DNA of 47,851 nucleotides from a virus, in IMG/VR virus record IMGVR_UViG_3300020020_000052, positions 1 through 47,851 of that record. One strand, 5' to 3'. Numbering within the stretch: the stretch's first letter is position 1; each line of letters opens with the position of its first letter. Below, one piece after another: positions 1-47,851 of this stretch. A model generated the notes under the pieces. It saw only the letters and a list, made by a program, of their open reading frames with translations, was not told the origin of the DNA and searched no databases. A program made the position numbers and the translations under genes.

Positions 1-145
1 TCGGGGCGTGACGGTTCAGACCGGCCCTCTTTGTGGTCATCTACGATCTTCGTATCCAAGGCGTTGACGAGTATCCAAACAAGCCCCACGCCCAGGATCG
101 TGACTACCAGCACCTTGGGGTCCACGAGGCTCATGCCGACGCCCA
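1..145. repeat. Left copy of the terminal overlap (circular join)
   Basis: Bases 1-145 correspond to 47707-47851. They are identical from base 20 onward (126 bp), with mismatches at 8, 9 and 19. The lysin reading frame is continuous across the join, so the sequence is a circular map carried slightly past one full turn. Either it is an assembly overlap with noisy ends, or a short terminal repeat. Confidence 0.9.
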
Positions 146-1364
146 GCCACTCCTTGATGGAGGTCAGGTTTTCGAGCGAAAACAGGGTCAGAATGGTCGA
201 TCCGAGCCACTTCGCGCCGCTCCGTACCCTGTCCAAGAGGCGGATTTTCGAGCTACGGCGACGCAGGGAATAGTCCCCGGCGACGTCCAAAGCGCGCAAA
301 TATAGGGGCCAAACGCCCAATTGGGCGTCCTTGTGAGAGGCGTCGTAGTTGCCATCCGAGGTGTATTTGCCCCGGTTATAGAGGTTCGTGCCGCTCCACA
401 CGTAGGGGGAGGCGTGCCGGCCCCGGTAGCCGAAGCCGTTGAAGCGCTCCGCCTCATAGGCGACGCGCTCCGGCGACCAGTCCTTGACCTTTTCGAGGCC
501 CTTCAGCTTCAGGGCGTCGATGGCAGCCTCTTCCCAGGTGTCGAACGGGCCCCGGCCGGAGGGGACAAGGCTGGTGACCTCCCCGGTGCCGATGATTTTC
601 TCGCCGTTGTGCAAGACCCCGTCGAAGTTGCAGGAGCTTTCGCGCATGTGCACGGCGCCGATCCAAGCCCAGGGGACCCCGGTGGCCTTCTGAATGGCCC
701 GGTAACGCCCTTTGTTGGCCGCGATTAAACGCGCTGCGCGGTCAATGGCGCCCTGGTACTCGGGGCGCACGACGGCGCGCTTCAGCTGCTCGCCGATGGA
801 CTGTTCCAGGGCGACAAAGCTGCGGGAATCGACTGGCGTGTCCACTTTCGGGGCCTTTTTGGGGGTTTCCGCGTCTAAACGCAAAGCTACACCGCGGATC
901 GGCCAGCGGCAACCCCTGGCGTCGCGCAAATCGTAGGTGGTTGTGGTAATCGCGCCACCTTCGCGGGACGATTGGTTACAGCCGATGCACTTGGCCTCCC
1001 AGCCGTCGACTTCGCGGATGAATGTGACGTGGTTTCCGCCCGCGCGAGGGAACACCACCACGGCCCCAGGTCGGGGCTCGCACGGTTCGCCGCACTGGAG
1101 CCAGGAGATGGCCGCCGCGGGGCCCGGCGGGACCACTTCAGGGTGTCCGACGTCGTCCATGACCCCGGCCGCACCGATGCCGCACCACGGCGTGGTCGAA
1201 TCATCGTCCATGGCCGGATAATACTTGGCCCCCCAGCGCATAATTGTCGGGTTGTTGCCGGGGCCGGGCACTTCGCTGAAGCCCGCGCCCTGGAGTTCGA
1301 TCAGCCGGTCAAGCCATGGGTGATAGTCGTAGCCTTTCGGCTTGGCAGAAGCGAACCAAGGCAT
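1..1364 (-). CDS. Two-domain endolysin with C-terminal membrane anchor (gene continues across the circular join)
   Basis: The ORF is open to base 1 and resumes in frame at 47851, ending at 47688, which gives 460 aa. An AGGAG sits 7 nt before the ATG at 1364. Residues ~10-155 match the TIGR02594/CHAP-like cysteine peptidase pattern: NNP at 37-39, PWC with Cys61, His112 and Asn130 as probable active-site residues. Residues ~200-360 resemble a lysozyme-like phage domain: MRESS with Glu242, FNGFGYRGR, and a Tyr/Trp-rich SPYVWSGTNLY segment. Residues ~417-436 form one hydrophobic helix followed by an acidic tail. The likely role is cutting both peptide and sugar bonds of peptidoglycan, for lysis or during entry. 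It follows the tailspike by 10 nt. The domain calls are by motif; which bond each cuts is inferred. Confidence 0.8.
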   Translation of the reverse strand, partial: MPWFASAKPKGYDYHPWLDRLIELQGAGFSEVPGPGNNPTIMRWGAKYYPAMDDDSTTPWCGIGAAGVMDDVGHPEVVPPGPAAAISWLQCGEPCEPRPGAVVVFPRAGGNHVTFIREVDGWEAKCIGCNQSSREGGAITTTTYDLRDARGCRWPIRGVALRLDAETPKKAPKVDTPVDSRSFVALEQSIGEQLKRAVVRPEYQGAIDRAARLIAANKGRYRAIQKATGVPWAWIGAVHMRESSCNFDGVLHNGEKIIGTGEVTSLVPSGRGPFDTWEEAAIDALKLKGLEKVKDWSPERVAYEAERFNGFGYRGRHASPYVWSGTNLYNRGKYTSDGNYDASHKDAQLGVWPLYLRALDVAGDYSLRRRSSKIRLLDRVRSGAKWLGSTILTLFSLENLTSIKEWLGVGMSLVDPKVLVVTILGVGLVWILVNALDTKIVDDHKEGRSEPSRP

Positions 1365-1374
1365 AGTGCTACTC

Positions 1375-2805
1375 CTAAGATAGGGTGATGTTGGCCACGC
1401 GCGTCGTGCCATCGCTGCCTCGGTAGCTGATCCGCATGTTGGTGTTAGAGGTTGGCGTCATAACCCACTGGCCGTTGGAGGCCAGCGTTGGCGGTGTTGT
1501 GGTGGCCGACCAGTAAATGTGGTGCCCGGCATTGGTGATCCGTAGGCGCTCTATCAATGTCGCGGTGCCTTTCGGCGTGGTAAAAAACACCAGCCGGCCC
1601 GGTGTGTCGCCCTCGCCTGGAGTGTCGTCCACGTTGGCTTTAATTGACGCGAGGTCGCGCAGGCCAACGCCGTCGCTAACTCTCCACCAAATTTGCCCTG
1701 CGGCGTCCTCTACTTGAACCAATCCCTGAGCGCCTACGGTGGTACCCCGCGATTTGTTGAATATAAGGTCGGGGTCAGAGACAGCATTGGCGTAGCGGCT
1801 AATATGCAGTTCGGCGCCGGTTGTGCCGCGCACTTCCCCGATGCCAAAACCTGTCGCGCCGTCCAACGGGCCCATATGCGCCTCAAGGTCGAAATTAAGT
1901 ATGGACCCAGGCAATGTCGTGAACGCCGAGTGATAGCCGTCATAGACGCCGCCGTGCGCCAGCGTGCCGGCAACGTCGCCGGGGAAGTAGCTAAGGCCCG
2001 CATTGTTGGTGGCAATCCAGCCGTTGTCCTCGACGTGAAAGCGCTTGCCGGTCGCGGAGCCCGCGAAAGTAATGTCGGCGCAGCGACAGCCGCCACCATA
2101 CCTGATGTTGGCAAACGCGTTCGTAAAGGCCGGGGTGCCGGTGAGCGTGATAGTGATGGGGCCGCGGACCACCATGCGGCCCAGCATGTTGATGTCCCAG
2201 TGCTCGTGCTGGTCGTCGCTGATCGTGTAGCTGGAGCGGATTGTGGCTTCGCCGCCACTGGCAATCTTGAACGTGCCATCCGTAGTGGAGCACCGGCCAA
2301 AGGTGGCGGTTGCGTCCATGTACAGATAAGAGCCTATGCCGTTGTCTTCGCCGTGTATGTATAAATGCGGGAAACCTTCTACGCCCGCGTCGGCAAACGT
2401 AGGGCTCCCTGTTATGCGCAGGACAGCCCCGCCAGAGAGCGTAATTCCGGGCACCGCGGTTGTATTGATATTGGTTCCGACCGCGTAGTTCACCGTGACG
2501 CGGCCAAAGGTGCCAACCAGCAACGGGCCCTCGGCGTAAAAGCCCTCATAGGTGCCGGCCCGGACCTCAACCGTAACCTCGTGATTGTTGAGGTTCAGCC
2601 CCCAAATCGTGTTCATAGCTTTTTGTTGCGTCAAGAAAGCGCCGCCAGCTGTATCGCTCTGGCCATTATTGTTGTCGTTGCCATCGGCCCGCACATAGTA
2701 CGTTCGGTTAGCGGTCAAGTTTTCGAGGGACGTAAACAACAGCTCGGCAACAAGGGCTGCCAAGTCCGGAACATCAGTAGTGCGTGCGAACAGGTATTCG
2801 GTCAC
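1375..2805 (-). CDS. Tailspike-like protein, right-handed beta-helix type
   Basis: 476 aa. The N-terminal ~40 residues are a probable attachment segment. Residues ~41-60 (YYVRADGNDNNNG followed by QSDTAGGAF) are the usual entry to pectate-lyase-like beta-helix folds in phage tailspikes and fibres. The rest is rich in Thr, Gly and beta-strand repeats (TLSGGAVLRITGS, GPITITLTGTPAF), consistent with stacked coils. Probable role: host surface polysaccharide recognition or cleavage at the tail tip. No catalytic residues can be named with confidence. Its start overlaps the stop of the gene at 2802-3215, and the lysin follows 10 nt after its own stop. Confidence 0.65.
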   Translation of the reverse strand: MTEYLFARTTDVPDLAALVAELLFTSLENLTANRTYYVRADGNDNNNGQSDTAGGAFLTQQKAMNTIWGLNLNNHEVTVEVRAGTYEGFYAEGPLLVGTFGRVTVNYAVGTNINTTAVPGITLSGGAVLRITGSPTFADAGVEGFPHLYIHGEDNGIGSYLYMDATATFGRCSTTDGTFKIASGGEATIRSSYTISDDQHEHWDINMLGRMVVRGPITITLTGTPAFTNAFANIRYGGGCRCADITFAGSATGKRFHVEDNGWIATNNAGLSYFPGDVAGTLAHGGVYDGYHSAFTTLPGSILNFDLEAHMGPLDGATGFGIGEVRGTTGAELHISRYANAVSDPDLIFNKSRGTTVGAQGLVQVEDAAGQIWWRVSDGVGLRDLASIKANVDDTPGEGDTPGRLVFFTTPKGTATLIERLRITNAGHHIYWSATTTPPTLASNGQWVMTPTSNTNMRISYRGSDGTTRVANITLS

Positions 2806-3215
2806 GACTCAACCCCTAGGGCGACGATCCAGCCCAGGGTGTCCCGCGCACCGGACCATCCGGCAGGGATCACCTCCAGGGAGTATGCCGCAAGACCTCT
2901 CCGCGTGCAAACGCGGTGCGTGTCGAGGTCCCGGACCCCTTGCCCCAGCGGGGCGATTTCGTAGCCGAGCCGGCCGTCCCGGATCAGCAGACGGACCTCG
3001 GGGTGGGCGCCAAGACGGGGCCCGTCGAAGGCCTCGAACCGGCGCACTTGGCCGCGCAAGCCGTGGGGAACCGGGTCGTCGCGGAGGGCCCAACGGTTGT
3101 CGGACTGGCGGTGCGTCAGCTGCCACTCTGTACCATCGGCCCGGTCCACCATGACAATGATCTGTGGCCGGGCCAGCAGCTCGACATTGCCGAGGCCGTG
3201 AATGTTGTGGACCAT
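2802..3215 (-). CDS. Small tail-region protein of unknown function
   Basis: 137 aa. I do not recognise the family. The sequence is rich in Arg and short beta-type segments and has no signal peptide or membrane helix. It is coupled on both sides: its ATG at 3215 shares a base with the stop of the fibre gene, and its stop overlaps the start of the tailspike gene. Its place between two receptor-binding proteins suggests a chaperone or connector for fibre assembly; this is inferred from position only. Confidence 0.6.
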   Translation of the reverse strand: MVHNIHGLGNVELLARPQIIVMVDRADGTEWQLTHRQSDNRWALRDDPVPHGLRGQVRRFEAFDGPRLGAHPEVRLLIRDGRLGYEIAPLGQGVRDLDTHRVCTRRGLAAYSLEVIPAGWSGARDTLGWIVALGVES

Positions 3216-4321
3216 TAGGCCCTCCTTATCCCGTACAAGGAGACGCGGCCGGATACGATGTTGCCGCTGGAAAACTTAATCCGAAGGCCGGTGATTGCCC
3301 CGGCAGTGTTGTAATGGCCGCCGCCCTGCCAAGCTACGCCTTGGTTGGCGGTGTTCTTATTCATGCCCGACCCATAGAAATGGTGGGCCAGCGTCGTATT
3401 CTCCGGGTTGTCGAAGAACATCGTAGCGCAGGCATTTTCAGTCCCAGCGTTGCCGACGCCCGCGCCTGCGCCCGCGACCTGACTCATCGGGATGTAGCCA
3501 GTGGCCGTGTGCTGCGACGTGCCGCCGGCAAGGTTGAAATGCCACACCGAGCCCAGATAGCCTGTAGTCTGGTAAGCGCCGGCAACTTTGACCTGGAGCT
3601 GAAGGGTCACGTCATCGGTGGCCGCGACAAGCGACGAAACGCGTAGCACGAAAGCGTCATAGGTGGTGTCGTCCAGGCCCGTCTCGAAATCGAGCTGTGC
3701 CGATGAGCTGGCGGTCTGCGACTGGATCAGCTCATAGTCGGTGTCCGGCGTTGCGCCGTTGGAGGCCGCCGTGAGCCGGCCTTGAGCGTCCACGGTGAGG
3801 GACGTCAGCGTGTAGGAGCCGGCCGTGACGGCGGTATTGGCCAGCTCGTCAGGCCCGACAACGTCGTCCTGGAGCATCGCCTGGGTAATGGCGTTGGACT
3901 TGATTACAGCGTGCAGCGCGGGCGTGGCGTCGACATAGGTCCAGTCGAGCGAGCCGGTGCCCTCGCTGCCCGTGAGCAAGGCGCCGATGGTGTCTTCGAT
4001 TTGCTCCACGATGTCGGCCGGCGTCGGCGCCGGGACCCAAGCGGCGCCGTTGGAGTAGACCATGCGCTGAAGGGTTTCGTCGTAGAGAGTCGAGCCCTCG
4101 TGGTCGGCGGCCGGCGGCAAGTCGACGGTGAGGATCGGCTGAAGCGGAAGCGGCGCCTGCATCGGCTCCGTCCCGTCCATGGGGAAGCTGATGTTCAGGC
4201 GCTGGGCGTGCTCGACTTGAGTACGCGAGTTGGCGACGGCCTGGGCCGACAGCGATGCACCAAGCTCAGCTTGGGGGATCGGCCTACCCTGGGCCGGGGT
4301 CCCCAGAACTTTGGTCGCCAT
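3215..4321 (-). CDS. Tail fibre protein
   Basis: 368 aa. Residues ~145-190 hold the low-complexity motif common in phage fibres (ITQAMLQDDVVGPDELANT, then SLTVDAQGRLTAASNG). The C-terminal ~160 residues form a probable receptor-binding head ending in SGRVSLYGIRRA, an ending shared with other fibre and spike C-termini. The N-terminal ~60 residues probably dock on the tail. Role: host recognition. It overlaps the 73-aa zinc-finger-like gene upstream by 38 nt and the 137-aa gene downstream by 1 nt. Confidence 0.65.
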   Translation of the reverse strand: MATKVLGTPAQGRPIPQAELGASLSAQAVANSRTQVEHAQRLNISFPMDGTEPMQAPLPLQPILTVDLPPAADHEGSTLYDETLQRMVYSNGAAWVPAPTPADIVEQIEDTIGALLTGSEGTGSLDWTYVDATPALHAVIKSNAITQAMLQDDVVGPDELANTAVTAGSYTLTSLTVDAQGRLTAASNGATPDTDYELIQSQTASSSAQLDFETGLDDTTYDAFVLRVSSLVAATDDVTLQLQVKVAGAYQTTGYLGSVWHFNLAGGTSQHTATGYIPMSQVAGAGAGVGNAGTENACATMFFDNPENTTLAHHFYGSGMNKNTANQGVAWQGGGHYNTAGAITGLRIKFSSGNIVSGRVSLYGIRRA

Positions 4322-4505
4322 TAGGGTCCTCCGCGCATACGTGAGAGTTCAGCTTGCCCGGCGTGCCCTTGAGCTTGGCCCGGCACTTGCGACAGTGCGC
4401 GGTCCACAGCTTATGCGAGTTGCCCTCAACCATGCGGGCGCGGGCGTAGGGCGAGGCCCCGAGGCGGCGGCCGGCGCTGATCTGGGCTTTCTTCTCGGCG
4501 TTCAT
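4284..4505 (-). CDS. Small Cys/His zinc-finger-like protein
   Basis: 73 aa. A CRKC pair, 12 residues, then H-x-C near residues 38-57 form a plausible C2HC zinc knuckle. The preceding region is basic and resembles NUMOD/HTH-like peptides such as SAGRRLGASPYARARM. The ATG overlaps the stop of the tail protein gene by 4 nt (ATGA type), and its 3' end overlaps the fibre gene by 38 nt. Its function is unknown; a small nucleic-acid-binding protein is one possibility. The C-terminal 13 residues lie in the overlap and may be unconstrained. Confidence 0.5.
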   Translation of the reverse strand: MNAEKKAQISAGRRLGASPYARARMVEGNSHKLWTAHCRKCRAKLKGTPGKLNSHVCAEDPNGDQSSGDPGPG

Positions 4506-6991
4506 CGGCTACCTCCCGACTTGACGTCGGTGTCATACCCAGACAGCTCCCAGGGGTCGCCTTCCGACCCGAACTCGGGCTCAAAGAAGCGACCGCGCCG
4601 GTGGTGCACGCTGAAGTGTCCGCCTTCGTTCAAGGTCGTGTCGAAGTCCTGCTCGTCAATGATGGTCGGCGGACCCAAGGCGTGGTCCATGATCCGGGCC
4701 CGGACTTGGGTGAGCACGTTGAGCTTGGCGAGATACGGATAGATGCGTTGCAGAAAGCCCCGCATCCGGCCGTCGCCCAAGGCACGGCGCCCGAACCGGA
4801 CATAGCTGGTGAGCGCGTCGCCGTCACCTGTCTGGATAGTGTTGATCTTGAACAGCTGGCCATCCGCGCTGCCCATGAGGTTCAGCGGGAACGCGGCGAA
4901 CAACTGCGAGTCGTTCCAGCGGATCACCATTTGATCCCACGTCTCGCTGATTTCGTCCCAGGTCAAGGCGCCCAGCACTGTGCCGTAGCCTGAGCATACG
5001 AACGGGGCCTGCCTGCGGGAGAACGGAGTTGGGGTCCGGTCCCCGACCTCTTCCAAGTAGTGCTCGACAAACGCCTCATCAGGCGGCGCGTCTGCGTCGC
5101 CAACGCCCGCGTCCGAGGTGAGCGGGACGGCCCACAGCAGGTCGCCGTTCTCCTCGTCGAAGTGGCAGAAACCCAGGTGCTCGCGCGACGCGTCACGCTG
5201 GCGCAGGACTTCGCGCCATAGGTGCTCGTTTACACGCGTTAAGGTCACGCCATCGAAGAGGTATTGCGAGTCTGTGCCGAGGAATTCGTGGTAGTCGCCA
5301 AAGTCGGCAATCAACCGGTGCGAAACCGGGCCGATGCCTTCGCCGGCCTCGCGGAAAATGAAGATGAGCGGGTCGCCCACGAACTGGCACAGCGTGACGT
5401 GGCGCCGGCTGTAGAACACAAGGTTGTCGCCCATGTCCTCCAAGTCGAGGATCGGGTCCGCGCCATCGTGAACCCGGAACTGTTCGCTGAGCCCGGTGCC
5501 GGTGTCGCCCGCGTTGAGCGGGAGCCCGACGTCCGAGTTGATGAAGCTGTTCGGCAGCAAGTCGCCCAGGTACGTAACGTAGGCGTAGAACATCATGTTC
5601 TTGTAGACTTGCAGGTAACGGCACGTGAAGTTGAGCGCCGACCGGTTCACGAGCTGCGTGTCCGAGCCGTTCCAAGTCTGGACGAACTCCAAGCCGTTGG
5701 TCAGAAAGAACAGGTCGTCACCGATGCCACCCGCGCCATCGTCTGGTGCGGTGAACACGGCGCAATCCCACAAATCGGAAATCCCGCCCGTGAAGGTGCG
5801 CCGAATCGTATAGGCCTTGCCCGAAACAGTGCCGGGGTTGGACACAAGCGTCAGCTGTGTGTCGGTTTGGACCGACGCAATTTGTACCCAGGTGCCGGGC
5901 CACGTGCGGTAGGCCGCGTCACCGATATGAATGTAATCGCCGGCCTTGATGCCCTGGGTGGACCACGCCGTGCCCGCGCCCTGGAGGACGGTGTTGCCGC
6001 CCAGGTAGGCGGCGGTGGGCGGCGTGAAGTTGGCCGTCCAGCGCGCGCTACCGACCGACAGGCGGAACTCATCCATCCAACCGTTGAGCGAATCACTAAT
6101 GCCCGAGACAACCTGGACGCCGATCCGCAGGTCCGACGACATATTGGCAATGCTGATTGTGTTGGTGCTGCCTCCGCCGGTATCGACGCCATTGACGTAG
6201 CCTTTGAAAACGTTGCCGGAGCGCACGATGGCGACGTGATACCACGTGCCGGTCGCGGCAAAGTCGGCAAGGAAGGATCGGACAATCGTTGATGTGACGC
6301 CCGCGACATGCACCTCGAATACGAGCGAGCTATCGGAGCCCACGCGGATGCGCCACCAATTGTTGACGTCGACTCCGTGTTCAACGAGTATTTGGCTGGT
6401 GGTCGACGCATTGAAGCGCACCCCAAAATCAATCGTGAAATCGCTGGTGCCTAGCGTGAAGTCGGCATGGTCCGGCGTCGTGATGTAGTCGCCCGTGCCA
6501 TCGAATAGGCCCGAAGCTCCACCGAACTTGCTCTGCGCGGTGTCGATCTGCGCATTGCCAGCTGCTGTCCAGGTGTGCGCCGAGCCGCCAGCATTGTCGT
6601 CCGTGAACGTGGTACTAGTGTCCGCGCCGTTCATGTGCAGCAAGCTTTTGGTAAAGCTGTCGTTACCGCCGGAGTTGACGGTGCCAGTGTCGTATCGCCG
6701 GTTGAGCAGCAGGGCGACGTCGGTTTCGTGGTCGTACTCGAAGACGTCGAGGGTCGTGACAATGACCTGCTTTTGCGTCGTGCCGCGGATAAAGAACGTC
6801 TCCACGAGCATAATCGGGTTGCCGAAATTGATAGCCGAATGCGGCTGCCAGCCGAGGTTGACGTTGCTCAGCTTGCCTTGCTTGACGCGGAAATTGCGCC
6901 CGTCCTGAAGACCACGGGCCGGAACCATGAGAGGGTCCAGCCCGTAGTACAGTCCCAGGTTTGGGCTGATGACTGAGCTACTTCGCGCCAT
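4502..6991 (-). CDS. Large tail protein (nozzle/hub type) with a LamG-like insertion
   Basis: 829 aa. The N-terminal ~105 residues and residues ~390-829 have the repeated beta-strand style of podovirus tail nozzle proteins (for example DLWDCAVFTAPDD, QYLFDGVTLTRVNEHLW). Between them, at about residues 112-330, lies a concanavalin/LamG-like domain: SLLHMNGADTSTTFTDD, KFGGASGLFDGTGDYITTP, FTIDFGVRFNAS and WYHVAIVRSGNVFKGYVNG. Such jelly-roll domains bind sugars, so the insertion may help attachment. It overlaps the upstream 118-aa gene by 14 nt and sits between adaptor/collar genes and fibres, as expected for the distal tail. Confidence 0.65.
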   Translation of the reverse strand: MARSSSVISPNLGLYYGLDPLMVPARGLQDGRNFRVKQGKLSNVNLGWQPHSAINFGNPIMLVETFFIRGTTQKQVIVTTLDVFEYDHETDVALLLNRRYDTGTVNSGGNDSFTKSLLHMNGADTSTTFTDDNAGGSAHTWTAAGNAQIDTAQSKFGGASGLFDGTGDYITTPDHADFTLGTSDFTIDFGVRFNASTTSQILVEHGVDVNNWWRIRVGSDSSLVFEVHVAGVTSTIVRSFLADFAATGTWYHVAIVRSGNVFKGYVNGVDTGGGSTNTISIANMSSDLRIGVQVVSGISDSLNGWMDEFRLSVGSARWTANFTPPTAAYLGGNTVLQGAGTAWSTQGIKAGDYIHIGDAAYRTWPGTWVQIASVQTDTQLTLVSNPGTVSGKAYTIRRTFTGGISDLWDCAVFTAPDDGAGGIGDDLFFLTNGLEFVQTWNGSDTQLVNRSALNFTCRYLQVYKNMMFYAYVTYLGDLLPNSFINSDVGLPLNAGDTGTGLSEQFRVHDGADPILDLEDMGDNLVFYSRRHVTLCQFVGDPLIFIFREAGEGIGPVSHRLIADFGDYHEFLGTDSQYLFDGVTLTRVNEHLWREVLRQRDASREHLGFCHFDEENGDLLWAVPLTSDAGVGDADAPPDEAFVEHYLEEVGDRTPTPFSRRQAPFVCSGYGTVLGALTWDEISETWDQMVIRWNDSQLFAAFPLNLMGSADGQLFKINTIQTGDGDALTSYVRFGRRALGDGRMRGFLQRIYPYLAKLNVLTQVRARIMDHALGPPTIIDEQDFDTTLNEGGHFSVHHRRGRFFEPEFGSEGDPWELSGYDTDVKSGGSR

Positions 6992-7334
6992 CGTCCTTTG
7001 GGGCCTCTACCAATGCCTGCGGCGGCGCGGGGTCCGGGCCCTTCTCCTTGTTCTTGGCGGCGGCCTTGCCGATGATCAGGTTGATGAACTTGGCCATGAG
7101 GTTGCGGCTCTCTTCCGTCAGCCTTTGCAGCGCGTCTAAACGCCCATCGGCTTTCTTGGCGAGCATGAACTGCCAGTTGAACGCACAGCCCCAGGCGACT
7201 TGCTCGACGCCCTCGCGTATAATCGGGACGCCCTGCCAGAACGCGCATGTCTGGCAAGCCTTCTTGGTCGCCGCGCGAGCGAGCGGGCAGTAGAGGTTGT
7301 CTTCGTTGATAGGACGCGGGTTAGTCGTCTGCAT
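6978..7334 (-). CDS. Small Cys-containing tail-region protein
   Basis: 118 aa. The N-terminal half has Cys16, a C-x2-C pair at 27/30 and a further Cys near 50, which could bind a metal. The C-terminal half is Lys/Pro/Ala-rich and probably disordered. I do not recognise the family. It lies between the collar and large tail protein genes and overlaps the latter by 14 nt. A copy of the GCGTTTAAACGC-like element (7132-7143) lies within the coding sequence. Confidence 0.55.
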   Translation of the reverse strand: MQTTNPRPINEDNLYCPLARAATKKACQTCAFWQGVPIIREGVEQVAWGCAFNWQFMLAKKADGRLDALQRLTEESRNLMAKFINLIIGKAAAKNKEKGPDPAPPQALVEAPKDDGAK

Positions 7335-7354
7335 TGTAAGCTCCGTCGTTTGGT

Positions 7355-8059
7355 TCAGTCTTTCACGGCAACGATTGTGTCGACGTGCTTGACGTCGAAG
7401 TCCATGGCGGTGCCGCTCCCGCCAAGGGGTACGTTGTGGGTGTGGGCGCCGCCGGAGGCTGCCCCCGCTGTGCCTGTTACACTCCCCCCGGAGTTAATTG
7501 CTGTGACCACGGTGGCGCCCCCACCACCCAATGCGCCTGTGCTATATTTAACATCGTGCGTATGCGCGCCATCAGACTCCGCCGTAAGGTCGATGTCCGG
7601 CAAGTTCGCCTGGAGGATCGTGCGGGCGTCGAACGCCGTGGTGAACGCGGCAGTGCCGCCCGTCGAGACGGCGCCTGTGGTGTTGCGGAGTGCGGCGTTC
7701 TCATAGGCGGCGTCGGCGACCTTGGTCCAGCCGGTGGGCGCAGCAGTCTGCTGAAAGATCATCCGCGTCCCGGTCGGGAACTCGGTCATGTTCGTCCAAA
7801 CATCCGGGTCGGCCGAAGCCAGCATTTGCAGCTGCTTTAAGGTCGTGTTGTAGACCAGGGCGCCAGCTTCCCAGGTCGTGACGGCGTCACGCGCGCCGGT
7901 AGTGTAGCGCGGGAAGGTGTGATGGCCCGAGCGCCCGTGCTCAAAGATCATCCACGACTCCATAATGTCGCGGAACGTGCGCGCAACGCCGGGATACAGC
8001 GACACCACGTCGGTGTCGCCGGGCGATGCTTCATTGGGGTTGAACGGTGGGCTGGCCAT
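7355..8059 (-). CDS. Tail collar / fibre-type protein with HxH motifs
   Basis: 234 aa. Residues ~90-140 carry the phage collar signature (GTRMIFQQTAAPTGWTKV, then ENAALRNTTGAVSTGG). Two GAHTH segments around residues 165 and 208 resemble the metal-binding HxH repeats of T4 short tail fibre and related collar proteins. Role: a structural part of the tail tip or a short fibre. The start is supported by GAGGA 8 nt upstream. A near-palindrome TCGTTTAGACGC (8068-8079) lies just before this ribosome-binding site. Confidence 0.65.
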   Translation of the reverse strand: MASPPFNPNEASPGDTDVVSLYPGVARTFRDIMESWMIFEHGRSGHHTFPRYTTGARDAVTTWEAGALVYNTTLKQLQMLASADPDVWTNMTEFPTGTRMIFQQTAAPTGWTKVADAAYENAALRNTTGAVSTGGTAAFTTAFDARTILQANLPDIDLTAESDGAHTHDVKYSTGALGGGGATVVTAINSGGSVTGTAGAASGGAHTHNVPLGGSGTAMDFDVKHVDTIVAVKD

Positions 8060-8092
8060 GGTGGTCCTCGTTTAGACGCGGAGTGTACCCGG

Positions 8093-8854
8093 TCAGCGGA
8101 TGAACGGCAAATAGCGCCCGCGGCGTCCTAGGCGCGAGCCCATGACGCCCGGCTGGGGCAGCAGATGCGTGACCCCGGACAGCCGGAACCGCTTGTCGGC
8201 CGATACGACCTTTTGCAGGACCGTGCCGGCCCGCTGCGCCCAGACCCCGGCCCTTTCCTCGTCCCAATCGGCAAAGAAGCCGTGGCTGGTGGCCTGGTAT
8301 TCCAGGAACTCGGCGCCTTGGACCGTGAACCAATTGGTGTCGCCGGCCGCGGACAAGGCCGTGACGTACTTCCAGTACGGGATGTAGATGCGGTACTCGC
8401 CAGGCGAGCTGTCGGCCCACAGGGACAGGGTGTCGGAAAGTGGCCAGACCTCGAAATTGGTCGCACCTGTTTCGGCAGTCGGCTCGCTACGAAGAATCGC
8501 CTGGGGACAGCCGGTGATCTGGTCGTCATCGGCCTCCGCAAGGTCCGAACCGTACTCTTGGATGACGGCGGCGCGGTTCGGGGCGACGTCCAGATAGCGG
8601 AGGCCGCCGCTGGCGGTCAGCTCGTAAGGCTTGTCGCAGTGCTCTTTGAAGTTGGCCGGGACAGCAACCAGGGTCCGGGTGTCCGGCGCGGTAATGTGCG
8701 GACCCGACAGGGCCTCCATAACCTTGAAGTTATGGCGGTCCTGTAGGTCAACCATGGCCCGGTTGATGAACTCGGGAATGCGGGCGACCACCGCGGCCGG
8801 TGTGTCGATGATGTTCGTGGCCACGAAGGCCTGGAGCTGTCCGAAAGTCGCCAT
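8093..8854 (-). CDS. Head-tail adaptor protein (probable)
   Basis: 253 aa. The N-terminal helix-rich part (QLQAFVATNIIDTPAAVVARIPEF in outline, then MVDLQDRHNFKVME) and the overall length resemble the phage adaptor family that includes T7 gp11-like tail tubular protein A. The C-terminus is short and basic (SRLGRRGRYLPFIR). It is placed between head genes and tail genes, as expected for a ring protein joining portal and nozzle. The family match is by eye only. Confidence 0.5.
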   Translation of the reverse strand: MATFGQLQAFVATNIIDTPAAVVARIPEFINRAMVDLQDRHNFKVMEALSGPHITAPDTRTLVAVPANFKEHCDKPYELTASGGLRYLDVAPNRAAVIQEYGSDLAEADDDQITGCPQAILRSEPTAETGATNFEVWPLSDTLSLWADSSPGEYRIYIPYWKYVTALSAAGDTNWFTVQGAEFLEYQATSHGFFADWDEERAGVWAQRAGTVLQKVVSADKRFRLSGVTHLLPQPGVMGSRLGRRGRYLPFIR

Positions 8855-8867
8855 GCCTCACCTCAGT

Positions 8868-9389
8868 TCACTCGGGGGAAGGCTTAGCAGCTCCTCGCTT
8901 AGCGGCTCCTCCTCGTCCCACCACCTCTCCGGCAGCAGGTTGCGGCACCGGAACCGAAATCTTGGCGTTGACCTCTTCCCACTGCCGGGCCATTGACTTT
9001 GCGACGCCTTCCGCGATGTCCCGCGTAAGCGTCGAACCCGGAGTAAGACATTGGCCATCGGAGTCCTCCACGGTGTGCCGTCCCTTGGACAGCAGAACCA
9101 CTTTGAACCCGCCATGCTCCGCTACTACGGTGCGCTGGCCCGACTTGGCCGAGGCAAACTCCTCGTCGATGGCCTGGGCGGCCATACCAAGCGCCTCTTT
9201 CCTGCGGCGCTCAGTCGCTAGTCTCGTTACATCATAGCCGGCCTCTTGCGCCAGCTCGATTGGCACCGGATGACCGTAGGCGTTCAGGTACACGCCAGGG
9301 TCGTCCTTGTACATATAGATTTCCATATTCAGGTGACCGATCAGCCGAATGATGGTTGGTCGGTTGTAGTCGATCATACGTTCGGCCAA
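8868..9389 (-). CDS. Virion-region protein of unknown function
   Basis: 173 aa. It begins with a mixed helical/strand segment (IDYNRPTIIRLIGHLNMEIYM), has a central helix (RRRKEALGMAAQAIDEEF) and ends in a Gly/Ala/Pro/Lys-rich tail. I do not recognise the family. It lies between a head protein and the adaptor, 13 nt upstream of the adaptor ATG, so a role in head completion or regulation of assembly is possible. Confidence 0.6.
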   Translation of the reverse strand: MAERMIDYNRPTIIRLIGHLNMEIYMYKDDPGVYLNAYGHPVPIELAQEAGYDVTRLATERRRKEALGMAAQAIDEEFASAKSGQRTVVAEHGGFKVVLLSKGRHTVEDSDGQCLTPGSTLTRDIAEGVAKSMARQWEEVNAKISVPVPQPAAGEVVGRGGAAKRGAAKPSPE

Positions 9390-9411
9390 GGGCCCGTCTC
9401 CTTGCTAAGTG

Positions 9412-10077
9412 TTAGGTAGATGCCAGTAGTCTCCAGCGCAGGACCGCAACACCGTTGTAGAGAACGGGGAGCGCGGCTGCGATGTCTGTCCACGTCCCCG
9501 CAGCATTGACATGCACGGTGTGCGCGGCTGCGGCGGCGATGACGCGGCTACCGATGCCGGCGGCTGCGGCAGAACCAGACACGCCGACGACAGCGCCGCC
9601 AGCGTTCAGCGCGCCCGTGGTGAGCGAACCGATGAAATCCTCGAACGTGGCCGTGCCGCCCAGCACCGACACGACGCCGGAGGCAATGACCGAGCCGAGG
9701 CCCGCGTCCAGCACGTTCGTATAGGCACCCGTGGAGCTGAAGGCGCCACGCATCCAGGCGTCGACAAATTGAATGTCGCCGGCCGGGAAGGTGTAGGCGA
9801 GGGCGCCAATGCCGAGTGCCGCGGCGTCGCCGCCGTTGCCCAGGGAGAAGTTGGTGAACAGGAGCTTCGTGGTGCGGAACCCGTCCAGGCCCATCATTTC
9901 GGTGGCGGCGATGGTCGCGCCAGCCTTGGTCCCGGCGCCCGACGTGAAGCCGGCGGCCAGGTTGTCCATGACCGCCTGCTTGCGCTGCTGGGGCGTGCGG
10001 ACGCCACGGGCGGAAACCAGCGGGGTTCCCAACTCTTCCAGGTGCTTGGCGCGGTCGAAGCTATTGAACAGGGACAT
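9412..10077 (-). CDS. Probable head-associated structural protein
   Basis: 221 aa, rich in Gly, Ala, Thr and Val, including an Ala-rich run near residues 170-190. The N-terminus (SLFNSFDRAKHLEELGTPLV) is helical. The composition suits a virion surface or decoration protein. The family is not recognised. It follows the 191-aa gene after a 103-bp gap holding a strong hairpin, so it may be expressed at a different level from the capsid gene. Confidence 0.55.
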   Translation of the reverse strand: MSLFNSFDRAKHLEELGTPLVSARGVRTPQQRKQAVMDNLAAGFTSGAGTKAGATIAATEMMGLDGFRTTKLLFTNFSLGNGGDAAALGIGALAYTFPAGDIQFVDAWMRGAFSSTGAYTNVLDAGLGSVIASGVVSVLGGTATFEDFIGSLTTGALNAGGAVVGVSGSAAAAGIGSRVIAAAAAHTVHVNAAGTWTDIAAALPVLYNGVAVLRWRLLAST

Positions 10078-10101
10078 GGTTCGGTTCCGTAGTTAAAGGG
10101 C

Positions 10102-10167
10102 GGGAGGCCAGGGCAAGGCCATAAGGCCAGGGTCTTTCGCCGACGCGCTGTTCCCCTGGGCCTCCCA
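10102..10167 (-). terminator. Hairpin between two head genes
   Basis: GGGAGGCC-AGGG on one side pairs with CCCTGGGCCTCCC on the other, with one bulged base. An alternative inner pairing uses AGGCC repeats. On the minus strand a short CTTTAA follows, so termination would be weak. It may reduce read-through from the abundant capsid message or protect the upstream transcript's end. Confidence 0.4.
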
Positions 10168-10180
10168 TAAGCAGAGCACG

Positions 10181-10756
10181 TTAGGCGCTCTGCGAAACGT
10201 CCTTGTTGACAACGGCGGTGCTGATCACAGCATCGGGCGTCAACGGCAGCTCGACATAGTCGACGAACGACCGCACGGCGCCAGCATCGGCCTCGGCGTT
10301 GGTGTCGAGGGTCATACAGAACGCCTGGCCGGGCGGGATGATCAGCGGGTCCTTGCCCGTGAGATACGGGGTCAAGTTGCTGTTCGGCGCCTCGAACCGC
10401 TTGGCGCGGCTGGTGTTGGCGTCGTAATCCTCCGGCGTCTCGCCATCGGCGTCGTCGACGTGCATGTCGTGATAGACCACGGTGCCAACTGCGAGGTTCG
10501 CAGCAGCGGCGGCCATGATGCGGAAGTTGCCGATACCGACCTCGCCCGAAGACGAGCCGATGACCGGGCGCCGCGACAGGGCGGCGGTCAACGCGACCGT
10601 ATTGTCCGGGTCGACCGCCGTCACGACAACGATGCCGCAACGGAGGATTTTCACCGGGCCGGCGAAGCTGAACTCGCTAGTCGAGCCAGCCGAGTCGATG
10701 TTCGGGGTGTCGGCCGCCGAGAAAGCGCGCATCTTGCGCATGACTTCGTGAGACAT
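10181..10756 (-). CDS. Probable capsid decoration or minor head protein
   Basis: 191 aa, starting MSHEVMRKMRAFSAADTP. Residues ~60-170 are strand-rich with a conserved-looking TLDTNAEADAGAVRSFVDY stretch. It lies 32 nt downstream of the major capsid gene and most likely shares its promoter. The small size and position suit a decoration (cement) protein. The family is not recognised, so the role is inferred from synteny. Confidence 0.5.
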   Translation of the reverse strand: MSHEVMRKMRAFSAADTPNIDSAGSTSEFSFAGPVKILRCGIVVVTAVDPDNTVALTAALSRRPVIGSSSGEVGIGNFRIMAAAAANLAVGTVVYHDMHVDDADGETPEDYDANTSRAKRFEAPNSNLTPYLTGKDPLIIPPGQAFCMTLDTNAEADAGAVRSFVDYVELPLTPDAVISTAVVNKDVSQSA

Positions 10757-10788
10757 AGTGTGCTCCTACCTTTTTCCGTGCGCTTCGC

Positions 10789-11712
10789 TTAGGTCGAAGC
10801 CAGATGGATGACGCGGGCCTGTGTTGCGCGCTCCCAGACAAGGAACGCCTCGACGGTGCCAACCCAGCCCACTTCACGGAAGCGGCCCAAGTCCTGCGGG
10901 ATGCCAGCGCGAATCTCCGGGTCCTCGACGCGGACCAAGCCGCCAGCGTCGGCGCCGAAGAAGATGGCCTCGCCGCAAACGGTGCTGGTGCCGATCAGGT
11001 CGGACAGCGCATCGGTGTGATTAGTCTCGAACAGAGCGAAGCCCTCGACGTCCTTCAACCGGCCGCTAACGAGAGGCTCGCTGGTGGTCGGGGCGAACCA
11101 ATCCTTGTACTCCGGATCGTTCTTGAGGCCGCGGGAGGCGCGGGTCGAGAGGATGCCGATGTACTTGCCGTTCTTGAACTTCGGGCACTTCAGGTCGCCG
11201 TGGAGGCGGTCGTGAATGCGGCGAAGGTCTTGGACCTCCAGGTTGCGGTCCGACAGGGAGTCGGGCGTGCCGTCCGTCACGAACTCGCCGCCGGTGGACA
11301 AGGGCGTGTACTTGAGCGGCGTCAGCTGGAGGGCGTCGGCGCACATCTTGTCCATGGTGAGGGACATTTGATCGCGCAGGGCGGCCTGGAACGGGTCCAT
11401 AATGTTGAAATGGCCCAGGTTCTGCTCGAACTGGGTCATGGGAATCTTGAAGCCCCACTCACTGGTCGCGACCTGCTTCGTCTCGATGGCCGGGCGGCCG
11501 GACGGGAGCTGATCGACCTCGCTGACGCGGGTGGCCAGCGGCAGCTTCATGATGCGGGTGATCGTGACCGACTCACCCTTCTTTTTGCCGAAGCCAGGCT
11601 CCGGGCGCATAAAACGCATGAACTGGACGTTGGCGATGGCCTCGCGCCGAATGTCGGTGCTCAGCGAGTGGTTCCGGTAGGTGCCGGTTGGGGCGTCAAA
11701 CATCCAAGACAT
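10789..11712 (-). CDS. Major capsid protein (HK97 fold, probable)
   Basis: 307 aa. The style resembles N4gp56-like and other podovirus coat proteins: GESVTITRIMKLPLATRV near residue 45, then SEWGFKIPMTQFEQNLG near 85, and a long central helix (DPFQAALRDQMSLTMDKM) typical of the spine helix. The C-terminal half has an ILSTRASRGLKNDP segment and strands suited to the A-domain. It directly follows the scaffold gene and has its own predicted promoter with four operator-like palindromes (11713-11911). No N-terminal cleavage site is evident. Confidence 0.75.
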   Translation of the reverse strand: MSWMFDAPTGTYRNHSLSTDIRREAIANVQFMRFMRPEPGFGKKKGESVTITRIMKLPLATRVSEVDQLPSGRPAIETKQVATSEWGFKIPMTQFEQNLGHFNIMDPFQAALRDQMSLTMDKMCADALQLTPLKYTPLSTGGEFVTDGTPDSLSDRNLEVQDLRRIHDRLHGDLKCPKFKNGKYIGILSTRASRGLKNDPEYKDWFAPTTSEPLVSGRLKDVEGFALFETNHTDALSDLIGTSTVCGEAIFFGADAGGLVRVEDPEIRAGIPQDLGRFREVGWVGTVEAFLVWERATQARVIHLAST

Positions 11713-11911
11713 GGCGACGGGTCCTTAGCTCTGTGATTCCGCGATTGCCCGTCGCGTTTAAACACAATCTGCACTGTGCAGGCCCGTCGTGTCAAGCCCG
11801 TTTAAACGACGTCGTTTAAGCGCGGGCGTTTAAATGCGGGGGGAGGTGACGGGCGGGCCTCCCCCCGCTCACCCCGCCTCGGCAACGGGAGTAGCCGAGT
11901 CAGGGCGAATC
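11713..11911 (-). promoter_or_regulatory. Capsid gene control region with four operator-like palindromes
   Basis: The gap between scaffold and capsid genes holds four near-copies of GCGTTTAAACGC starting at 11754, 11798, 11812 and 11826. The last three have centres exactly 14 bp apart. The middle two join into a perfect 18-bp palindrome, TTAAACGACGTCGTTTAA, at 11802-11819. The remaining ~80 bp next to the scaffold stop is GC-rich with nothing I recognise. Confidence 0.7.
11766..11795 (-). promoter_or_regulatory. Predicted promoter for the capsid gene
   Basis: TTGACA occupies 11795-11790. After 18 bp comes a weak -10, CAGATT (11771-11766), and the 12-mer at 11754-11765 follows at once, over the expected start site. 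The box reads CTTGACA, as in rhizobial housekeeping promoters. Exactly the same spacing occurs before the scaffold gene. Confidence 0.5.
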
Positions 11912-12736
11912 TCAGAAGAAGCCGGAACCCCGCTGGAGGTCCGTCAGGTCTTTGATGAAGTCGCCTTTGGGGGCCTTTTGCCCCGCGCCAGGACGTCCGC
12001 CGGACTCTTGGCCGCCGAACACCGTGGTCCGGCCGTCGTCGCCGTCCTCGCGAAGGCCCTGGCGCCGGCCGTGGGCCAGCAGCTGGTCCTCTTCGGACGG
12101 ATCATCTTGCTCGGCAACCAGCCGGCCGTACTTCTCGCGAAGCCGCTTGTCGAGGTCCGTGTAAAACAGGTCCGTGGTGCCCATGGTGTAGCGCTTGGCG
12201 TCGCCGCCGCGCTGCTGGACTTCCTCCACGAGCTGCTTGGAAACGGTGTTGACGATTTCCGGGTACTCTTTCCAGTCCGCGAACTTGCCCACGAAGCCGT
12301 TCCACATTTGGTCGGCGGTTTCGCGGAGCTGGGCGCGGGACTGGGATTCGGAAGCCTGGGCGAACTGGCGAGCTTCCATGACGCCGTTGATGCGGGTCTG
12401 TAACTCGGCCTGGAACTTCTCCGGGTCCGCGACATAGTCGGGCATGCCGTTGAGGTCCAGTTTCAGCTTGGAAGGATCGACCTGGTAGGTCTGCTGGGTC
12501 GCCTGGGTGGCCGGGGCCGCATTGAAGCGGTCGAACGACTCGCGGAGGGTCTTGTTCTCCGCATCCATCTTCTCAAGGCGGGCCACGAGGTCCGCAACTG
12601 AAGGGTCGGCCTGTCTGTTTTCCGGCTCTTGAGGGACTTCGGCCGATCTGCCGGTTTTCGCGAAGTGGTCGAAAATGTCGTCGCCTAGTGACTGGGTTGG
12701 TTGCGCGCGGCGCGCGGCCCGTGGCTTACGTGGCAT
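11912..12736 (-). CDS. Scaffolding protein (probable)
   Basis: 274 aa, highly charged. It has a helical region with coiled-coil character (DLVARLEKMDAENKTLRESF near residues 50-70), Gln/Ala-rich linkers and a disordered acidic/Gly-rich C-terminus. Size, composition and position directly before the capsid gene are typical of scaffold proteins, which guide coat assembly and leave the head. A predicted promoter with an operator-like palindrome lies upstream (12810-12851). Confidence 0.7.
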   Translation of the reverse strand: MPRKPRAARRAQPTQSLGDDIFDHFAKTGRSAEVPQEPENRQADPSVADLVARLEKMDAENKTLRESFDRFNAAPATQATQQTYQVDPSKLKLDLNGMPDYVADPEKFQAELQTRINGVMEARQFAQASESQSRAQLRETADQMWNGFVGKFADWKEYPEIVNTVSKQLVEEVQQRGGDAKRYTMGTTDLFYTDLDKRLREKYGRLVAEQDDPSEEDQLLAHGRRQGLREDGDDGRTTVFGGQESGGRPGAGQKAPKGDFIKDLTDLQRGSGFF

Positions 12737-12809
12737 TGATTGGGTAGCTCCGTCTCAGGTTGACTGACCGCGCATCGGACCCCTGTCTTGCGACCGTAGG
12801 GACCCGAGC

Positions 12810-12851
12810 GCGCTTAAACGCACACTAGGGGGCCCTGGGGGGCCCTGTCAA
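12810..12851 (-). promoter_or_regulatory. Predicted promoter plus operator for the scaffold gene
   Basis: TTGACA is at 12851-12846, inside the end of the preceding 95-aa gene. After 18 bp comes TAGTGT (12827-12822), then GCGCTTAAACGC (12810-12821), which on the minus strand reads GCGTTTAAGCGC. Spacing from -35 to palindrome (24 bp) is identical to that at the capsid gene, so the palindrome covers the expected start site in both. Confidence 0.5.
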
Positions 12852-13112
12852 GACGCTGGAAACCCGGCGCCCGGCGGCCTGCGACTCCCGGAGCTTCTGA
12901 TTCAGCTTGCGCAGCAGCCCATCGGCCGCCTGGTGCTCGTGCCAAAGGCTCATGGCCAGCTCCGGGGTCATTTTGCCCTCCCGGATGGCCGTATGGGCCT
13001 TGGTGGCGATCCCGGCCTTGGCCAGCTCTATGGTCCGGTCGATCAAAGGCATGACAGACCTCAACAGCCCTATGTCCTGGGCTGACGCGAGGTCTTCGAT
13101 GTTAGGCTGCAC
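12825..13112 (-). CDS. Small helical protein between portal and scaffold
   Basis: 95 aa, predicted mostly alpha-helical (IGLLRSVMPLIDRTIELAK; LAMSLWHEHQAADGLLRKL). The ATG overlaps the 3' end of the portal gene by 11 nt. The family is not recognised. In many podoviruses small proteins at this place help scaffold or capsid assembly, but nothing in the sequence proves that here. The promoter of the scaffold gene begins inside its last codons. Confidence 0.6.
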   Translation of the reverse strand: MQPNIEDLASAQDIGLLRSVMPLIDRTIELAKAGIATKAHTAIREGKMTPELAMSLWHEHQAADGLLRKLNQKLRESQAAGRRVSSVLTGPPRAP

Positions 13113-14919
13113 GCTGAATCCCCATGTTGCCCATCAATTGGCCCATCTCGGCCATGCCCGGTGCCGTGGGCTGCGCGCCGACGCCGCCGGCCTGCTGTGC
13201 CGCGCCCTGGAAAGACTGGGCTGTCTGGCGCATCAGGCGCTCTCGTTCGGACATGACCATCTTGGACATGTCGATGTCCGAGAGGTTGAACAGCAGCTTG
13301 AGGAACTTTTCCATGTCCAGCTGCTGCATGAAGGCCGCCAACAGCTCCGGCGACTGCGCCAGGAACTGCATCAGTTGCAGGAGGGCCTTGAGCATCCGGC
13401 CTTTCTGGATCAGCGTGGAGATGCCGTGCGCCTGGAAGGTGATCGGGCGCTTAATTAGCTCTTTGCGCCGGGCCATCAGAGCCCCGAACAGCTCTTGGCC
13501 CATGGCGGCGGCGATGGTGTAGTCGCTGCGCTTCACGTGCTGGAGGCCGGTCTGCCAAACAAGGTCCAGCAACGGGTTCAGGAACCGGCCCTCAATGGTT
13601 TGGGCCATCGACCGGATCATGGCGCTGGAGGATTCCTGGGTCTGGTTGATTTCCGAGGCGCTGGTCCGGCCTTTGGGCGCGAACTGGCCCAAGCCGACCT
13701 CGTTAATGTCCGCGGCCTCGCGCAACTCGCCTTTCAGGGCGCTCCAAATTTGGAACACGTCCGGCGGCATGGTGCCGAGGTTGATGGCGGCCAAGAACTC
13801 TTCGGCCTTGAAGCCCTCTTCCAGCTTGAACAGCTTGTTGGGGCTAATGCCGTCCGCCAAGTCGCCCGGATCACTGAGCATTGACGGCACACACACGAAG
13901 GCCTTGAGGGCCGACATTTGCACAGCGTCGAGGATCAGGTTGGTGAGGTTGTTGAACGCCGTGGCAACGTTGCCAAAGTCTTCCATGTAGGTCCGGCCGT
14001 ACACGGACAATGGCGCGGTCACCAGCGGCGCCCATACCATCCAGTCCTTGTTGTGCCAGAACGGGTTCTTCTCCGGGCCGCGGATCAGGAACTGGTTGTT
14101 GCCGACAACCATCAGGGCGTTCTCGGCCAGCACCTTGCCCGTGGCGTCAACCACGGTGCCGATGTATTCGTCCATGACGATAGGCTGGCGCGTGGAGCTG
14201 ATCTGGTTGCCGTGGCCCGTGGCGTCCTCGCGGTTCTTCTGCTGCTCGAACTCCAGCGAGGTAATCATCTGGTCGATGCCGCCCAGGTTCCAAATCGACT
14301 CGCCGGACTTGTCCGACGCCTGGGCCATCTTCTTGAGTTCGTGCTTGTCCAGCTCGACGCGCCGGACCCGGTAAAGGTTCCGGTAAGTGTGGTCCATCCA
14401 TACGTTGCGCGGGTCGACCGTTTCGACCGCAACCCGGCCGTAGCCGGCGTCGTTCTTCCACGTCACCACACCGCACATGGCGATGAGGGCGCCCATCTTG
14501 CACTGTTCCTCGAACACGGACGGAAAGCCCAGACAGGTCCCGGTCTGGTTCCGGCCGCACATTGAGAGCCAACAGTCGGTCGCGCGTTTAATCGCGTTCG
14601 CTATGTCGCCCTCGGCGTCGGCCGGGTCGTCGACGGTGTAAAAGCCGGTCGGCCCGGTAATCAGGGCTTCCTTGAGGGAGGCGGCGAAACGGTCCACGAA
14701 GCTGGGGACTTCTGGAAGATTTTCGGCGGCCTGCCATGCCGCCTTCTGGGTGTGGTCGTAGCGGTTCCAGTAGAGGTTAAGGTTCTCCTCCCACTTCTGG
14801 TCGCGCGGGTTCAGGCCGCCCTTGCGAGCCTCTTGGGCCTCGGCAAGGTAGCCTTGCAGCACTGGGACGATCTTACGGGCGTTCTCATCCGTTGGGCCGC
14901 CCTTGAGGAAATCTGGCAC
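13102..14919 (-). CDS. Portal (head-tail connector) protein
   Basis: 605 aa, a usual size for podovirus portals. The N-terminal part (WEENLNLYWNRYDHTQKAAW, then FVDRFAASLKEAL) matches the wing/start of portal proteins. A central stretch (FGNVATAFNNLTNLILDAVQ, then EINQTQESSSAMIRSMAQ) suits the stem/crown helices. The C-terminus is Gln/Gly/Pro-rich. It forms the dodecameric DNA channel at the vertex and docks terminase. It lies just downstream of the terminase genes and overlaps the next gene by 11 nt. Confidence 0.75.
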   Translation of the reverse strand: MPDFLKGGPTDENARKIVPVLQGYLAEAQEARKGGLNPRDQKWEENLNLYWNRYDHTQKAAWQAAENLPEVPSFVDRFAASLKEALITGPTGFYTVDDPADAEGDIANAIKRATDCWLSMCGRNQTGTCLGFPSVFEEQCKMGALIAMCGVVTWKNDAGYGRVAVETVDPRNVWMDHTYRNLYRVRRVELDKHELKKMAQASDKSGESIWNLGGIDQMITSLEFEQQKNREDATGHGNQISSTRQPIVMDEYIGTVVDATGKVLAENALMVVGNNQFLIRGPEKNPFWHNKDWMVWAPLVTAPLSVYGRTYMEDFGNVATAFNNLTNLILDAVQMSALKAFVCVPSMLSDPGDLADGISPNKLFKLEEGFKAEEFLAAINLGTMPPDVFQIWSALKGELREAADINEVGLGQFAPKGRTSASEINQTQESSSAMIRSMAQTIEGRFLNPLLDLVWQTGLQHVKRSDYTIAAAMGQELFGALMARRKELIKRPITFQAHGISTLIQKGRMLKALLQLMQFLAQSPELLAAFMQQLDMEKFLKLLFNLSDIDMSKMVMSERERLMRQTAQSFQGAAQQAGGVGAQPTAPGMAEMGQLMGNMGIQRAA

Positions 14920-14928
14920 AAGGCCTCC

Positions 14929-15285
14929 TTAGCGCGACATGCGCCCGGAAAGAATCACGTCGATTGCGGAGGCATCGGCAGCGCCATCGGCGGCGACCAG
15001 CGGCCGAATATACCTCGGTCGTTCGGTGATCTGGCGCGCGGGCGTGGCGACTGCCAAGGTGCCGGCGCCGATGCTGAACCAGTTGGTGAGGTCGTTGGAA
15101 CCCTGCATCTGGATCGTGGCGCTGGTGTCAAAGTTGCCTGTCGCGGTCGCCCACAAGTCGAGCATAGCCGGCGGACTCACAGCCCGGCCGCTATCCTTGA
15201 CGCCGCCGTTCTCTTCCAGGGACAGCCACGTGACAACCCACATGCCGTTGTCGGTCTTGACGTCAGTCGGGATTCTAACGGCCAT
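14929..15285 (-). CDS. Small strand-rich structural protein
   Basis: 118 aa. It is beta-rich, with ATGNFDTSATIQMQGSNDL near residues 47-65, a motif I have seen in small phage virion proteins with an Ig- or discoidin-like style. Its ATG overlaps the end of the 39-aa membrane peptide gene, and the portal ATG follows 10 nt after its stop. Role unknown; perhaps a decoration or head-fibre protein. Confidence 0.6.
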   Translation of the reverse strand: MAVRIPTDVKTDNGMWVVTWLSLEENGGVKDSGRAVSPPAMLDLWATATGNFDTSATIQMQGSNDLTNWFSIGAGTLAVATPARQITERPRYIRPLVAADGAADASAIDVILSGRMSR

Positions 15286-15394
15286 TGGTCGGGTCCTTTG
15301 AGAGGTAGTCTACGACATAGACGACAGCGAGGCCGAGGCCTCCCCAAATGAGGAGGTTGACCCCTATCGAAACGGCAAGCGCCCACCAGTTCAT
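15275..15394 (-). CDS. 39-aa single-pass membrane peptide
   Basis: Its ATG overlaps the terminase stop (ATGA) and its TAG overlaps the start of the next gene by 11 nt. The product begins MNWWALAVSIGVNLL and has one hydrophobic segment of about 25 residues (4-28), then a short charged tail ending KDPTNGR. The double coupling argues that it is real despite its size. Function unknown; an inner-membrane role during infection or lysis timing is possible. Confidence 0.6.
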   Translation of the reverse strand: MNWWALAVSIGVNLLIWGGLGLAVVYVVDYLSKDPTNGR

Positions 15395-16845
15395 CCCCTA
15401 TCTCCGTGCTTGGGCCCGCCAAACCGGCCGGACGCGACAGGCGTCCCGATCCGGGCCAGCCCAGCTTCGGGCCGGGGTGTTCCACGGCTAAAGTACCCTC
15501 CCGGACTCGCCTTGGCAACTGACCCCACCGCGTTTGGACGCGGAGCCTTCCGGCCCAACGGAAAGATGATGGCCGCGCCGTAGCCCATGGCGTCGCCGGG
15601 GTGCGAGTGTTGATCCTTGACGGGGATGGTGGAGGAAATGCCCGTGCGGGAAACGTGGTAGTGCCAGCCGCCCCGGAGCGCCTGCCACACCTCGGGGCAG
15701 CGGTCGCGGTCGACCTGCACAAGGCCCCGGCCGCCCAGCGTGCGCGTCAGCACGGCTTGCAGCGGGTCGATGCGCTCGAAAGGCTTGACCGGGCCCGCAC
15801 GCCAGATGCCGCCCAGGCCGATGCGGATGGAGCGGACGGCGGAGCGCCGGGTACTTGACTGGTCCTTGGCGCCGCCGTTGGGGTCGCCGATGTTGCGGAG
15901 CGAACAGGCCAGCCCGGCATAGCGCTCGTTCCACAGCGGAATGACAAGGTTCTCCAGCAACTCTTCGGTGCCGATGCCGTCGCCCACACAAGCGTCGAGG
16001 ATGTTCCAGTTGCCCAGCGGCGTGCGCTGGGTGAGTAGGCACGTCGGGTTGTGGCCGAAGTCCCACAAGGCTTCGACCTGAATGCGGGGGACGGGCTCCA
16101 AGCCCACGGCAAGGTGGAGCTTGTCCGACCACTGAGGAGTTACGGCACGGCCGACTTGGAGGAACCCGAACTCGCCGTCGATGAGGCGGCGCACCATGTC
16201 GGGCCGATGGGCCCACAGCTTGCGCAGCTTGGCGTAATAGTCGCGCGGGAGGTTGTGCATGTTCTCGGGATTGGGCGGCTGGTAGTACTTGAAGCCAGCC
16301 GTGCCCGGAATCACAAAGCGTTTAAACGACCAGTGGGCCTCGTCGGGATTGTTCTCGGCCAGCTTGCAGGCGTACCACTTCATGCCCTTTTGGCGGAGCG
16401 AAGAGAGCGCCACGTCGAAGACCATCTCGTTGATGCCGACGTTGCCGATGATGGGCGCGACTTCGTCCATGCCGCACCCACCGAACTCCCGGCTTTGCAG
16501 CTTAGAAGCGTCAGCAGGATCGTCCATTCCGAGGAAGGTGACGGAGCCCTTGGCGAGCCCTTCGGCCCAGGTGAAGGTTTTCTTGGAGGCATTGTAGTTT
16601 CCACAGATGCCGGGCGGGAACCACTGGAAGAACGTCTTCTGTGTGGTGGCGACGATGTTTTCGAACGTGTCGCGGATCAACACCCAATCGGCGCCGGGGT
16701 TGTGCCGCGTGTGGTAGAGGCAAGCCCAGGACAGGGCCGTGGACTTGCCCTCACCACGCCTTGAGCTGAACAGGTCCGCTTCCGACCGGGCTTCGATGAA
16801 CTGCTTTTGCAGCGGGTTCGGATTGAACTCTAGGTTGTGGCTCAT
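15391..16845 (-). CDS. terL: Terminase large subunit
   Basis: 484 aa, normal for TerL. The ATPase half has Walker A SSRRGEGKST (residues ~27-36) and Walker B FGGCGMDEV with Asp127-Glu128. The nuclease half carries Asp262 in LWDFGHNP, Asp321 in IGDPNGG and Asp418 in HPGDAM, the expected acidic triad. It pumps DNA into the prohead through the portal and cuts concatemers. Its start overlaps the upstream 69-aa gene (ATGA), and its stop overlaps the 39-aa gene in the same way. Confidence 0.9.
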   Translation of the reverse strand: MSHNLEFNPNPLQKQFIEARSEADLFSSRRGEGKSTALSWACLYHTRHNPGADWVLIRDTFENIVATTQKTFFQWFPPGICGNYNASKKTFTWAEGLAKGSVTFLGMDDPADASKLQSREFGGCGMDEVAPIIGNVGINEMVFDVALSSLRQKGMKWYACKLAENNPDEAHWSFKRFVIPGTAGFKYYQPPNPENMHNLPRDYYAKLRKLWAHRPDMVRRLIDGEFGFLQVGRAVTPQWSDKLHLAVGLEPVPRIQVEALWDFGHNPTCLLTQRTPLGNWNILDACVGDGIGTEELLENLVIPLWNERYAGLACSLRNIGDPNGGAKDQSSTRRSAVRSIRIGLGGIWRAGPVKPFERIDPLQAVLTRTLGGRGLVQVDRDRCPEVWQALRGGWHYHVSRTGISSTIPVKDQHSHPGDAMGYGAAIIFPLGRKAPRPNAVGSVAKASPGGYFSRGTPRPEAGLARIGTPVASGRFGGPKHGDRG

Positions 16846-17051
16846 AGCTTCCAGTCATTGATGATGCCTAACTTTGCATACAGTTGGCTGACCGCGCTGT
16901 GCGCGCCTTCGGCGTCGTGGAGCGGCCACCACGCGCACTTGCCCGGAGCAAGGCGCACGTGCCATTCGAGCTGCCCCGTCTCGTAGTCCTTCGCAAGGTG
17001 CAGCACCTCGCTCACGAAGCTCGGCCGCCACGGCTTAGACCGGGTCGTCAT
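16842..17051 (-). CDS. Small protein upstream of terL
   Basis: 69 aa, begins MTTRSKPWRPSFV and ends LGIINDWKL. This start was chosen because it overlaps the stop of the 72-aa gene, while upstream in-frame sequence overlaps that gene entirely. Trp-rich strand segments (QLEWHVRL, CAWWPL) suggest a compact domain. Not recognised; it is coupled to terL through an ATGA overlap. Confidence 0.55.
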   Translation of the reverse strand: MTTRSKPWRPSFVSEVLHLAKDYETGQLEWHVRLAPGKCAWWPLHDAEGAHSAVSQLYAKLGIINDWKL

Positions 17052-17253
17052 CAACGATCCCCCGGATGGATTGCAGGGCATAGGCCTTGGCCTCATCGCG
17101 GGTCCCGAAATAGCCGGACTCGCCACCCGCGGGCCACGTGACCCACCACCGTTTCGAAGCAACCGCATACATACCCTGTCTGTGGAACGATACGTCACTC
17201 GAAAGGACTTGGCTCAAGCGGGGTGCCTGGGACAGCGGGATTTGCTTCGCCAT
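17035..17253 (-). CDS. Small protein in the terminase operon
   Basis: 72 aa. The second half (KRWWVTWPAGGESGYFGTRDEAKAY in outline) resembles small AP2/integrase-arm-like strand-strand-helix modules, with a GYFGT turn and a following DEAKAYA helix. Such modules can bind DNA. It overlaps the end of the TerS-like gene by 59 nt and the next gene by 17 nt. GGAGC lies 7 nt upstream. Function unassigned. Confidence 0.55.
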   Translation of the reverse strand: MAKQIPLSQAPRLSQVLSSDVSFHRQGMYAVASKRWWVTWPAGGESGYFGTRDEAKAYALQSIRGIVDDDPV

Positions 17254-17908
17254 TGTCGGTGCTCCTACGGCGCTTGCGGCGCCTCAGTGTTGCGGATCGT
17301 TTAGCCGTCTGTTCACTGTGCAATTCCCGCGCCTTGGTCCGGGCCGCGCGCCTGGCCGGCAACTCGCCCTTGGCCGGGGCCTCCGGCTTGTCGGGCTCAA
17401 TCTCCACGGCGATCTGAGCCCGGACTTCGTAAATATTCGGGAACTCGGCCGTGCTGCCCGATGCCCCTTCCTTGCCCAGGTCGAGGCTGGTCTGGATATG
17501 GACAGGGACCACGACGTTGACCGCGGCCTTGTCGCTGAACACGTTGGGGTTGCGCTTGCCGGCCGACCAGCGGGCGCCCTGGGCGTAGAGGTCAAGTTTC
17601 CGCACGTCGTGCCCTGTCATCTCGGAATTGTCCAGGGCGGAGCGCAGCCGGTCGAGAACATCGTCCTCCAGGGCGAACGCGGACATTTCGCGGGCCTTGG
17701 CGAACAGCATGGCCAGCCCCGTGTCCTGCATCACCCAGGACAGGAAGGCTTCCTTGGACGGCATACCGGGCCGGCGCTCGATTGAGGCCAGCGTCTGGCC
17801 GAAAGCCAGCGCCTCGCACACCTCATAGGCGCGCGGACGGTCGACCTGGGTCCCCATAGGGGCCACCGGGACCAGCGCGGTCGGGGTCTGCGGCGTTTCG
17901 TCACTCAT
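17195..17908 (-). CDS. Terminase small subunit-like protein
   Basis: 237 aa from the ATG that overlaps the helicase stop by 8 nt. Residues ~30-100 (YEVCEALAFGQTLASIERRPGMP in outline, LSWVMQDTGLAMLFAKARE) have the HTH-plus-helix pattern of phage TerS proteins that recognise the packaging site. The C-terminus is very basic (KRSATLRRRKRRR). Position just ahead of terL supports the call. The last ~20 codons overlap the next gene. Confidence 0.65.
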   Translation of the reverse strand: MSDETPQTPTALVPVAPMGTQVDRPRAYEVCEALAFGQTLASIERRPGMPSKEAFLSWVMQDTGLAMLFAKAREMSAFALEDDVLDRLRSALDNSEMTGHDVRKLDLYAQGARWSAGKRNPNVFSDKAAVNVVVPVHIQTSLDLGKEGASGSTAEFPNIYEVRAQIAVEIEPDKPEAPAKGELPARRAARTKARELHSEQTAKRSATLRRRKRRRSTDNGEANPAVPGTPLEPSPFE

Positions 17909-19001
17909 CTTCGTCGTCCGAGGTGCAAACCTGTACGTTTGGGCCCGTTCCAGCGACATATTCGGGGTCCAAGGCCCACACCCAGCCTATACCCGGTTGT
18001 TTAAACGCTGTCACCACCCCTTTCCGGGCCCGCTTGACCGTCGCCTCGGTGAAACCGGCCTGTGTGACGTCCTCAAAGGCCTGAATTGCGGGCTTTGAGC
18101 CGTCCCGGAGGTAGTCGTGGAGCCATTCCCGGCACTTTGCGAGCATCTTAGGCACAACTGTTGTCTTTCCTGGGTTGTTTTCGCCCGCATCGTAAGGTCC
18201 GGTCCACGAAAGGATGCCAACTTCGTTGTCTTTCTCGGGCGGAGGGTCGATCCGGTACGCAAAAGCCTGTCCTACCTTGCCGATGTTGCCCTTGATTCGA
18301 GCCACGAACGTCACGCCGTCCTTGCCTTTCATGACGCCGACCTCGGAACGACAGTTTCCGGTGATGTCGATGGTCCCCAGGCCGTCGAAGATGGAGCTGG
18401 TACCGGGCTTGCCGGACGCTTTGCGCTTGTGCCGGGCGATCAGGAAGGCCACGTTCTGCTCGACGGCAATGACGCGGAGCAAATCCGACCAGTCGCGCGT
18501 CTCATTGGCCCGGTGCAGGTCAACGCCAGTGCCCGTCCAGCTCTGCATAGGGTCCAGGGTGACGAAGCCGATGCCCTGGTCGGCAATGTAGCGGCTCATC
18601 CACTTGGCCGCGTTGCCGTCGACGACCTCGCGCTTGTCCGTGACGTGGACCATGCGCATGTCGGCGCCCTGCTGGCGGAGCCGCCAGACAATCACGTCCT
18701 CGGCGTTGTCCTCTGCGTTGAGCATCCAGCAGCGCATAGGCTCGCGTTTAACCGCGCTCGGCTGGTCTTCCTCCCCTGGAAGCAACCTCCCAGTCGAGAG
18801 GGCGGCGACAATGTCGCACATGACCGTGGACTTCCCTATGCCAGGGTCCCCGGTCATCATGTTGATGGCTCGCCGCATGATAAACGGCTTCCAGAGCCAA
18901 TCGATCTTCTTGGGTGCAATGTCGCATGCCAGCCGCACGATGAAACGCTTGGCGGCGGAAACAGTGACAGTTGGTCGGCTTGGTGGCCCGTCTGCTGGCA
19001 T
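17901..19001 (-). CDS. RepA/AAA_25-type hexameric helicase or ATPase
   Basis: 366 aa. Walker A GDPGIGKST is at 51-59, Walker B FVTLD at Asp150, and an ARHKRK/GS-type sensor region follows near 195-205. The C-terminal ~80 residues look like a winged helix. This is the RecA-like fold of plasmid RepA and related phage helicases, so it probably unwinds DNA at the origin. It is the first gene of the leftward late-type operon, beside the 1.2-kb non-coding region. GGGGAG sits 6 nt before the ATG. It is unusual to find it ahead of terminase instead of with the polymerase genes. Confidence 0.7.
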   Translation of the reverse strand: MPADGPPSRPTVTVSAAKRFIVRLACDIAPKKIDWLWKPFIMRRAINMMTGDPGIGKSTVMCDIVAALSTGRLLPGEEDQPSAVKREPMRCWMLNAEDNAEDVIVWRLRQQGADMRMVHVTDKREVVDGNAAKWMSRYIADQGIGFVTLDPMQSWTGTGVDLHRANETRDWSDLLRVIAVEQNVAFLIARHKRKASGKPGTSSIFDGLGTIDITGNCRSEVGVMKGKDGVTFVARIKGNIGKVGQAFAYRIDPPPEKDNEVGILSWTGPYDAGENNPGKTTVVPKMLAKCREWLHDYLRDGSKPAIQAFEDVTQAGFTEATVKRARKGVVTAFKQPGIGWVWALDPEYVAGTGPNVQVCTSDDEDE

Positions 19002-19302
19002 TGGCTCCCCTGAACTCAGCTTGAGGTGCCGCCTTGTAGACGGTCCGGGGCCCCCTGAAAATGCGGCCGTTTGTCCCGCCTGAAAGCCCGTAAATACGAT
19101 GGGCGCTGAATATGCCCGTAAATGCGTAGGGGTTCAGGTTCATCGTCCCTATAGGAAAACAAGATGAGCCACTAGTTGAAATCTACTCGCTACGCTCGAC
19201 TCGCTACACTCACCCGCTCATGATCCCCGCATGGCTGGTTGCCATGCGAGCGATGAGCCCCTTGAGCCAGACCAAAATCCCAAGGCCTCCCCCACAGGCC
19301 CC

Positions 19303-19505
19303 TGAGTCAGAAGAGTATCTTGTACAGTTCCCTGGCCTGGTTGCAGCCCCAGTTGCGGTATCGGACCAACGCTGCACCGGCCCCGGCCCCTGCCCCTGAC
19401 CGGTCCCTCCGGGCTGGCACAGCCAGTCCTCAGGCCCGAATGCCGCAACTCTCCCCCGCCTCCCTTACAAGGACCCTGTACAGTACAGGATACTCTTCTG
19501 ACTCA
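19303..19505. repeat. Long imperfect inverted repeat in the non-coding region
   Basis: The outer arms 19303-19325 and 19483-19505 match at 22 of 23 bp (TGAGTCAGAAGAGTATC is common to both, then C or T, then TGTAC). A second pair, with AGTTGCGG in both, lies inside at about 19351-19363 and 19434-19450. The loop is GC-rich. As RNA it would fold into a long interrupted hairpin; as DNA it could be a cruciform or protein-binding dyad. Confidence 0.7.
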
Positions 19506-20071
19506 CGGGGGCGCGGGGCAAGGCCCCGTTCTGGCGCGGGGGGCGCGGGGAGGCCGCGTCGTGTTGTTCAGCACACGCCCCAATAGAGTTACCTGTATGG
19601 TAATTTTGCCCCGCAGGGGCATGCTTCACGCACAGACCAATCCTTTATGACGTCCCCTGATCAATATAGTGCACAGCCATGGTGACTGTCTGGGGCCCCG
19701 GCACCGTCCCCGCGTGCGAGGCGGCGGCCTGGGGGAAGCGGGCCCGCCGGCCCGGCCCCCCTGCACAGCGTTCACTTCCTCGGGCCCGGCCCCGGCCTAG
19801 CACGCGCGCCGCGAAACGCACAAGCAGAGGCATCGCCGCCGGCCAGCGCAAACGAACAGAGGGCGAACGTTTCCATAATGGTGCTTATGCGAATGGGGTA
19901 AGTGCCCTTTCCGGACCCCTCGCGTCTCAGCCGTGTTGTATCAGCGCAAGGTGCTCAAACGTAGAGTTCCGTGTCCGGAGCTTCGCTGCCAGGCAGAGGC
20001 GCGGTAAAGGGTGACCCGCACCCACCACAACATGCAGTGTATCGCCTCCCCACGGAACACCATGGGTTGTA

Positions 20072-20085
20072 TGGGCAATTGCCCA
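20072..20085. promoter_or_regulatory. 14-bp perfect palindrome
   Basis: TGGGCAATTGCCCA lies 145 bp upstream of the first rightward gene, next to a second small dyad GTCTT-ATAC-AAGAC. It could be an operator for the rightward early transcript. No bound protein can be named. Confidence 0.4.
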
Positions 20086-20229
20086 CGGCCAGGTCTTATA
20101 CAAGACCCTGCGCTAGGGGTGCGACAGCTGGCCGCACCACGCGCCAGGGATAGGGCGTGACAGTGGCCGCGATTAAACGCATTGTGACCGTGTTGGGGCC
20201 ACGGGGCCCCGCAACGGGAGCATGCAACC

Positions 20230-20568
20230 ATGTCGCAGATAGAGAACGTCATCATTCCACCCGGTCGCACGGTCGCCACGGGTGTCCAGCGCCTTGACCC
20301 TTGGACCGGATGGAAGGCCATTGAGATCGAAGCTTTCCGCACCCGGCGGCGCAACAATGTCATGGTCCGCTACCGGGCCCGCACCAAAGATGGCCAGTGG
20401 ACTAGCGGCGGATCGTGGCTCACGCTTCAGGGCGCCTTGTCATTCATCCGTTGGGAGGCCGACAACACGCCGCGCCTCTACCGCTGGCTTCCCGAGTTGC
20501 AGACCCAACGGGCGCGTGACCTTGACCCGGCCCCGCACACGGTCCCGGTGTACTTCGCGCATGAGTGA
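20230..20568 (+). CDS. First rightward early protein, unknown function
   Basis: 112 aa, rich in Trp and Arg (LDPWTGWKAIEIEAF, RRRNNVMVRYRARTKDGQW), probably a small all-beta/helix domain. GGGAG lies 9 nt before the ATG. As the first gene after the non-coding region it should be among the earliest expressed, a position where phages often keep host-takeover proteins. The family is not recognised. An operator-like 12-mer lies 9 nt after its stop. Confidence 0.6.
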   Translation: MSQIENVIIPPGRTVATGVQRLDPWTGWKAIEIEAFRTRRRNNVMVRYRARTKDGQWTSGGSWLTLQGALSFIRWEADNTPRLYRWLPELQTQRARDLDPAPHTVPVYFAHE

Positions 20569-20576
20569 GTGGAACT

Positions 20577-20620
20577 GAGTTTAAACGCGAGCGTTAAGGG
20601 CCCGTTAACCCGCGGGCCCT
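20577..20620 (+). terminator. Operator-like 12-mer followed by a strong hairpin
   Basis: GAGTTTAAACGC (20577-20588) is followed by AGGGCCCG-8-CGGGCCCT (20597-20620), an 8-bp GC stem. It is followed by ATTCTCATTCT and not a clean T-run, so it may be a weak terminator or an RNA processing site between two early genes. Confidence 0.4.
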
Positions 20621-20682
20621 ATTCTCATTCTGGCGCGGCGCGTGGTGCGTCGTGTTGCATCAACACAACGGGAGTGCCTGAA

Positions 20683-21879
20683 ATGTGCAGTCTATGCAAC
20701 AATCTGATCGCGGATGGCGATCATCACGCGGCGGCCTATTCGGCCGGTGACAAGCCCAAGCTCCGGACCAAGGCCAAGCGGGCCAAGTCCCGAGTTGTAA
20801 AGGCCAAAGTATCCGGCAAGTCTAAGCGGGTCCGCTTGGGCCGGGGCGTGACCCATGAGCAGTACATCGCTAGTATCTACAAGCTGGCCCTGGCTGCGGC
20901 GCATCTGTCGCCAGCGGACCGGAAACTGATCGGCAACATTAAACTCACCTATGGGGCCGGCCCCGATGGCGTGCGCGGCGTCACCTACTATCACCGTTGG
21001 CAGAAAAAGCCCAAGGCCGACGCAGTGTGCTTTGTGGCTGTGTGCGCGACCGGGCAAGAGTCGCATGTGCAAGTCTGCGGGACCACGTTGCACGAGCTTG
21101 GCCATGTCATGTGCGGGCCGGGCGTTGGCCATGGCCTGCCGTGGCTTGATGCCTGTATGCGCCTTGGCCTTGGCCGTGGTGCTGCGCCCCATCAAGACGC
21201 TGCCACGGTCGGCAAGGCCACGATCAAGCTCGGTGACGTCAAGCCGATCCAGGCCGCGGGCACGTCCTACGAGTGGGAGATGTTCCACCCGGCCATTCGG
21301 GAGAAATTGAAGGCGCTCCCCACGCCAACGGATGGCGCGCCGATCCAGGGAGGGGCCGGGCTTGGTGGCTTGTTCGGCATGCTTGGCGCATGGGGCGGCG
21401 CTTCGCCCAAGCTACGCCCGTGCGGCGCTGGATGGGGTGCCCGTGGTGGTAAGTCGCGCGGCAAAGGTTCAGGGTCCCGGTTGCTCCTATGGGAGTGCTC
21501 TTGTGATCCGGTCGTGAAGATCAGGCATAGCGGCCGTGACCTGGATTGTACCTGCAATAAGTGCAAGTCCAAGTTTGAGTTGCAGGAAGACAGTCTGCCG
21601 CCGGCCCATGGGACAGGCATGGGCAACGTCGCGCCCGTGGCCAAGATTGCCAGGGCCAAGCGGCGCCCGGCCAAGGGCGTCAAGTCCAAGGTCGTGCGGC
21701 GGCGGCACAACAAGACCGGTACCCTTGTCCGCAAAGGCAAGGCCACGGCCAAGCGGTCGCCCAAGGCCAAGCCCGTCAAGCCCGCCAAGGGCAAGCGCCT
21801 TGGTCGCGTCAAGCCGTCAGAGTTGGCCCTTGGCAAGGCCTTGGCGGGTGTTCACAAACCGTTAGGGAAAAAGGCCTAG
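20683..21879 (+). CDS. SprT-like zinc metalloprotease with lysine-rich tail
   Basis: 398 aa from the ATG at 20683, with GGGAG 8 nt upstream. The active-site motif HELGH is at 137-141, with a further His150 in GVGHG as probable third zinc ligand; SprT/Spartan proteins have this arrangement. Residues ~268-300 form a Cys-rich zinc ribbon (WECSC, then CTCNKC). The N-terminus starts MCSLC. The last ~90 residues are repeats of Lys/Ala/Pro-rich peptides like those of histone H1 and should bind DNA. By analogy with Spartan it may digest proteins on DNA, possibly host or crosslinked proteins. The fold is by motif; the role is inferred. Confidence 0.65.
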   Translation: MCSLCNNLIADGDHHAAAYSAGDKPKLRTKAKRAKSRVVKAKVSGKSKRVRLGRGVTHEQYIASIYKLALAAAHLSPADRKLIGNIKLTYGAGPDGVRGVTYYHRWQKKPKADAVCFVAVCATGQESHVQVCGTTLHELGHVMCGPGVGHGLPWLDACMRLGLGRGAAPHQDAATVGKATIKLGDVKPIQAAGTSYEWEMFHPAIREKLKALPTPTDGAPIQGGAGLGGLFGMLGAWGGASPKLRPCGAGWGARGGKSRGKGSGSRLLLWECSCDPVVKIRHSGRDLDCTCNKCKSKFELQEDSLPPAHGTGMGNVAPVAKIARAKRRPAKGVKSKVVRRRHNKTGTLVRKGKATAKRSPKAKPVKPAKGKRLGRVKPSELALGKALAGVHKPLGKKA

Positions 21880-21886
21880 GGTAGTC

Positions 21887-21933
21887 GAGTTTAAACGGGG
21901 AGGGGTTGGCCCTCCCCTATCGCGTTTAAACGA
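21887..21933 (+). promoter_or_regulatory. Two operator-like 12-mers flanking a hairpin
   Basis: GAGTTTAAACGG (21887-21898) and GCGTTTAAACGA (21922-21933) flank an 8-bp stem GGGGAGGG/CCCTCCCC (about 21896-21918). The whole gap between the protease gene and the next gene consists of these elements, an arrangement suited to ending one transcript and controlling the next. Confidence 0.5.
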
Positions 21934-21944
21934 TGGAGGGACAG

Positions 21945-22322
21945 ATGTCCATGCAACTCAGGATACGCCGTACATACACATACGTTGGAACCTACAGTCA
22001 CCTCGACTTGTGGGACGTGCTGGACTGCCGCGCCGAATGCATCGGTTTTCAGGACGTGCCGCTGGCCGAGGTGGAGGAGGATGACCTTTGCGAGCCGCAG
22101 TGCAAGCAAATCTGGTTCTTGGTCACGGCTCCAGGCGAGAATGCCTTACCGTCTGACGCCGATCTGCAAAAGGCGCTAGAGGACGAGCACACGTCCCAAG
22201 GGTGCGCGCATGAGTGGGATTGCTGCGGTTGCCGGAGCTACAGCGCGGAAGCTGAGCAGCTGTTCAAGTCGGAGGATCGGCAACTGTGGAAGGTGGTGCA
22301 GAGTAGCAGCCGCAACTATTGA
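21945..22322 (+). CDS. Early protein of unknown function, Cys-rich C-terminus
   Basis: 125 aa from the ATG at 21945, which has GGAGGGA 5 nt upstream; an in-frame ATG at 21933 lacks a ribosome-binding site. The N-terminal half is strand-rich (IRRTYTYVGTYSHLDLW). The C-terminal half has clustered Cys and His (GCAHEWDCCGCRSY) that could bind zinc. The family is not recognised. It ends facing the minus-strand island. Confidence 0.6.
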   Translation: MSMQLRIRRTYTYVGTYSHLDLWDVLDCRAECIGFQDVPLAEVEEDDLCEPQCKQIWFLVTAPGENALPSDADLQKALEDEHTSQGCAHEWDCCGCRSYSAEAEQLFKSEDRQLWKVVQSSSRNY

Positions 22323-22324
22323 GG

Positions 22325-22425
22325 CCCACAGTTTCGCAAAAGTGTGGGTAAAGGGGAGGGCCGTGATGCGGGGACAACCGGCCCTCCCCCAGGCCTGGAA
22401 GGGGGACTATCCTTTCCGGGCTTTT
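22325..22425 (+). terminator. Terminator cluster between convergent genes
   Basis: Three hairpins lie in the gap. CCCACA/TGTGGG is at 22325-22348. GGGGAGGGCCG/CGGCCCTCCCC, an 11-bp stem, is at 22353-22389. GCCTGGAAGG pairs with CCTTTCCGGGC at 22393-22421 and is followed by TTTT. The last is a good intrinsic terminator for rightward transcription, and the 11-bp stem would work in both directions. Confidence 0.65.
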
Positions 22426-22432
22426 CCTGTCG

Positions 22433-22687
22433 TCACTCGTCGTATTGGCGGCGACGACGCGCGTTTTCATCGTAAACTTCAGAGAACGTCTTTTGCTTCG
22501 GCCGGGCTTTTCTATTGGCGAGATATTGCTTGAGGCATTCCAGGCGCCGCATGCGGGCCATCTCTATATAAGCCTCGATTAGCTTCCGCCCGAGCGCGGG
22601 GTTTTTGCCCTCCTCCGCGTTTAAGCGCGCAAGCCAAATCTTCTCGCCGCGTCGCAGCTGCAAGGCTATCTGTGACCTGTGGAACAT
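22433..22687 (-). CDS. Small basic helical protein
   Basis: 84 aa, Arg/Lys-rich and helical (LQLRRGEKIWLARLNAEEG; RRLECLKQYLANRK), last gene of the minus-strand island. GGAGG lies 9 nt upstream. Not recognised; possibly nucleic-acid binding by its charge. A GCGTTTAAGCGC element (22617-22628) lies in the coding sequence. Confidence 0.5.
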   Translation of the reverse strand: MFHRSQIALQLRRGEKIWLARLNAEEGKNPALGRKLIEAYIEMARMRRLECLKQYLANRKARPKQKTFSEVYDENARRRRQYDE

Positions 22688-22710
22688 GGGGGCGGAGCCT
22701 CCACCTAAGA

Positions 22711-22893
22711 TTAATTCATCCTGCGGCTGTCAAACTCTTGATCCTTGCCCCACGCTACCTCTTCACGGAGGTTTACAAGAAAGCCTTTGGCGAGTTCGAT
22801 GCGTGCGAGCTGCAATGCTTCCTCAACCGGCCGCAAGAAACGGGCGAGGTGGTCCATGTTGTTCTCGCCGCCCCAGATGTCTACAACGATCAT
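22711..22893 (-). CDS. 60-aa protein of the minus-strand island
   Basis: Starts MIVVDIWGGENNMDHL with GGAGG 8 nt upstream. The middle is a leucine-rich helix (FLRPVEEALQLARIELAKG). Not recognised. A TTTGACA within its 3' end could be a -35 box for the next gene, but no good -10 follows. Confidence 0.45.
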   Translation of the reverse strand: MIVVDIWGGENNMDHLARFLRPVEEALQLARIELAKGFLVNLREEVAWGKDQEFDSRRMN

Positions 22894-22940
22894 AGAGCAG
22901 CCTCCAGGCGAAGGGTGGGCGGGACCGTGGGGGGCACGGC

Positions 22941-22969
22941 GTGAACGGGTGAGGGAAGTAGCCGTTCAC
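22941..22969. repeat. 8-bp inverted repeat in a small intergenic gap
   Basis: GTGAACGG and CCGTTCAC are perfect arms separated by 13 bp, between the 148-aa and 60-aa genes. It could be a transcript-end hairpin or an operator; no T-run follows. Confidence 0.35.
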
Positions 22970-23009
22970 TCTAGGGTACAGGGATGCTTCCTAGACCCGC
23001 CCAAGGGGG

Positions 23010-23456
23010 TTAGGCGTCTTTCATTGCTTGGCATGCCTCGTCAATGCCGATGTGCAGCGGGTCGCCAGGCTGGCGTGCGGCGTCATAGGCAACCTTGGCG
23101 GCAATGATGCGTTTGCAGTATGCAAGGCCAGTGGCCGGGACGCCCGCCTCGAATATGCTGAGCCACGCCTTGCACTCGGGGCCAGTACTCCATTCGGTAA
23201 GGCCAGACCAGTGCACGCGGCGTTTGTCGTCATCCAGGAACAACGCCGCGCCCAGCTTGCAGTATGTCGAGGCTTTGGGCTTGTTCCAGCGTTCGCCGCT
23301 GACCTTGGGATTGGTCGTTTGCGAGACGAAGCGGTAACCGTGGCCGGGCTTGTATTCGATCCAGTAACGGATTTTGCAGCGCAGGCGGAACCCGTAGGGG
23401 TAGTCCGCGACAAGGTAGGCAGTTTCGGCCGACGTGTGGCCAGATAGAACTTGCAT
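23010..23456 (-). CDS. Protein of unknown function (minus-strand island)
   Basis: 148 aa. Strand-rich N-terminal half with many aromatic residues (RLRCKIRYWIEYKPGHGY) and a helical C-terminal half ending in acidic/Asp-Ala sequence. It begins 4 nt after the stop of the 77-aa gene. The family is not recognised. Confidence 0.55.
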   Translation of the reverse strand: MQVLSGHTSAETAYLVADYPYGFRLRCKIRYWIEYKPGHGYRFVSQTTNPKVSGERWNKPKASTYCKLGAALFLDDDKRRVHWSGLTEWSTGPECKAWLSIFEAGVPATGLAYCKRIIAAKVAYDAARQPGDPLHIGIDEACQAMKDA

Positions 23457-23460
23457 GGTC

Positions 23461-23694
23461 CTACTCCAGGAGGGGTCGCCACTCTACGGGCAAGTCGCAT
23501 GAGGCGATGGTTGCGAGGTGAGAGGCACGGAGGCGCGTAAGCTCCGCCCGGTGATTGTGGGCGTCCGACATGGCGCCGATAGCGAAGATCGCAGCGGCGC
23601 AGATGGCCCCGCACAGGGCCCCGTCGATGAACGGGTGAAAGCGCGGGTGATGCGCGGAGCGCACGAGTTGCAGCTGTAGGTGATCCCGTTTCAT
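23461..23694 (-). CDS. Small single-pass membrane protein
   Basis: 77 aa. Basic/His-rich N-terminus, one hydrophobic segment (ALCGAICAAAIFAIGAM, residues ~26-42), then a helical tail (HRAELTRLRASHL). This N-in style with a periplasmic helix is seen in many small phage membrane proteins; function unknown. Confidence 0.5.
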   Translation of the reverse strand: MKRDHLQLQLVRSAHHPRFHPFIDGALCGAICAAAIFAIGAMSDAHNHRAELTRLRASHLATIASCDLPVEWRPLLE

Positions 23695-23736
23695 GTGTCC
23701 TCCGCCTAGTGAGCCCCTAGGGTAGCGCCGAAACGT

Positions 23737-24033
23737 TTAACAATCGTTGACTTGATACTGGTCGGCCCCGAGCTGTCTCGCCAGCGTGTGAAAGTCGCCC
23801 CCGTGTTGGATGGCGATAGGCGAGCGGCCGAAGCCTGAGAGGATTTCCGCACCGCAACTGCCACAGCGGAACTTGTCGCTAGACCATAGTTTGTACGGTC
23901 GCCAACGTTCAGGTTGCGCGGTGCCAGGCGCCGGACGTTCCGGCCCCTTGGGCATTCCCTCCATGAAATAAAAGCCGGTCTTTATGCAGCGAAAGAAACG
24001 CTGGCACGGCACACATACAGGTTTGAGGCTCAT
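23737..24033 (-). CDS. Small zinc-finger-type phage protein
   Basis: 98 aa. CVPC near residues 7-10 with Cys16, then CGSC near residue 58, followed by AEILSGFGRSPIA. The pattern of one Cys group, an aromatic FRCIKTGFYF stretch, PYKLW and CGSC-G-E-I-SGFG belongs to a small family I have seen in phages of Proteobacteria, with no assigned function. Its ATG overlaps the stop of the membrane protein gene (ATGA). Confidence 0.6.
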   Translation of the reverse strand: MSLKPVCVPCQRFFRCIKTGFYFMEGMPKGPERPAPGTAQPERWRPYKLWSSDKFRCGSCGAEILSGFGRSPIAIQHGGDFHTLARQLGADQYQVNDC

Positions 24034-24215
24034 CGGTCGGTCCCGAGACGTTGGCGCGTTATTTTGCGTTCGAGCAAATCAACGCGAATGTTGTTGATGG
24101 TGGCGTAGAGCAAGCCGAAGATCAGCAGCATGGTATCGGTGTCCGCGTCTAACCATTGCCCTACGCCGATCATGGCTAAGGCGAGGGCTATTGCGATAAA
24201 CCAGCCGGGGCTCAT
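24030..24215 (-). CDS. 61-aa two-helix membrane protein
   Basis: From the ATG at 24215, which overlaps the stop of the upstream 35-aa gene. Two hydrophobic segments (FIAIALALAMIGVGQW and DTMLLIFGLLYATI) are joined by an acidic turn, followed by a basic tail. Unknown role in the inner membrane. Confidence 0.55.
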   Translation of the reverse strand: MSPGWFIAIALALAMIGVGQWLDADTDTMLLIFGLLYATINNIRVDLLERKITRQRLGTDR

Positions 24216-24319
24216 CGGTGCATTCCCCGTTCGGCCTTCCATGCCTGATCGGCGGCATAGCGGGCCCCGTTGCGAAGTGCGAAAAAGGCAATCACTGCCA
24301 GGATTACAAGCCAGTCCAT
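24212..24319 (-). CDS. 35-aa membrane peptide
   Basis: Starts MDWLVILAVIAFFAL, a hydrophobic segment of ~14 residues, then a charged tail ending KAERGMHR. Its stop overlaps the next ATG (ATGA), and GGGGA lies 8 nt upstream. It is the first gene of the minus-strand island. The coupling is the main support. Confidence 0.5.
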   Translation of the reverse strand: MDWLVILAVIAFFALRNGARYAADQAWKAERGMHR

Positions 24320-24398
24320 GACATTGTCCCCGTGTCATGACTCATGCACTCAGTCCGCACCTTATGCCACGTTCACGGTGCATAGGGGATGGGACAAG

Positions 24399-24438
24399 TT
24401 GACGCAGGGGTGGAACCAAGTTGAGCGCGGTTAAACGC
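24399..24438 (+). promoter_or_regulatory. Possible promoter with operator-like 12-mer
   Basis: TTGACG (24399-24404) is followed 22 bp later by GCGGTTAAACGC (24427-24438). This is 2 bp shorter than the TTGACA-to-palindrome spacing at the scaffold and capsid genes. No good -10 is visible. It would serve the rightward genes that restart after the minus-strand island. Confidence 0.35.
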
Positions 24439-24543
24439 GCTTGCACTACACTGGGGTTGGTGGTGCAACTTGGGTGCGGCATCTGGCCGCATTCCCACGG
24501 CGGACCAGAGTGTGGAACTTCAACCTAACGAAAGGTGGCCCTG

Positions 24544-24804
24544 ATGCCGGAAGAGTTCAGGCCTATCGGCCAATCGACGGCCGCGCATACGCCGGAAGAG
24601 TTCAACATTTGGTTTCGCGATGCGGTGCAGGGCGACTGGTGCGAGTATTGGCGCGGCCTGCTTATGTATGACCGCCTGTGTGAGGCGCCCTATGCGCGGG
24701 AGCAAGCTGGCCTTATCTGGAAGCTCTATGAACAAAGGCTGCTAACGCTGGTGCAAGCGCGCGTCGGGTTTGCGGACTACCTCTACTTGGCTAAACGCGT
24801 TTAA
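24544..24804 (+). CDS. Small early protein, unknown
   Basis: 86 aa from the ATG at 24544 (AAGGTGG 6 nt upstream). Helical, Trp/Tyr-rich (WFRDAVQGDWCEYWRGLLM). Not recognised. Its TAA stop lies inside the only perfect GCGTTTAAACGC in the window (24797-24808), so the element overlaps the gene end. Confidence 0.55.
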   Translation: MPEEFRPIGQSTAAHTPEEFNIWFRDAVQGDWCEYWRGLLMYDRLCEAPYAREQAGLIWKLYEQRLLTLVQARVGFADYLYLAKRV

Positions 24805-24808
24805 ACGC
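24797..24808. promoter_or_regulatory. Perfect copy of the GCGTTTAAACGC element
   Basis: The only 12/12 copy. It contains the stop codon of the preceding gene and lies 21 nt before the next ATG. A degenerate half copy (CTAAACGC) abuts it at 24791. Confidence 0.6.
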
Positions 24809-24829
24809 ACAAACAACGGGAACTGGCAA

Positions 24830-25255
24830 ATGGATCGTGACGCTGTACAGAAGACTCTCGATGTCGTGAAAGCAGAAGCGGGCGCCGACTGCCCGGTGGA
24901 CATGGGACAGTATATCGCCTTCAGGCCGACCAATCCGAAGGGCTACTGCAACACGCCGGCTTGCGCCGCCGGGTGGGCATGCTATGCGATTCTCGGCTAC
25001 GAAGGAATTAGCGGCAAGTCGGATCGCGACTTCTATTCTAAAGGGTCCCATGTGCTGGGCCTGGACGCCACGCAGGCCGAGAACTTGTTTATGATGGGGC
25101 AGGGCTTGTGGCAGCAGACGCTGGGCCCGTTCGACCGCCTGCCCGAACCGACGCGCAAGCAGGCGCTTATTAACGTCTTGCAGGGTATGCTTGACACGGA
25201 TGGCGAGGTCGATTGGCCTAAGGCCATCCGCGCGACCGGAGCCCAATGGGACTAG
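24830..25255 (+). CDS. Small phage protein with Cys-x-Thr-x2-Cys-x-AGW motif (paralogue 1)
   Basis: 141 aa. GYCNTPACAAGW at residues ~39-50 is the hallmark of a family of unknown function found in phages and plasmids; the two Cys may bind a metal or form a disulphide. The rest is helical. The next gene encodes a divergent paralogue with the same motif. Followed 3 bp after its stop by GCGTTTAAACTC (25258-25269). Confidence 0.65.
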   Translation: MDRDAVQKTLDVVKAEAGADCPVDMGQYIAFRPTNPKGYCNTPACAAGWACYAILGYEGISGKSDRDFYSKGSHVLGLDATQAENLFMMGQGLWQQTLGPFDRLPEPTRKQALINVLQGMLDTDGEVDWPKAIRATGAQWD

Positions 25256-25257
25256 GC

Positions 25258-25269
25258 GCGTTTAAACTC
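25258..25269. promoter_or_regulatory. Operator-like 12-mer between the AGW paralogues
   Basis: GCGTTTAAACTC, 11/12, just after the stop of paralogue 1 and 24 nt before the start of paralogue 2. Confidence 0.5.
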
Positions 25270-25292
25270 TGAACCGAACGGGAGACTTGCCG

Positions 25293-25844
25293 ATGAAACT
25301 CAAGAAAGCGAATATCAACAAGGTGATCCGGGCCATAACTAATGCGCATGCGGCCAATGTCCGCATGACCGGCTTTATCGCGGCCGCGGGCGACGCCCCG
25401 TGTGGAACGGCCGGTTGTATCGCCGGCTGGTGTATGGCACAGGCACGCGCCAAGACTTTGCCTGAGATGCACAACTTGGACACTGAATTGCGGCACGCGG
25501 ATTATGAGCGGGGGGCTGCTGAGTTCCTAGGGCTCAACCTCGACGTGTATGACGAGTCCGTGGTTAATGCGCTGTTTTATATGAAAGGGCTCGGGGACGA
25601 CTATGCGGATTTCTTGCGGGGGGTTGTTTGCAATAGGCGGGATTGGGACCCGTTGCACCTGTTCGATGAGCTGCCTGCTGAGGTCCGGCGTCTCGCCGTG
25701 GTGTATGTGCTGGCCAGGTTGCGCGACCGGGGCAAAGTCGAGTGGCGGCCGGCTGTCGAGTGGGCCTTGGAAGAGCACCGTAACGCGAAAGCGACCTTTG
25801 ACCTGACTATTCAAGGCTCGCTCAAAGCCATTGCTGGCAAGTAG
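25293..25844 (+). CDS. Small phage protein with Cys-x-Thr-x2-Cys-x-AGW motif (paralogue 2)
   Basis: 183 aa; GGGAG 8 nt before the ATG. APCGTAGCIAGWCM near residues 35-48 aligns with the motif of the upstream paralogue. The C-terminal two thirds is helical and longer than in paralogue 1. Probably an old tandem duplication, since similarity outside the motif is low. Function unknown. Confidence 0.65.
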   Translation: MKLKKANINKVIRAITNAHAANVRMTGFIAAAGDAPCGTAGCIAGWCMAQARAKTLPEMHNLDTELRHADYERGAAEFLGLNLDVYDESVVNALFYMKGLGDDYADFLRGVVCNRRDWDPLHLFDELPAEVRRLAVVYVLARLRDRGKVEWRPAVEWALEEHRNAKATFDLTIQGSLKAIAGK

Positions 25845-25845
25845 C

Positions 25846-25857
25846 GCGTTTAAACAC
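25846..25857. promoter_or_regulatory. Operator-like 12-mer
   Basis: GCGTTTAAACAC, 11/12, beginning 2 bp after a stop codon and 23 nt before the next ATG. Third successive gene boundary with this arrangement. Confidence 0.5.
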
Positions 25858-25879
25858 AGAACCCATAGAGGCCTTTGTC

Positions 25880-26113
25880 ATGGCAGTAGAGCGTGAGACA
25901 TACCTTGGCGACGGCCTCTATGGGACGTTCGACGGCTTTGCGGTATGGTTGCGGGCCCCGCGTGAGGGCGGCGATCATACCGTGTGCCTTGAGCCGGAAG
26001 TGCTGGAACAGTTCTTGGCCCTGATGGCCCGGCACTACGACGTTTCGAAGATTGTGGAAATCCTACAGAAGGCGGACCCCACACATGGCAGACTCAACGG
26101 ACAATCCGATTGA
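25880..26113 (+). CDS. Small conserved phage-type protein (GDGLYGTFDG motif)
   Basis: 77 aa. The N-terminal half (YLGDGLYGTFDGFAVWLRAPRE, shortened) followed by GGDHTVCLEPEVLE is a recognisable small family common in alphaproteobacterial phages and genomes. Function unknown. Overlaps the next gene by 29 nt. Confidence 0.65.
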   Translation: MAVERETYLGDGLYGTFDGFAVWLRAPREGGDHTVCLEPEVLEQFLALMARHYDVSKIVEILQKADPTHGRLNGQSD

Positions 26114-26315
26114 CGAGATTGCGACTGAGCAGAACGCGACGCTCGACAGGGTGTTGCGGGCTGCGCCGTCGACAATCAGCGACGCCGACCTTGACGCGAC
26201 AATCGCCAAGTTTCGCAAGGAAAGAACGCTGTTCATTATAACCGATGAGGACAAGAAAGGGAAAAAGCGTGCAAAGGGAAGCGGAGACACAGACGATACC
26301 ACTGACGACGAATGA
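26085..26315 (+). CDS. Small charged protein, unknown
   Basis: 76 aa, starting MADSTDNPIDEIATEQ. A helix (DADLDATIAKFRKERTLFI) precedes a Lys-rich patch and an acidic end (DTDDTTDDE). Not recognised. Overlaps its neighbours at both ends. Confidence 0.5.
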   Translation: MADSTDNPIDEIATEQNATLDRVLRAAPSTISDADLDATIAKFRKERTLFIITDEDKKGKKRAKGSGDTDDTTDDE

Positions 26316-26529
26316 GTACTGGGGCCGGCGCTCCGGGACCGTCACCAGGTCGGGTGAGCGCATATTTAAGAACAAGCGCGGCACCATGCTTGCGGGTGGC
26401 GGGAATAGCCAGGGAGGCTCACTTCGACGACGGCGACGGGAGCGCCGCTACGCCAATCGAAAACTGGACCGAATGGGTCGACGAAACCCGAGCCCGGTGG
26501 GCAAAGGGCGGATAGCTAAGAGGGCTTGA
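26245..26529 (+). CDS. Two overlapping frames: probable small gene(s), boundaries uncertain
   Basis: Two frames compete. One (26245-26529, 94 aa) looks coding in its first part, with GC-rich third positions around NEYWGRRSGTVTRSG, but becomes an Arg run later. The other (26312-26515, 67 aa) starts by ATGA overlap with the preceding stop and looks coding only in its last half (DGDGSAATPIENWTEWVDE). Either two overlapping genes exist or one gene is frameshifted near 26400. Function unknown. Confidence 0.35.
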   Translation: MRTRKGKSVQREAETQTIPLTTNEYWGRRSGTVTRSGERIFKNKRGTMLAGGGNSQGGSLRRRRRERRYANRKLDRMGRRNPSPVGKGRIAKRA

Positions 26530-26726
26530 TGAGCGGGTGGCGGCATGGGCACCGGATCGAGGGGCAAGCACGTTGCGCCAACAACCGGTGCCTTGCCGTT
26601 TTTGTGATTGACCGTCCACGAAAAATTTATTGTTCTAAGCGATGTATGCGTAACGTAGGAATGAGGACTTATCGCCATGCGCTACAAGCGGCCATACGTG
26701 ATTCGCAAGAACGGCCAGCGCATTAA
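26529..26726 (+). CDS. Small treble-clef zinc-finger-like protein
   Basis: 65 aa. Cys pairs C-x4-C (residues 16-21) and YCSKRC (34-38) resemble the knuckle pairs of small phage zinc fingers. AGGG lies upstream of the ATG. Likely nucleic-acid or protein binding; role unknown. A further short basic frame starting at 26677 overlaps its end and is not supported enough to call. Confidence 0.5.
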   Translation: MSGWRHGHRIEGQARCANNRCLAVFVIDRPRKIYCSKRCMRNVGMRTYRHALQAAIRDSQERPAH

Positions 26727-26779
26727 ACTCTGGTCATGGCGGCCGGAGCCATGGCGCACCAAAGGTTGGAGGGCAAGCT

Positions 26780-27271
26780 ATGTCACGAGGATGGATCAAT
26801 CGTATGTTGTTTGGTTCCGAGCCAGCCGAGCCGCAAGATTCTGGGGACTCCCCTGCCCTGAGCCCCGAGTTCCCCCTTATTCCGGAGGTTGGGACGCTCC
26901 CGGACACCATGCTTGGAGTTCCGAACGTTTCGCCGGCCAAGCCTACGTCTCTAGCGGCCCACTATGCCGAGCTGGAAGAACTCCGCGAAGAACGCGACGA
27001 GCTGTTGGCCGACCTGGAGGAAATCCAGCGCCGGGCGACGGAGCTGGTGGAGCTGTTCAAGCTGCCAGCGTCTAAACGCAATCCCTCGCTGAGCCGCTTG
27101 GAAGAGTGGCTGGCCTCCCGTCCCGAGCCGAAGCCGGGCGTGCGGGCGCCGGAACTAAAGCCGGCCGAGAGGGTTCAACCTGCGCCGTCCGCTGAGCGGC
27201 GCAAGCAACTGAAGGAGGCGATACGTGCACGAGGAAATATTCAAGGGCCTGCCGGAAAACTTCCCGACTAG
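26780..27271 (+). CDS. Coiled-coil protein upstream of the RecB-like nuclease
   Basis: 163 aa; GGAGGGC 5 nt before the ATG. The N-terminal 60 residues are Pro/Ser-rich and disordered. Residues ~60-95 form a strong coiled coil (YAELEELREERDELLADLEE). The tail is Pro/Arg-rich. It overlaps the nuclease gene by 47 nt, so the two are probably co-translated and may interact. Contains element 27068-27079. Confidence 0.55.
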   Translation: MSRGWINRMLFGSEPAEPQDSGDSPALSPEFPLIPEVGTLPDTMLGVPNVSPAKPTSLAAHYAELEELREERDELLADLEEIQRRATELVELFKLPASKRNPSLSRLEEWLASRPEPKPGVRAPELKPAERVQPAPSAERRKQLKEAIRARGNIQGPAGKLPD

Positions 27272-28376
27272 CGTGTGGGACCCGGAGAAGCCGGGCCTGC
27301 AAGTTGTCTGGGACTCCACCAGCACCAAGACCGGAATGGAGTGTTGGCAGCGCTACAAGCTGCATTGTGTGGATGGGTGGTCCACGACGTTGTCGAAGAC
27401 CGATGCCGAATACGGCCACGCCTACGGTGCAGGCCTGGAGGTGTTCTACAAGCGCGTCATTGAGCACGGCGACACGCATGATGACGCGCTGCGCCACGCT
27501 ATCTTGGCGGCCCTGTCCGATACGTGGCGTGAGGATGCCCCGACGTTGGGCGCATACATAGACGTCTGGCGCTGCCTCGGCACGACCAAGTACCGCAACC
27601 GGGCTGGGCGTGCGGCCAAGTGTCCGTGGAGCCACAAGGGCAAGCTCTTCCCGGCCCCTGGGCCCCATACGTGCAATTGCGGCTCCCTTACGGAGTCCTT
27701 GAACGCATGGTTCCCGGACGTTGCCGGTAAGGATCGGGCGGCGTTGATCCGGGCAATCGTGTGGTATACGGACGACCAGAAGGGCGCGGGCCTCGCGACC
27801 GTCAGTCTGCCGCAGGCTGATGGCACGCAGCGGGCCATGGTGGAAGTGCCGTGGGCCATGCCGCTGGCCGGCGGGTTCTGGTTGATGGGCTGGTGGGACA
27901 AGGTCGCGGCCCTGGGCGACGAAGTGTTCATAACCGACCACAAGTCGACCAAGAAAACGCTGAATGACGACTACTTTGCCCAGTACAACCCCAACGTCCA
28001 GGTGTCGTTCTACGACCCGAGCGGGGACCTGTTGAGGGCGGCTGGTATTCAGTACAAGGGCGTTATGATCGAGGCGGCGCAGATGATGGTGGGGGGTGTA
28101 CGGTTCGCGTCCCGCGTTTATACGATCAGCGCTGCGCGGCGCGCGGAGTTCGGCCATGACCTGGGGCGGTTCTTTGCAGAGGCGGTGCGCAACCACGCGA
28201 CCGGCCATTACCCGCGCAACCGGGCGGCCTGCTTCTTGTGCGAGTTTAAACGCGTGTGCGGCGCGGAGCCACATGAACGTCCGCATATCTTGGCTGAGCA
28301 TTACGAGCGCAGCCGGTGGAACCCTATCAAGCGCACCCGTGAGGTGCTAACCGAGGAGACGGCCGATGGGACTTGA
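27225..28376 (+). CDS. Cas4/RecB-like PD-(D/E)XK exonuclease with probable Fe-S cluster
   Basis: 383 aa, GTG start with AAGGAGG 6 nt upstream. The core motifs of the RecB family are visible: GHAYGAG near 64-70, Glu207 in MVEVPW, Asp225 in GWWDKV, and FITDHKST with Asp238 and Lys240, then a Gln/Tyr helix. Cys40 together with Cys336-x2-Cys339-x5-Cys345 matches the four-Cys iron-sulphur pattern of Cas4 and AddB. It would degrade or process DNA ends for recombination and replication. It is followed shortly by a Sak4-like ATPase and a probable ssDNA-binding protein. Contains elements 28114-28125 and 28242-28253. Confidence 0.75.
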   Translation: MHEEIFKGLPENFPTSVWDPEKPGLQVVWDSTSTKTGMECWQRYKLHCVDGWSTTLSKTDAEYGHAYGAGLEVFYKRVIEHGDTHDDALRHAILAALSDTWREDAPTLGAYIDVWRCLGTTKYRNRAGRAAKCPWSHKGKLFPAPGPHTCNCGSLTESLNAWFPDVAGKDRAALIRAIVWYTDDQKGAGLATVSLPQADGTQRAMVEVPWAMPLAGGFWLMGWWDKVAALGDEVFITDHKSTKKTLNDDYFAQYNPNVQVSFYDPSGDLLRAAGIQYKGVMIEAAQMMVGGVRFASRVYTISAARRAEFGHDLGRFFAEAVRNHATGHYPRNRAACFLCEFKRVCGAEPHERPHILAEHYERSRWNPIKRTREVLTEETADGT

Positions 28377-28617
28377 AAGTCGACTGGAAACGCTGGAGAC
28401 GCGGGCGCACCAGCATGAAATGCAATGCCTGTTGTTGACGCAACTCGCCATTAGGCAATCGGGCATAATCGGGCTCTTGATGCTTGGGGAACATGTGCCG
28501 CTGCGGGCCTTGGCCGAGTGCGTGGCCTTGACCCAGCGGCTCACGAAAATAGGGTGCGTCATCCCGCCACATTCTCCGGAGCCGGACGGCGGAGTACAGC
28601 CGTCTGAGATGAACTGA
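28366..28617 (+). CDS. Small helical protein, unknown
   Basis: 83 aa; GAGGAG 6 nt before an ATG that overlaps the nuclease stop. It starts with a probable coiled coil (GLESRLETLETRAHQHEM) and has a hydrophobic middle (QSGIIGLLMLG). Not recognised. Confidence 0.5.
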   Translation: MGLESRLETLETRAHQHEMQCLLLTQLAIRQSGIIGLLMLGEHVPLRALAECVALTQRLTKIGCVIPPHSPEPDGGVQPSEMN

Positions 28618-28714
28618 ACGCCGGCCGGTCCCCTTTCCCCCGGCTGGTTTAGGGGAGGGGTGGTGTGTCTCCGGGTGTTGCGCACCGCTTCTCCCCGCTT
28701 CCCAAGAGGGTAAT

Positions 28715-29695
28715 ATGCGCGCTGACAAGATGATTAAGCAGACGCCGGTCCGGATGCTGCTGACTGGCTATCCGGGCTCAGGCAAGACCGCGTGTCTCGC
28801 GGCCCTGGCGAACGCTGGGTTTAAACTCCGGGTGCTCGATTATGATGGTAACCCCGAGGCGCTGTTGCTCTACACAAAGCCCGAGTGCCTACAGAACATC
28901 GACATTGTCACGCTGGAGGACAACCTTATCAACCGCGGCGACCACATGGGCGTTAGTGGACTACCGGCTGCGTTTACGCGCGGTGTGGCGCTGATGGATC
29001 GTTGGCGCTACGAGGACTCGGACGGTGAGCCGGAGCTAGATAAGAAAGGGGCACTCACCGGCAAGAGGTTCACAGACCTGGGCAAAAGCGACACCTGGGG
29101 GCTGGATACTGTGGTTGTCTGTGACGGGCTGACGGGCCTCACGGCGGCCTCCCTGAACCGTGCACAAGCCCTCATGAACAAGACGCCGCGCAACCGGACC
29201 CGCGCGCTGTGGGGCCTCGCTGGCAGCGAGCAACTGTCCTTTATCAAAAAGCTCACGCACGCCGACAACACGCATCACACAATCGTCATCAGTCATCTGA
29301 AGCTGATCGGCCCGCGCGACATTGAGGAAGACGATGAGGACGAAACGGTCAAACTCAAAAAGCGGCTCATCTCTCTCGTCCCCACACGGCTCTATCCTAC
29401 GGCGGTTGGCCAAGACCTCGCTAAGACCGTCGCTGGGGAGTTCCCTGTGCACGTCAACCTTGAGGTTGAGGGTGGGGCGATGGGAAGGCCTGGGAAACGG
29501 CTGTTTTCGATCCATCCGCGTGCGGACATGGACCTGAAGTTGCCGGTTCGCGACATTGCCCGGTTAGGAAAGCTGGGCGTCGAGGACGGCATGCGTCAAC
29601 TGTTTGAGGCGATGGGACACCCCGCGCCTAATGGGACTCCGGCGCTGCGCGTCGAGGGTGAGCAGGCCACGGAGCCTGCGAGTGTAAACGCATAG
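28715..29695 (+). CDS. Sak4-like RecA-fold ATPase (recombination)
   Basis: 326 aa. Walker A GYPGSGKT at 18-25, Walker B LDTVVVCD (Asp near 136) and a TIVISHLK sensor stretch mark the phage AAA_24/Sak4 family of single-strand annealing ATPases, which work with an SSB. AGAGGG precedes the ATG. The C-terminus is Ala/Glu/Pro-rich. The next gene, 10 nt on, is the probable SSB partner. Element 28817-28828 lies in the gene, and 29680-29691 lies at its stop. Confidence 0.7.
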   Translation: MRADKMIKQTPVRMLLTGYPGSGKTACLAALANAGFKLRVLDYDGNPEALLLYTKPECLQNIDIVTLEDNLINRGDHMGVSGLPAAFTRGVALMDRWRYEDSDGEPELDKKGALTGKRFTDLGKSDTWGLDTVVVCDGLTGLTAASLNRAQALMNKTPRNRTRALWGLAGSEQLSFIKKLTHADNTHHTIVISHLKLIGPRDIEEDDEDETVKLKKRLISLVPTRLYPTAVGQDLAKTVAGEFPVHVNLEVEGGAMGRPGKRLFSIHPRADMDLKLPVRDIARLGKLGVEDGMRQLFEAMGHPAPNGTPALRVEGEQATEPASVNA

Positions 29696-29705
29696 GAGCT
29701 ACGAC

Positions 29706-30161
29706 ATGGCAAAGGACTACTCGGAAATTCTGAACCAGGCCTGGGACGACATCCCGGACGTCAAGTTGTTGCCGGGCGGCAGCTGGCGGCTGAAGTGTGA
29801 GAACGCCAGCTACATGGAAGCCCGCGACGCAGACAGCCGCGCGTCGGTTCTGTTCGTCTATGCTCCGGTAGAGCCGATGGTGGACGTTAACCAAGAGGAA
29901 ATCGACGCCCTGGGCCCGGACTATGCGCTGGAGAACAACCAGATTTTCTACAAGATTTGGTTGCAGCGCAAAGCGGACTGGGACAAAGTCCGTAAGCATA
30001 TTATCAAGCACGGCGTCGAGCTGGGCCCGCAGCTGGGCGTGGGCCTGAAGTCTTGCAAGGGCGCCTTCGTGGTCGCGATGATCGGCCAGCGGACCTTTAA
30101 CGATGCGTCTGGGGCCTCGCAGGCTGAGAACACCGCGTCGAACTTTGTTGCGGCGGAGTAA
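29706..30161 (+). CDS. Probable ssDNA-binding partner of the Sak4-like ATPase
   Basis: 151 aa. The start (DYSEILNQAWDDIPDVKLLP) followed by a GSWRLKCENAS strand is typical of small phage proteins encoded after Sak4 genes (DUF669-like/SSB-like). The rest is OB-fold-like in length and strand content. AGGAG lies 8 nt upstream. The C-terminus is not the classical acidic SSB tip. Function is inferred mainly from gene order. Confidence 0.5.
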   Translation: MAKDYSEILNQAWDDIPDVKLLPGGSWRLKCENASYMEARDADSRASVLFVYAPVEPMVDVNQEEIDALGPDYALENNQIFYKIWLQRKADWDKVRKHIIKHGVELGPQLGVGLKSCKGAFVVAMIGQRTFNDASGASQAENTASNFVAAE

Positions 30162-30190
30162 CCCCGAACACCCTCTCGGGACCGTCGCTG

Positions 30191-30223
30191 GGGGGCCGGT
30201 GTGTTGCATGCGTGCCGGCCCCC
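30191..30223 (+). terminator. Strong GC hairpin after the SSB-like gene
   Basis: GGGGGCCGG (30191-30199) and CCGGCCCCC (30215-30223) form a perfect 9-bp stem with a 15-nt loop. No T-run follows (TACCTC), so it is a weak terminator, attenuator or message-stabilising structure. Confidence 0.45.
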
Positions 30224-30247
30224 TACCTCTGGAGAAGGACATGGCAG

Positions 30248-30451
30248 ATGGCCAAAGGACTTTCGAGCCGGATTGGCTCGCTGACGCGATCCGGACATAC
30301 CAAGAAACCGCGCGCCGCGGTGGCCAAGAAACTCGCCGCTTTGCGTGGCAAGGAAAAAGGGGCCAAGCCGAAACTTTCAGCTTTCGAGGACGCCCTGGTC
30401 CTCGCGGCCAAGCCCAAGGTGCCGAAGCCGGACAAGGACAAGAAACGCTGA
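30248..30451 (+). CDS. Small Lys-rich basic protein
   Basis: 67 aa. About one quarter of residues are Lys, with KKPRAAVAKKLAALRGKEKG and a KPKVPKPDKDKKR end, like histone-like or DNA-compacting peptides. The third codon positions are GC-rich in this frame. An alternative start at 30241 in another frame (MADGQRTFEPDW) gives a less plausible product. Possible DNA binding; inferred from composition. Confidence 0.5.
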   Translation: MAKGLSSRIGSLTRSGHTKKPRAAVAKKLAALRGKEKGAKPKLSAFEDALVLAAKPKVPKPDKDKKR

Positions 30452-30468
30452 CGTAACGGGAGATACCT

Positions 30469-30759
30469 ATGGCCTACAGCAAACGAGCCAAGCGCCGGGA
30501 CATTCCGGTGACCGTTGGAGTGAAGCCCAGTTCGATGAGTGACGCCGTCCAGAAGGTGGCCGACGACCGAACCGAATTGACTCCGCGCGAGATGTTGGGC
30601 GCCATCGAATACGACGTCCAGGCGCTTGCCTGCACAGTGCGCGATAGCGGCCTGATGCACCCGACCAAGACCGAGTTCATCGCCCTGTGCAAGTGCGTCG
30701 AGTATCTGGCGGCGGCGGTTGTGCGTTTAAGCGCGGCGACCGGACAGGACGATGTCTGA
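30469..30759 (+). CDS. Small phage protein, unknown
   Basis: 96 aa; GGGAG before the ATG. Basic N-terminus (YSKRAKRRDIPVTV) and helical remainder (YDVQALACTVRDSGL; KCVEYLAAAVVRL). Not recognised. The 12-mer GCGTTTAAGCGC (30723-30734) lies near its 3' end, and the next ATG overlaps its stop. Confidence 0.5.
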   Translation: MAYSKRAKRRDIPVTVGVKPSSMSDAVQKVADDRTELTPREMLGAIEYDVQALACTVRDSGLMHPTKTEFIALCKCVEYLAAAVVRLSAATGQDDV

Positions 30760-31021
30760 AATCGACGTCACCTCGGACCCTGGGTATTGGCTGCATGTGG
30801 CCGATACCCGGTTCACCCTTGTATCCTTTGAGCACTCGCACGAGGGGCGCACGGTTCCACGCCGCTGGTGGGTCACGGACCTGGGCCCGACCGGTGACCA
30901 GCAGACCATTATCGGCTCGCCGGGCGGCTACACGGACCTAGACGAGGCTCGCAAAGCCCGTTACCGCGTGATATTCGGCTGGGTGCTTGCGCAGCTGCCT
31001 AGTGTGGAGCTGAAACAATGA
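30752..31021 (+). CDS. Small protein, unknown
   Basis: 89 aa, strand-rich with Trp pairs (RRWWVTDLGPTGDQQ; GYTDLDEARKARYRVI), similar in style to small AP2-like modules. Start overlaps the previous gene by 8 nt and its stop overlaps the next ATG by 4 nt. Confidence 0.5.
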   Translation: MSEIDVTSDPGYWLHVADTRFTLVSFEHSHEGRTVPRRWWVTDLGPTGDQQTIIGSPGGYTDLDEARKARYRVIFGWVLAQLPSVELKQ

Positions 31022-31305
31022 CCGTAGGCGAGATGATTGCGGCGCACCACTACCACGATGCGCGCCATATCTGGCTTGAAGATGGGCGGGCCCTTGCCGC
31101 GACCAAGCTAGGCAACGCGTTCACGATGTTTGCGAGCGCCCAGCTGGCGGCTGCGCAGGCGGATGAGCGGCTGGCGGCAAGTGAGCATCCCACTCCTGCG
31201 TCCGTAGCGAGCGTGCAGCGTCTGTGGGCCACGGCAGATATGTGGCAACGCGAATGCCGGACGCTGTTGAGCCTCGTAATACGCGAGCACGGAGATGTTG
31301 CATGA
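31018..31305 (+). CDS. Small helical protein, unknown
   Basis: 95 aa, Ala-rich helices (TMFASAQLAAAQADERLAA). ATGA overlaps at both ends, the second with the uracil-DNA glycosylase fusion gene. Not recognised. Confidence 0.5.
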   Translation: MTVGEMIAAHHYHDARHIWLEDGRALAATKLGNAFTMFASAQLAAAQADERLAASEHPTPASVASVQRLWATADMWQRECRTLLSLVIREHGDVA

Positions 31306-32387
31306 AACTTGATCCGTCAATCCCTGCGTTCGCTGATCGCAAAGTGCGGGCGGAGTTCCCGTTGCGCTCGCCCTGCGCCTTGGCGTTCGTGGGGGATGCG
31401 CCCGGAGCATCTGATGTCGCGAAGCTTAGGCCGTTCGTCGGGTCGGCGGGCCGGCTGTTCGACTCGATGCTCCGGGCGGCGCAAGTTGAGCGGGACCAGT
31501 GCTTCGTCGGTAACGTTTTTGAAAGCCAACTGTGCGAGGATAAGGCGAGTGCGCACCGGGCTCTGATCGGGGAAAAGGCGTGGCAGGTACTGTGGCGGGA
31601 GTCGCTGGAAAGGCTGGCGGACGAGCTGCGCCGGGCGGCGCCCACAGTGGTCATCCCTATGGGTTCGGTGGCCGTGAAGGCCCTATTGGACGATCCGAGG
31701 ATTGGCGCCTTGCGGGGCAGTGTGGCCATGGGCCGGGGCCCGTTCGCCCCGTGGAAGGTGCTGCCCACGCTACACCCGACGCATGTGCTGAAGGTGTGGA
31801 AGATGTATGCCGTCTGCATCGGGGATCTGATTCGCGCTTCGGGAGAGGCGGCGGACGGACCCCTGATTAAGTATCCGGAACGGTCGCTGCTGCTGGAGCC
31901 GACCATAGAAGAGGTGGAGGCGAGGTGTTACGGGGCGTATCAGCAGACCCCGTTGTTGAGCTGCGACATAGAAACAGGCTGGGGCCATATCCGCGGAGTG
32001 GCCTTCGCCCCTAGTCAGTACGAGGCGATGTATGTCCCATTCGTATCAACAACTGAACTCACACGGAGCTATTGGAAAGAGGTTGCAGACGAGCGTCGGG
32101 CGTGGCTGGCAGTCAAGGCGTTGCTGGAGAGTCCGACACCAAAGCTCGGCCAAAACTTTCCACTCTATGATGTACCGTGGCTTTTTAGGAAGGTCGGTAT
32201 TAGGCCCCGTAACGTGGCTCACGACCTCCGGCTGCTACACGCCGCACTCTATCCTGAGCTGCCTAAGTCCCTGGCATTTATGGGGTCTACATATTCACGG
32301 CAAGGGGCGTGGAAAGTCTGGGCGTCGTTCGGCGGCGAAAAGGTAAAGGACCGGGTCGAAGGAACAGGAGATAAGCGCGATGCGTAA
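31302..32387 (+). CDS. Uracil-DNA glycosylase-like domain fused to DNA polymerase 3'-5' exonuclease motifs I-II
   Basis: 361 aa from the ATG that overlaps the previous stop. Residues ~25-175 match family 4/5 uracil-DNA glycosylases: FVGDAPGASD (29-38), RPFVGSAG (43-50), VVIPMGS (116-122) and TLHPTH (156-161). Residues ~215-361 are the first part of a family A polymerase exonuclease: SCDIET with Asp222/Glu224 (Exo I), LGQNFPLYDVPWL with Asn285/Asp290 (Exo II) and HDLRLLHAALYPELPKSL. It stops at GDKRDA, before the Exo III Tyr-x3-Asp. That motif appears at the start of the polymerase gene 1.9 kb downstream. So the polymerase seems split, with its front half joined to a repair enzyme. Confidence 0.7.
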   Translation: MKLDPSIPAFADRKVRAEFPLRSPCALAFVGDAPGASDVAKLRPFVGSAGRLFDSMLRAAQVERDQCFVGNVFESQLCEDKASAHRALIGEKAWQVLWRESLERLADELRRAAPTVVIPMGSVAVKALLDDPRIGALRGSVAMGRGPFAPWKVLPTLHPTHVLKVWKMYAVCIGDLIRASGEAADGPLIKYPERSLLLEPTIEEVEARCYGAYQQTPLLSCDIETGWGHIRGVAFAPSQYEAMYVPFVSTTELTRSYWKEVADERRAWLAVKALLESPTPKLGQNFPLYDVPWLFRKVGIRPRNVAHDLRLLHAALYPELPKSLAFMGSTYSRQGAWKVWASFGGEKVKDRVEGTGDKRDA

Positions 32388-32616
32388 CGATCAATTGGCA
32401 TTCCCAGTGCCTGACGTGAGCAATGGCATGACTTTGCGCGACTACTTCGCAGCCCAGGCCTTGGCCGGACTACTAAGCGGAGCCTACGCAAAGGCTGCCC
32501 TGATGAGCGAAGTTGGCGCGGAGTCGATAGCAATTACCTGCTATGATTTGGCCGAGGACATGCTTATGGAGCGGGATGAGCGTGAGCGTGAGCTTGAGGA
32601 AAAGCGCGATGCGTAA
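32373..32616 (+). repeat. 15-bp direct repeat bordering the first of two paralogous genes
   Basis: AAGCGCGATGCGTAA occurs at 32373-32387 and 32602-32616. Each copy ends one gene as Lys-Arg-Asp-Ala-stop and at the same time starts the next as ATG CGT AA. The copies bound the 78-aa gene exactly, suggesting tandem duplication or insertion at this point. Confidence 0.7.
32380..32616 (+). CDS. Small phage protein with LRDYFAAQAL motif (paralogue 1)
   Basis: 78 aa. MTLRDYFAAQALAGLL then CYDLAEDMLMERDER is a small family common in phages of Proteobacteria (a helix pair ending in an AxAxxML-like helix); no function is known. Start overlaps the exonuclease-fusion stop, and GGAG lies 9 nt upstream. 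The next gene is a paralogue. Confidence 0.65.
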   Translation: MRNDQLAFPVPDVSNGMTLRDYFAAQALAGLLSGAYAKAALMSEVGAESIAITCYDLAEDMLMERDERERELEEKRDA

Positions 32617-32818
32617 GACCAGTGAAATGCTTATACGAGACGTCGTTGCAGCCCAGGCCTTACCTGCTGTAATTGCACTCTACGGCCCGCTCCTCAGAGA
32701 CGATATGACGGATGCGACGGTTACTAGGGCAATAGCCCTCTCTTGCTACGCAATAGCCGACTCAATGCTTAAGGTGGGGGAGGAAGAGCAGGCCAGGATT
32801 AAGCGCGGAGGGGTGTGA
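32609..32818 (+). CDS. Small phage protein (paralogue 2 of the LRDYFAAQAL family)
   Basis: 69 aa; IRDVVAAQALPAVI and CYAIADSMLKVGEEE align with the upstream paralogue. GAGG before the ATG. The shared border repeat and identical layout support duplication of one gene. Confidence 0.6.
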   Translation: MRKTSEMLIRDVVAAQALPAVIALYGPLLRDDMTDATVTRAIALSCYAIADSMLKVGEEEQARIKRGGV

Positions 32819-33024
32819 TGACTAGAACGGGTCGCGAACAGTTCATTTTACTGGGCGATGGGTATGTGTTCGTTCGCGGCCCCGATGCGTTGATGCTTTG
32901 CGAGACGCGGGATGGATTTCTCCATTGCCGGGATGCAATAAGATGGTATCTGGCCAGGGTCGACCCCCGGCTAGTGCGGTTAAACGCGGTGAGGAAGGCC
33001 GATGAACTGGATACACCTGTTTGA
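32818..33024 (+). CDS. Small protein, unknown
   Basis: 68 aa from the ATG overlapping the previous stop, GGAGGGG 4-5 nt upstream. Strand-rich start (REQFILLGDGYVFVRG). Not recognised. Contains element 32976-32987. Confidence 0.5.
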   Translation: MTRTGREQFILLGDGYVFVRGPDALMLCETRDGFLHCRDAIRWYLARVDPRLVRLNAVRKADELDTPV

Positions 33025-33328
33025 AGCGATTTTGCACCTTGCCATCGGCGGAGCGCTCGGTTATGTGATCGGCTACGGCATCGACGGCATAGAGCGTTTA
33101 AACATGAGCCGCCAGCTGGCCGATGCGTGCAACGAAGTCGAGCAGTTAGAAACCCTACTCGCGGAGGCGAAGCGATGCCACCAGGAAGTCCAAAGCCAGC
33201 TCCAACTGACCCAAGAACTGTGCAGCTTTCATTTCCACCAGCCCCTCGCATTCCCGTTCGATCCGTCAAAGCCGGGCCCTGTCCCGTTCCCCGTCGAATT
33301 CCTCGGCTACTCTTCGCGACTGCCGTAG
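33002..33328 (+). CDS. Membrane-anchored coiled-coil protein
   Basis: 108 aa; GAGGAAGG before the ATG. One Gly-rich membrane helix (LHLAIGGALGYVIGYGI, residues ~11-27) is followed by a helical coil (LADACNEVEQLETLLAEAK) and a Pro/Phe-rich end. The last half overlaps the next gene in another frame by 154 nt. The shape is like an inner-membrane spanin, but it is far from the lysis genes. Element 33094-33105 lies within. Confidence 0.45.
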   Translation: MNWIHLFEAILHLAIGGALGYVIGYGIDGIERLNMSRQLADACNEVEQLETLLAEAKRCHQEVQSQLQLTQELCSFHFHQPLAFPFDPSKPGPVPFPVEFLGYSSRLP

Positions 33329-33681
33329 TCCTCGCCGCCACCTTCATCTATTTCCTAGCGCCGACCAAAGCGCGCACCCACTCATTCTATGACGCGGCCT
33401 GTTGTTCCGACAACGATTGTGCCCCCGTCACCAAGATCGAACCCGCGCCCGACAAGGGCGGAGAGTTCTACACCTCAATCCATGGCAGGGCGTTCGTGCC
33501 CTATGAGTTCAAGCCGCGCCGGCCCGCGCCGGACATGGGCGTGCACGTGTGCCTCACGCCGGGCGCCGCGGACTGGGCGGCCTATGGTGTAAGCGGCGGC
33601 GCCGGGGAGTATGGTCCGGGTCCACAGCCTCCGTTCCTTGAGCCTACAGTGCGTTGTATCTACGATTCGCGAGGTATGTGA
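33175..33681 (+). CDS. Membrane-anchored Cys-rich periplasmic-type protein
   Basis: 168 aa from the ATG at 33175 (GGAGGCG 6 nt upstream). After a Pro-rich cytoplasmic part comes one membrane helix (LLFATAVVLAATFIYFLA, residues ~44-61). The exported domain has SFYDAACCSDNDCAPV, a later CL and a final RCIYD, suited to disulphides. The CCSDxDCAPV motif is familiar from exported proteins of Rhizobiales and their phages, which supports an alphaproteobacterial host. Possible role in altering the host envelope; inferred. Confidence 0.6.
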   Translation: MPPGSPKPAPTDPRTVQLSFPPAPRIPVRSVKAGPCPVPRRIPRLLFATAVVLAATFIYFLAPTKARTHSFYDAACCSDNDCAPVTKIEPAPDKGGEFYTSIHGRAFVPYEFKPRRPAPDMGVHVCLTPGAADWAAYGVSGGAGEYGPGPQPPFLEPTVRCIYDSRGM

Positions 33682-34107
33682 ATGCTAGTTATCAGGGTCG
33701 AGCTGTGGTCGGCCGTCACGGGACTGAAGACCGAAATCGCCCGCATGGACATATCCAACGTGGGCGACACGCCGGGGGCCGGCAGTACCCAGGTGTGCAA
33801 CTACCAGACGCGGGCCTACTTCGGCCGGGACAAGACCATGCTGGACGAATCCATGCGGGTCCAGCGCACAAGCCGGACCGGCGCGGTGGCGGGCTTCCAT
33901 CGGCAGCGGAATCATGTTTGGAATCTGGTGGCCCTGGCGCTTCAGGCTATGGGCTATGGGGCTTATGAGGAGTTTCCCAATGTTGTTACAACGGACGCAG
34001 GAACTGATCCTCGAACTCTTGAACGTGCTTCGCGAAGGCGACACAAGCGTCGACGGGCTGAAGCTGATCGTCGAGGTGCCGACGAACCAGGGCCAGTTCG
34101 TGATTGA
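33682..34107 (+). CDS. Conserved small phage protein with an unusual C-terminal extension
   Basis: 141 aa starting directly after the previous stop. LVIRVELWSAVTGLKTEIARM and a later VWNLVALALQAMGYG match a small family common in phages, usually ending at about residue 100. Here the frame continues 40-odd residues into an Arg-rich tail that overlaps the next gene by 128 nt, so the normal stop is probably lost or a frameshift exists. Function unknown. Confidence 0.5.
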   Translation: MLVIRVELWSAVTGLKTEIARMDISNVGDTPGAGSTQVCNYQTRAYFGRDKTMLDESMRVQRTSRTGAVAGFHRQRNHVWNLVALALQAMGYGAYEEFPNVVTTDAGTDPRTLERASRRRHKRRRAEADRRGADEPGPVRD

Positions 34108-34300
34108 GCGCCAGCTGAAGGCTGACCTAACGCCGCTGATTACGTTGGCGGAGGTCGACTTCGGGTCGATGGAAATGGACTTGAAGGTGGCTGGTGTTCC
34201 GGTGCGGCTCGTGAGCCAGGAGAGCATCGAGGATTACCAGCGAGAGTTGCGGGAGATGCGCGGTAAGCTGCGCCTCATCCGCGCGAAATACGGGAGATAG
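33980..34300 (+). CDS. Small helical protein before the polymerase
   Basis: 106 aa; GAGGAG 7 nt before the ATG. Helix-strand start (LLQRTQELILELLNVLREG), strand-rich middle and a charged final helix (YQRELREMRGKLRLI). Not recognised. The polymerase GTG follows 3 nt after its stop. Confidence 0.5.
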   Translation: MLLQRTQELILELLNVLREGDTSVDGLKLIVEVPTNQGQFVIERQLKADLTPLITLAEVDFGSMEMDLKVAGVPVRLVSQESIEDYQRELREMRGKLRLIRAKYGR

Positions 34301-34303
34301 ATC

Positions 34304-36103
34304 GTGAACGATATACCTAAAAATATACTGGAAATGGCATGGACGGAGGTGTTGCCAACTTCCGTCACCCTGGAAGAGGCCCAGGAGTTGCCGGTGGCAG
34401 GGGATAGAAGGTTCAACGCCTATGCTTGCTTGGACACGACCGGGACCCTGGAGGTGTTCGAGGTGTTGCGACCGCGTTTAGACGCGGACCAGCTTCGTAT
34501 GTATAAGTGGAGCCTCGCCCAGTCGTCACCGGCCCTGGCCATGACCCTGCGGGGGTGCCGGATCGACGTTCCGTTGAAAGAGGAGCGCCGCAAGCTCGTC
34601 ACCAAGGAAGTCGAGGCGGCGTGCCGGGACCTACAGACCTATGAGGTGGTGACCGCCATCTGGGACGGCGAGGAGTTGGAAACCGGCAAGTGCGAGAAGG
34701 GCGAGCGCCTGGAGCTGGAATCGGGGCTCTGCACTGATGGCAAGCGTCACAGCTGGCCCAAGAACTGGAAGGCCGACTTCGACACCGTGTGTAAGAAGTG
34801 CGGGACCCGGAGGCGGACCTTGACTGTTGGAGAGGCGGCCGACAAGCACCACACATGGCCGCGCGCAGCGCGAGGGGCCCCGCCACTTGACCCACGCAAG
34901 ATGCGTTGCGTCTTGTGTGGGATCGCGCGGACCAAGCCGAAGCCCTATGAGCCGACTTCACCCGTCCAGACCAAGCATTTGCTTTTCGATTTGCTGAAGG
35001 CCCCGGAACAGCACAACAAGGACGGCAACCTGTCCACGGGCAAAGAGGCCCTGGAGCGTATCGCCATCCGCAAGCCCAAGCTGATGGACCTCTGTTACAA
35101 GCTGCTGAATTTCCGCGACCTCGACAAGCAAAAGCAATTCCTCGAATGCCGGCTGAGCCCGGTGGGCCGCTTCCACGCCAGCTTTAACGTCGCCACGCCC
35201 TGGACCGGGCGGTGGTCGTCCAGCAAGGACCCCTTTGGACAGGGGTCCAATATGCAGAATATTGCGGAGCGGCACCGGGCGATCTTCCTAGCTGATCCGG
35301 GCAAGGAACTGTTCTACGCCGACTTGAAGACGGCCGAGTCCATGCTTGTGGCGTACATGAGCGGTGACGAGGCCTACATCGAAGCTCACAAGGGCGACGT
35401 CCATACCTTTGTGTGTCGGAAGCTGTGGCCGGACTTGGCCTGGACCGGGGACATCAAAAAGGACAAGGCTATCGCGGCGTCCACGAACCCGCCCTGGGAC
35501 CTCGCGCCCGGCCATGATCTGCGGTTCCAGGCGAAGCGCGTGCAGCACGGGTCGAACTACGGACTTAGTCCGCGAGGCCTAGGCTTCCTTGCGCGTATCC
35601 CCTTGAAGCATGCCGAGGCGGCACAGGCCGCGTACTTTGAGGCCTTCCCCCGGATTCTGGAGGGACAAGCGCACATAATCCAGCGGGTCAGCGACAGCCT
35701 CAACATTTACACGGCGCTGCGCCGCGTGGTCCGGCTGTTCGGCCGTCCCTGGGACTCCGCCACGCATAAGCAGGGGCTGGCCTTCGGACCGCAGGGCGGC
35801 GTGGGCGACATTCTCGACATCGGCCTGTGGCGCCTGTGGGACCGCTACGATCCGGCCGTTCTGGAGCTGCTGGCCCAAGTGCATGACGCCGTACTGGGGC
35901 AGTCTGATCCGGCGGAGCGTGACTTCGTGACACATGCCCTAAAGGAAGCGATGACGGTAAAGGTCCCGGTCGAGGACATCCGGGGGACGTGGCGCGAGTG
36001 CGTCATTCCCGTCGAGGTGGCCTTTGGGACAAACTGGGGCAAGTTCAACGACAACCCGAAAAAGGGCGCCCTCAATCTGTTGGGCTTGAGAGAGGTTGCA
36101 TGA
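34304..36103 (+). CDS. Family A DNA polymerase (Exo III motif plus polymerase domain) with zinc-finger insertion
   Basis: 599 aa, GTG start with GGGAG upstream. Residues 35-50 (RFNAYACLDTTGTLEV) hold the Tyr40-x3-Asp44 of Exo III, but Exo I and II lie in the gene at 31302. TLRGCRIDV (81-89) opens the polymerase domain. About 120-215 is an insertion with two similar zinc-binding units: His149-SWP...Cys163-x2-Cys166 and His183-TWP...Cys202-x2-Cys205. Then come TGRWSSS (301-307), motif A YADLKTAES (Asp340, Glu345), motif B KRVQHGSNYG (Lys411, Tyr419) and motif C QVHDA (His527-Asp528). Motif A usually reads DYSQIE and motif C HDE, so both deviate. It should replicate the phage genome. Confidence 0.8.
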   Translation: MNDIPKNILEMAWTEVLPTSVTLEEAQELPVAGDRRFNAYACLDTTGTLEVFEVLRPRLDADQLRMYKWSLAQSSPALAMTLRGCRIDVPLKEERRKLVTKEVEAACRDLQTYEVVTAIWDGEELETGKCEKGERLELESGLCTDGKRHSWPKNWKADFDTVCKKCGTRRRTLTVGEAADKHHTWPRAARGAPPLDPRKMRCVLCGIARTKPKPYEPTSPVQTKHLLFDLLKAPEQHNKDGNLSTGKEALERIAIRKPKLMDLCYKLLNFRDLDKQKQFLECRLSPVGRFHASFNVATPWTGRWSSSKDPFGQGSNMQNIAERHRAIFLADPGKELFYADLKTAESMLVAYMSGDEAYIEAHKGDVHTFVCRKLWPDLAWTGDIKKDKAIAASTNPPWDLAPGHDLRFQAKRVQHGSNYGLSPRGLGFLARIPLKHAEAAQAAYFEAFPRILEGQAHIIQRVSDSLNIYTALRRVVRLFGRPWDSATHKQGLAFGPQGGVGDILDIGLWRLWDRYDPAVLELLAQVHDAVLGQSDPAERDFVTHALKEAMTVKVPVEDIRGTWRECVIPVEVAFGTNWGKFNDNPKKGALNLLGLREVA

Positions 36104-37173
36104 CGGCGGTTGCGAGGAAGTCAAGCGCGCATAAACGCGCACCAAAGCGTGGGTCGACGCGGCGCCCGAAGCGGGTTAGTGTGCCGGCCCCACCAACAAG
36201 GAGCCGCCCAATGCCACCACGTGACCAGAGACGGGTCACCGATCAAGAATTTGCCATGATGTTCCAGACCCACGGGGCAGTGGGACTGGCGAAAATTCTG
36301 AACCAGACCGAGCGCAACATTCACATGCGCCGGAACAACGTCGAGGCCCGGCTAGGGGTCCGGCTGGTGCCGCCGCCCAAGGGGGAGCTGCACATCGCCC
36401 CCACTGACGCGCCGATGCTGGAGATAGAGCACAAGGACGGCGTCGCGCTCGTGGCTAGCGACGGTCACTATTGGCCGGGCCCGGCAACGACCGCGCACCG
36501 GGCGCTAGTCAAGCTTTCGCGTGACCTGAAGCCGAAACTTGTCATCTTTAATGGTGACGCGTTCGATGGTGCGACGATCAGCCGCCATCCGCCGATAGGG
36601 TGGGAGAGCCTTCCGACCGTTGACGATGAGCTGGCGGCGGTGCAAGAACGCCTCGGCGAAATCGTCAAGGTAACTCCCCGTGCCCGACACATCTGGCCTC
36701 TCGGAAATCACGACGCCCGGTTCAACACCAAGCTCGCCGTCGCCGCCCCCGAGTTCCGCGACGTTTCCGGAACGCGGCTGGTGCATCATTTCCCCGACTG
36801 GGAACCGTGCTGGGCCGTCTCGCTGGGTGGCCGTCGCGGCGCTGTCATCAAACACCGCTGGAAAGGCGGCATACACGCGCCGCACAACAACACGGTCGGC
36901 GCGGGTCGAACGATGGTCACGGGACATCTACACTCCCAGAAGTGCACGCCCTACACCGACTACAACGGCACGCGCTGGGGCGTGGATACGGGCTGTATTG
37001 CGTGGCCCGGCGGCCGGCAATTCGGCTACACCGAAGCAAATCCCCTAAACTGGCGCTCCGGCTTCGCCGTGCTGACCTGGGCCGGCGGAGAGTTGCTTCC
37101 ACCTGAGCTGGTGACGGTGCTGGATGAGGAGAAGGGTACTGTGTCGTTCAGGGGGAATGTGATCCGTGTCTAG
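36100..37173 (+). CDS. HTH-fused calcineurin-like phosphoesterase
   Basis: 357 aa from the ATG overlapping the polymerase stop. The first ~40 residues are very basic. Residues ~48-85 look like a helix-turn-helix (GAVGLAKILNQTERNI). The catalytic part has the metal motifs SDGH (120-123), NGD (151-153), GNHD (202-205), His252 and GHLH (275-278). Substrate may be DNA, as in Mre11/SbcD, or a nucleotide. Place after the polymerase favours a DNA role. Element 36127-36138 is near its start. Confidence 0.7.
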   Translation: MTAVARKSSAHKRAPKRGSTRRPKRVSVPAPPTRSRPMPPRDQRRVTDQEFAMMFQTHGAVGLAKILNQTERNIHMRRNNVEARLGVRLVPPPKGELHIAPTDAPMLEIEHKDGVALVASDGHYWPGPATTAHRALVKLSRDLKPKLVIFNGDAFDGATISRHPPIGWESLPTVDDELAAVQERLGEIVKVTPRARHIWPLGNHDARFNTKLAVAAPEFRDVSGTRLVHHFPDWEPCWAVSLGGRRGAVIKHRWKGGIHAPHNNTVGAGRTMVTGHLHSQKCTPYTDYNGTRWGVDTGCIAWPGGRQFGYTEANPLNWRSGFAVLTWAGGELLPPELVTVLDEEKGTVSFRGNVIRV

Positions 37174-37201
37174 TCGCGAGTGGCATGCAAGGAGAGCGTC
37201 A

Positions 37202-37414
37202 ATGGCAAGTGGCGAGCGAGTCGAAATCGAGTGTGAAGTGGTCGAACAGGGAAAGACCTACATCACGATCCGGGATGGGTCCGAGTACACGAGCCCGATG
37301 AACGGCAAACGGTACACGAACCACTTTACCCTGCCCAAGAGTGAGGTGGAGTTCATCAAGGATGGGGTTATCTCCATCCCCGAGTGGCTGGCAATCGAAA
37401 GGGGCCTGGCATGA
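37202..37414 (+). CDS. Small strand-rich protein, unknown
   Basis: 70 aa from the ATG at 37202 (AAGGAGAG 7 nt upstream); an in-frame GTG at 37166 is less likely. VEIECEVVEQGKTYITIRD suggests a small beta barrel. ATGA overlap with the next gene. Confidence 0.5.
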   Translation: MASGERVEIECEVVEQGKTYITIRDGSEYTSPMNGKRYTNHFTLPKSEVEFIKDGVISIPEWLAIERGLA

Positions 37415-37632
37415 TCTATCGGGTAATGGGTTACAGCGGCATGCTTTTGATGGTCGCCGGCATTAGCCTGGGCTTCGGCCATGAGGCCGGGCTGTTTTGG
37501 GGCGGCGTCGGGCTGGTGGTGTCGGCCGCCTATGAGTACGTGCTGGCCGACAACAAGGCCTCTGCTGCCCGCGATGCGGCGCGCAAGGCCGAGTGGGACA
37601 GGCCGGGCAGTAACCGGCCAGTCAGCTTCTAG
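37411..37632 (+). CDS. Two-helix membrane protein
   Basis: 73 aa; hydrophobic segments YSGMLLMVAGISLGF and GLFWGGVGLVVSAAY, then a charged tail. Role unknown. Confidence 0.5.
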   Translation: MIYRVMGYSGMLLMVAGISLGFGHEAGLFWGGVGLVVSAAYEYVLADNKASAARDAARKAEWDRPGSNRPVSF

Positions 37633-37641
37633 GGGGTCCAG

Positions 37642-38148
37642 ATGCCACGACTGCGTTTAATCGCGAAGGCGCTTTGCTGGTGGGCGGAACGGGTCATGAA
37701 CAAACGCCCGGCCGATCTGGTCATCGGCCACGAGGGGGACTGGTACTTGCACCGGTGGTACGTTTTGCCGCAGTCTAGGCGCTGGCCCAACGTCATGATC
37801 CATCGCTATACGCGGAGCGACGATGACCGGGCCCACCACGACCATCCCTGGGCCAACGTGACCTTTGTGCTGAAAGGCGAGCTGATCGAGCACCGGGGGA
37901 AACAGGCCGGGGACGAGGCGGCAGCTGCGCTGAAGCAGGGCGACCTTGTCCTCCGCGGCGCAGAGACGGCGCACCGAATCGAGCTGTTCCATCCCGAGGA
38001 CCGGCCCATAACCCTATTTATTACGGGGGCGAAATCCCGAGAGTGGGGCTTTTGGTGTCCAGGGAAGGGCTGGCGTCATAACAAGACGTTCATTACTCCG
38101 GAGGAAGGTGTCGGAAAATCGACTATCGGCCGGGGCTGCGACGATTAA
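37642..38148 (+). CDS. Cupin-fold protein
   Basis: 168 aa. RAHHDHPWANVTFVLKGEL (residues ~63-81) followed by a GDLVLRGAETAHRIEL stretch gives the two His-containing cupin motifs found in many phage proteins of unknown substrate. Probably binds one metal ion. The element GCGTTTAATCGC (37653-37664) lies at codons 4-8. Confidence 0.65.
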   Translation: MPRLRLIAKALCWWAERVMNKRPADLVIGHEGDWYLHRWYVLPQSRRWPNVMIHRYTRSDDDRAHHDHPWANVTFVLKGELIEHRGKQAGDEAAAALKQGDLVLRGAETAHRIELFHPEDRPITLFITGAKSREWGFWCPGKGWRHNKTFITPEEGVGKSTIGRGCDD

Positions 38149-38167
38149 CCAAACGGAGATGACGGAC

Positions 38168-38506
38168 ATGGACAAAGCGAACCCTATCTCGCGCAAGGAA
38201 ACCCTGCTGCGCCTCAAGGACCGGCTGCTGCTGCGCAGCGATTGGGCGGCGCTGGGGGCCTTTGCGGCAGTGTTCATTGTGGTGGCCTTGAGTCTTGCGC
38301 TGTGTGCGCGGCCGTCAGTGCCCCGCGGGCCGATACCGCCAGCCGATGCGCCGAAGGCGGAACAGCTTGTGCCGCCGTCCCCGCCTGGGGACCGTCCGCG
38401 GAAGATCAGACCGAACAGGGAACCGCCGCAACCGAAGCCGCGCCGCACCCAGGGTTCGCTTCCAAAGCCAAGAGGTCCCGATGTAAGCCAGTACAGTCCT
38501 CATTAG
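38168..38506 (+). CDS. Single-pass membrane protein with proline-rich tail
   Basis: 112 aa from the ATG at 38168. N-terminal charged helix, one membrane segment (LGAFAAVFIVVALSLALC, residues ~30-47), then about 60 residues rich in Pro/Arg. It could span the periplasm. Function unknown. Confidence 0.5.
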   Translation: MDKANPISRKETLLRLKDRLLLRSDWAALGAFAAVFIVVALSLALCARPSVPRGPIPPADAPKAEQLVPPSPPGDRPRKIRPNREPPQPKPRRTQGSLPKPRGPDVSQYSPH

Positions 38507-38608
38507 ATGCCTCGCTGTCTCGTATGCGCCCTGCCGGGCGCGGGACGGCCGCATGTCTGCGACCAGTACCAAGTGCATTTCCTCGACTACCTCGAACCGG
38601 AGAAAGCC

Positions 38609-38911
38609 ATGTCCGATACAGTGTCAACGACGCTCGCTCAGCGGGGTTCCACGCACGGCAAGTTTGCCGATGGCGCGGCCCTGACTCAGACCTTCAAGAC
38701 TATCATGCGTCGCGCGAAGAACTGGGAGCGTTTGGACCCGGATCAGCGCGAGGCGCTGGAGATGATTGCCCACAAGATCAGCCGGGTGCTGGTGGGGGAC
38801 CCGAATTTTCCGGACAGCTGGCACGACATCTCGGGATACGCCAAGCTGGTCGATGACCGTCTTGTTAAGTTGCAGCTTCAGCTTGAGAGTGTTAAAGCCA
38901 AGGGCCCCTAG
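38609..38911 (+). CDS. DUF6378-like protein
   Basis: 100 aa from the ATG at 38609 (GGAGAAAG 6 nt upstream). RGSTHGKFADGA, LDPDQREALEMIAHKISRVL and WHDISGYAKLV match the DUF6378-type domain frequent in phages, which I associate with nucleotide metabolism, though no activity is established. The frame is open back to an ATG at 38507 with three extra Cys (CLVC, then C), but no ribosome-binding site is seen there. Confidence 0.65.
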   Translation: MSDTVSTTLAQRGSTHGKFADGAALTQTFKTIMRRAKNWERLDPDQREALEMIAHKISRVLVGDPNFPDSWHDISGYAKLVDDRLVKLQLQLESVKAKGP

Positions 38912-38937
38912 CCCAGTGACCTTTCGGGGCCCTTGGC
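38897..38937. terminator. 12-bp hairpin ending the rightward block
   Basis: GCCAAGGGCCCC (38897-38908) and GGGGCCCTTGGC (38926-38937) form a perfect 12-bp stem over the last stop codon of the plus block. On the minus strand CTTTAA follows, so it probably ends both converging transcripts. A second, imperfect repeat (TGGTGGCATGC at 38949-38959, GCATGCCATCA at 39006-39016) lies between it and the holin gene. Confidence 0.65.
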
Positions 38938-39079
38938 CCTATCTATGGTGGTGGCATGCTGTGTGTCTCCCGTGTCTGTTGGACCCAGTCACAAAGAGAA
39001 CGCTAGCATGCCATCATCGTTCCGGGGCTGTGACAACTGGACGCATGATGTAGATTAGGCCTGGACAAACCGAAGGCCC

Positions 39080-39256
39080 CTATTTCCGCAACTGGCGGTT
39101 GAACCACCAACGCTGCACGGTGGACGTCTCCCAAATCCGGATCAGCGACCAGACCACGGTCAGGCCCGTGGCGAGCGCCGGCAGGGCGTCGGCCGCCCAG
39201 CCCAGCAAGGCGGTTACGGCGGCGAGGTCGAACCCTGCCTTGATGTACTCTGACAT
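39080..39256 (-). CDS. Holin
   Basis: 58 aa; GAGGGAA 6 nt before the ATG. The start (SEYIKAGFDLAAVTALLGW), a hydrophobic middle (ALPALATGLTVVWSLI) and a charged end (RIWETSTVQRWW) fit small podovirus holins, whose TVVWxLIRIxETxTVQ pattern is distinctive. It makes inner-membrane holes that release the lysin. It is the last gene of the leftward arm, 11 nt after the 785-aa virion protein gene and far from the lysin gene. Confidence 0.7.
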   Translation of the reverse strand: MSEYIKAGFDLAAVTALLGWAADALPALATGLTVVWSLIRIWETSTVQRWWFNRQLRK

Positions 39257-39266
39257 TGCATTTCCC

Positions 39267-41624
39267 TCACTTGCGCTCTGTGCGGTCCTTGAACCGGCCC
39301 CGGTGGCCGGTCTGTTCCTCGTTTAAACGATCCCACTCCCGAAGGTAGCGTAGGAAGCCATGCCGGTCGCCATCGGCGAAGTAGCCTTCCAGCGTCATTT
39401 TCAGCACCGCGTCGGTGTCCTCGGGGTTGAGCCGTTCGGCGCCATCGCGCGTCATGGTGTTGAAGTCCCGCCGCGCCCTGGTCGTGTCGTCGGTGATCGT
39501 GGGCGTAGCGCTGCGGCTCTGGCCGACCGGGTCGCGAGGCCCAGGCAGCATGTCGGCCTCACGGGCCTCGGCGTCGCCACCAGTAGCGAGCGTCGCAGTG
39601 GTGGCGGCGGCCCCGCCCGTGGTCCGGCCGGACTTGGCCGCCCGCGCGAGGTGGCCAGCGACGGCCTTCCACGAAACAGTCTTCTCGCCCGCGAACACCT
39701 CCTTGTTCAGGTGCGCGGCGATGCCCTCGTAGGTTTCCCCTGCGCGGCGCATGGTCAGCACCAGCTCGCTAACTGACGGATCGGCAAGCGGGGACGTGGC
39801 GCGCGGGTGCGCCTTGTCGGTGTAGGGCGTCTTGAGCCGGTGTGCGACCGTGTCAGGGTGCACGCCCAGCTCATCGGCAATCTTGGAGTAGGTCATGCCG
39901 CTGTCACGCATCTCGCGCGCCTGCTCCAGCATGTCGCCGTCGAGGGCCTTCTGCCGCTCCCACACGGGGCGCACGGCCGGCGCCGTTTCAGGGAGCGTGT
40001 CCTTGGCGGCGAGGCTCCGCGGGTCGGACCCTGTTTCCCGCGCCACGGCAATCTTAGGCAGCTTGTCCGTGGTGTCGTCGGCCAGCCCGAACCAGCCGCG
40101 GATCGTGGCCTGCATCTCGGGGTCGCCCTTGTGCCTGCGGATGAGCGCGGTCATCTCCGTAACTTGCTCCGGCGTCAGCTTCGCCACGTTCTCGGCGACG
40201 GCCCGCCCAGGGGCGGCGGCCCGCTCCTGACGCTCGGTATGGCGCTTGGCCGCCAACTTCTCAGCCACAGTCTCCTCGCCGCGAAGGGCCTTCCGGTGCT
40301 GCGAAACGAGATTGTGCACCGACTGCTCATTCATCGTGTCGGGGAACTTGGCCTGGTACTGGGCGATGATTTCCTTGCCCGAAAGGGTCTGGTCCGCGGC
40401 AAGCTGGCGCACAAATTCGCGATGGTCCGGGCTGTCCACTTTGCGGCGCTTGGGCGCGGAGCCAAAGGCGGCCAGTTCCGTGCCGGAGTCGTCGGCCTTG
40501 TCGGCGGCGGTGCCGGGCGTCTTTGGCGTCTTGCCGGGCGTGACGTGCTTGGCGTACCACAAGTCCATCGCCGTCCATTCGTCAGCGATGCGGCCGAAGT
40601 CTTCGGGTTTAAACGCGGTCGCTAGCCTCCTGACGGCCACTCCGCCGGTGCTGTTGTCGCGGCCGGAGGCCTTTGCCCCGGCAATAGCTTCCTGCACGGC
40701 CTTGTGCTCGGCGGCCAGCTCCTGCTGGATGGCCAGCGACCGCTCAAGGAACTCCTTGGGCTGGGTGCGCTTCATTTCGCCCACGAGCTTGGGGAGGTCC
40801 CCGTCGAAGGCTGGAGGCTTGCCAGCCAAGGACCCTAGGGTGCCACGGCCGCCTCCGGCGGCGGCGCGCACGGAGCCGCTGGTGCCGACCGTCTCGAACA
40901 CGGCCTTGAGGGCTTCGCCGCCCACGGGAGAGTTAGGGTCCCTTTCGCCCGGCCGGTAGTTCTGGGCAAGCTCCATGGCCCGTTTCGGCCCGGCCATCAG
41001 GCCCTCGGCCATGTCGCCGGCATTGCGCGCGTTCTCTTCGCCAGTGGGAAGCTGTGGCTTCCCGCCTAGGGCGCCGGGCTGGCCGTAGCCTTTGCCTGCG
41101 CCCATGATGCGGCTCAGGACGTCCTTGAAACCGCCTTGGCCCTGGACCTCGACGTTCTCACTCTCGCGCTGGCCAGGCGTGTAGGTCTGGCCGCTCGCGG
41201 TGAGCGCGTCGCTCGCCCCGCGTAGGGTGTTGGCCTCGGCCGCGGGGTTCTCGCCGCTGGTGCCGAACGGGGCCATGGGGTAGGCCGCTTGGCCTAGGGC
41301 TTCGCGCATGGGCGAGCCGAACTTGAGCATGCCGCCGTACTCAACCGCCAGCGTGTTGATGGCCGACTTGTTGAGGTTGGACTGCGACTGGGCGGCGGCA
41401 CTGATGGCGTCGTCGGCGTTAGCCGGCGGGACGCGGCCCTGGAGCTTGCCGCCGATTTCCGTGGCGTTCATCGGCTGGGTCGCCGGCTGTGGGGTCGGGA
41501 TTTGGGGCATGCCGGCGCCGGGCCCCGCCAGCTCGGCCGGTGGGGGTGGCGCTTCGTTGCCGGGGAGCTGGCCGCCCATCTGGGTCAGCAGCTCAAGGAA
41601 GCCGGAGCCGTCTGTCGGGCCCAT
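39267..41624 (-). CDS. Large internal virion protein with HTH-like units (probable)
   Basis: 785 aa. The N-terminal half is Gly/Pro/Ala-rich. At least three helix-turn-helix-like stretches follow: around 395-445 (KEIIAQYQAKFPDTMN), around 565-600 (GMTYSKIADELGVHPDTVAHR) and around 620-665 (GETYEGIAAHLNKEV). Such units are unusual in a virion protein and suggest DNA contact inside the head or after ejection. Position in a run of large proteins before the holin fits podovirus internal core proteins. It overlaps the preceding gene by 1 nt (TAATG). Contains elements 39319 and 40605. Confidence 0.55.
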   Translation of the reverse strand: MGPTDGSGFLELLTQMGGQLPGNEAPPPPAELAGPGAGMPQIPTPQPATQPMNATEIGGKLQGRVPPANADDAISAAAQSQSNLNKSAINTLAVEYGGMLKFGSPMREALGQAAYPMAPFGTSGENPAAEANTLRGASDALTASGQTYTPGQRESENVEVQGQGGFKDVLSRIMGAGKGYGQPGALGGKPQLPTGEENARNAGDMAEGLMAGPKRAMELAQNYRPGERDPNSPVGGEALKAVFETVGTSGSVRAAAGGGRGTLGSLAGKPPAFDGDLPKLVGEMKRTQPKEFLERSLAIQQELAAEHKAVQEAIAGAKASGRDNSTGGVAVRRLATAFKPEDFGRIADEWTAMDLWYAKHVTPGKTPKTPGTAADKADDSGTELAAFGSAPKRRKVDSPDHREFVRQLAADQTLSGKEIIAQYQAKFPDTMNEQSVHNLVSQHRKALRGEETVAEKLAAKRHTERQERAAAPGRAVAENVAKLTPEQVTEMTALIRRHKGDPEMQATIRGWFGLADDTTDKLPKIAVARETGSDPRSLAAKDTLPETAPAVRPVWERQKALDGDMLEQAREMRDSGMTYSKIADELGVHPDTVAHRLKTPYTDKAHPRATSPLADPSVSELVLTMRRAGETYEGIAAHLNKEVFAGEKTVSWKAVAGHLARAAKSGRTTGGAAATTATLATGGDAEAREADMLPGPRDPVGQSRSATPTITDDTTRARRDFNTMTRDGAERLNPEDTDAVLKMTLEGYFADGDRHGFLRYLREWDRLNEEQTGHRGRFKDRTERK

Positions 41625-44302
41625 TACTGTAGCTCCTGCTGGGGTGGGGGGTCTTTGTGCCGGCCAGCGCGCATAAACGCGGCGCCATGGTGAACGCCGT
41701 TCACTGTCTCGTCATGTAGGCGGTCGATCAGGGCTTGGGCGTGGGTCAGCTGGCGCCGGCCGTTGTAGAAGGCCCGCTCGCCTTCAGTGATGCCGGACGG
41801 GATACGACGCAACAGCCCGGACTCGATGACCGGGTCAAAGACGGCGTTGGCCAGCAGCTTGACGGTGGCCTCTTTCTCGGCCATCTGCCCCACCTGAGCC
41901 TGCATCACGCGCGCCCAATAGGCCGGCAACGCCAGGGCCCCGGCGGAGCCGCTGGAGGTGCCGTGGGCGATGGCCCGGCCGATGTGCAGGCCAACGATCT
42001 TGGCCATGAGGTTGTAGCCTTGGCGGAGGATCGCATCGAACTTGGCGCTGGGCTGGCCCTTTTCGAGGATTTCGGCCGTGGCGACCAGGCGCTGCAAGCG
42101 CTCGAAAGCCTTCGGGTCCGTGCTGAACAGGGTCTTAAACGCCTCGTTTAAACGTGGTTCGGCCAAGGTTTCTTTGATGTCCACGAAGCTCTTGGACGTG
42201 GCGAACAGTTCTTCGACCAGGGTGCGGCGAAGCCCTTCCACAGCGCGAATGTCCGGGTGCGGGCCGTCAGCGCCGAACGAACTCATGAGCTTGGTGACGT
42301 CGCGGCGTGGATCGGTCGAGCCGAGGATGGCGCGGGCCGACGCTTCCGGGTCCCTGGCCGTGTACTGGGCGAGGGCGCCTTTGGTGATATAGGCGCGCTC
42401 GTTGGCCAGCTCCGTGGTTTCCTGGGCGACTTGCTGGAGCCTGCGCGTCAAGCTCGTCATGCGGTCGATCTTTTCGGCGTTCTTCTGTAACCACTGGGCG
42501 CCGCCCAGGGCTTCAGCGGGCGCCTCCGGGCTGCCGCGCATAGCCGCCTTGGCGCCTGCCTCTCTGGCGGCGTTCACGTACTGTTGGCGCACGGCCTCGT
42601 CTAGCTGGCCAACCATGGCCGCCTCTTCGTTGCCGGCGGTCATGACTCCGCCGGTGCCCGGCGCCATCGTGCCCATGCGTCCGGCGGCCGGGGTAAGGGG
42701 CCGGCGGGCCTCATAGACCTGGCGGACGCCGCGGAGATAGCCTAGGAGCTTGTCGACGGTTTCCTCCGGCAAGATGCGGGGCGCGTTGTCATAGTCGCGG
42801 CTCAGGATGTCCGCCAGCGGCCCGCGCGTGAACCGGTCGTTAAAGATGCGGCTCATGGCCGCGGCTTGCTGGAGCGGCACGTTGTTGGGGTTCTGCGCTG
42901 CGATTTCGGATTGGATCAAGTCCGCCAGCTGATAGAGGCGGGCCTGTAGCTCGCGGTTCGGCTGTTTGATCGCGGAGCCGCCGGCCTCCTTGGCCTCCTT
43001 CAAAACCTGGGAGCGGATGCTATCCCGGCCGGCGAGCATCGACAGCCGGACAGAGCCGGCGCCGTCATCGTCAATCTGGAGGATTTGCCGGGCCCTGTCG
43101 TTCGGGAAGTTACCCGCCGCCACGCGCTGGTTCGGGTGAGTCAGGACGTCCTCGGCCCAGGCCCTCAGGGCGTCGGTGTGGATACGCACGTTGCGGTCCA
43201 CGCGGCCCCAAAAGCGGTCGACCACGCCCGAGGCCTTTTGCTCGACGTTCTCCAGGGTGGAGCGGAACCGGTCGCTCATCGTGGCGTTCGACGCGCCCGA
43301 AGTAGAAATGCTGTTGATGGACCGCGTGATTTGCCGGTCGATGGCCTCGACTTCGCCAGACAGCTGTTCGGCGGCGAACTGGCGCGCGTAAATCGCGTCA
43401 ACCGGCTTGCCAGCGACGATGGGCATGGTTTCGCGGGCGCCGACGCCGGCCAGCTTCTCGCGCTCAAGATGGTAGCTCATCGGCAGGCCCATGCGGCCGG
43501 CGTTCGGGTCGCCGGACAGCCTCTGGTGCAGGCTGCGGGTGAGCGGAATCCCGGTGCGGCGCACGCCTTCAATGCCTGCAACGCCCGTGACCAGGCCGCC
43601 GGCCATCTCGCCCACGGTTTCGCCGATCTTCTCACCGACCGGACCCAGGGACTCTGTGCCAAGGGCGGCGTCCGCGGCGTCGCCAGCGAAGCGCCCAACA
43701 GGTCCGCCATATTCTTTGCCCGCGGCCATGCCGGGAACCCCCGCGACAGTGCCGACCAGGGTGTGGGCGGGCTTGTCTACCGCAAAGCGGCCAAGGTCTT
43801 TGACGGCTTGCCGACTGCCAGCCTCTAGCGAACCGGGGACACGGCCACTGGTCGCCGTCACTTCCTCGGCGGACCGTACTGCGCTTAAACGCGGACCAGC
43901 CGTCCGGATACCCACCATGGCCAGCATGGCGTCCGGGAACATGGCGCCGATCTTACCGCTCAGCGATTCGCTGTTCATGTTGGGCGAAACAAGGCCCATC
44001 TCTTTCATGGCGTCGCGGATGGCCCGTTGGGCGTTGCCGGGCTTTTCCAGGAAGTTCTTCCCGGCGTGCCCTAGCAGTTCGTTCACGACTTCGACAGGGA
44101 AACCGACCATGTCGGCAATTCGCGCGTAGGCGTTGCTCAGCACGTTGTCGACCGCGCCGACAGGCCGGGCTTCTGGCGCCTCCGGCGCCTCGCCGTCGCC
44201 CAGGGTCTTGAGGGCGTCATCAAGCGGGTCTAGGCCCTTGGGCTGGGGCTGGACGGAGGTCGGCCCTAGGGCCTCCAAGGCTTCGTCAAGTGGGTCGGCC
44301 AT
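41624..44302 (-). CDS. Large internal virion (ejection) protein (probable)
   Basis: 892 aa. Starts with a repeated peptide (DPLDEALEALG, DPLDDALKTLG). Residues ~170-260 are Gly/Ala-rich with amphipathic stretches (VGTVAGVPGMAAGKEYGGP), such as could insert in membranes. The rest is helical with Ala/Arg. Size and place suit a podovirus ejection protein, but no enzyme motif is seen. Contains elements 41669, 42144 and 43881. Confidence 0.5.
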   Translation of the reverse strand: MADPLDEALEALGPTSVQPQPKGLDPLDDALKTLGDGEAPEAPEARPVGAVDNVLSNAYARIADMVGFPVEVVNELLGHAGKNFLEKPGNAQRAIRDAMKEMGLVSPNMNSESLSGKIGAMFPDAMLAMVGIRTAGPRLSAVRSAEEVTATSGRVPGSLEAGSRQAVKDLGRFAVDKPAHTLVGTVAGVPGMAAGKEYGGPVGRFAGDAADAALGTESLGPVGEKIGETVGEMAGGLVTGVAGIEGVRRTGIPLTRSLHQRLSGDPNAGRMGLPMSYHLEREKLAGVGARETMPIVAGKPVDAIYARQFAAEQLSGEVEAIDRQITRSINSISTSGASNATMSDRFRSTLENVEQKASGVVDRFWGRVDRNVRIHTDALRAWAEDVLTHPNQRVAAGNFPNDRARQILQIDDDGAGSVRLSMLAGRDSIRSQVLKEAKEAGGSAIKQPNRELQARLYQLADLIQSEIAAQNPNNVPLQQAAAMSRIFNDRFTRGPLADILSRDYDNAPRILPEETVDKLLGYLRGVRQVYEARRPLTPAAGRMGTMAPGTGGVMTAGNEEAAMVGQLDEAVRQQYVNAAREAGAKAAMRGSPEAPAEALGGAQWLQKNAEKIDRMTSLTRRLQQVAQETTELANERAYITKGALAQYTARDPEASARAILGSTDPRRDVTKLMSSFGADGPHPDIRAVEGLRRTLVEELFATSKSFVDIKETLAEPRLNEAFKTLFSTDPKAFERLQRLVATAEILEKGQPSAKFDAILRQGYNLMAKIVGLHIGRAIAHGTSSGSAGALALPAYWARVMQAQVGQMAEKEATVKLLANAVFDPVIESGLLRRIPSGITEGERAFYNGRRQLTHAQALIDRLHDETVNGVHHGAAFMRAGRHKDPPPQQELQ

Positions 44303-44311
44303 GGCTCACCT

Positions 44312-46012
44312 TTACTCGGTCCGGAACGGGACGCGGACTTCGCCGGGCTTCTTGCGGCCCTGCGCCTTGCGGTCGTTGATGTAGGCGCGCATACGGGTCT
44401 TCTGGCCGGACGTCATCTTGGGGCCGTTCTCCTGGACCCAGCTGTTCAGCGTGGAGTCGTCCATAACGTCCAGCGTGTTGTCGGCCGGGAGCTGGATTTG
44501 CTCCTTCTCCGCCGCCTTGGCCGCCGGCTTCGCTGGGGTGCCGGGGTCGTTCGGGTCGCCGGTTACGGCGCGCTCGACTTGGCTCCGGCTCGGCACGGCC
44601 TGCAACAGCGACTTGGCACTGTGGCCTGCCTTGCCGGCGCGGATTAGCTCCTCCATCTCTTCCATCTCGGCAATGGAGGGCATGGCTCGCAGTACGGCGT
44701 CGGTGCGGTACGCCTCATGCGAGGCGCCGATGCGGTCCTTTTGGGCGATGTTGGGGTCGCGGCGCTGACGCTGGTGAATCTGTAGCTCACTCTCCAGGTA
44801 CTGGCGGATTTGCTTGGCCTTGCCGATTTCGTGGGTCGGGTTCGACGTCGGCCCCAGGTCGGGCAGCAAGTCCCTGAGTACTTCGTATTGCGCCTTCAGC
44901 GTCCGGCCGCCATCGGCGCTCAGCAAGCGCATGAGGTTGACGTTGTACAGGCGCAAGGCGTCACGCTGGTTCTTGACCTCGGACATGGCAAGGTCCGGCG
45001 AGATGTTGCCGGCGACGCCGCCGATGCCCTCGCCAAGCCAGCCCACGGCGCCCGCGCCGAGAAACATGTTGGCCGGGTGCTTCAGCTTCGCCTTGCGGCC
45101 ATCCGGCTTCTCCATCGGGTCCACCTCTCCGGTGCCCTTGCCAGGGCCCGAGTCGGCGCTTTCCTCCGGCGTGTTGGCGATGTGGCGAATGACCTTGCCG
45201 GTGACGACGTCGATGATCTTGCGGTTGACGCCACCCAGGCCATCGGGGACCGAGGATAGGACGCGGGTCTTGGCGCGGATTTGCCGATGCTCCTCCTCGG
45301 TAATTTCCTTCTTGGCCAGCATTTCGTCCAAGGCCACTTCCTGGGCGTTCTGGCGGCGCGCGGTGGCGTCCTTGCCCTGCTCGAACTGGGCACGCTGCTC
45401 GGGCGAGAGGTTCATGTAGTATTCGCTGGCCTGCACCTCGGCGGTGGGCACGCCGCGGAACGAGCCCTCGACAGGCATGCCCGTCCGTTTGTTGCTGTAG
45501 CCTCCGGCGTGGCCAGGCGCGGTGTCGCGGTACTCTAGTTCGGGCGTCGAGGCCTTCAACATAGATTGTACGAGGCCGATGGCCCGTTCGGGCGGAACGC
45601 GCATAGCGTTCTTGGTGAACACGGGGTCGGCCAGAATCTGGGGAAAGAGCTTGGCCGGGTCCATGTCCGGGTTCTCGGACCGGATCGCGTTTACACGCGT
45701 CATGATGTCATTCTCGGCCTGCGACACGGCGCGCGTCTCGCCCATTGCCCTGTTCGTGCGGCGCTCGGCTTCGTTGAGCTGCACCTGGTGCGCCGTGGGT
45801 ACGCCCATAAGGTGGTCGACGAAGCCCATGAGGGTGCCTTGCTGGCCGGCGGCACGCGGCGCGCTGTAGGCCGGCGCCTGGGTCGGGCTGGGCATGGGCA
45901 AGTTGACCATCGGCGGCTGTTGCGGCTCCGGGGCAGGCGGAGGCGTGCCGGGCGGGTCGCTCGGCTGCGCAAACAGCGACGTGATGAACTCGAATGGATT
46001 TCCGCCGGCCAT
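44312..46012 (-). CDS. Large virion-type protein, unknown
   Basis: 566 aa. The first ~60 residues are Pro/Gln-rich and disordered; the rest is charged and helical, including EVALDEMLAKKEITEEEHR. The C-terminus is basic (RKKPGEVRVPF). Not recognised; grouped with the internal virion proteins by position, with 9 nt to the next gene. Contains element 45687. Confidence 0.5.
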   Translation of the reverse strand: MAGGNPFEFITSLFAQPSDPPGTPPPAPEPQQPPMVNLPMPSPTQAPAYSAPRAAGQQGTLMGFVDHLMGVPTAHQVQLNEAERRTNRAMGETRAVSQAENDIMTRVNAIRSENPDMDPAKLFPQILADPVFTKNAMRVPPERAIGLVQSMLKASTPELEYRDTAPGHAGGYSNKRTGMPVEGSFRGVPTAEVQASEYYMNLSPEQRAQFEQGKDATARRQNAQEVALDEMLAKKEITEEEHRQIRAKTRVLSSVPDGLGGVNRKIIDVVTGKVIRHIANTPEESADSGPGKGTGEVDPMEKPDGRKAKLKHPANMFLGAGAVGWLGEGIGGVAGNISPDLAMSEVKNQRDALRLYNVNLMRLLSADGGRTLKAQYEVLRDLLPDLGPTSNPTHEIGKAKQIRQYLESELQIHQRQRRDPNIAQKDRIGASHEAYRTDAVLRAMPSIAEMEEMEELIRAGKAGHSAKSLLQAVPSRSQVERAVTGDPNDPGTPAKPAAKAAEKEQIQLPADNTLDVMDDSTLNSWVQENGPKMTSGQKTRMRAYINDRKAQGRKKPGEVRVPFRTE

Positions 46013-46015
46013 GAT

Positions 46016-46870
46016 TTACCCCATCCCTGGAATTGGCATAGAGCCGCCGCCCAGGCCCTTGGGGAAGAGGCCGGGGAAGATGCCCTTGCTGGAGGTGCTG
46101 GTGCCTGTGCTCGTGGAGCTTTGGCCGGTGACCGGCGCGGTGACCTGGGAGGCGATCTGGAGCGCCTTCAGAAGGCCCTCGCTGCGTCGCTGGAACTCTT
46201 GCAAGCCGCGCTCGATTCCCATGTCTTCGATCATCCTCGGCAGGCCCTGGGCCTGGAGGTTTTTCATCAACGCGTCCACGTCCTGCTGCTGGAGGGCGAC
46301 GGCCTGCTGCTGGTTGGTGCGTTCGTTCTTGAATTGTTCGTTGCCCATGTTGGTGCCGATGTCACTCAACATGTTGGCGCTGGCCTGGGTCGCAATGGCT
46401 CCAGCGCGGTTAAACGCGGACGAGCCGCCGGTGGCCGGCTGCCCGGCGCCGCCGCCCTGGGAGAACTGGCCTGCGACGGCGAACTTGCCCGGCAAGGACC
46501 GGGACAGGGTTTCTTGCAGGCCCTGGAGGGTGGGCCTCTGCGCAGCCCGGACGGCGGCGTCAAAGAATGGGTTCGCGCCCTCTTGGCCTGGGAGGTACTT
46601 GCCGCCCAGGACGTCGCGAAGGTACTGCTGCCTAGCTGGGTCGGTTGCGACGCCCTGAATTTGGTCGATGGCGCCCTGCTCGCCCGGACGCATCCCCGCT
46701 ACGAACGGGCCGCCGTACTGCGGGCCGCCGCCGCTTTTGTAGAACTGCTCCAGCGTGTCGCTGAAGCCGCCCCTCATCCGCTTGAACTCTTCGGGAGTCA
46801 AGTCGACCGGGTTGCTGGAGCTTGACTGCTTGCTGGCGCTGCCGCCGAACAGTTCTGTGGTCAGAGTCAT
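46016..46870 (-). CDS. Virion-type protein, Gln/Gly-rich
   Basis: 284 aa from the ATG at 46870 (TAGGA upstream); longer in-frame starts run into the GNAT-like gene. Residues ~10-60 hold a Ser/Gly-rich linker and KRMRGGFSDTLEQFYKSGG. The middle is Gln-rich helix (NEQFKNERTNQQQAVALQQ). The C-terminus is Gly/Ser/Pro-rich. Such Gln-rich helical proteins are common among internal or tail proteins of podoviruses. Contains element 46406. Confidence 0.5.
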   Translation of the reverse strand: MTLTTELFGGSASKQSSSSNPVDLTPEEFKRMRGGFSDTLEQFYKSGGGPQYGGPFVAGMRPGEQGAIDQIQGVATDPARQQYLRDVLGGKYLPGQEGANPFFDAAVRAAQRPTLQGLQETLSRSLPGKFAVAGQFSQGGGAGQPATGGSSAFNRAGAIATQASANMLSDIGTNMGNEQFKNERTNQQQAVALQQQDVDALMKNLQAQGLPRMIEDMGIERGLQEFQRRSEGLLKALQIASQVTAPVTGQSSTSTGTSTSSKGIFPGLFPKGLGGGSMPIPGMG

Positions 46871-47276
46871 CGTCGGTCCTAAACTCGTAGACAGCGGCCT
46901 TCTGCCGGGCCTTGGGGAAGCCGGCAAGCCACTGCGCAGGGTTGTCCTTCTCGGGGTCGATGACCGCCGCAAGGGAAGTATACCCTGCACGGTGGAGGAA
47001 GGCTAGCACGGATGCGATGAGAGCGCGTTTAAGCGCAACAGGGGTGCAGCCCAAATACAACAGCTCGGCGCTGCTGTCCGTCAGGTGCACGATGGCCAGC
47101 CCGTCGACCTGGGACCGGGTCATGCCGGCGGCCCAGACAATGGCGCGGCCCGCATCCATCCGTTCGGCAAGCCAAGTTTGGGCTTCGGCACTTTCCGTCC
47201 AGGCGTCCAGCCAAACAGCAACCGGGGGATAGCCCAGGACGCCAGGTTCTTCGATCTGCGCAATATGGCCCGTCAT
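46632..47276 (-). CDS. GNAT-like protein (3' end overlaps the next gene)
   Basis: 214 aa from the ATG at 47276 (TAGGAG upstream). Residues 1-~135 have the strand-helix pattern of small phage GNAT-like proteins (VDGLAIVHLTDSSAELLY; PVALKRALIASVLAFLHRAG; WLAGFPKARQKAAVYEF). The remaining ~80 residues overlap the next gene and look like out-of-frame sequence, so the real stop may be near 46868 with a frameshift, or the overlap is genuine. In some podoviruses a GNAT-like protein is an internal virion protein. Element 47025-47036 lies inside. Confidence 0.5.
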   Translation of the reverse strand: MTGHIAQIEEPGVLGYPPVAVWLDAWTESAEAQTWLAERMDAGRAIVWAAGMTRSQVDGLAIVHLTDSSAELLYLGCTPVALKRALIASVLAFLHRAGYTSLAAVIDPEKDNPAQWLAGFPKARQKAAVYEFRTDDDSDHRTVRRQRQQAVKLQQPGRLDSRRVQADEGRLQRHAGAVLQKRRRPAVRRPVRSGDASGRAGRHRPNSGRRNRPS

Positions 47277-47286
47277 GCGTAGGCTC

Positions 47287-47691
47287 CTACTGTTTGAAGA
47301 TTGAGAAGGGGAACGGTAGTTGAAACTGCGGCTCTGGCTCTGGGGCAGGCGGACGCTGTTTGCGGACCTGGGCAAGCTGGACCCGGCACTGGTTCAGGTC
47401 CCTGGTGCTTTTACCTATAAAGACTTGGCTTTGCACGATGAATCCAAACCACAGGAAGGCGCCCAAAACGCCGACCGTGACGACGGTCACCCAGTCCTCC
47501 AAGATATGCTTGAGGCCCGGCCAGAAGATGGTCGTCCAAGCCCAGGCCAGAACGCTGAACAGCGCACTGAGGATTATCGGCGCCACGGCGGCGACGACAC
47601 CCCAGATGGCCACGGTGACCGATGCGGCGGCAGTTGCGGCGGCCCCGGCGACGGAGGCTAACCCGCCCAATAAGCCCAGTATACCTATCAT
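47287..47691 (-). CDS. Membrane protein coupled to the lysin
   Basis: 134 aa. Start overlaps the lysin stop by 4 nt. Residues ~4-55 are strongly hydrophobic (two helices, GLLGGLASVAGAAATAAA and VAPIILSALFSVLAWAW), a third follows at ~66-88 (VTVVTVGVLGAFLWFGF), and the C-terminal 45 residues are polar and Pro-rich. It may be a holin-like or lysis-control membrane protein, or anchor the lysin; not assigned to a family. Confidence 0.55.
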   Translation of the reverse strand: MIGILGLLGGLASVAGAAATAAASVTVAIWGVVAAVAPIILSALFSVLAWAWTTIFWPGLKHILEDWVTVVTVGVLGAFLWFGFIVQSQVFIGKSTRDLNQCRVQLAQVRKQRPPAPEPEPQFQLPFPFSIFKQ

Positions 47692-47851
47692 TTCGGCTCC
47701 TCTTCGTCGGGGCCGGACGGTTCATACCGGCCCTCTTTGTGGTCATCTACGATCTTCGTATCCAAGGCGTTGACGAGTATCCAAACAAGCCCCACGCCCA
47801 GGATCGTGACTACCAGCACCTTGGGGTCCACGAGGCTCATGCCGACGCCCA
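47688..47851 (-). CDS. 3' end of the endolysin gene (continues from base 1364-1 across the join)
   Basis: On the circular map this encodes the final 54 residues of the lysin: the membrane helix (KVLVVTILGVGLVWILVNAL), DTKIVDDHKEG and an acidic end DEEEPK. The stop overlaps the ATG of the 134-aa membrane protein. Frame and residues agree with the copy at 1-145, apart from the terminal mismatches. Confidence 0.85.
   Translation of the reverse strand, partial: GVGMSLVDPKVLVVTILGVGLVWILVNALDTKIVDDHKEGRYEPSGPDEEEPK
47707..47851. repeat. Right copy of the terminal overlap (circular join)
   Basis: Repeats 1-145 with three mismatches at 47714, 47715 and 47725. Removing one copy gives a circle of 47,706 bp. 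Confidence 0.9.

Follow-up and report, generated by a model that had tools for sequence, protein, structure and literature searches.

The question raised by this locus is whether a family A DNA polymerase gene that lies in two pieces is a broken gene or encodes an enzyme made of two parts. The pieces, P0001 (N-half) and P0002 (C-half), were found in a stretch of 47,851 nucleotides of viral DNA (IMG/VR record IMGVR_UViG_3300020020_000052), referred to below as the window. Exonuclease and polymerase on a single polypeptide is the usual arrangement in family A, though not a strictly defining one. It is not the arrangement here, where the two parts are ORFs with their own starts in the window and separate ORFs in 128 loci of relatives. 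The initial annotation had considered both an invasion of the polymerase gene that left two working pieces and a naturally two-part enzyme.

Two complementary genes

The ORFs and motifs confirm the layout first described: P0001 carries Exo I and Exo II, lacks Exo III and terminates in GDKRDA, while Exo III and the whole polymerase domain begin 1.9 kb later at 34304, after a gap of 1,916 bp. The features are collected in Table 1. P0001 is preceded by GGAG; P0002 starts with a GTG codon with GGGAG upstream and opens shortly ahead of Exo III, with the entire family A polymerase inside. The first domain of P0001 belongs to the UDG superfamily by both profile (PF03167) and fold, the top Foldseek matches being 1l9g, UdgX and family 4 UDGs. 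As to the [4Fe-4S] ligands of family 4, the N-half has some conserved Cys columns, and the CxxC of several one-piece relatives is absent from the window's N-terminus. P0002 is assigned to family A by Pfam DNA_pol_A (PF00476, E = 1.8e-30) and by the residues of its three motifs, A (Asp), B (Arg...Lys) and C (His-Asp), which do not vary in any row that has letters at these positions. In a profile alignment with E. coli Pol I, Exo I, Exo II and Exo III fall at their known positions and the N-half tail is aligned with TITFEE, at about residues 470-475. The DEDDy set is complete only when both proteins are taken together, Exo I and Exo II coming from P0001 and Exo III from P0002.

Table 1. Features of the split polymerase locus (positions in the window; rows are aligned sequences)
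Feature	Position	Strand	Basis or remark
N-half P0001, 361 aa: UDG-superfamily domain, then first part of DEDDy 3'-5' exonuclease	31302..32387	+	ORF, Pfam, motifs, AF2 model
UDG superfamily domain, residues 27-167	31380..31802	+	PF03167, E = 1.4e-15; Foldseek
Exo I, D222-x-E224	31965..31973	+	identical in 133/133 rows with letters there
Exo II, N285 ... Y289-D290	32154..32171	+	N in 134/134 rows with letters, D in 134/135
N-half C-terminal tail, ends KRDA	32331..32384	+	clade consensus T-I-K-[RK]-[DE]-[DEA]; low pLDDT
Repeat copy 1: N-half end, paralogue 1 start region	32370..32387	+	
Small gene, paralogue 1, phrog_2201 (unknown function)	32380..32616	+	E = 1.9e-12
Spacer, 1,916 bp, small unrelated genes	32388..34303	+	content unlike relatives' spacers
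Repeat copy 2: paralogue 1 end, paralogue 2 start region	32599..32616	+	
Small gene, paralogue 2, phrog_2201	32609..32818	+	E = 2.3e-7; alignment
C-half P0002, 599 aa: Exo III helix and thumb, palm, fingers of family A DNA polymerase	34304..36103	+	ORF, Pfam, motifs
Exo III, Y40-x3-D44	34421..34435	+	Y and D identical in 115/115 rows with letters there
Cys-rich (zinc-ribbon-like) insert, thumb region	34667..34951	+	confined to window's subclade; longer in window
Polymerase motif A Asp, D340	35321..35323	+	116/116 rows
Polymerase motif C His-Asp, H527-D528	35882..35887	+	115/115 rows with letters

Distribution and conservation of the split

N-half and C-half were found in separate ORFs with a common breakpoint in 128 de-duplicated loci of relatives. 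Only three fused loci, all from distant phages, were present in the de-duplicated set. Each scan contributed its 80 top loci as ranked by their similarity to split queries, a sampling that could miss rare re-fused members. The scan of genome contigs contributed seven loci only. A cultured phage with this split is Caulobacter phage Kuura (genes 029 and 026), whose first-half gene is annotated 'hypothetical protein'. The gap between the halves ranges from -4 bp (L012, an ATGA overlap) to 3,296 bp (L015) with a median of 318, and is 20 bp or less in 30 of 127 loci; that of the window is the second longest. In L163 the stop codon directly abuts the start codon. Almost every relative has a different spacer content, made up of unrelated cargo genes. 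SD motifs precede the C-half start in 49 of 127 loci, compared with a background of 15%, an enrichment that is supportive but weak.

One-piece homologues, for which the initial annotation had advised a search, exist and form a distinct sister clade. In the tree, 52 of the 53 split rows make up one clade (SH-aLRT 100), and the 26 one-piece rows group with a support of 100 as its sister. L180 is a split locus that falls outside the split clade.

The catalytic residues of both halves show practically no variation, and among close relatives dN/dS is mostly 0.04-0.17 for either half, indicating purifying selection. A pseudogene or decayed gene was rejected because the frames are intact and dN/dS is low. 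Identities of the N-half and the C-half are correlated across relatives (r = 0.90 over 6,328 pairs).

Structure prediction

The AF2 model of P0001 alone (pLDDT 91.3) ends in a helix at 337-343 followed by a disordered tail, and its match to Klenow spans only 155 columns. A complete exonuclease domain in P0001 by itself, which would have counted against the initial reading, is not seen, the Exo III helix being absent from this model. The halves were modelled jointly in the relative L163, linked by reading its single in-frame stop as Gly. This AF2 model is confident (pLDDT 93.5, pTM 0.90), and it shows that a single fold can accommodate both pieces, but not that they bind as separate chains. It matches Pol I of the Klenow type along some 650 columns (TMt 0.73-0.77), with all of Klenow covered. 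A joint exonuclease fold, which the initial annotation had advised to look for, is what the linked halves of L163 are predicted to form. In sequence and models alike, each half lacks something that the other half supplies.

The spacer, the repeat and alternative explanations

The spacer of the window holds a chain of about seven small plus-strand ORFs, in agreement with the seven genes originally listed. A short repeat beside the paralogues had also been reported and is real: its copies match at 17 of 18 bases, and an exact 15-mer repeat arose in only 6 of 400 simulated sequences of the same length. Both copies cover the translation start of a paralogue (32380 and 32609), so the repeat reflects the local duplication of a neighbouring gene. 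At the junctions of the relatives inspected, no counterpart was found. For these reasons we rejected the repeat as the edge of an insertion responsible for splitting the polymerase. A recent insertion of a 1.9 kb block, breaking one polymerase gene here and leaving working or decaying pieces, might be suggested by the seven genes and by a repeat next to the N-half end. We consider it highly improbable, since the same break occurs in 128 loci with different spacer genes or none, the repeat belongs to the start regions of two paralogous genes, and both halves are under purifying selection in close relatives. The invasion by these small genes that was first envisaged is not supported here, and the 1.9 kb spacer is not what split the polymerase in this genome.

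An intron with ends at 32387 and 34304 had been raised as well, and a single message or protein could in principle be restored by RNA splicing (group I or II intron) or by a split intein. Phage polymerases offer precedents in the SPO1 intron and in the MIJ3 PolB split intein (PMC6892783). The probability of such a restoration here is close to negligible: Rfam detected no intron in the window or in 11 relatives, the spacers are coding, with genes such as RNR, MazG and tRNAs, and some have zero length, stop and start overlapping or abutting in about 25 relatives. The split intein was rejected because neither half bears an intein-like extension, and there is no space for intein domains in the tails of the N-halves or the heads of the C-halves. 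It is also improbable, if less so, that the halves are independent proteins, P0001 combining uracil recognition with a self-sufficient exonuclease whose KRD tail replaces Exo III, and P0002 being a polymerase that is deficient in exonuclease and keeps Exo III as a vestige. The conserved tail T-I-K-R-D-E does contain Asp/Glu, P0001 alone folds confidently up to the tail, and the genes are far apart in many loci. Against this, the Exo III Tyr and Asp of the C-half are invariant (115 of 115 rows), which is unexpected for a vestige; the tail, predicted to be disordered, offers neither Tyr nor His four residues ahead of its Asp; and the exonuclease part of P0001 is without its final helix.

Proposed organization and origin

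We conclude, with a probability of roughly 85%, that P0001 and P0002 together make up one replicative DNA polymerase of family A, as its two subunits. The same cut is kept in more than 100 related environmental phages, and hence this is most likely an old, stable two-part enzyme rather than a broken gene. A naturally two-part enzyme is well supported by complementary halves split at the same place throughout a large clade. Sequences and models make an ancient heterodimer, with the proofreading site divided across two chains, the most likely reading. Subunit 1 would consist of the UDG-like domain and the initial three-quarters of the 3'-5' exonuclease fold, Exo I and Exo II included, and subunit 2 of the Exo III helix and the entire polymerase, each translated from its own start. 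On association, subunit 1 would have its exonuclease fold completed by the Exo III helix of subunit 2. P0001 would provide D222, E224 and D290, which bind metal, and P0002 the Tyr/Asp pair Y40/D44. Proofreading would then need subunit 1. A further step, which we regard as doubtful, is that the division is itself functional: the polymerase subunit would work without proofreading until the UDG-exonuclease subunit docks to complete the site, fidelity or uracil response would follow subunit supply, and the tail T-I-K-R-D-E-COOH would be the docking element, a free C-terminus beside the exonuclease pocket.

The split probably goes back to one ancient break in the loop ahead of the Exo III helix. 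HNH genes lie within the gap of about 7-9 relatives, which makes an ancient invasion, e.g. by an HNH endonuclease, possible as its origin; the agent may have been a homing endonuclease of the free-standing kind. As replaceable cargo, the 1.9 kb spacer would have arrived later.

Comparison with known systems

The closest one-piece proteins, in Microcystis phage Mel-JY34 (MW202489) and as SPO1 gp31, have the same UDG-exonuclease-polymerase domain order and are homologous to the halves described here. PaBG gp205 shares this order (PMC7412058). Unlike the window, the one-piece set has a single reading frame in 78 of the 86 loci checked; SPO1 has an annotated intron.

Split phage polymerases are already known, and in the family A cases compared (LUZ24 and MEP401) the cut lies elsewhere. 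LUZ24-like phages (Bruynoghevirus) likewise encode a family A enzyme in two genes, 'DNA polymerase part I/II', separated by about 2.3 kb that contain small genes (PMC3890496). That split has no UDG domain and was ascribed to an intron. LUZ24 gp25 carries all three exonuclease motifs (Exo III, EYCLQD) and is cut at the domain boundary, whereas P0001 is without Exo III; the break here is therefore not of the LUZ24 type, at the exonuclease-polymerase boundary with a complete exonuclease in part I. In MEP401-type OM43 phages a split family A polymerase is kept in most group members (PMC10580990), but the cut is inside the polymerase domain and the exonuclease domain is wholly in the first part. 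Other split phage enzymes reassemble: the two parts of the T4-related polymerase gp43A/43B, from Aeromonas phages 25 and 44RR, co-purify with polymerase activity, and the split NrdA of phage Aeh1 is fully active; both splits are associated with free-standing homing endonucleases (PMC2988022). These are a family B polymerase and an RNR from few phages, whereas the present enzyme, known from sequences and models, is of family A, has its cut within the exonuclease domain and is a fixed feature of a large clade. Open-access literature yielded no description of this particular split.

Splits due to homing endonucleases are usually scattered; here, in contrast, one break appears to be fixed. In annotation, UDG models would pick up the first half, and the second resembles a polymerase without an exonuclease. 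If the proposed organization is correct, these phages have a natural split exonuclease, the proofreading active site of which is assembled over two separately encoded chains and has been kept through deep divergence. Leaving out one subunit would then be a way to separate polymerase from proofreading in a family A enzyme.

The polymerase is encoded by two genes

The window, a virus record of 47,851 bases from IMG/VR, carries the N-half (P0001) and the C-half (P0002) of a family A DNA polymerase as separate genes, each preceded by a Shine-Dalgarno-like sequence. Translation and the PF00476 match bore out the initial annotation, which had placed Exo I and Exo II in the first gene, ending in GDKRDA, and Exo III and the whole polymerase domain from 34304. 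The uracil-DNA-glycosylase (UDG) superfamily domain of P0001 had been overlooked. Both halves match PHROG 17 'DNA polymerase' in successive profile segments (481-785 for P0001 and 805-1232 for P0002, of 1445). A further frame with a weak metallophosphoesterase match overlaps the end of the polymerase gene.

Features of the window and of the relatives discussed
Feature	Position	Details
P0001 (N-half)	31302-32387 (+)	361 aa, open frame
UDG superfamily domain	P0001 residues 27-167	PF03167, E = 1.4e-15
Exo I	P0001 D222/E224	LSCDIET
Exo II	P0001 N285/D290	GQNFPLYD
First paralogue	32380-32616	
Second paralogue	32609-32818	
P0002 (C-half)	34304-36103 (+)	599 aa, open frame
Exo III	P0002 Y40-x3-D44	P0002 start only just upstream
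Full family A polymerase	P0002, after Exo III	PF00476, E = 1.8e-30
Cys-rich thumb insert	34667-34951 (P0002 residues about 122-216)	C...GKxHxWPR...CxxCG
Overlapping frame	35989-37173	weak PF00149 match, under curated cut-off
DUF7768 gene, L143	5002-5406	
C-half, L059	8800-11244	LAGLIDADG match (PF14528)
Split locus, L180	5959-8896	Pseudomonadota MAG contig

The split is conserved in relatives

IMG/VR was scanned with each half and then with alignments of the halves, and placement of the halves was classed by stop-to-stop frames. The alignment scans gave at least 560 and 422 relatives, from which the best 80 of each were taken. Among the loci taken from all the scans, the halves occupied separate frames in 128 after de-duplication; 8 loci had only the N-half and 3 were one-piece, the latter (L018-L020) being distant phages fetched as outgroups. 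The breakpoint is identical throughout the split loci. The N-half stops soon after an invariant Trp-Lys followed by a conserved C-terminal tail (T-I-K-[RK]-[DE]-[DEA]; KRDE in 31, KRDA in 15 and KRDD in 15), and the C-half starts ∼20-40 residues upstream of Exo III. Caulobacter phage Kuura was the sole cultured phage found with the split; its N-half is gene 029, annotated 'hypothetical protein', its C-half is gene 026, annotated 'DNA polymerase', and two small genes lie in between. The Kuura paper reports the DNA polymerase and leaves the split unmentioned (PMC9959647).

Both halves appear under strong constraint. Values of dN/dS, for the only pairs close enough to measure, were mostly 0.04-0.17 in each half. 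The Exo I D and E were present in 133/133 N-halves, the Exo II N in 134/134 and D in 134/135, and the Exo III Y and D in 115/115 C-halves, and motifs A, B and C of the polymerase are intact too. Low dN/dS and practically invariant catalytic residues in both halves rule out gene decay. Identities of the N- and C-halves were strongly correlated (r = 0.90, 6,328 pairs), as expected for two genes inherited together. The initial annotation had proposed a check for intron boundaries at the split; Rfam found no intron in the window or in 11 relatives, and neither P0001 nor P0002 has room for an intein half at the junction. Joining of the halves by splicing or by an intein is very unlikely on these results.

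Spacer genes and origin of the break

Spacer length, measured from N-half stop to C-half start in 127 loci, ranged from -4 (L012, where ATGA is common to both genes) to 3,296 bp (L015), with a median of 318; it was ≤20 bp in 30 loci, and the window has the second longest. At -1 and 0 (L163, L116, L097 and L088) an in-frame start directly follows the stop. The commonest gene between the halves was DUF7768, nucleoside 2-deoxyribosyltransferase-like by PHROG (12 split loci, e.g. L143), followed by HNH endonucleases (about 7-9) and DUF7220 (6). Ribonucleotide reductase, MazG, a phosphoesterase and, in L059, two tRNAs each occurred once, and the window has phrog_2201 and phrog_8231, both of unknown function. 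The C-half of L059 also has a ∼300-aa insert in its polymerase domain that gives a LAGLIDADG match and is probably an intein. The initial annotation had offered either invasion of the gene or a naturally two-part enzyme. The split itself stands, being conserved in 128 loci; the window's spacer as its cause does not, since spacers vary down to -4. The spacer is incidental.

The paralogues in the window's spacer had been described as bordered by a 15-bp repeat encoding the KRDA end. This repeat is more than chance would give (seen in 6/400 simulations) and does cover that end; it is the ribosome-binding and start region common to the two tandem paralogues, the first of which begins within the last codons of the N-half gene. 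Because KRDA is the clade-wide tail, we infer that the copy outside the polymerase gene is the derived one.

Intact one-piece homologues exist: in a separate search, 78 of 86 loci were fused, while the remainder are broken at another place, are truncated or give no detectable UDG match. Cuts lie after Exo III in L182, within the polymerase domain in L183 and L256, and between UDG and exonuclease in L262: the UDG-exo-pol gene is repeatedly broken in phages. The SPO1 gene is annotated with an intron. When 83 polymerase domains were placed in a tree, 52 split rows came out as a single clade (SH-aLRT 100) and the main fused group as a second one (100). L180, split with a 205-bp spacer, was placed next to fused L184 and may have been broken a second time, independently, close to that exonuclease position, a possible convergence. 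The simplest reading would be one ancient break that became fixed, after which spacer genes were gained and lost. HNH genes in some spacers would fit a homing-endonuclease origin, as in T4-related phages.

Predicted structure of the proposed two-part enzyme

AlphaFold2 modelled P0001 confidently (alignment of 76 sequences; pLDDT 91.3, pTM 0.87). Its final ordered element is helix 337-343, residues 344-356 have pLDDT <50, and the model has no Exo III helix; P0002 lacks Exo I and Exo II. P0001 alone thus does not hold the complete exonuclease that would have spoken against a split. By Foldseek, its N-terminal part matches family 4 UDGs and UdgX, and the match to Klenow spans only 155 columns. 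For a joint model we used L163, whose genes abut in frame, reading the lone TAA as Gly to give a single chain of 842 residues. The joint model was confident (pLDDT 93.5, pTM 0.90) except at the junction (333-340) and the extreme C-terminus, where confidence was low, and ∼650 columns aligned with E. coli Pol I and Klenow (TM by target 0.73-0.77). The model shows the two pieces forming one predicted Pol I fold as a linked chain, binding of separate chains being a separate question.

In a profile alignment to Klenow, uncertain in this loop, the tail falls on TITFEE (about residues 470-475, counted from Y497) and the C-half starts ∼20 residues before Y497. In the exonuclease site of Klenow, F473 stacks on the base at the 3′ terminus (PMC8867116), so the break would adjoin the exonuclease pocket.

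Within the window's subclade, 9 loci carry a Cys-rich, zinc-ribbon-like insert in the thumb region; that of the window is longer and has extra Cys motifs. The thioredoxin-binding domain of T7 polymerase also lies in the thumb; a processivity role for the insert is a lead only.

Split phage polymerases as such are already known. LUZ24-like phages also encode a family A polymerase in two genes, but with every exonuclease motif, including Exo III, in part I, whereas the window has Exo III in P0002; in MEP401-type phages the cut falls within the polymerase domain (PMC10580990), not between Exo II and Exo III. The open-access literature yielded no description of a family A enzyme divided between these motifs, or of one fixed across such a clade. 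In T4-related phage 25, gp43B co-purifies with gp43A and the pair is active; the NrdA of Aeh1, which is split too, has full activity (PMC2988022). As these enzymes work when split, assembly of P0001 and P0002 in trans is plausible.
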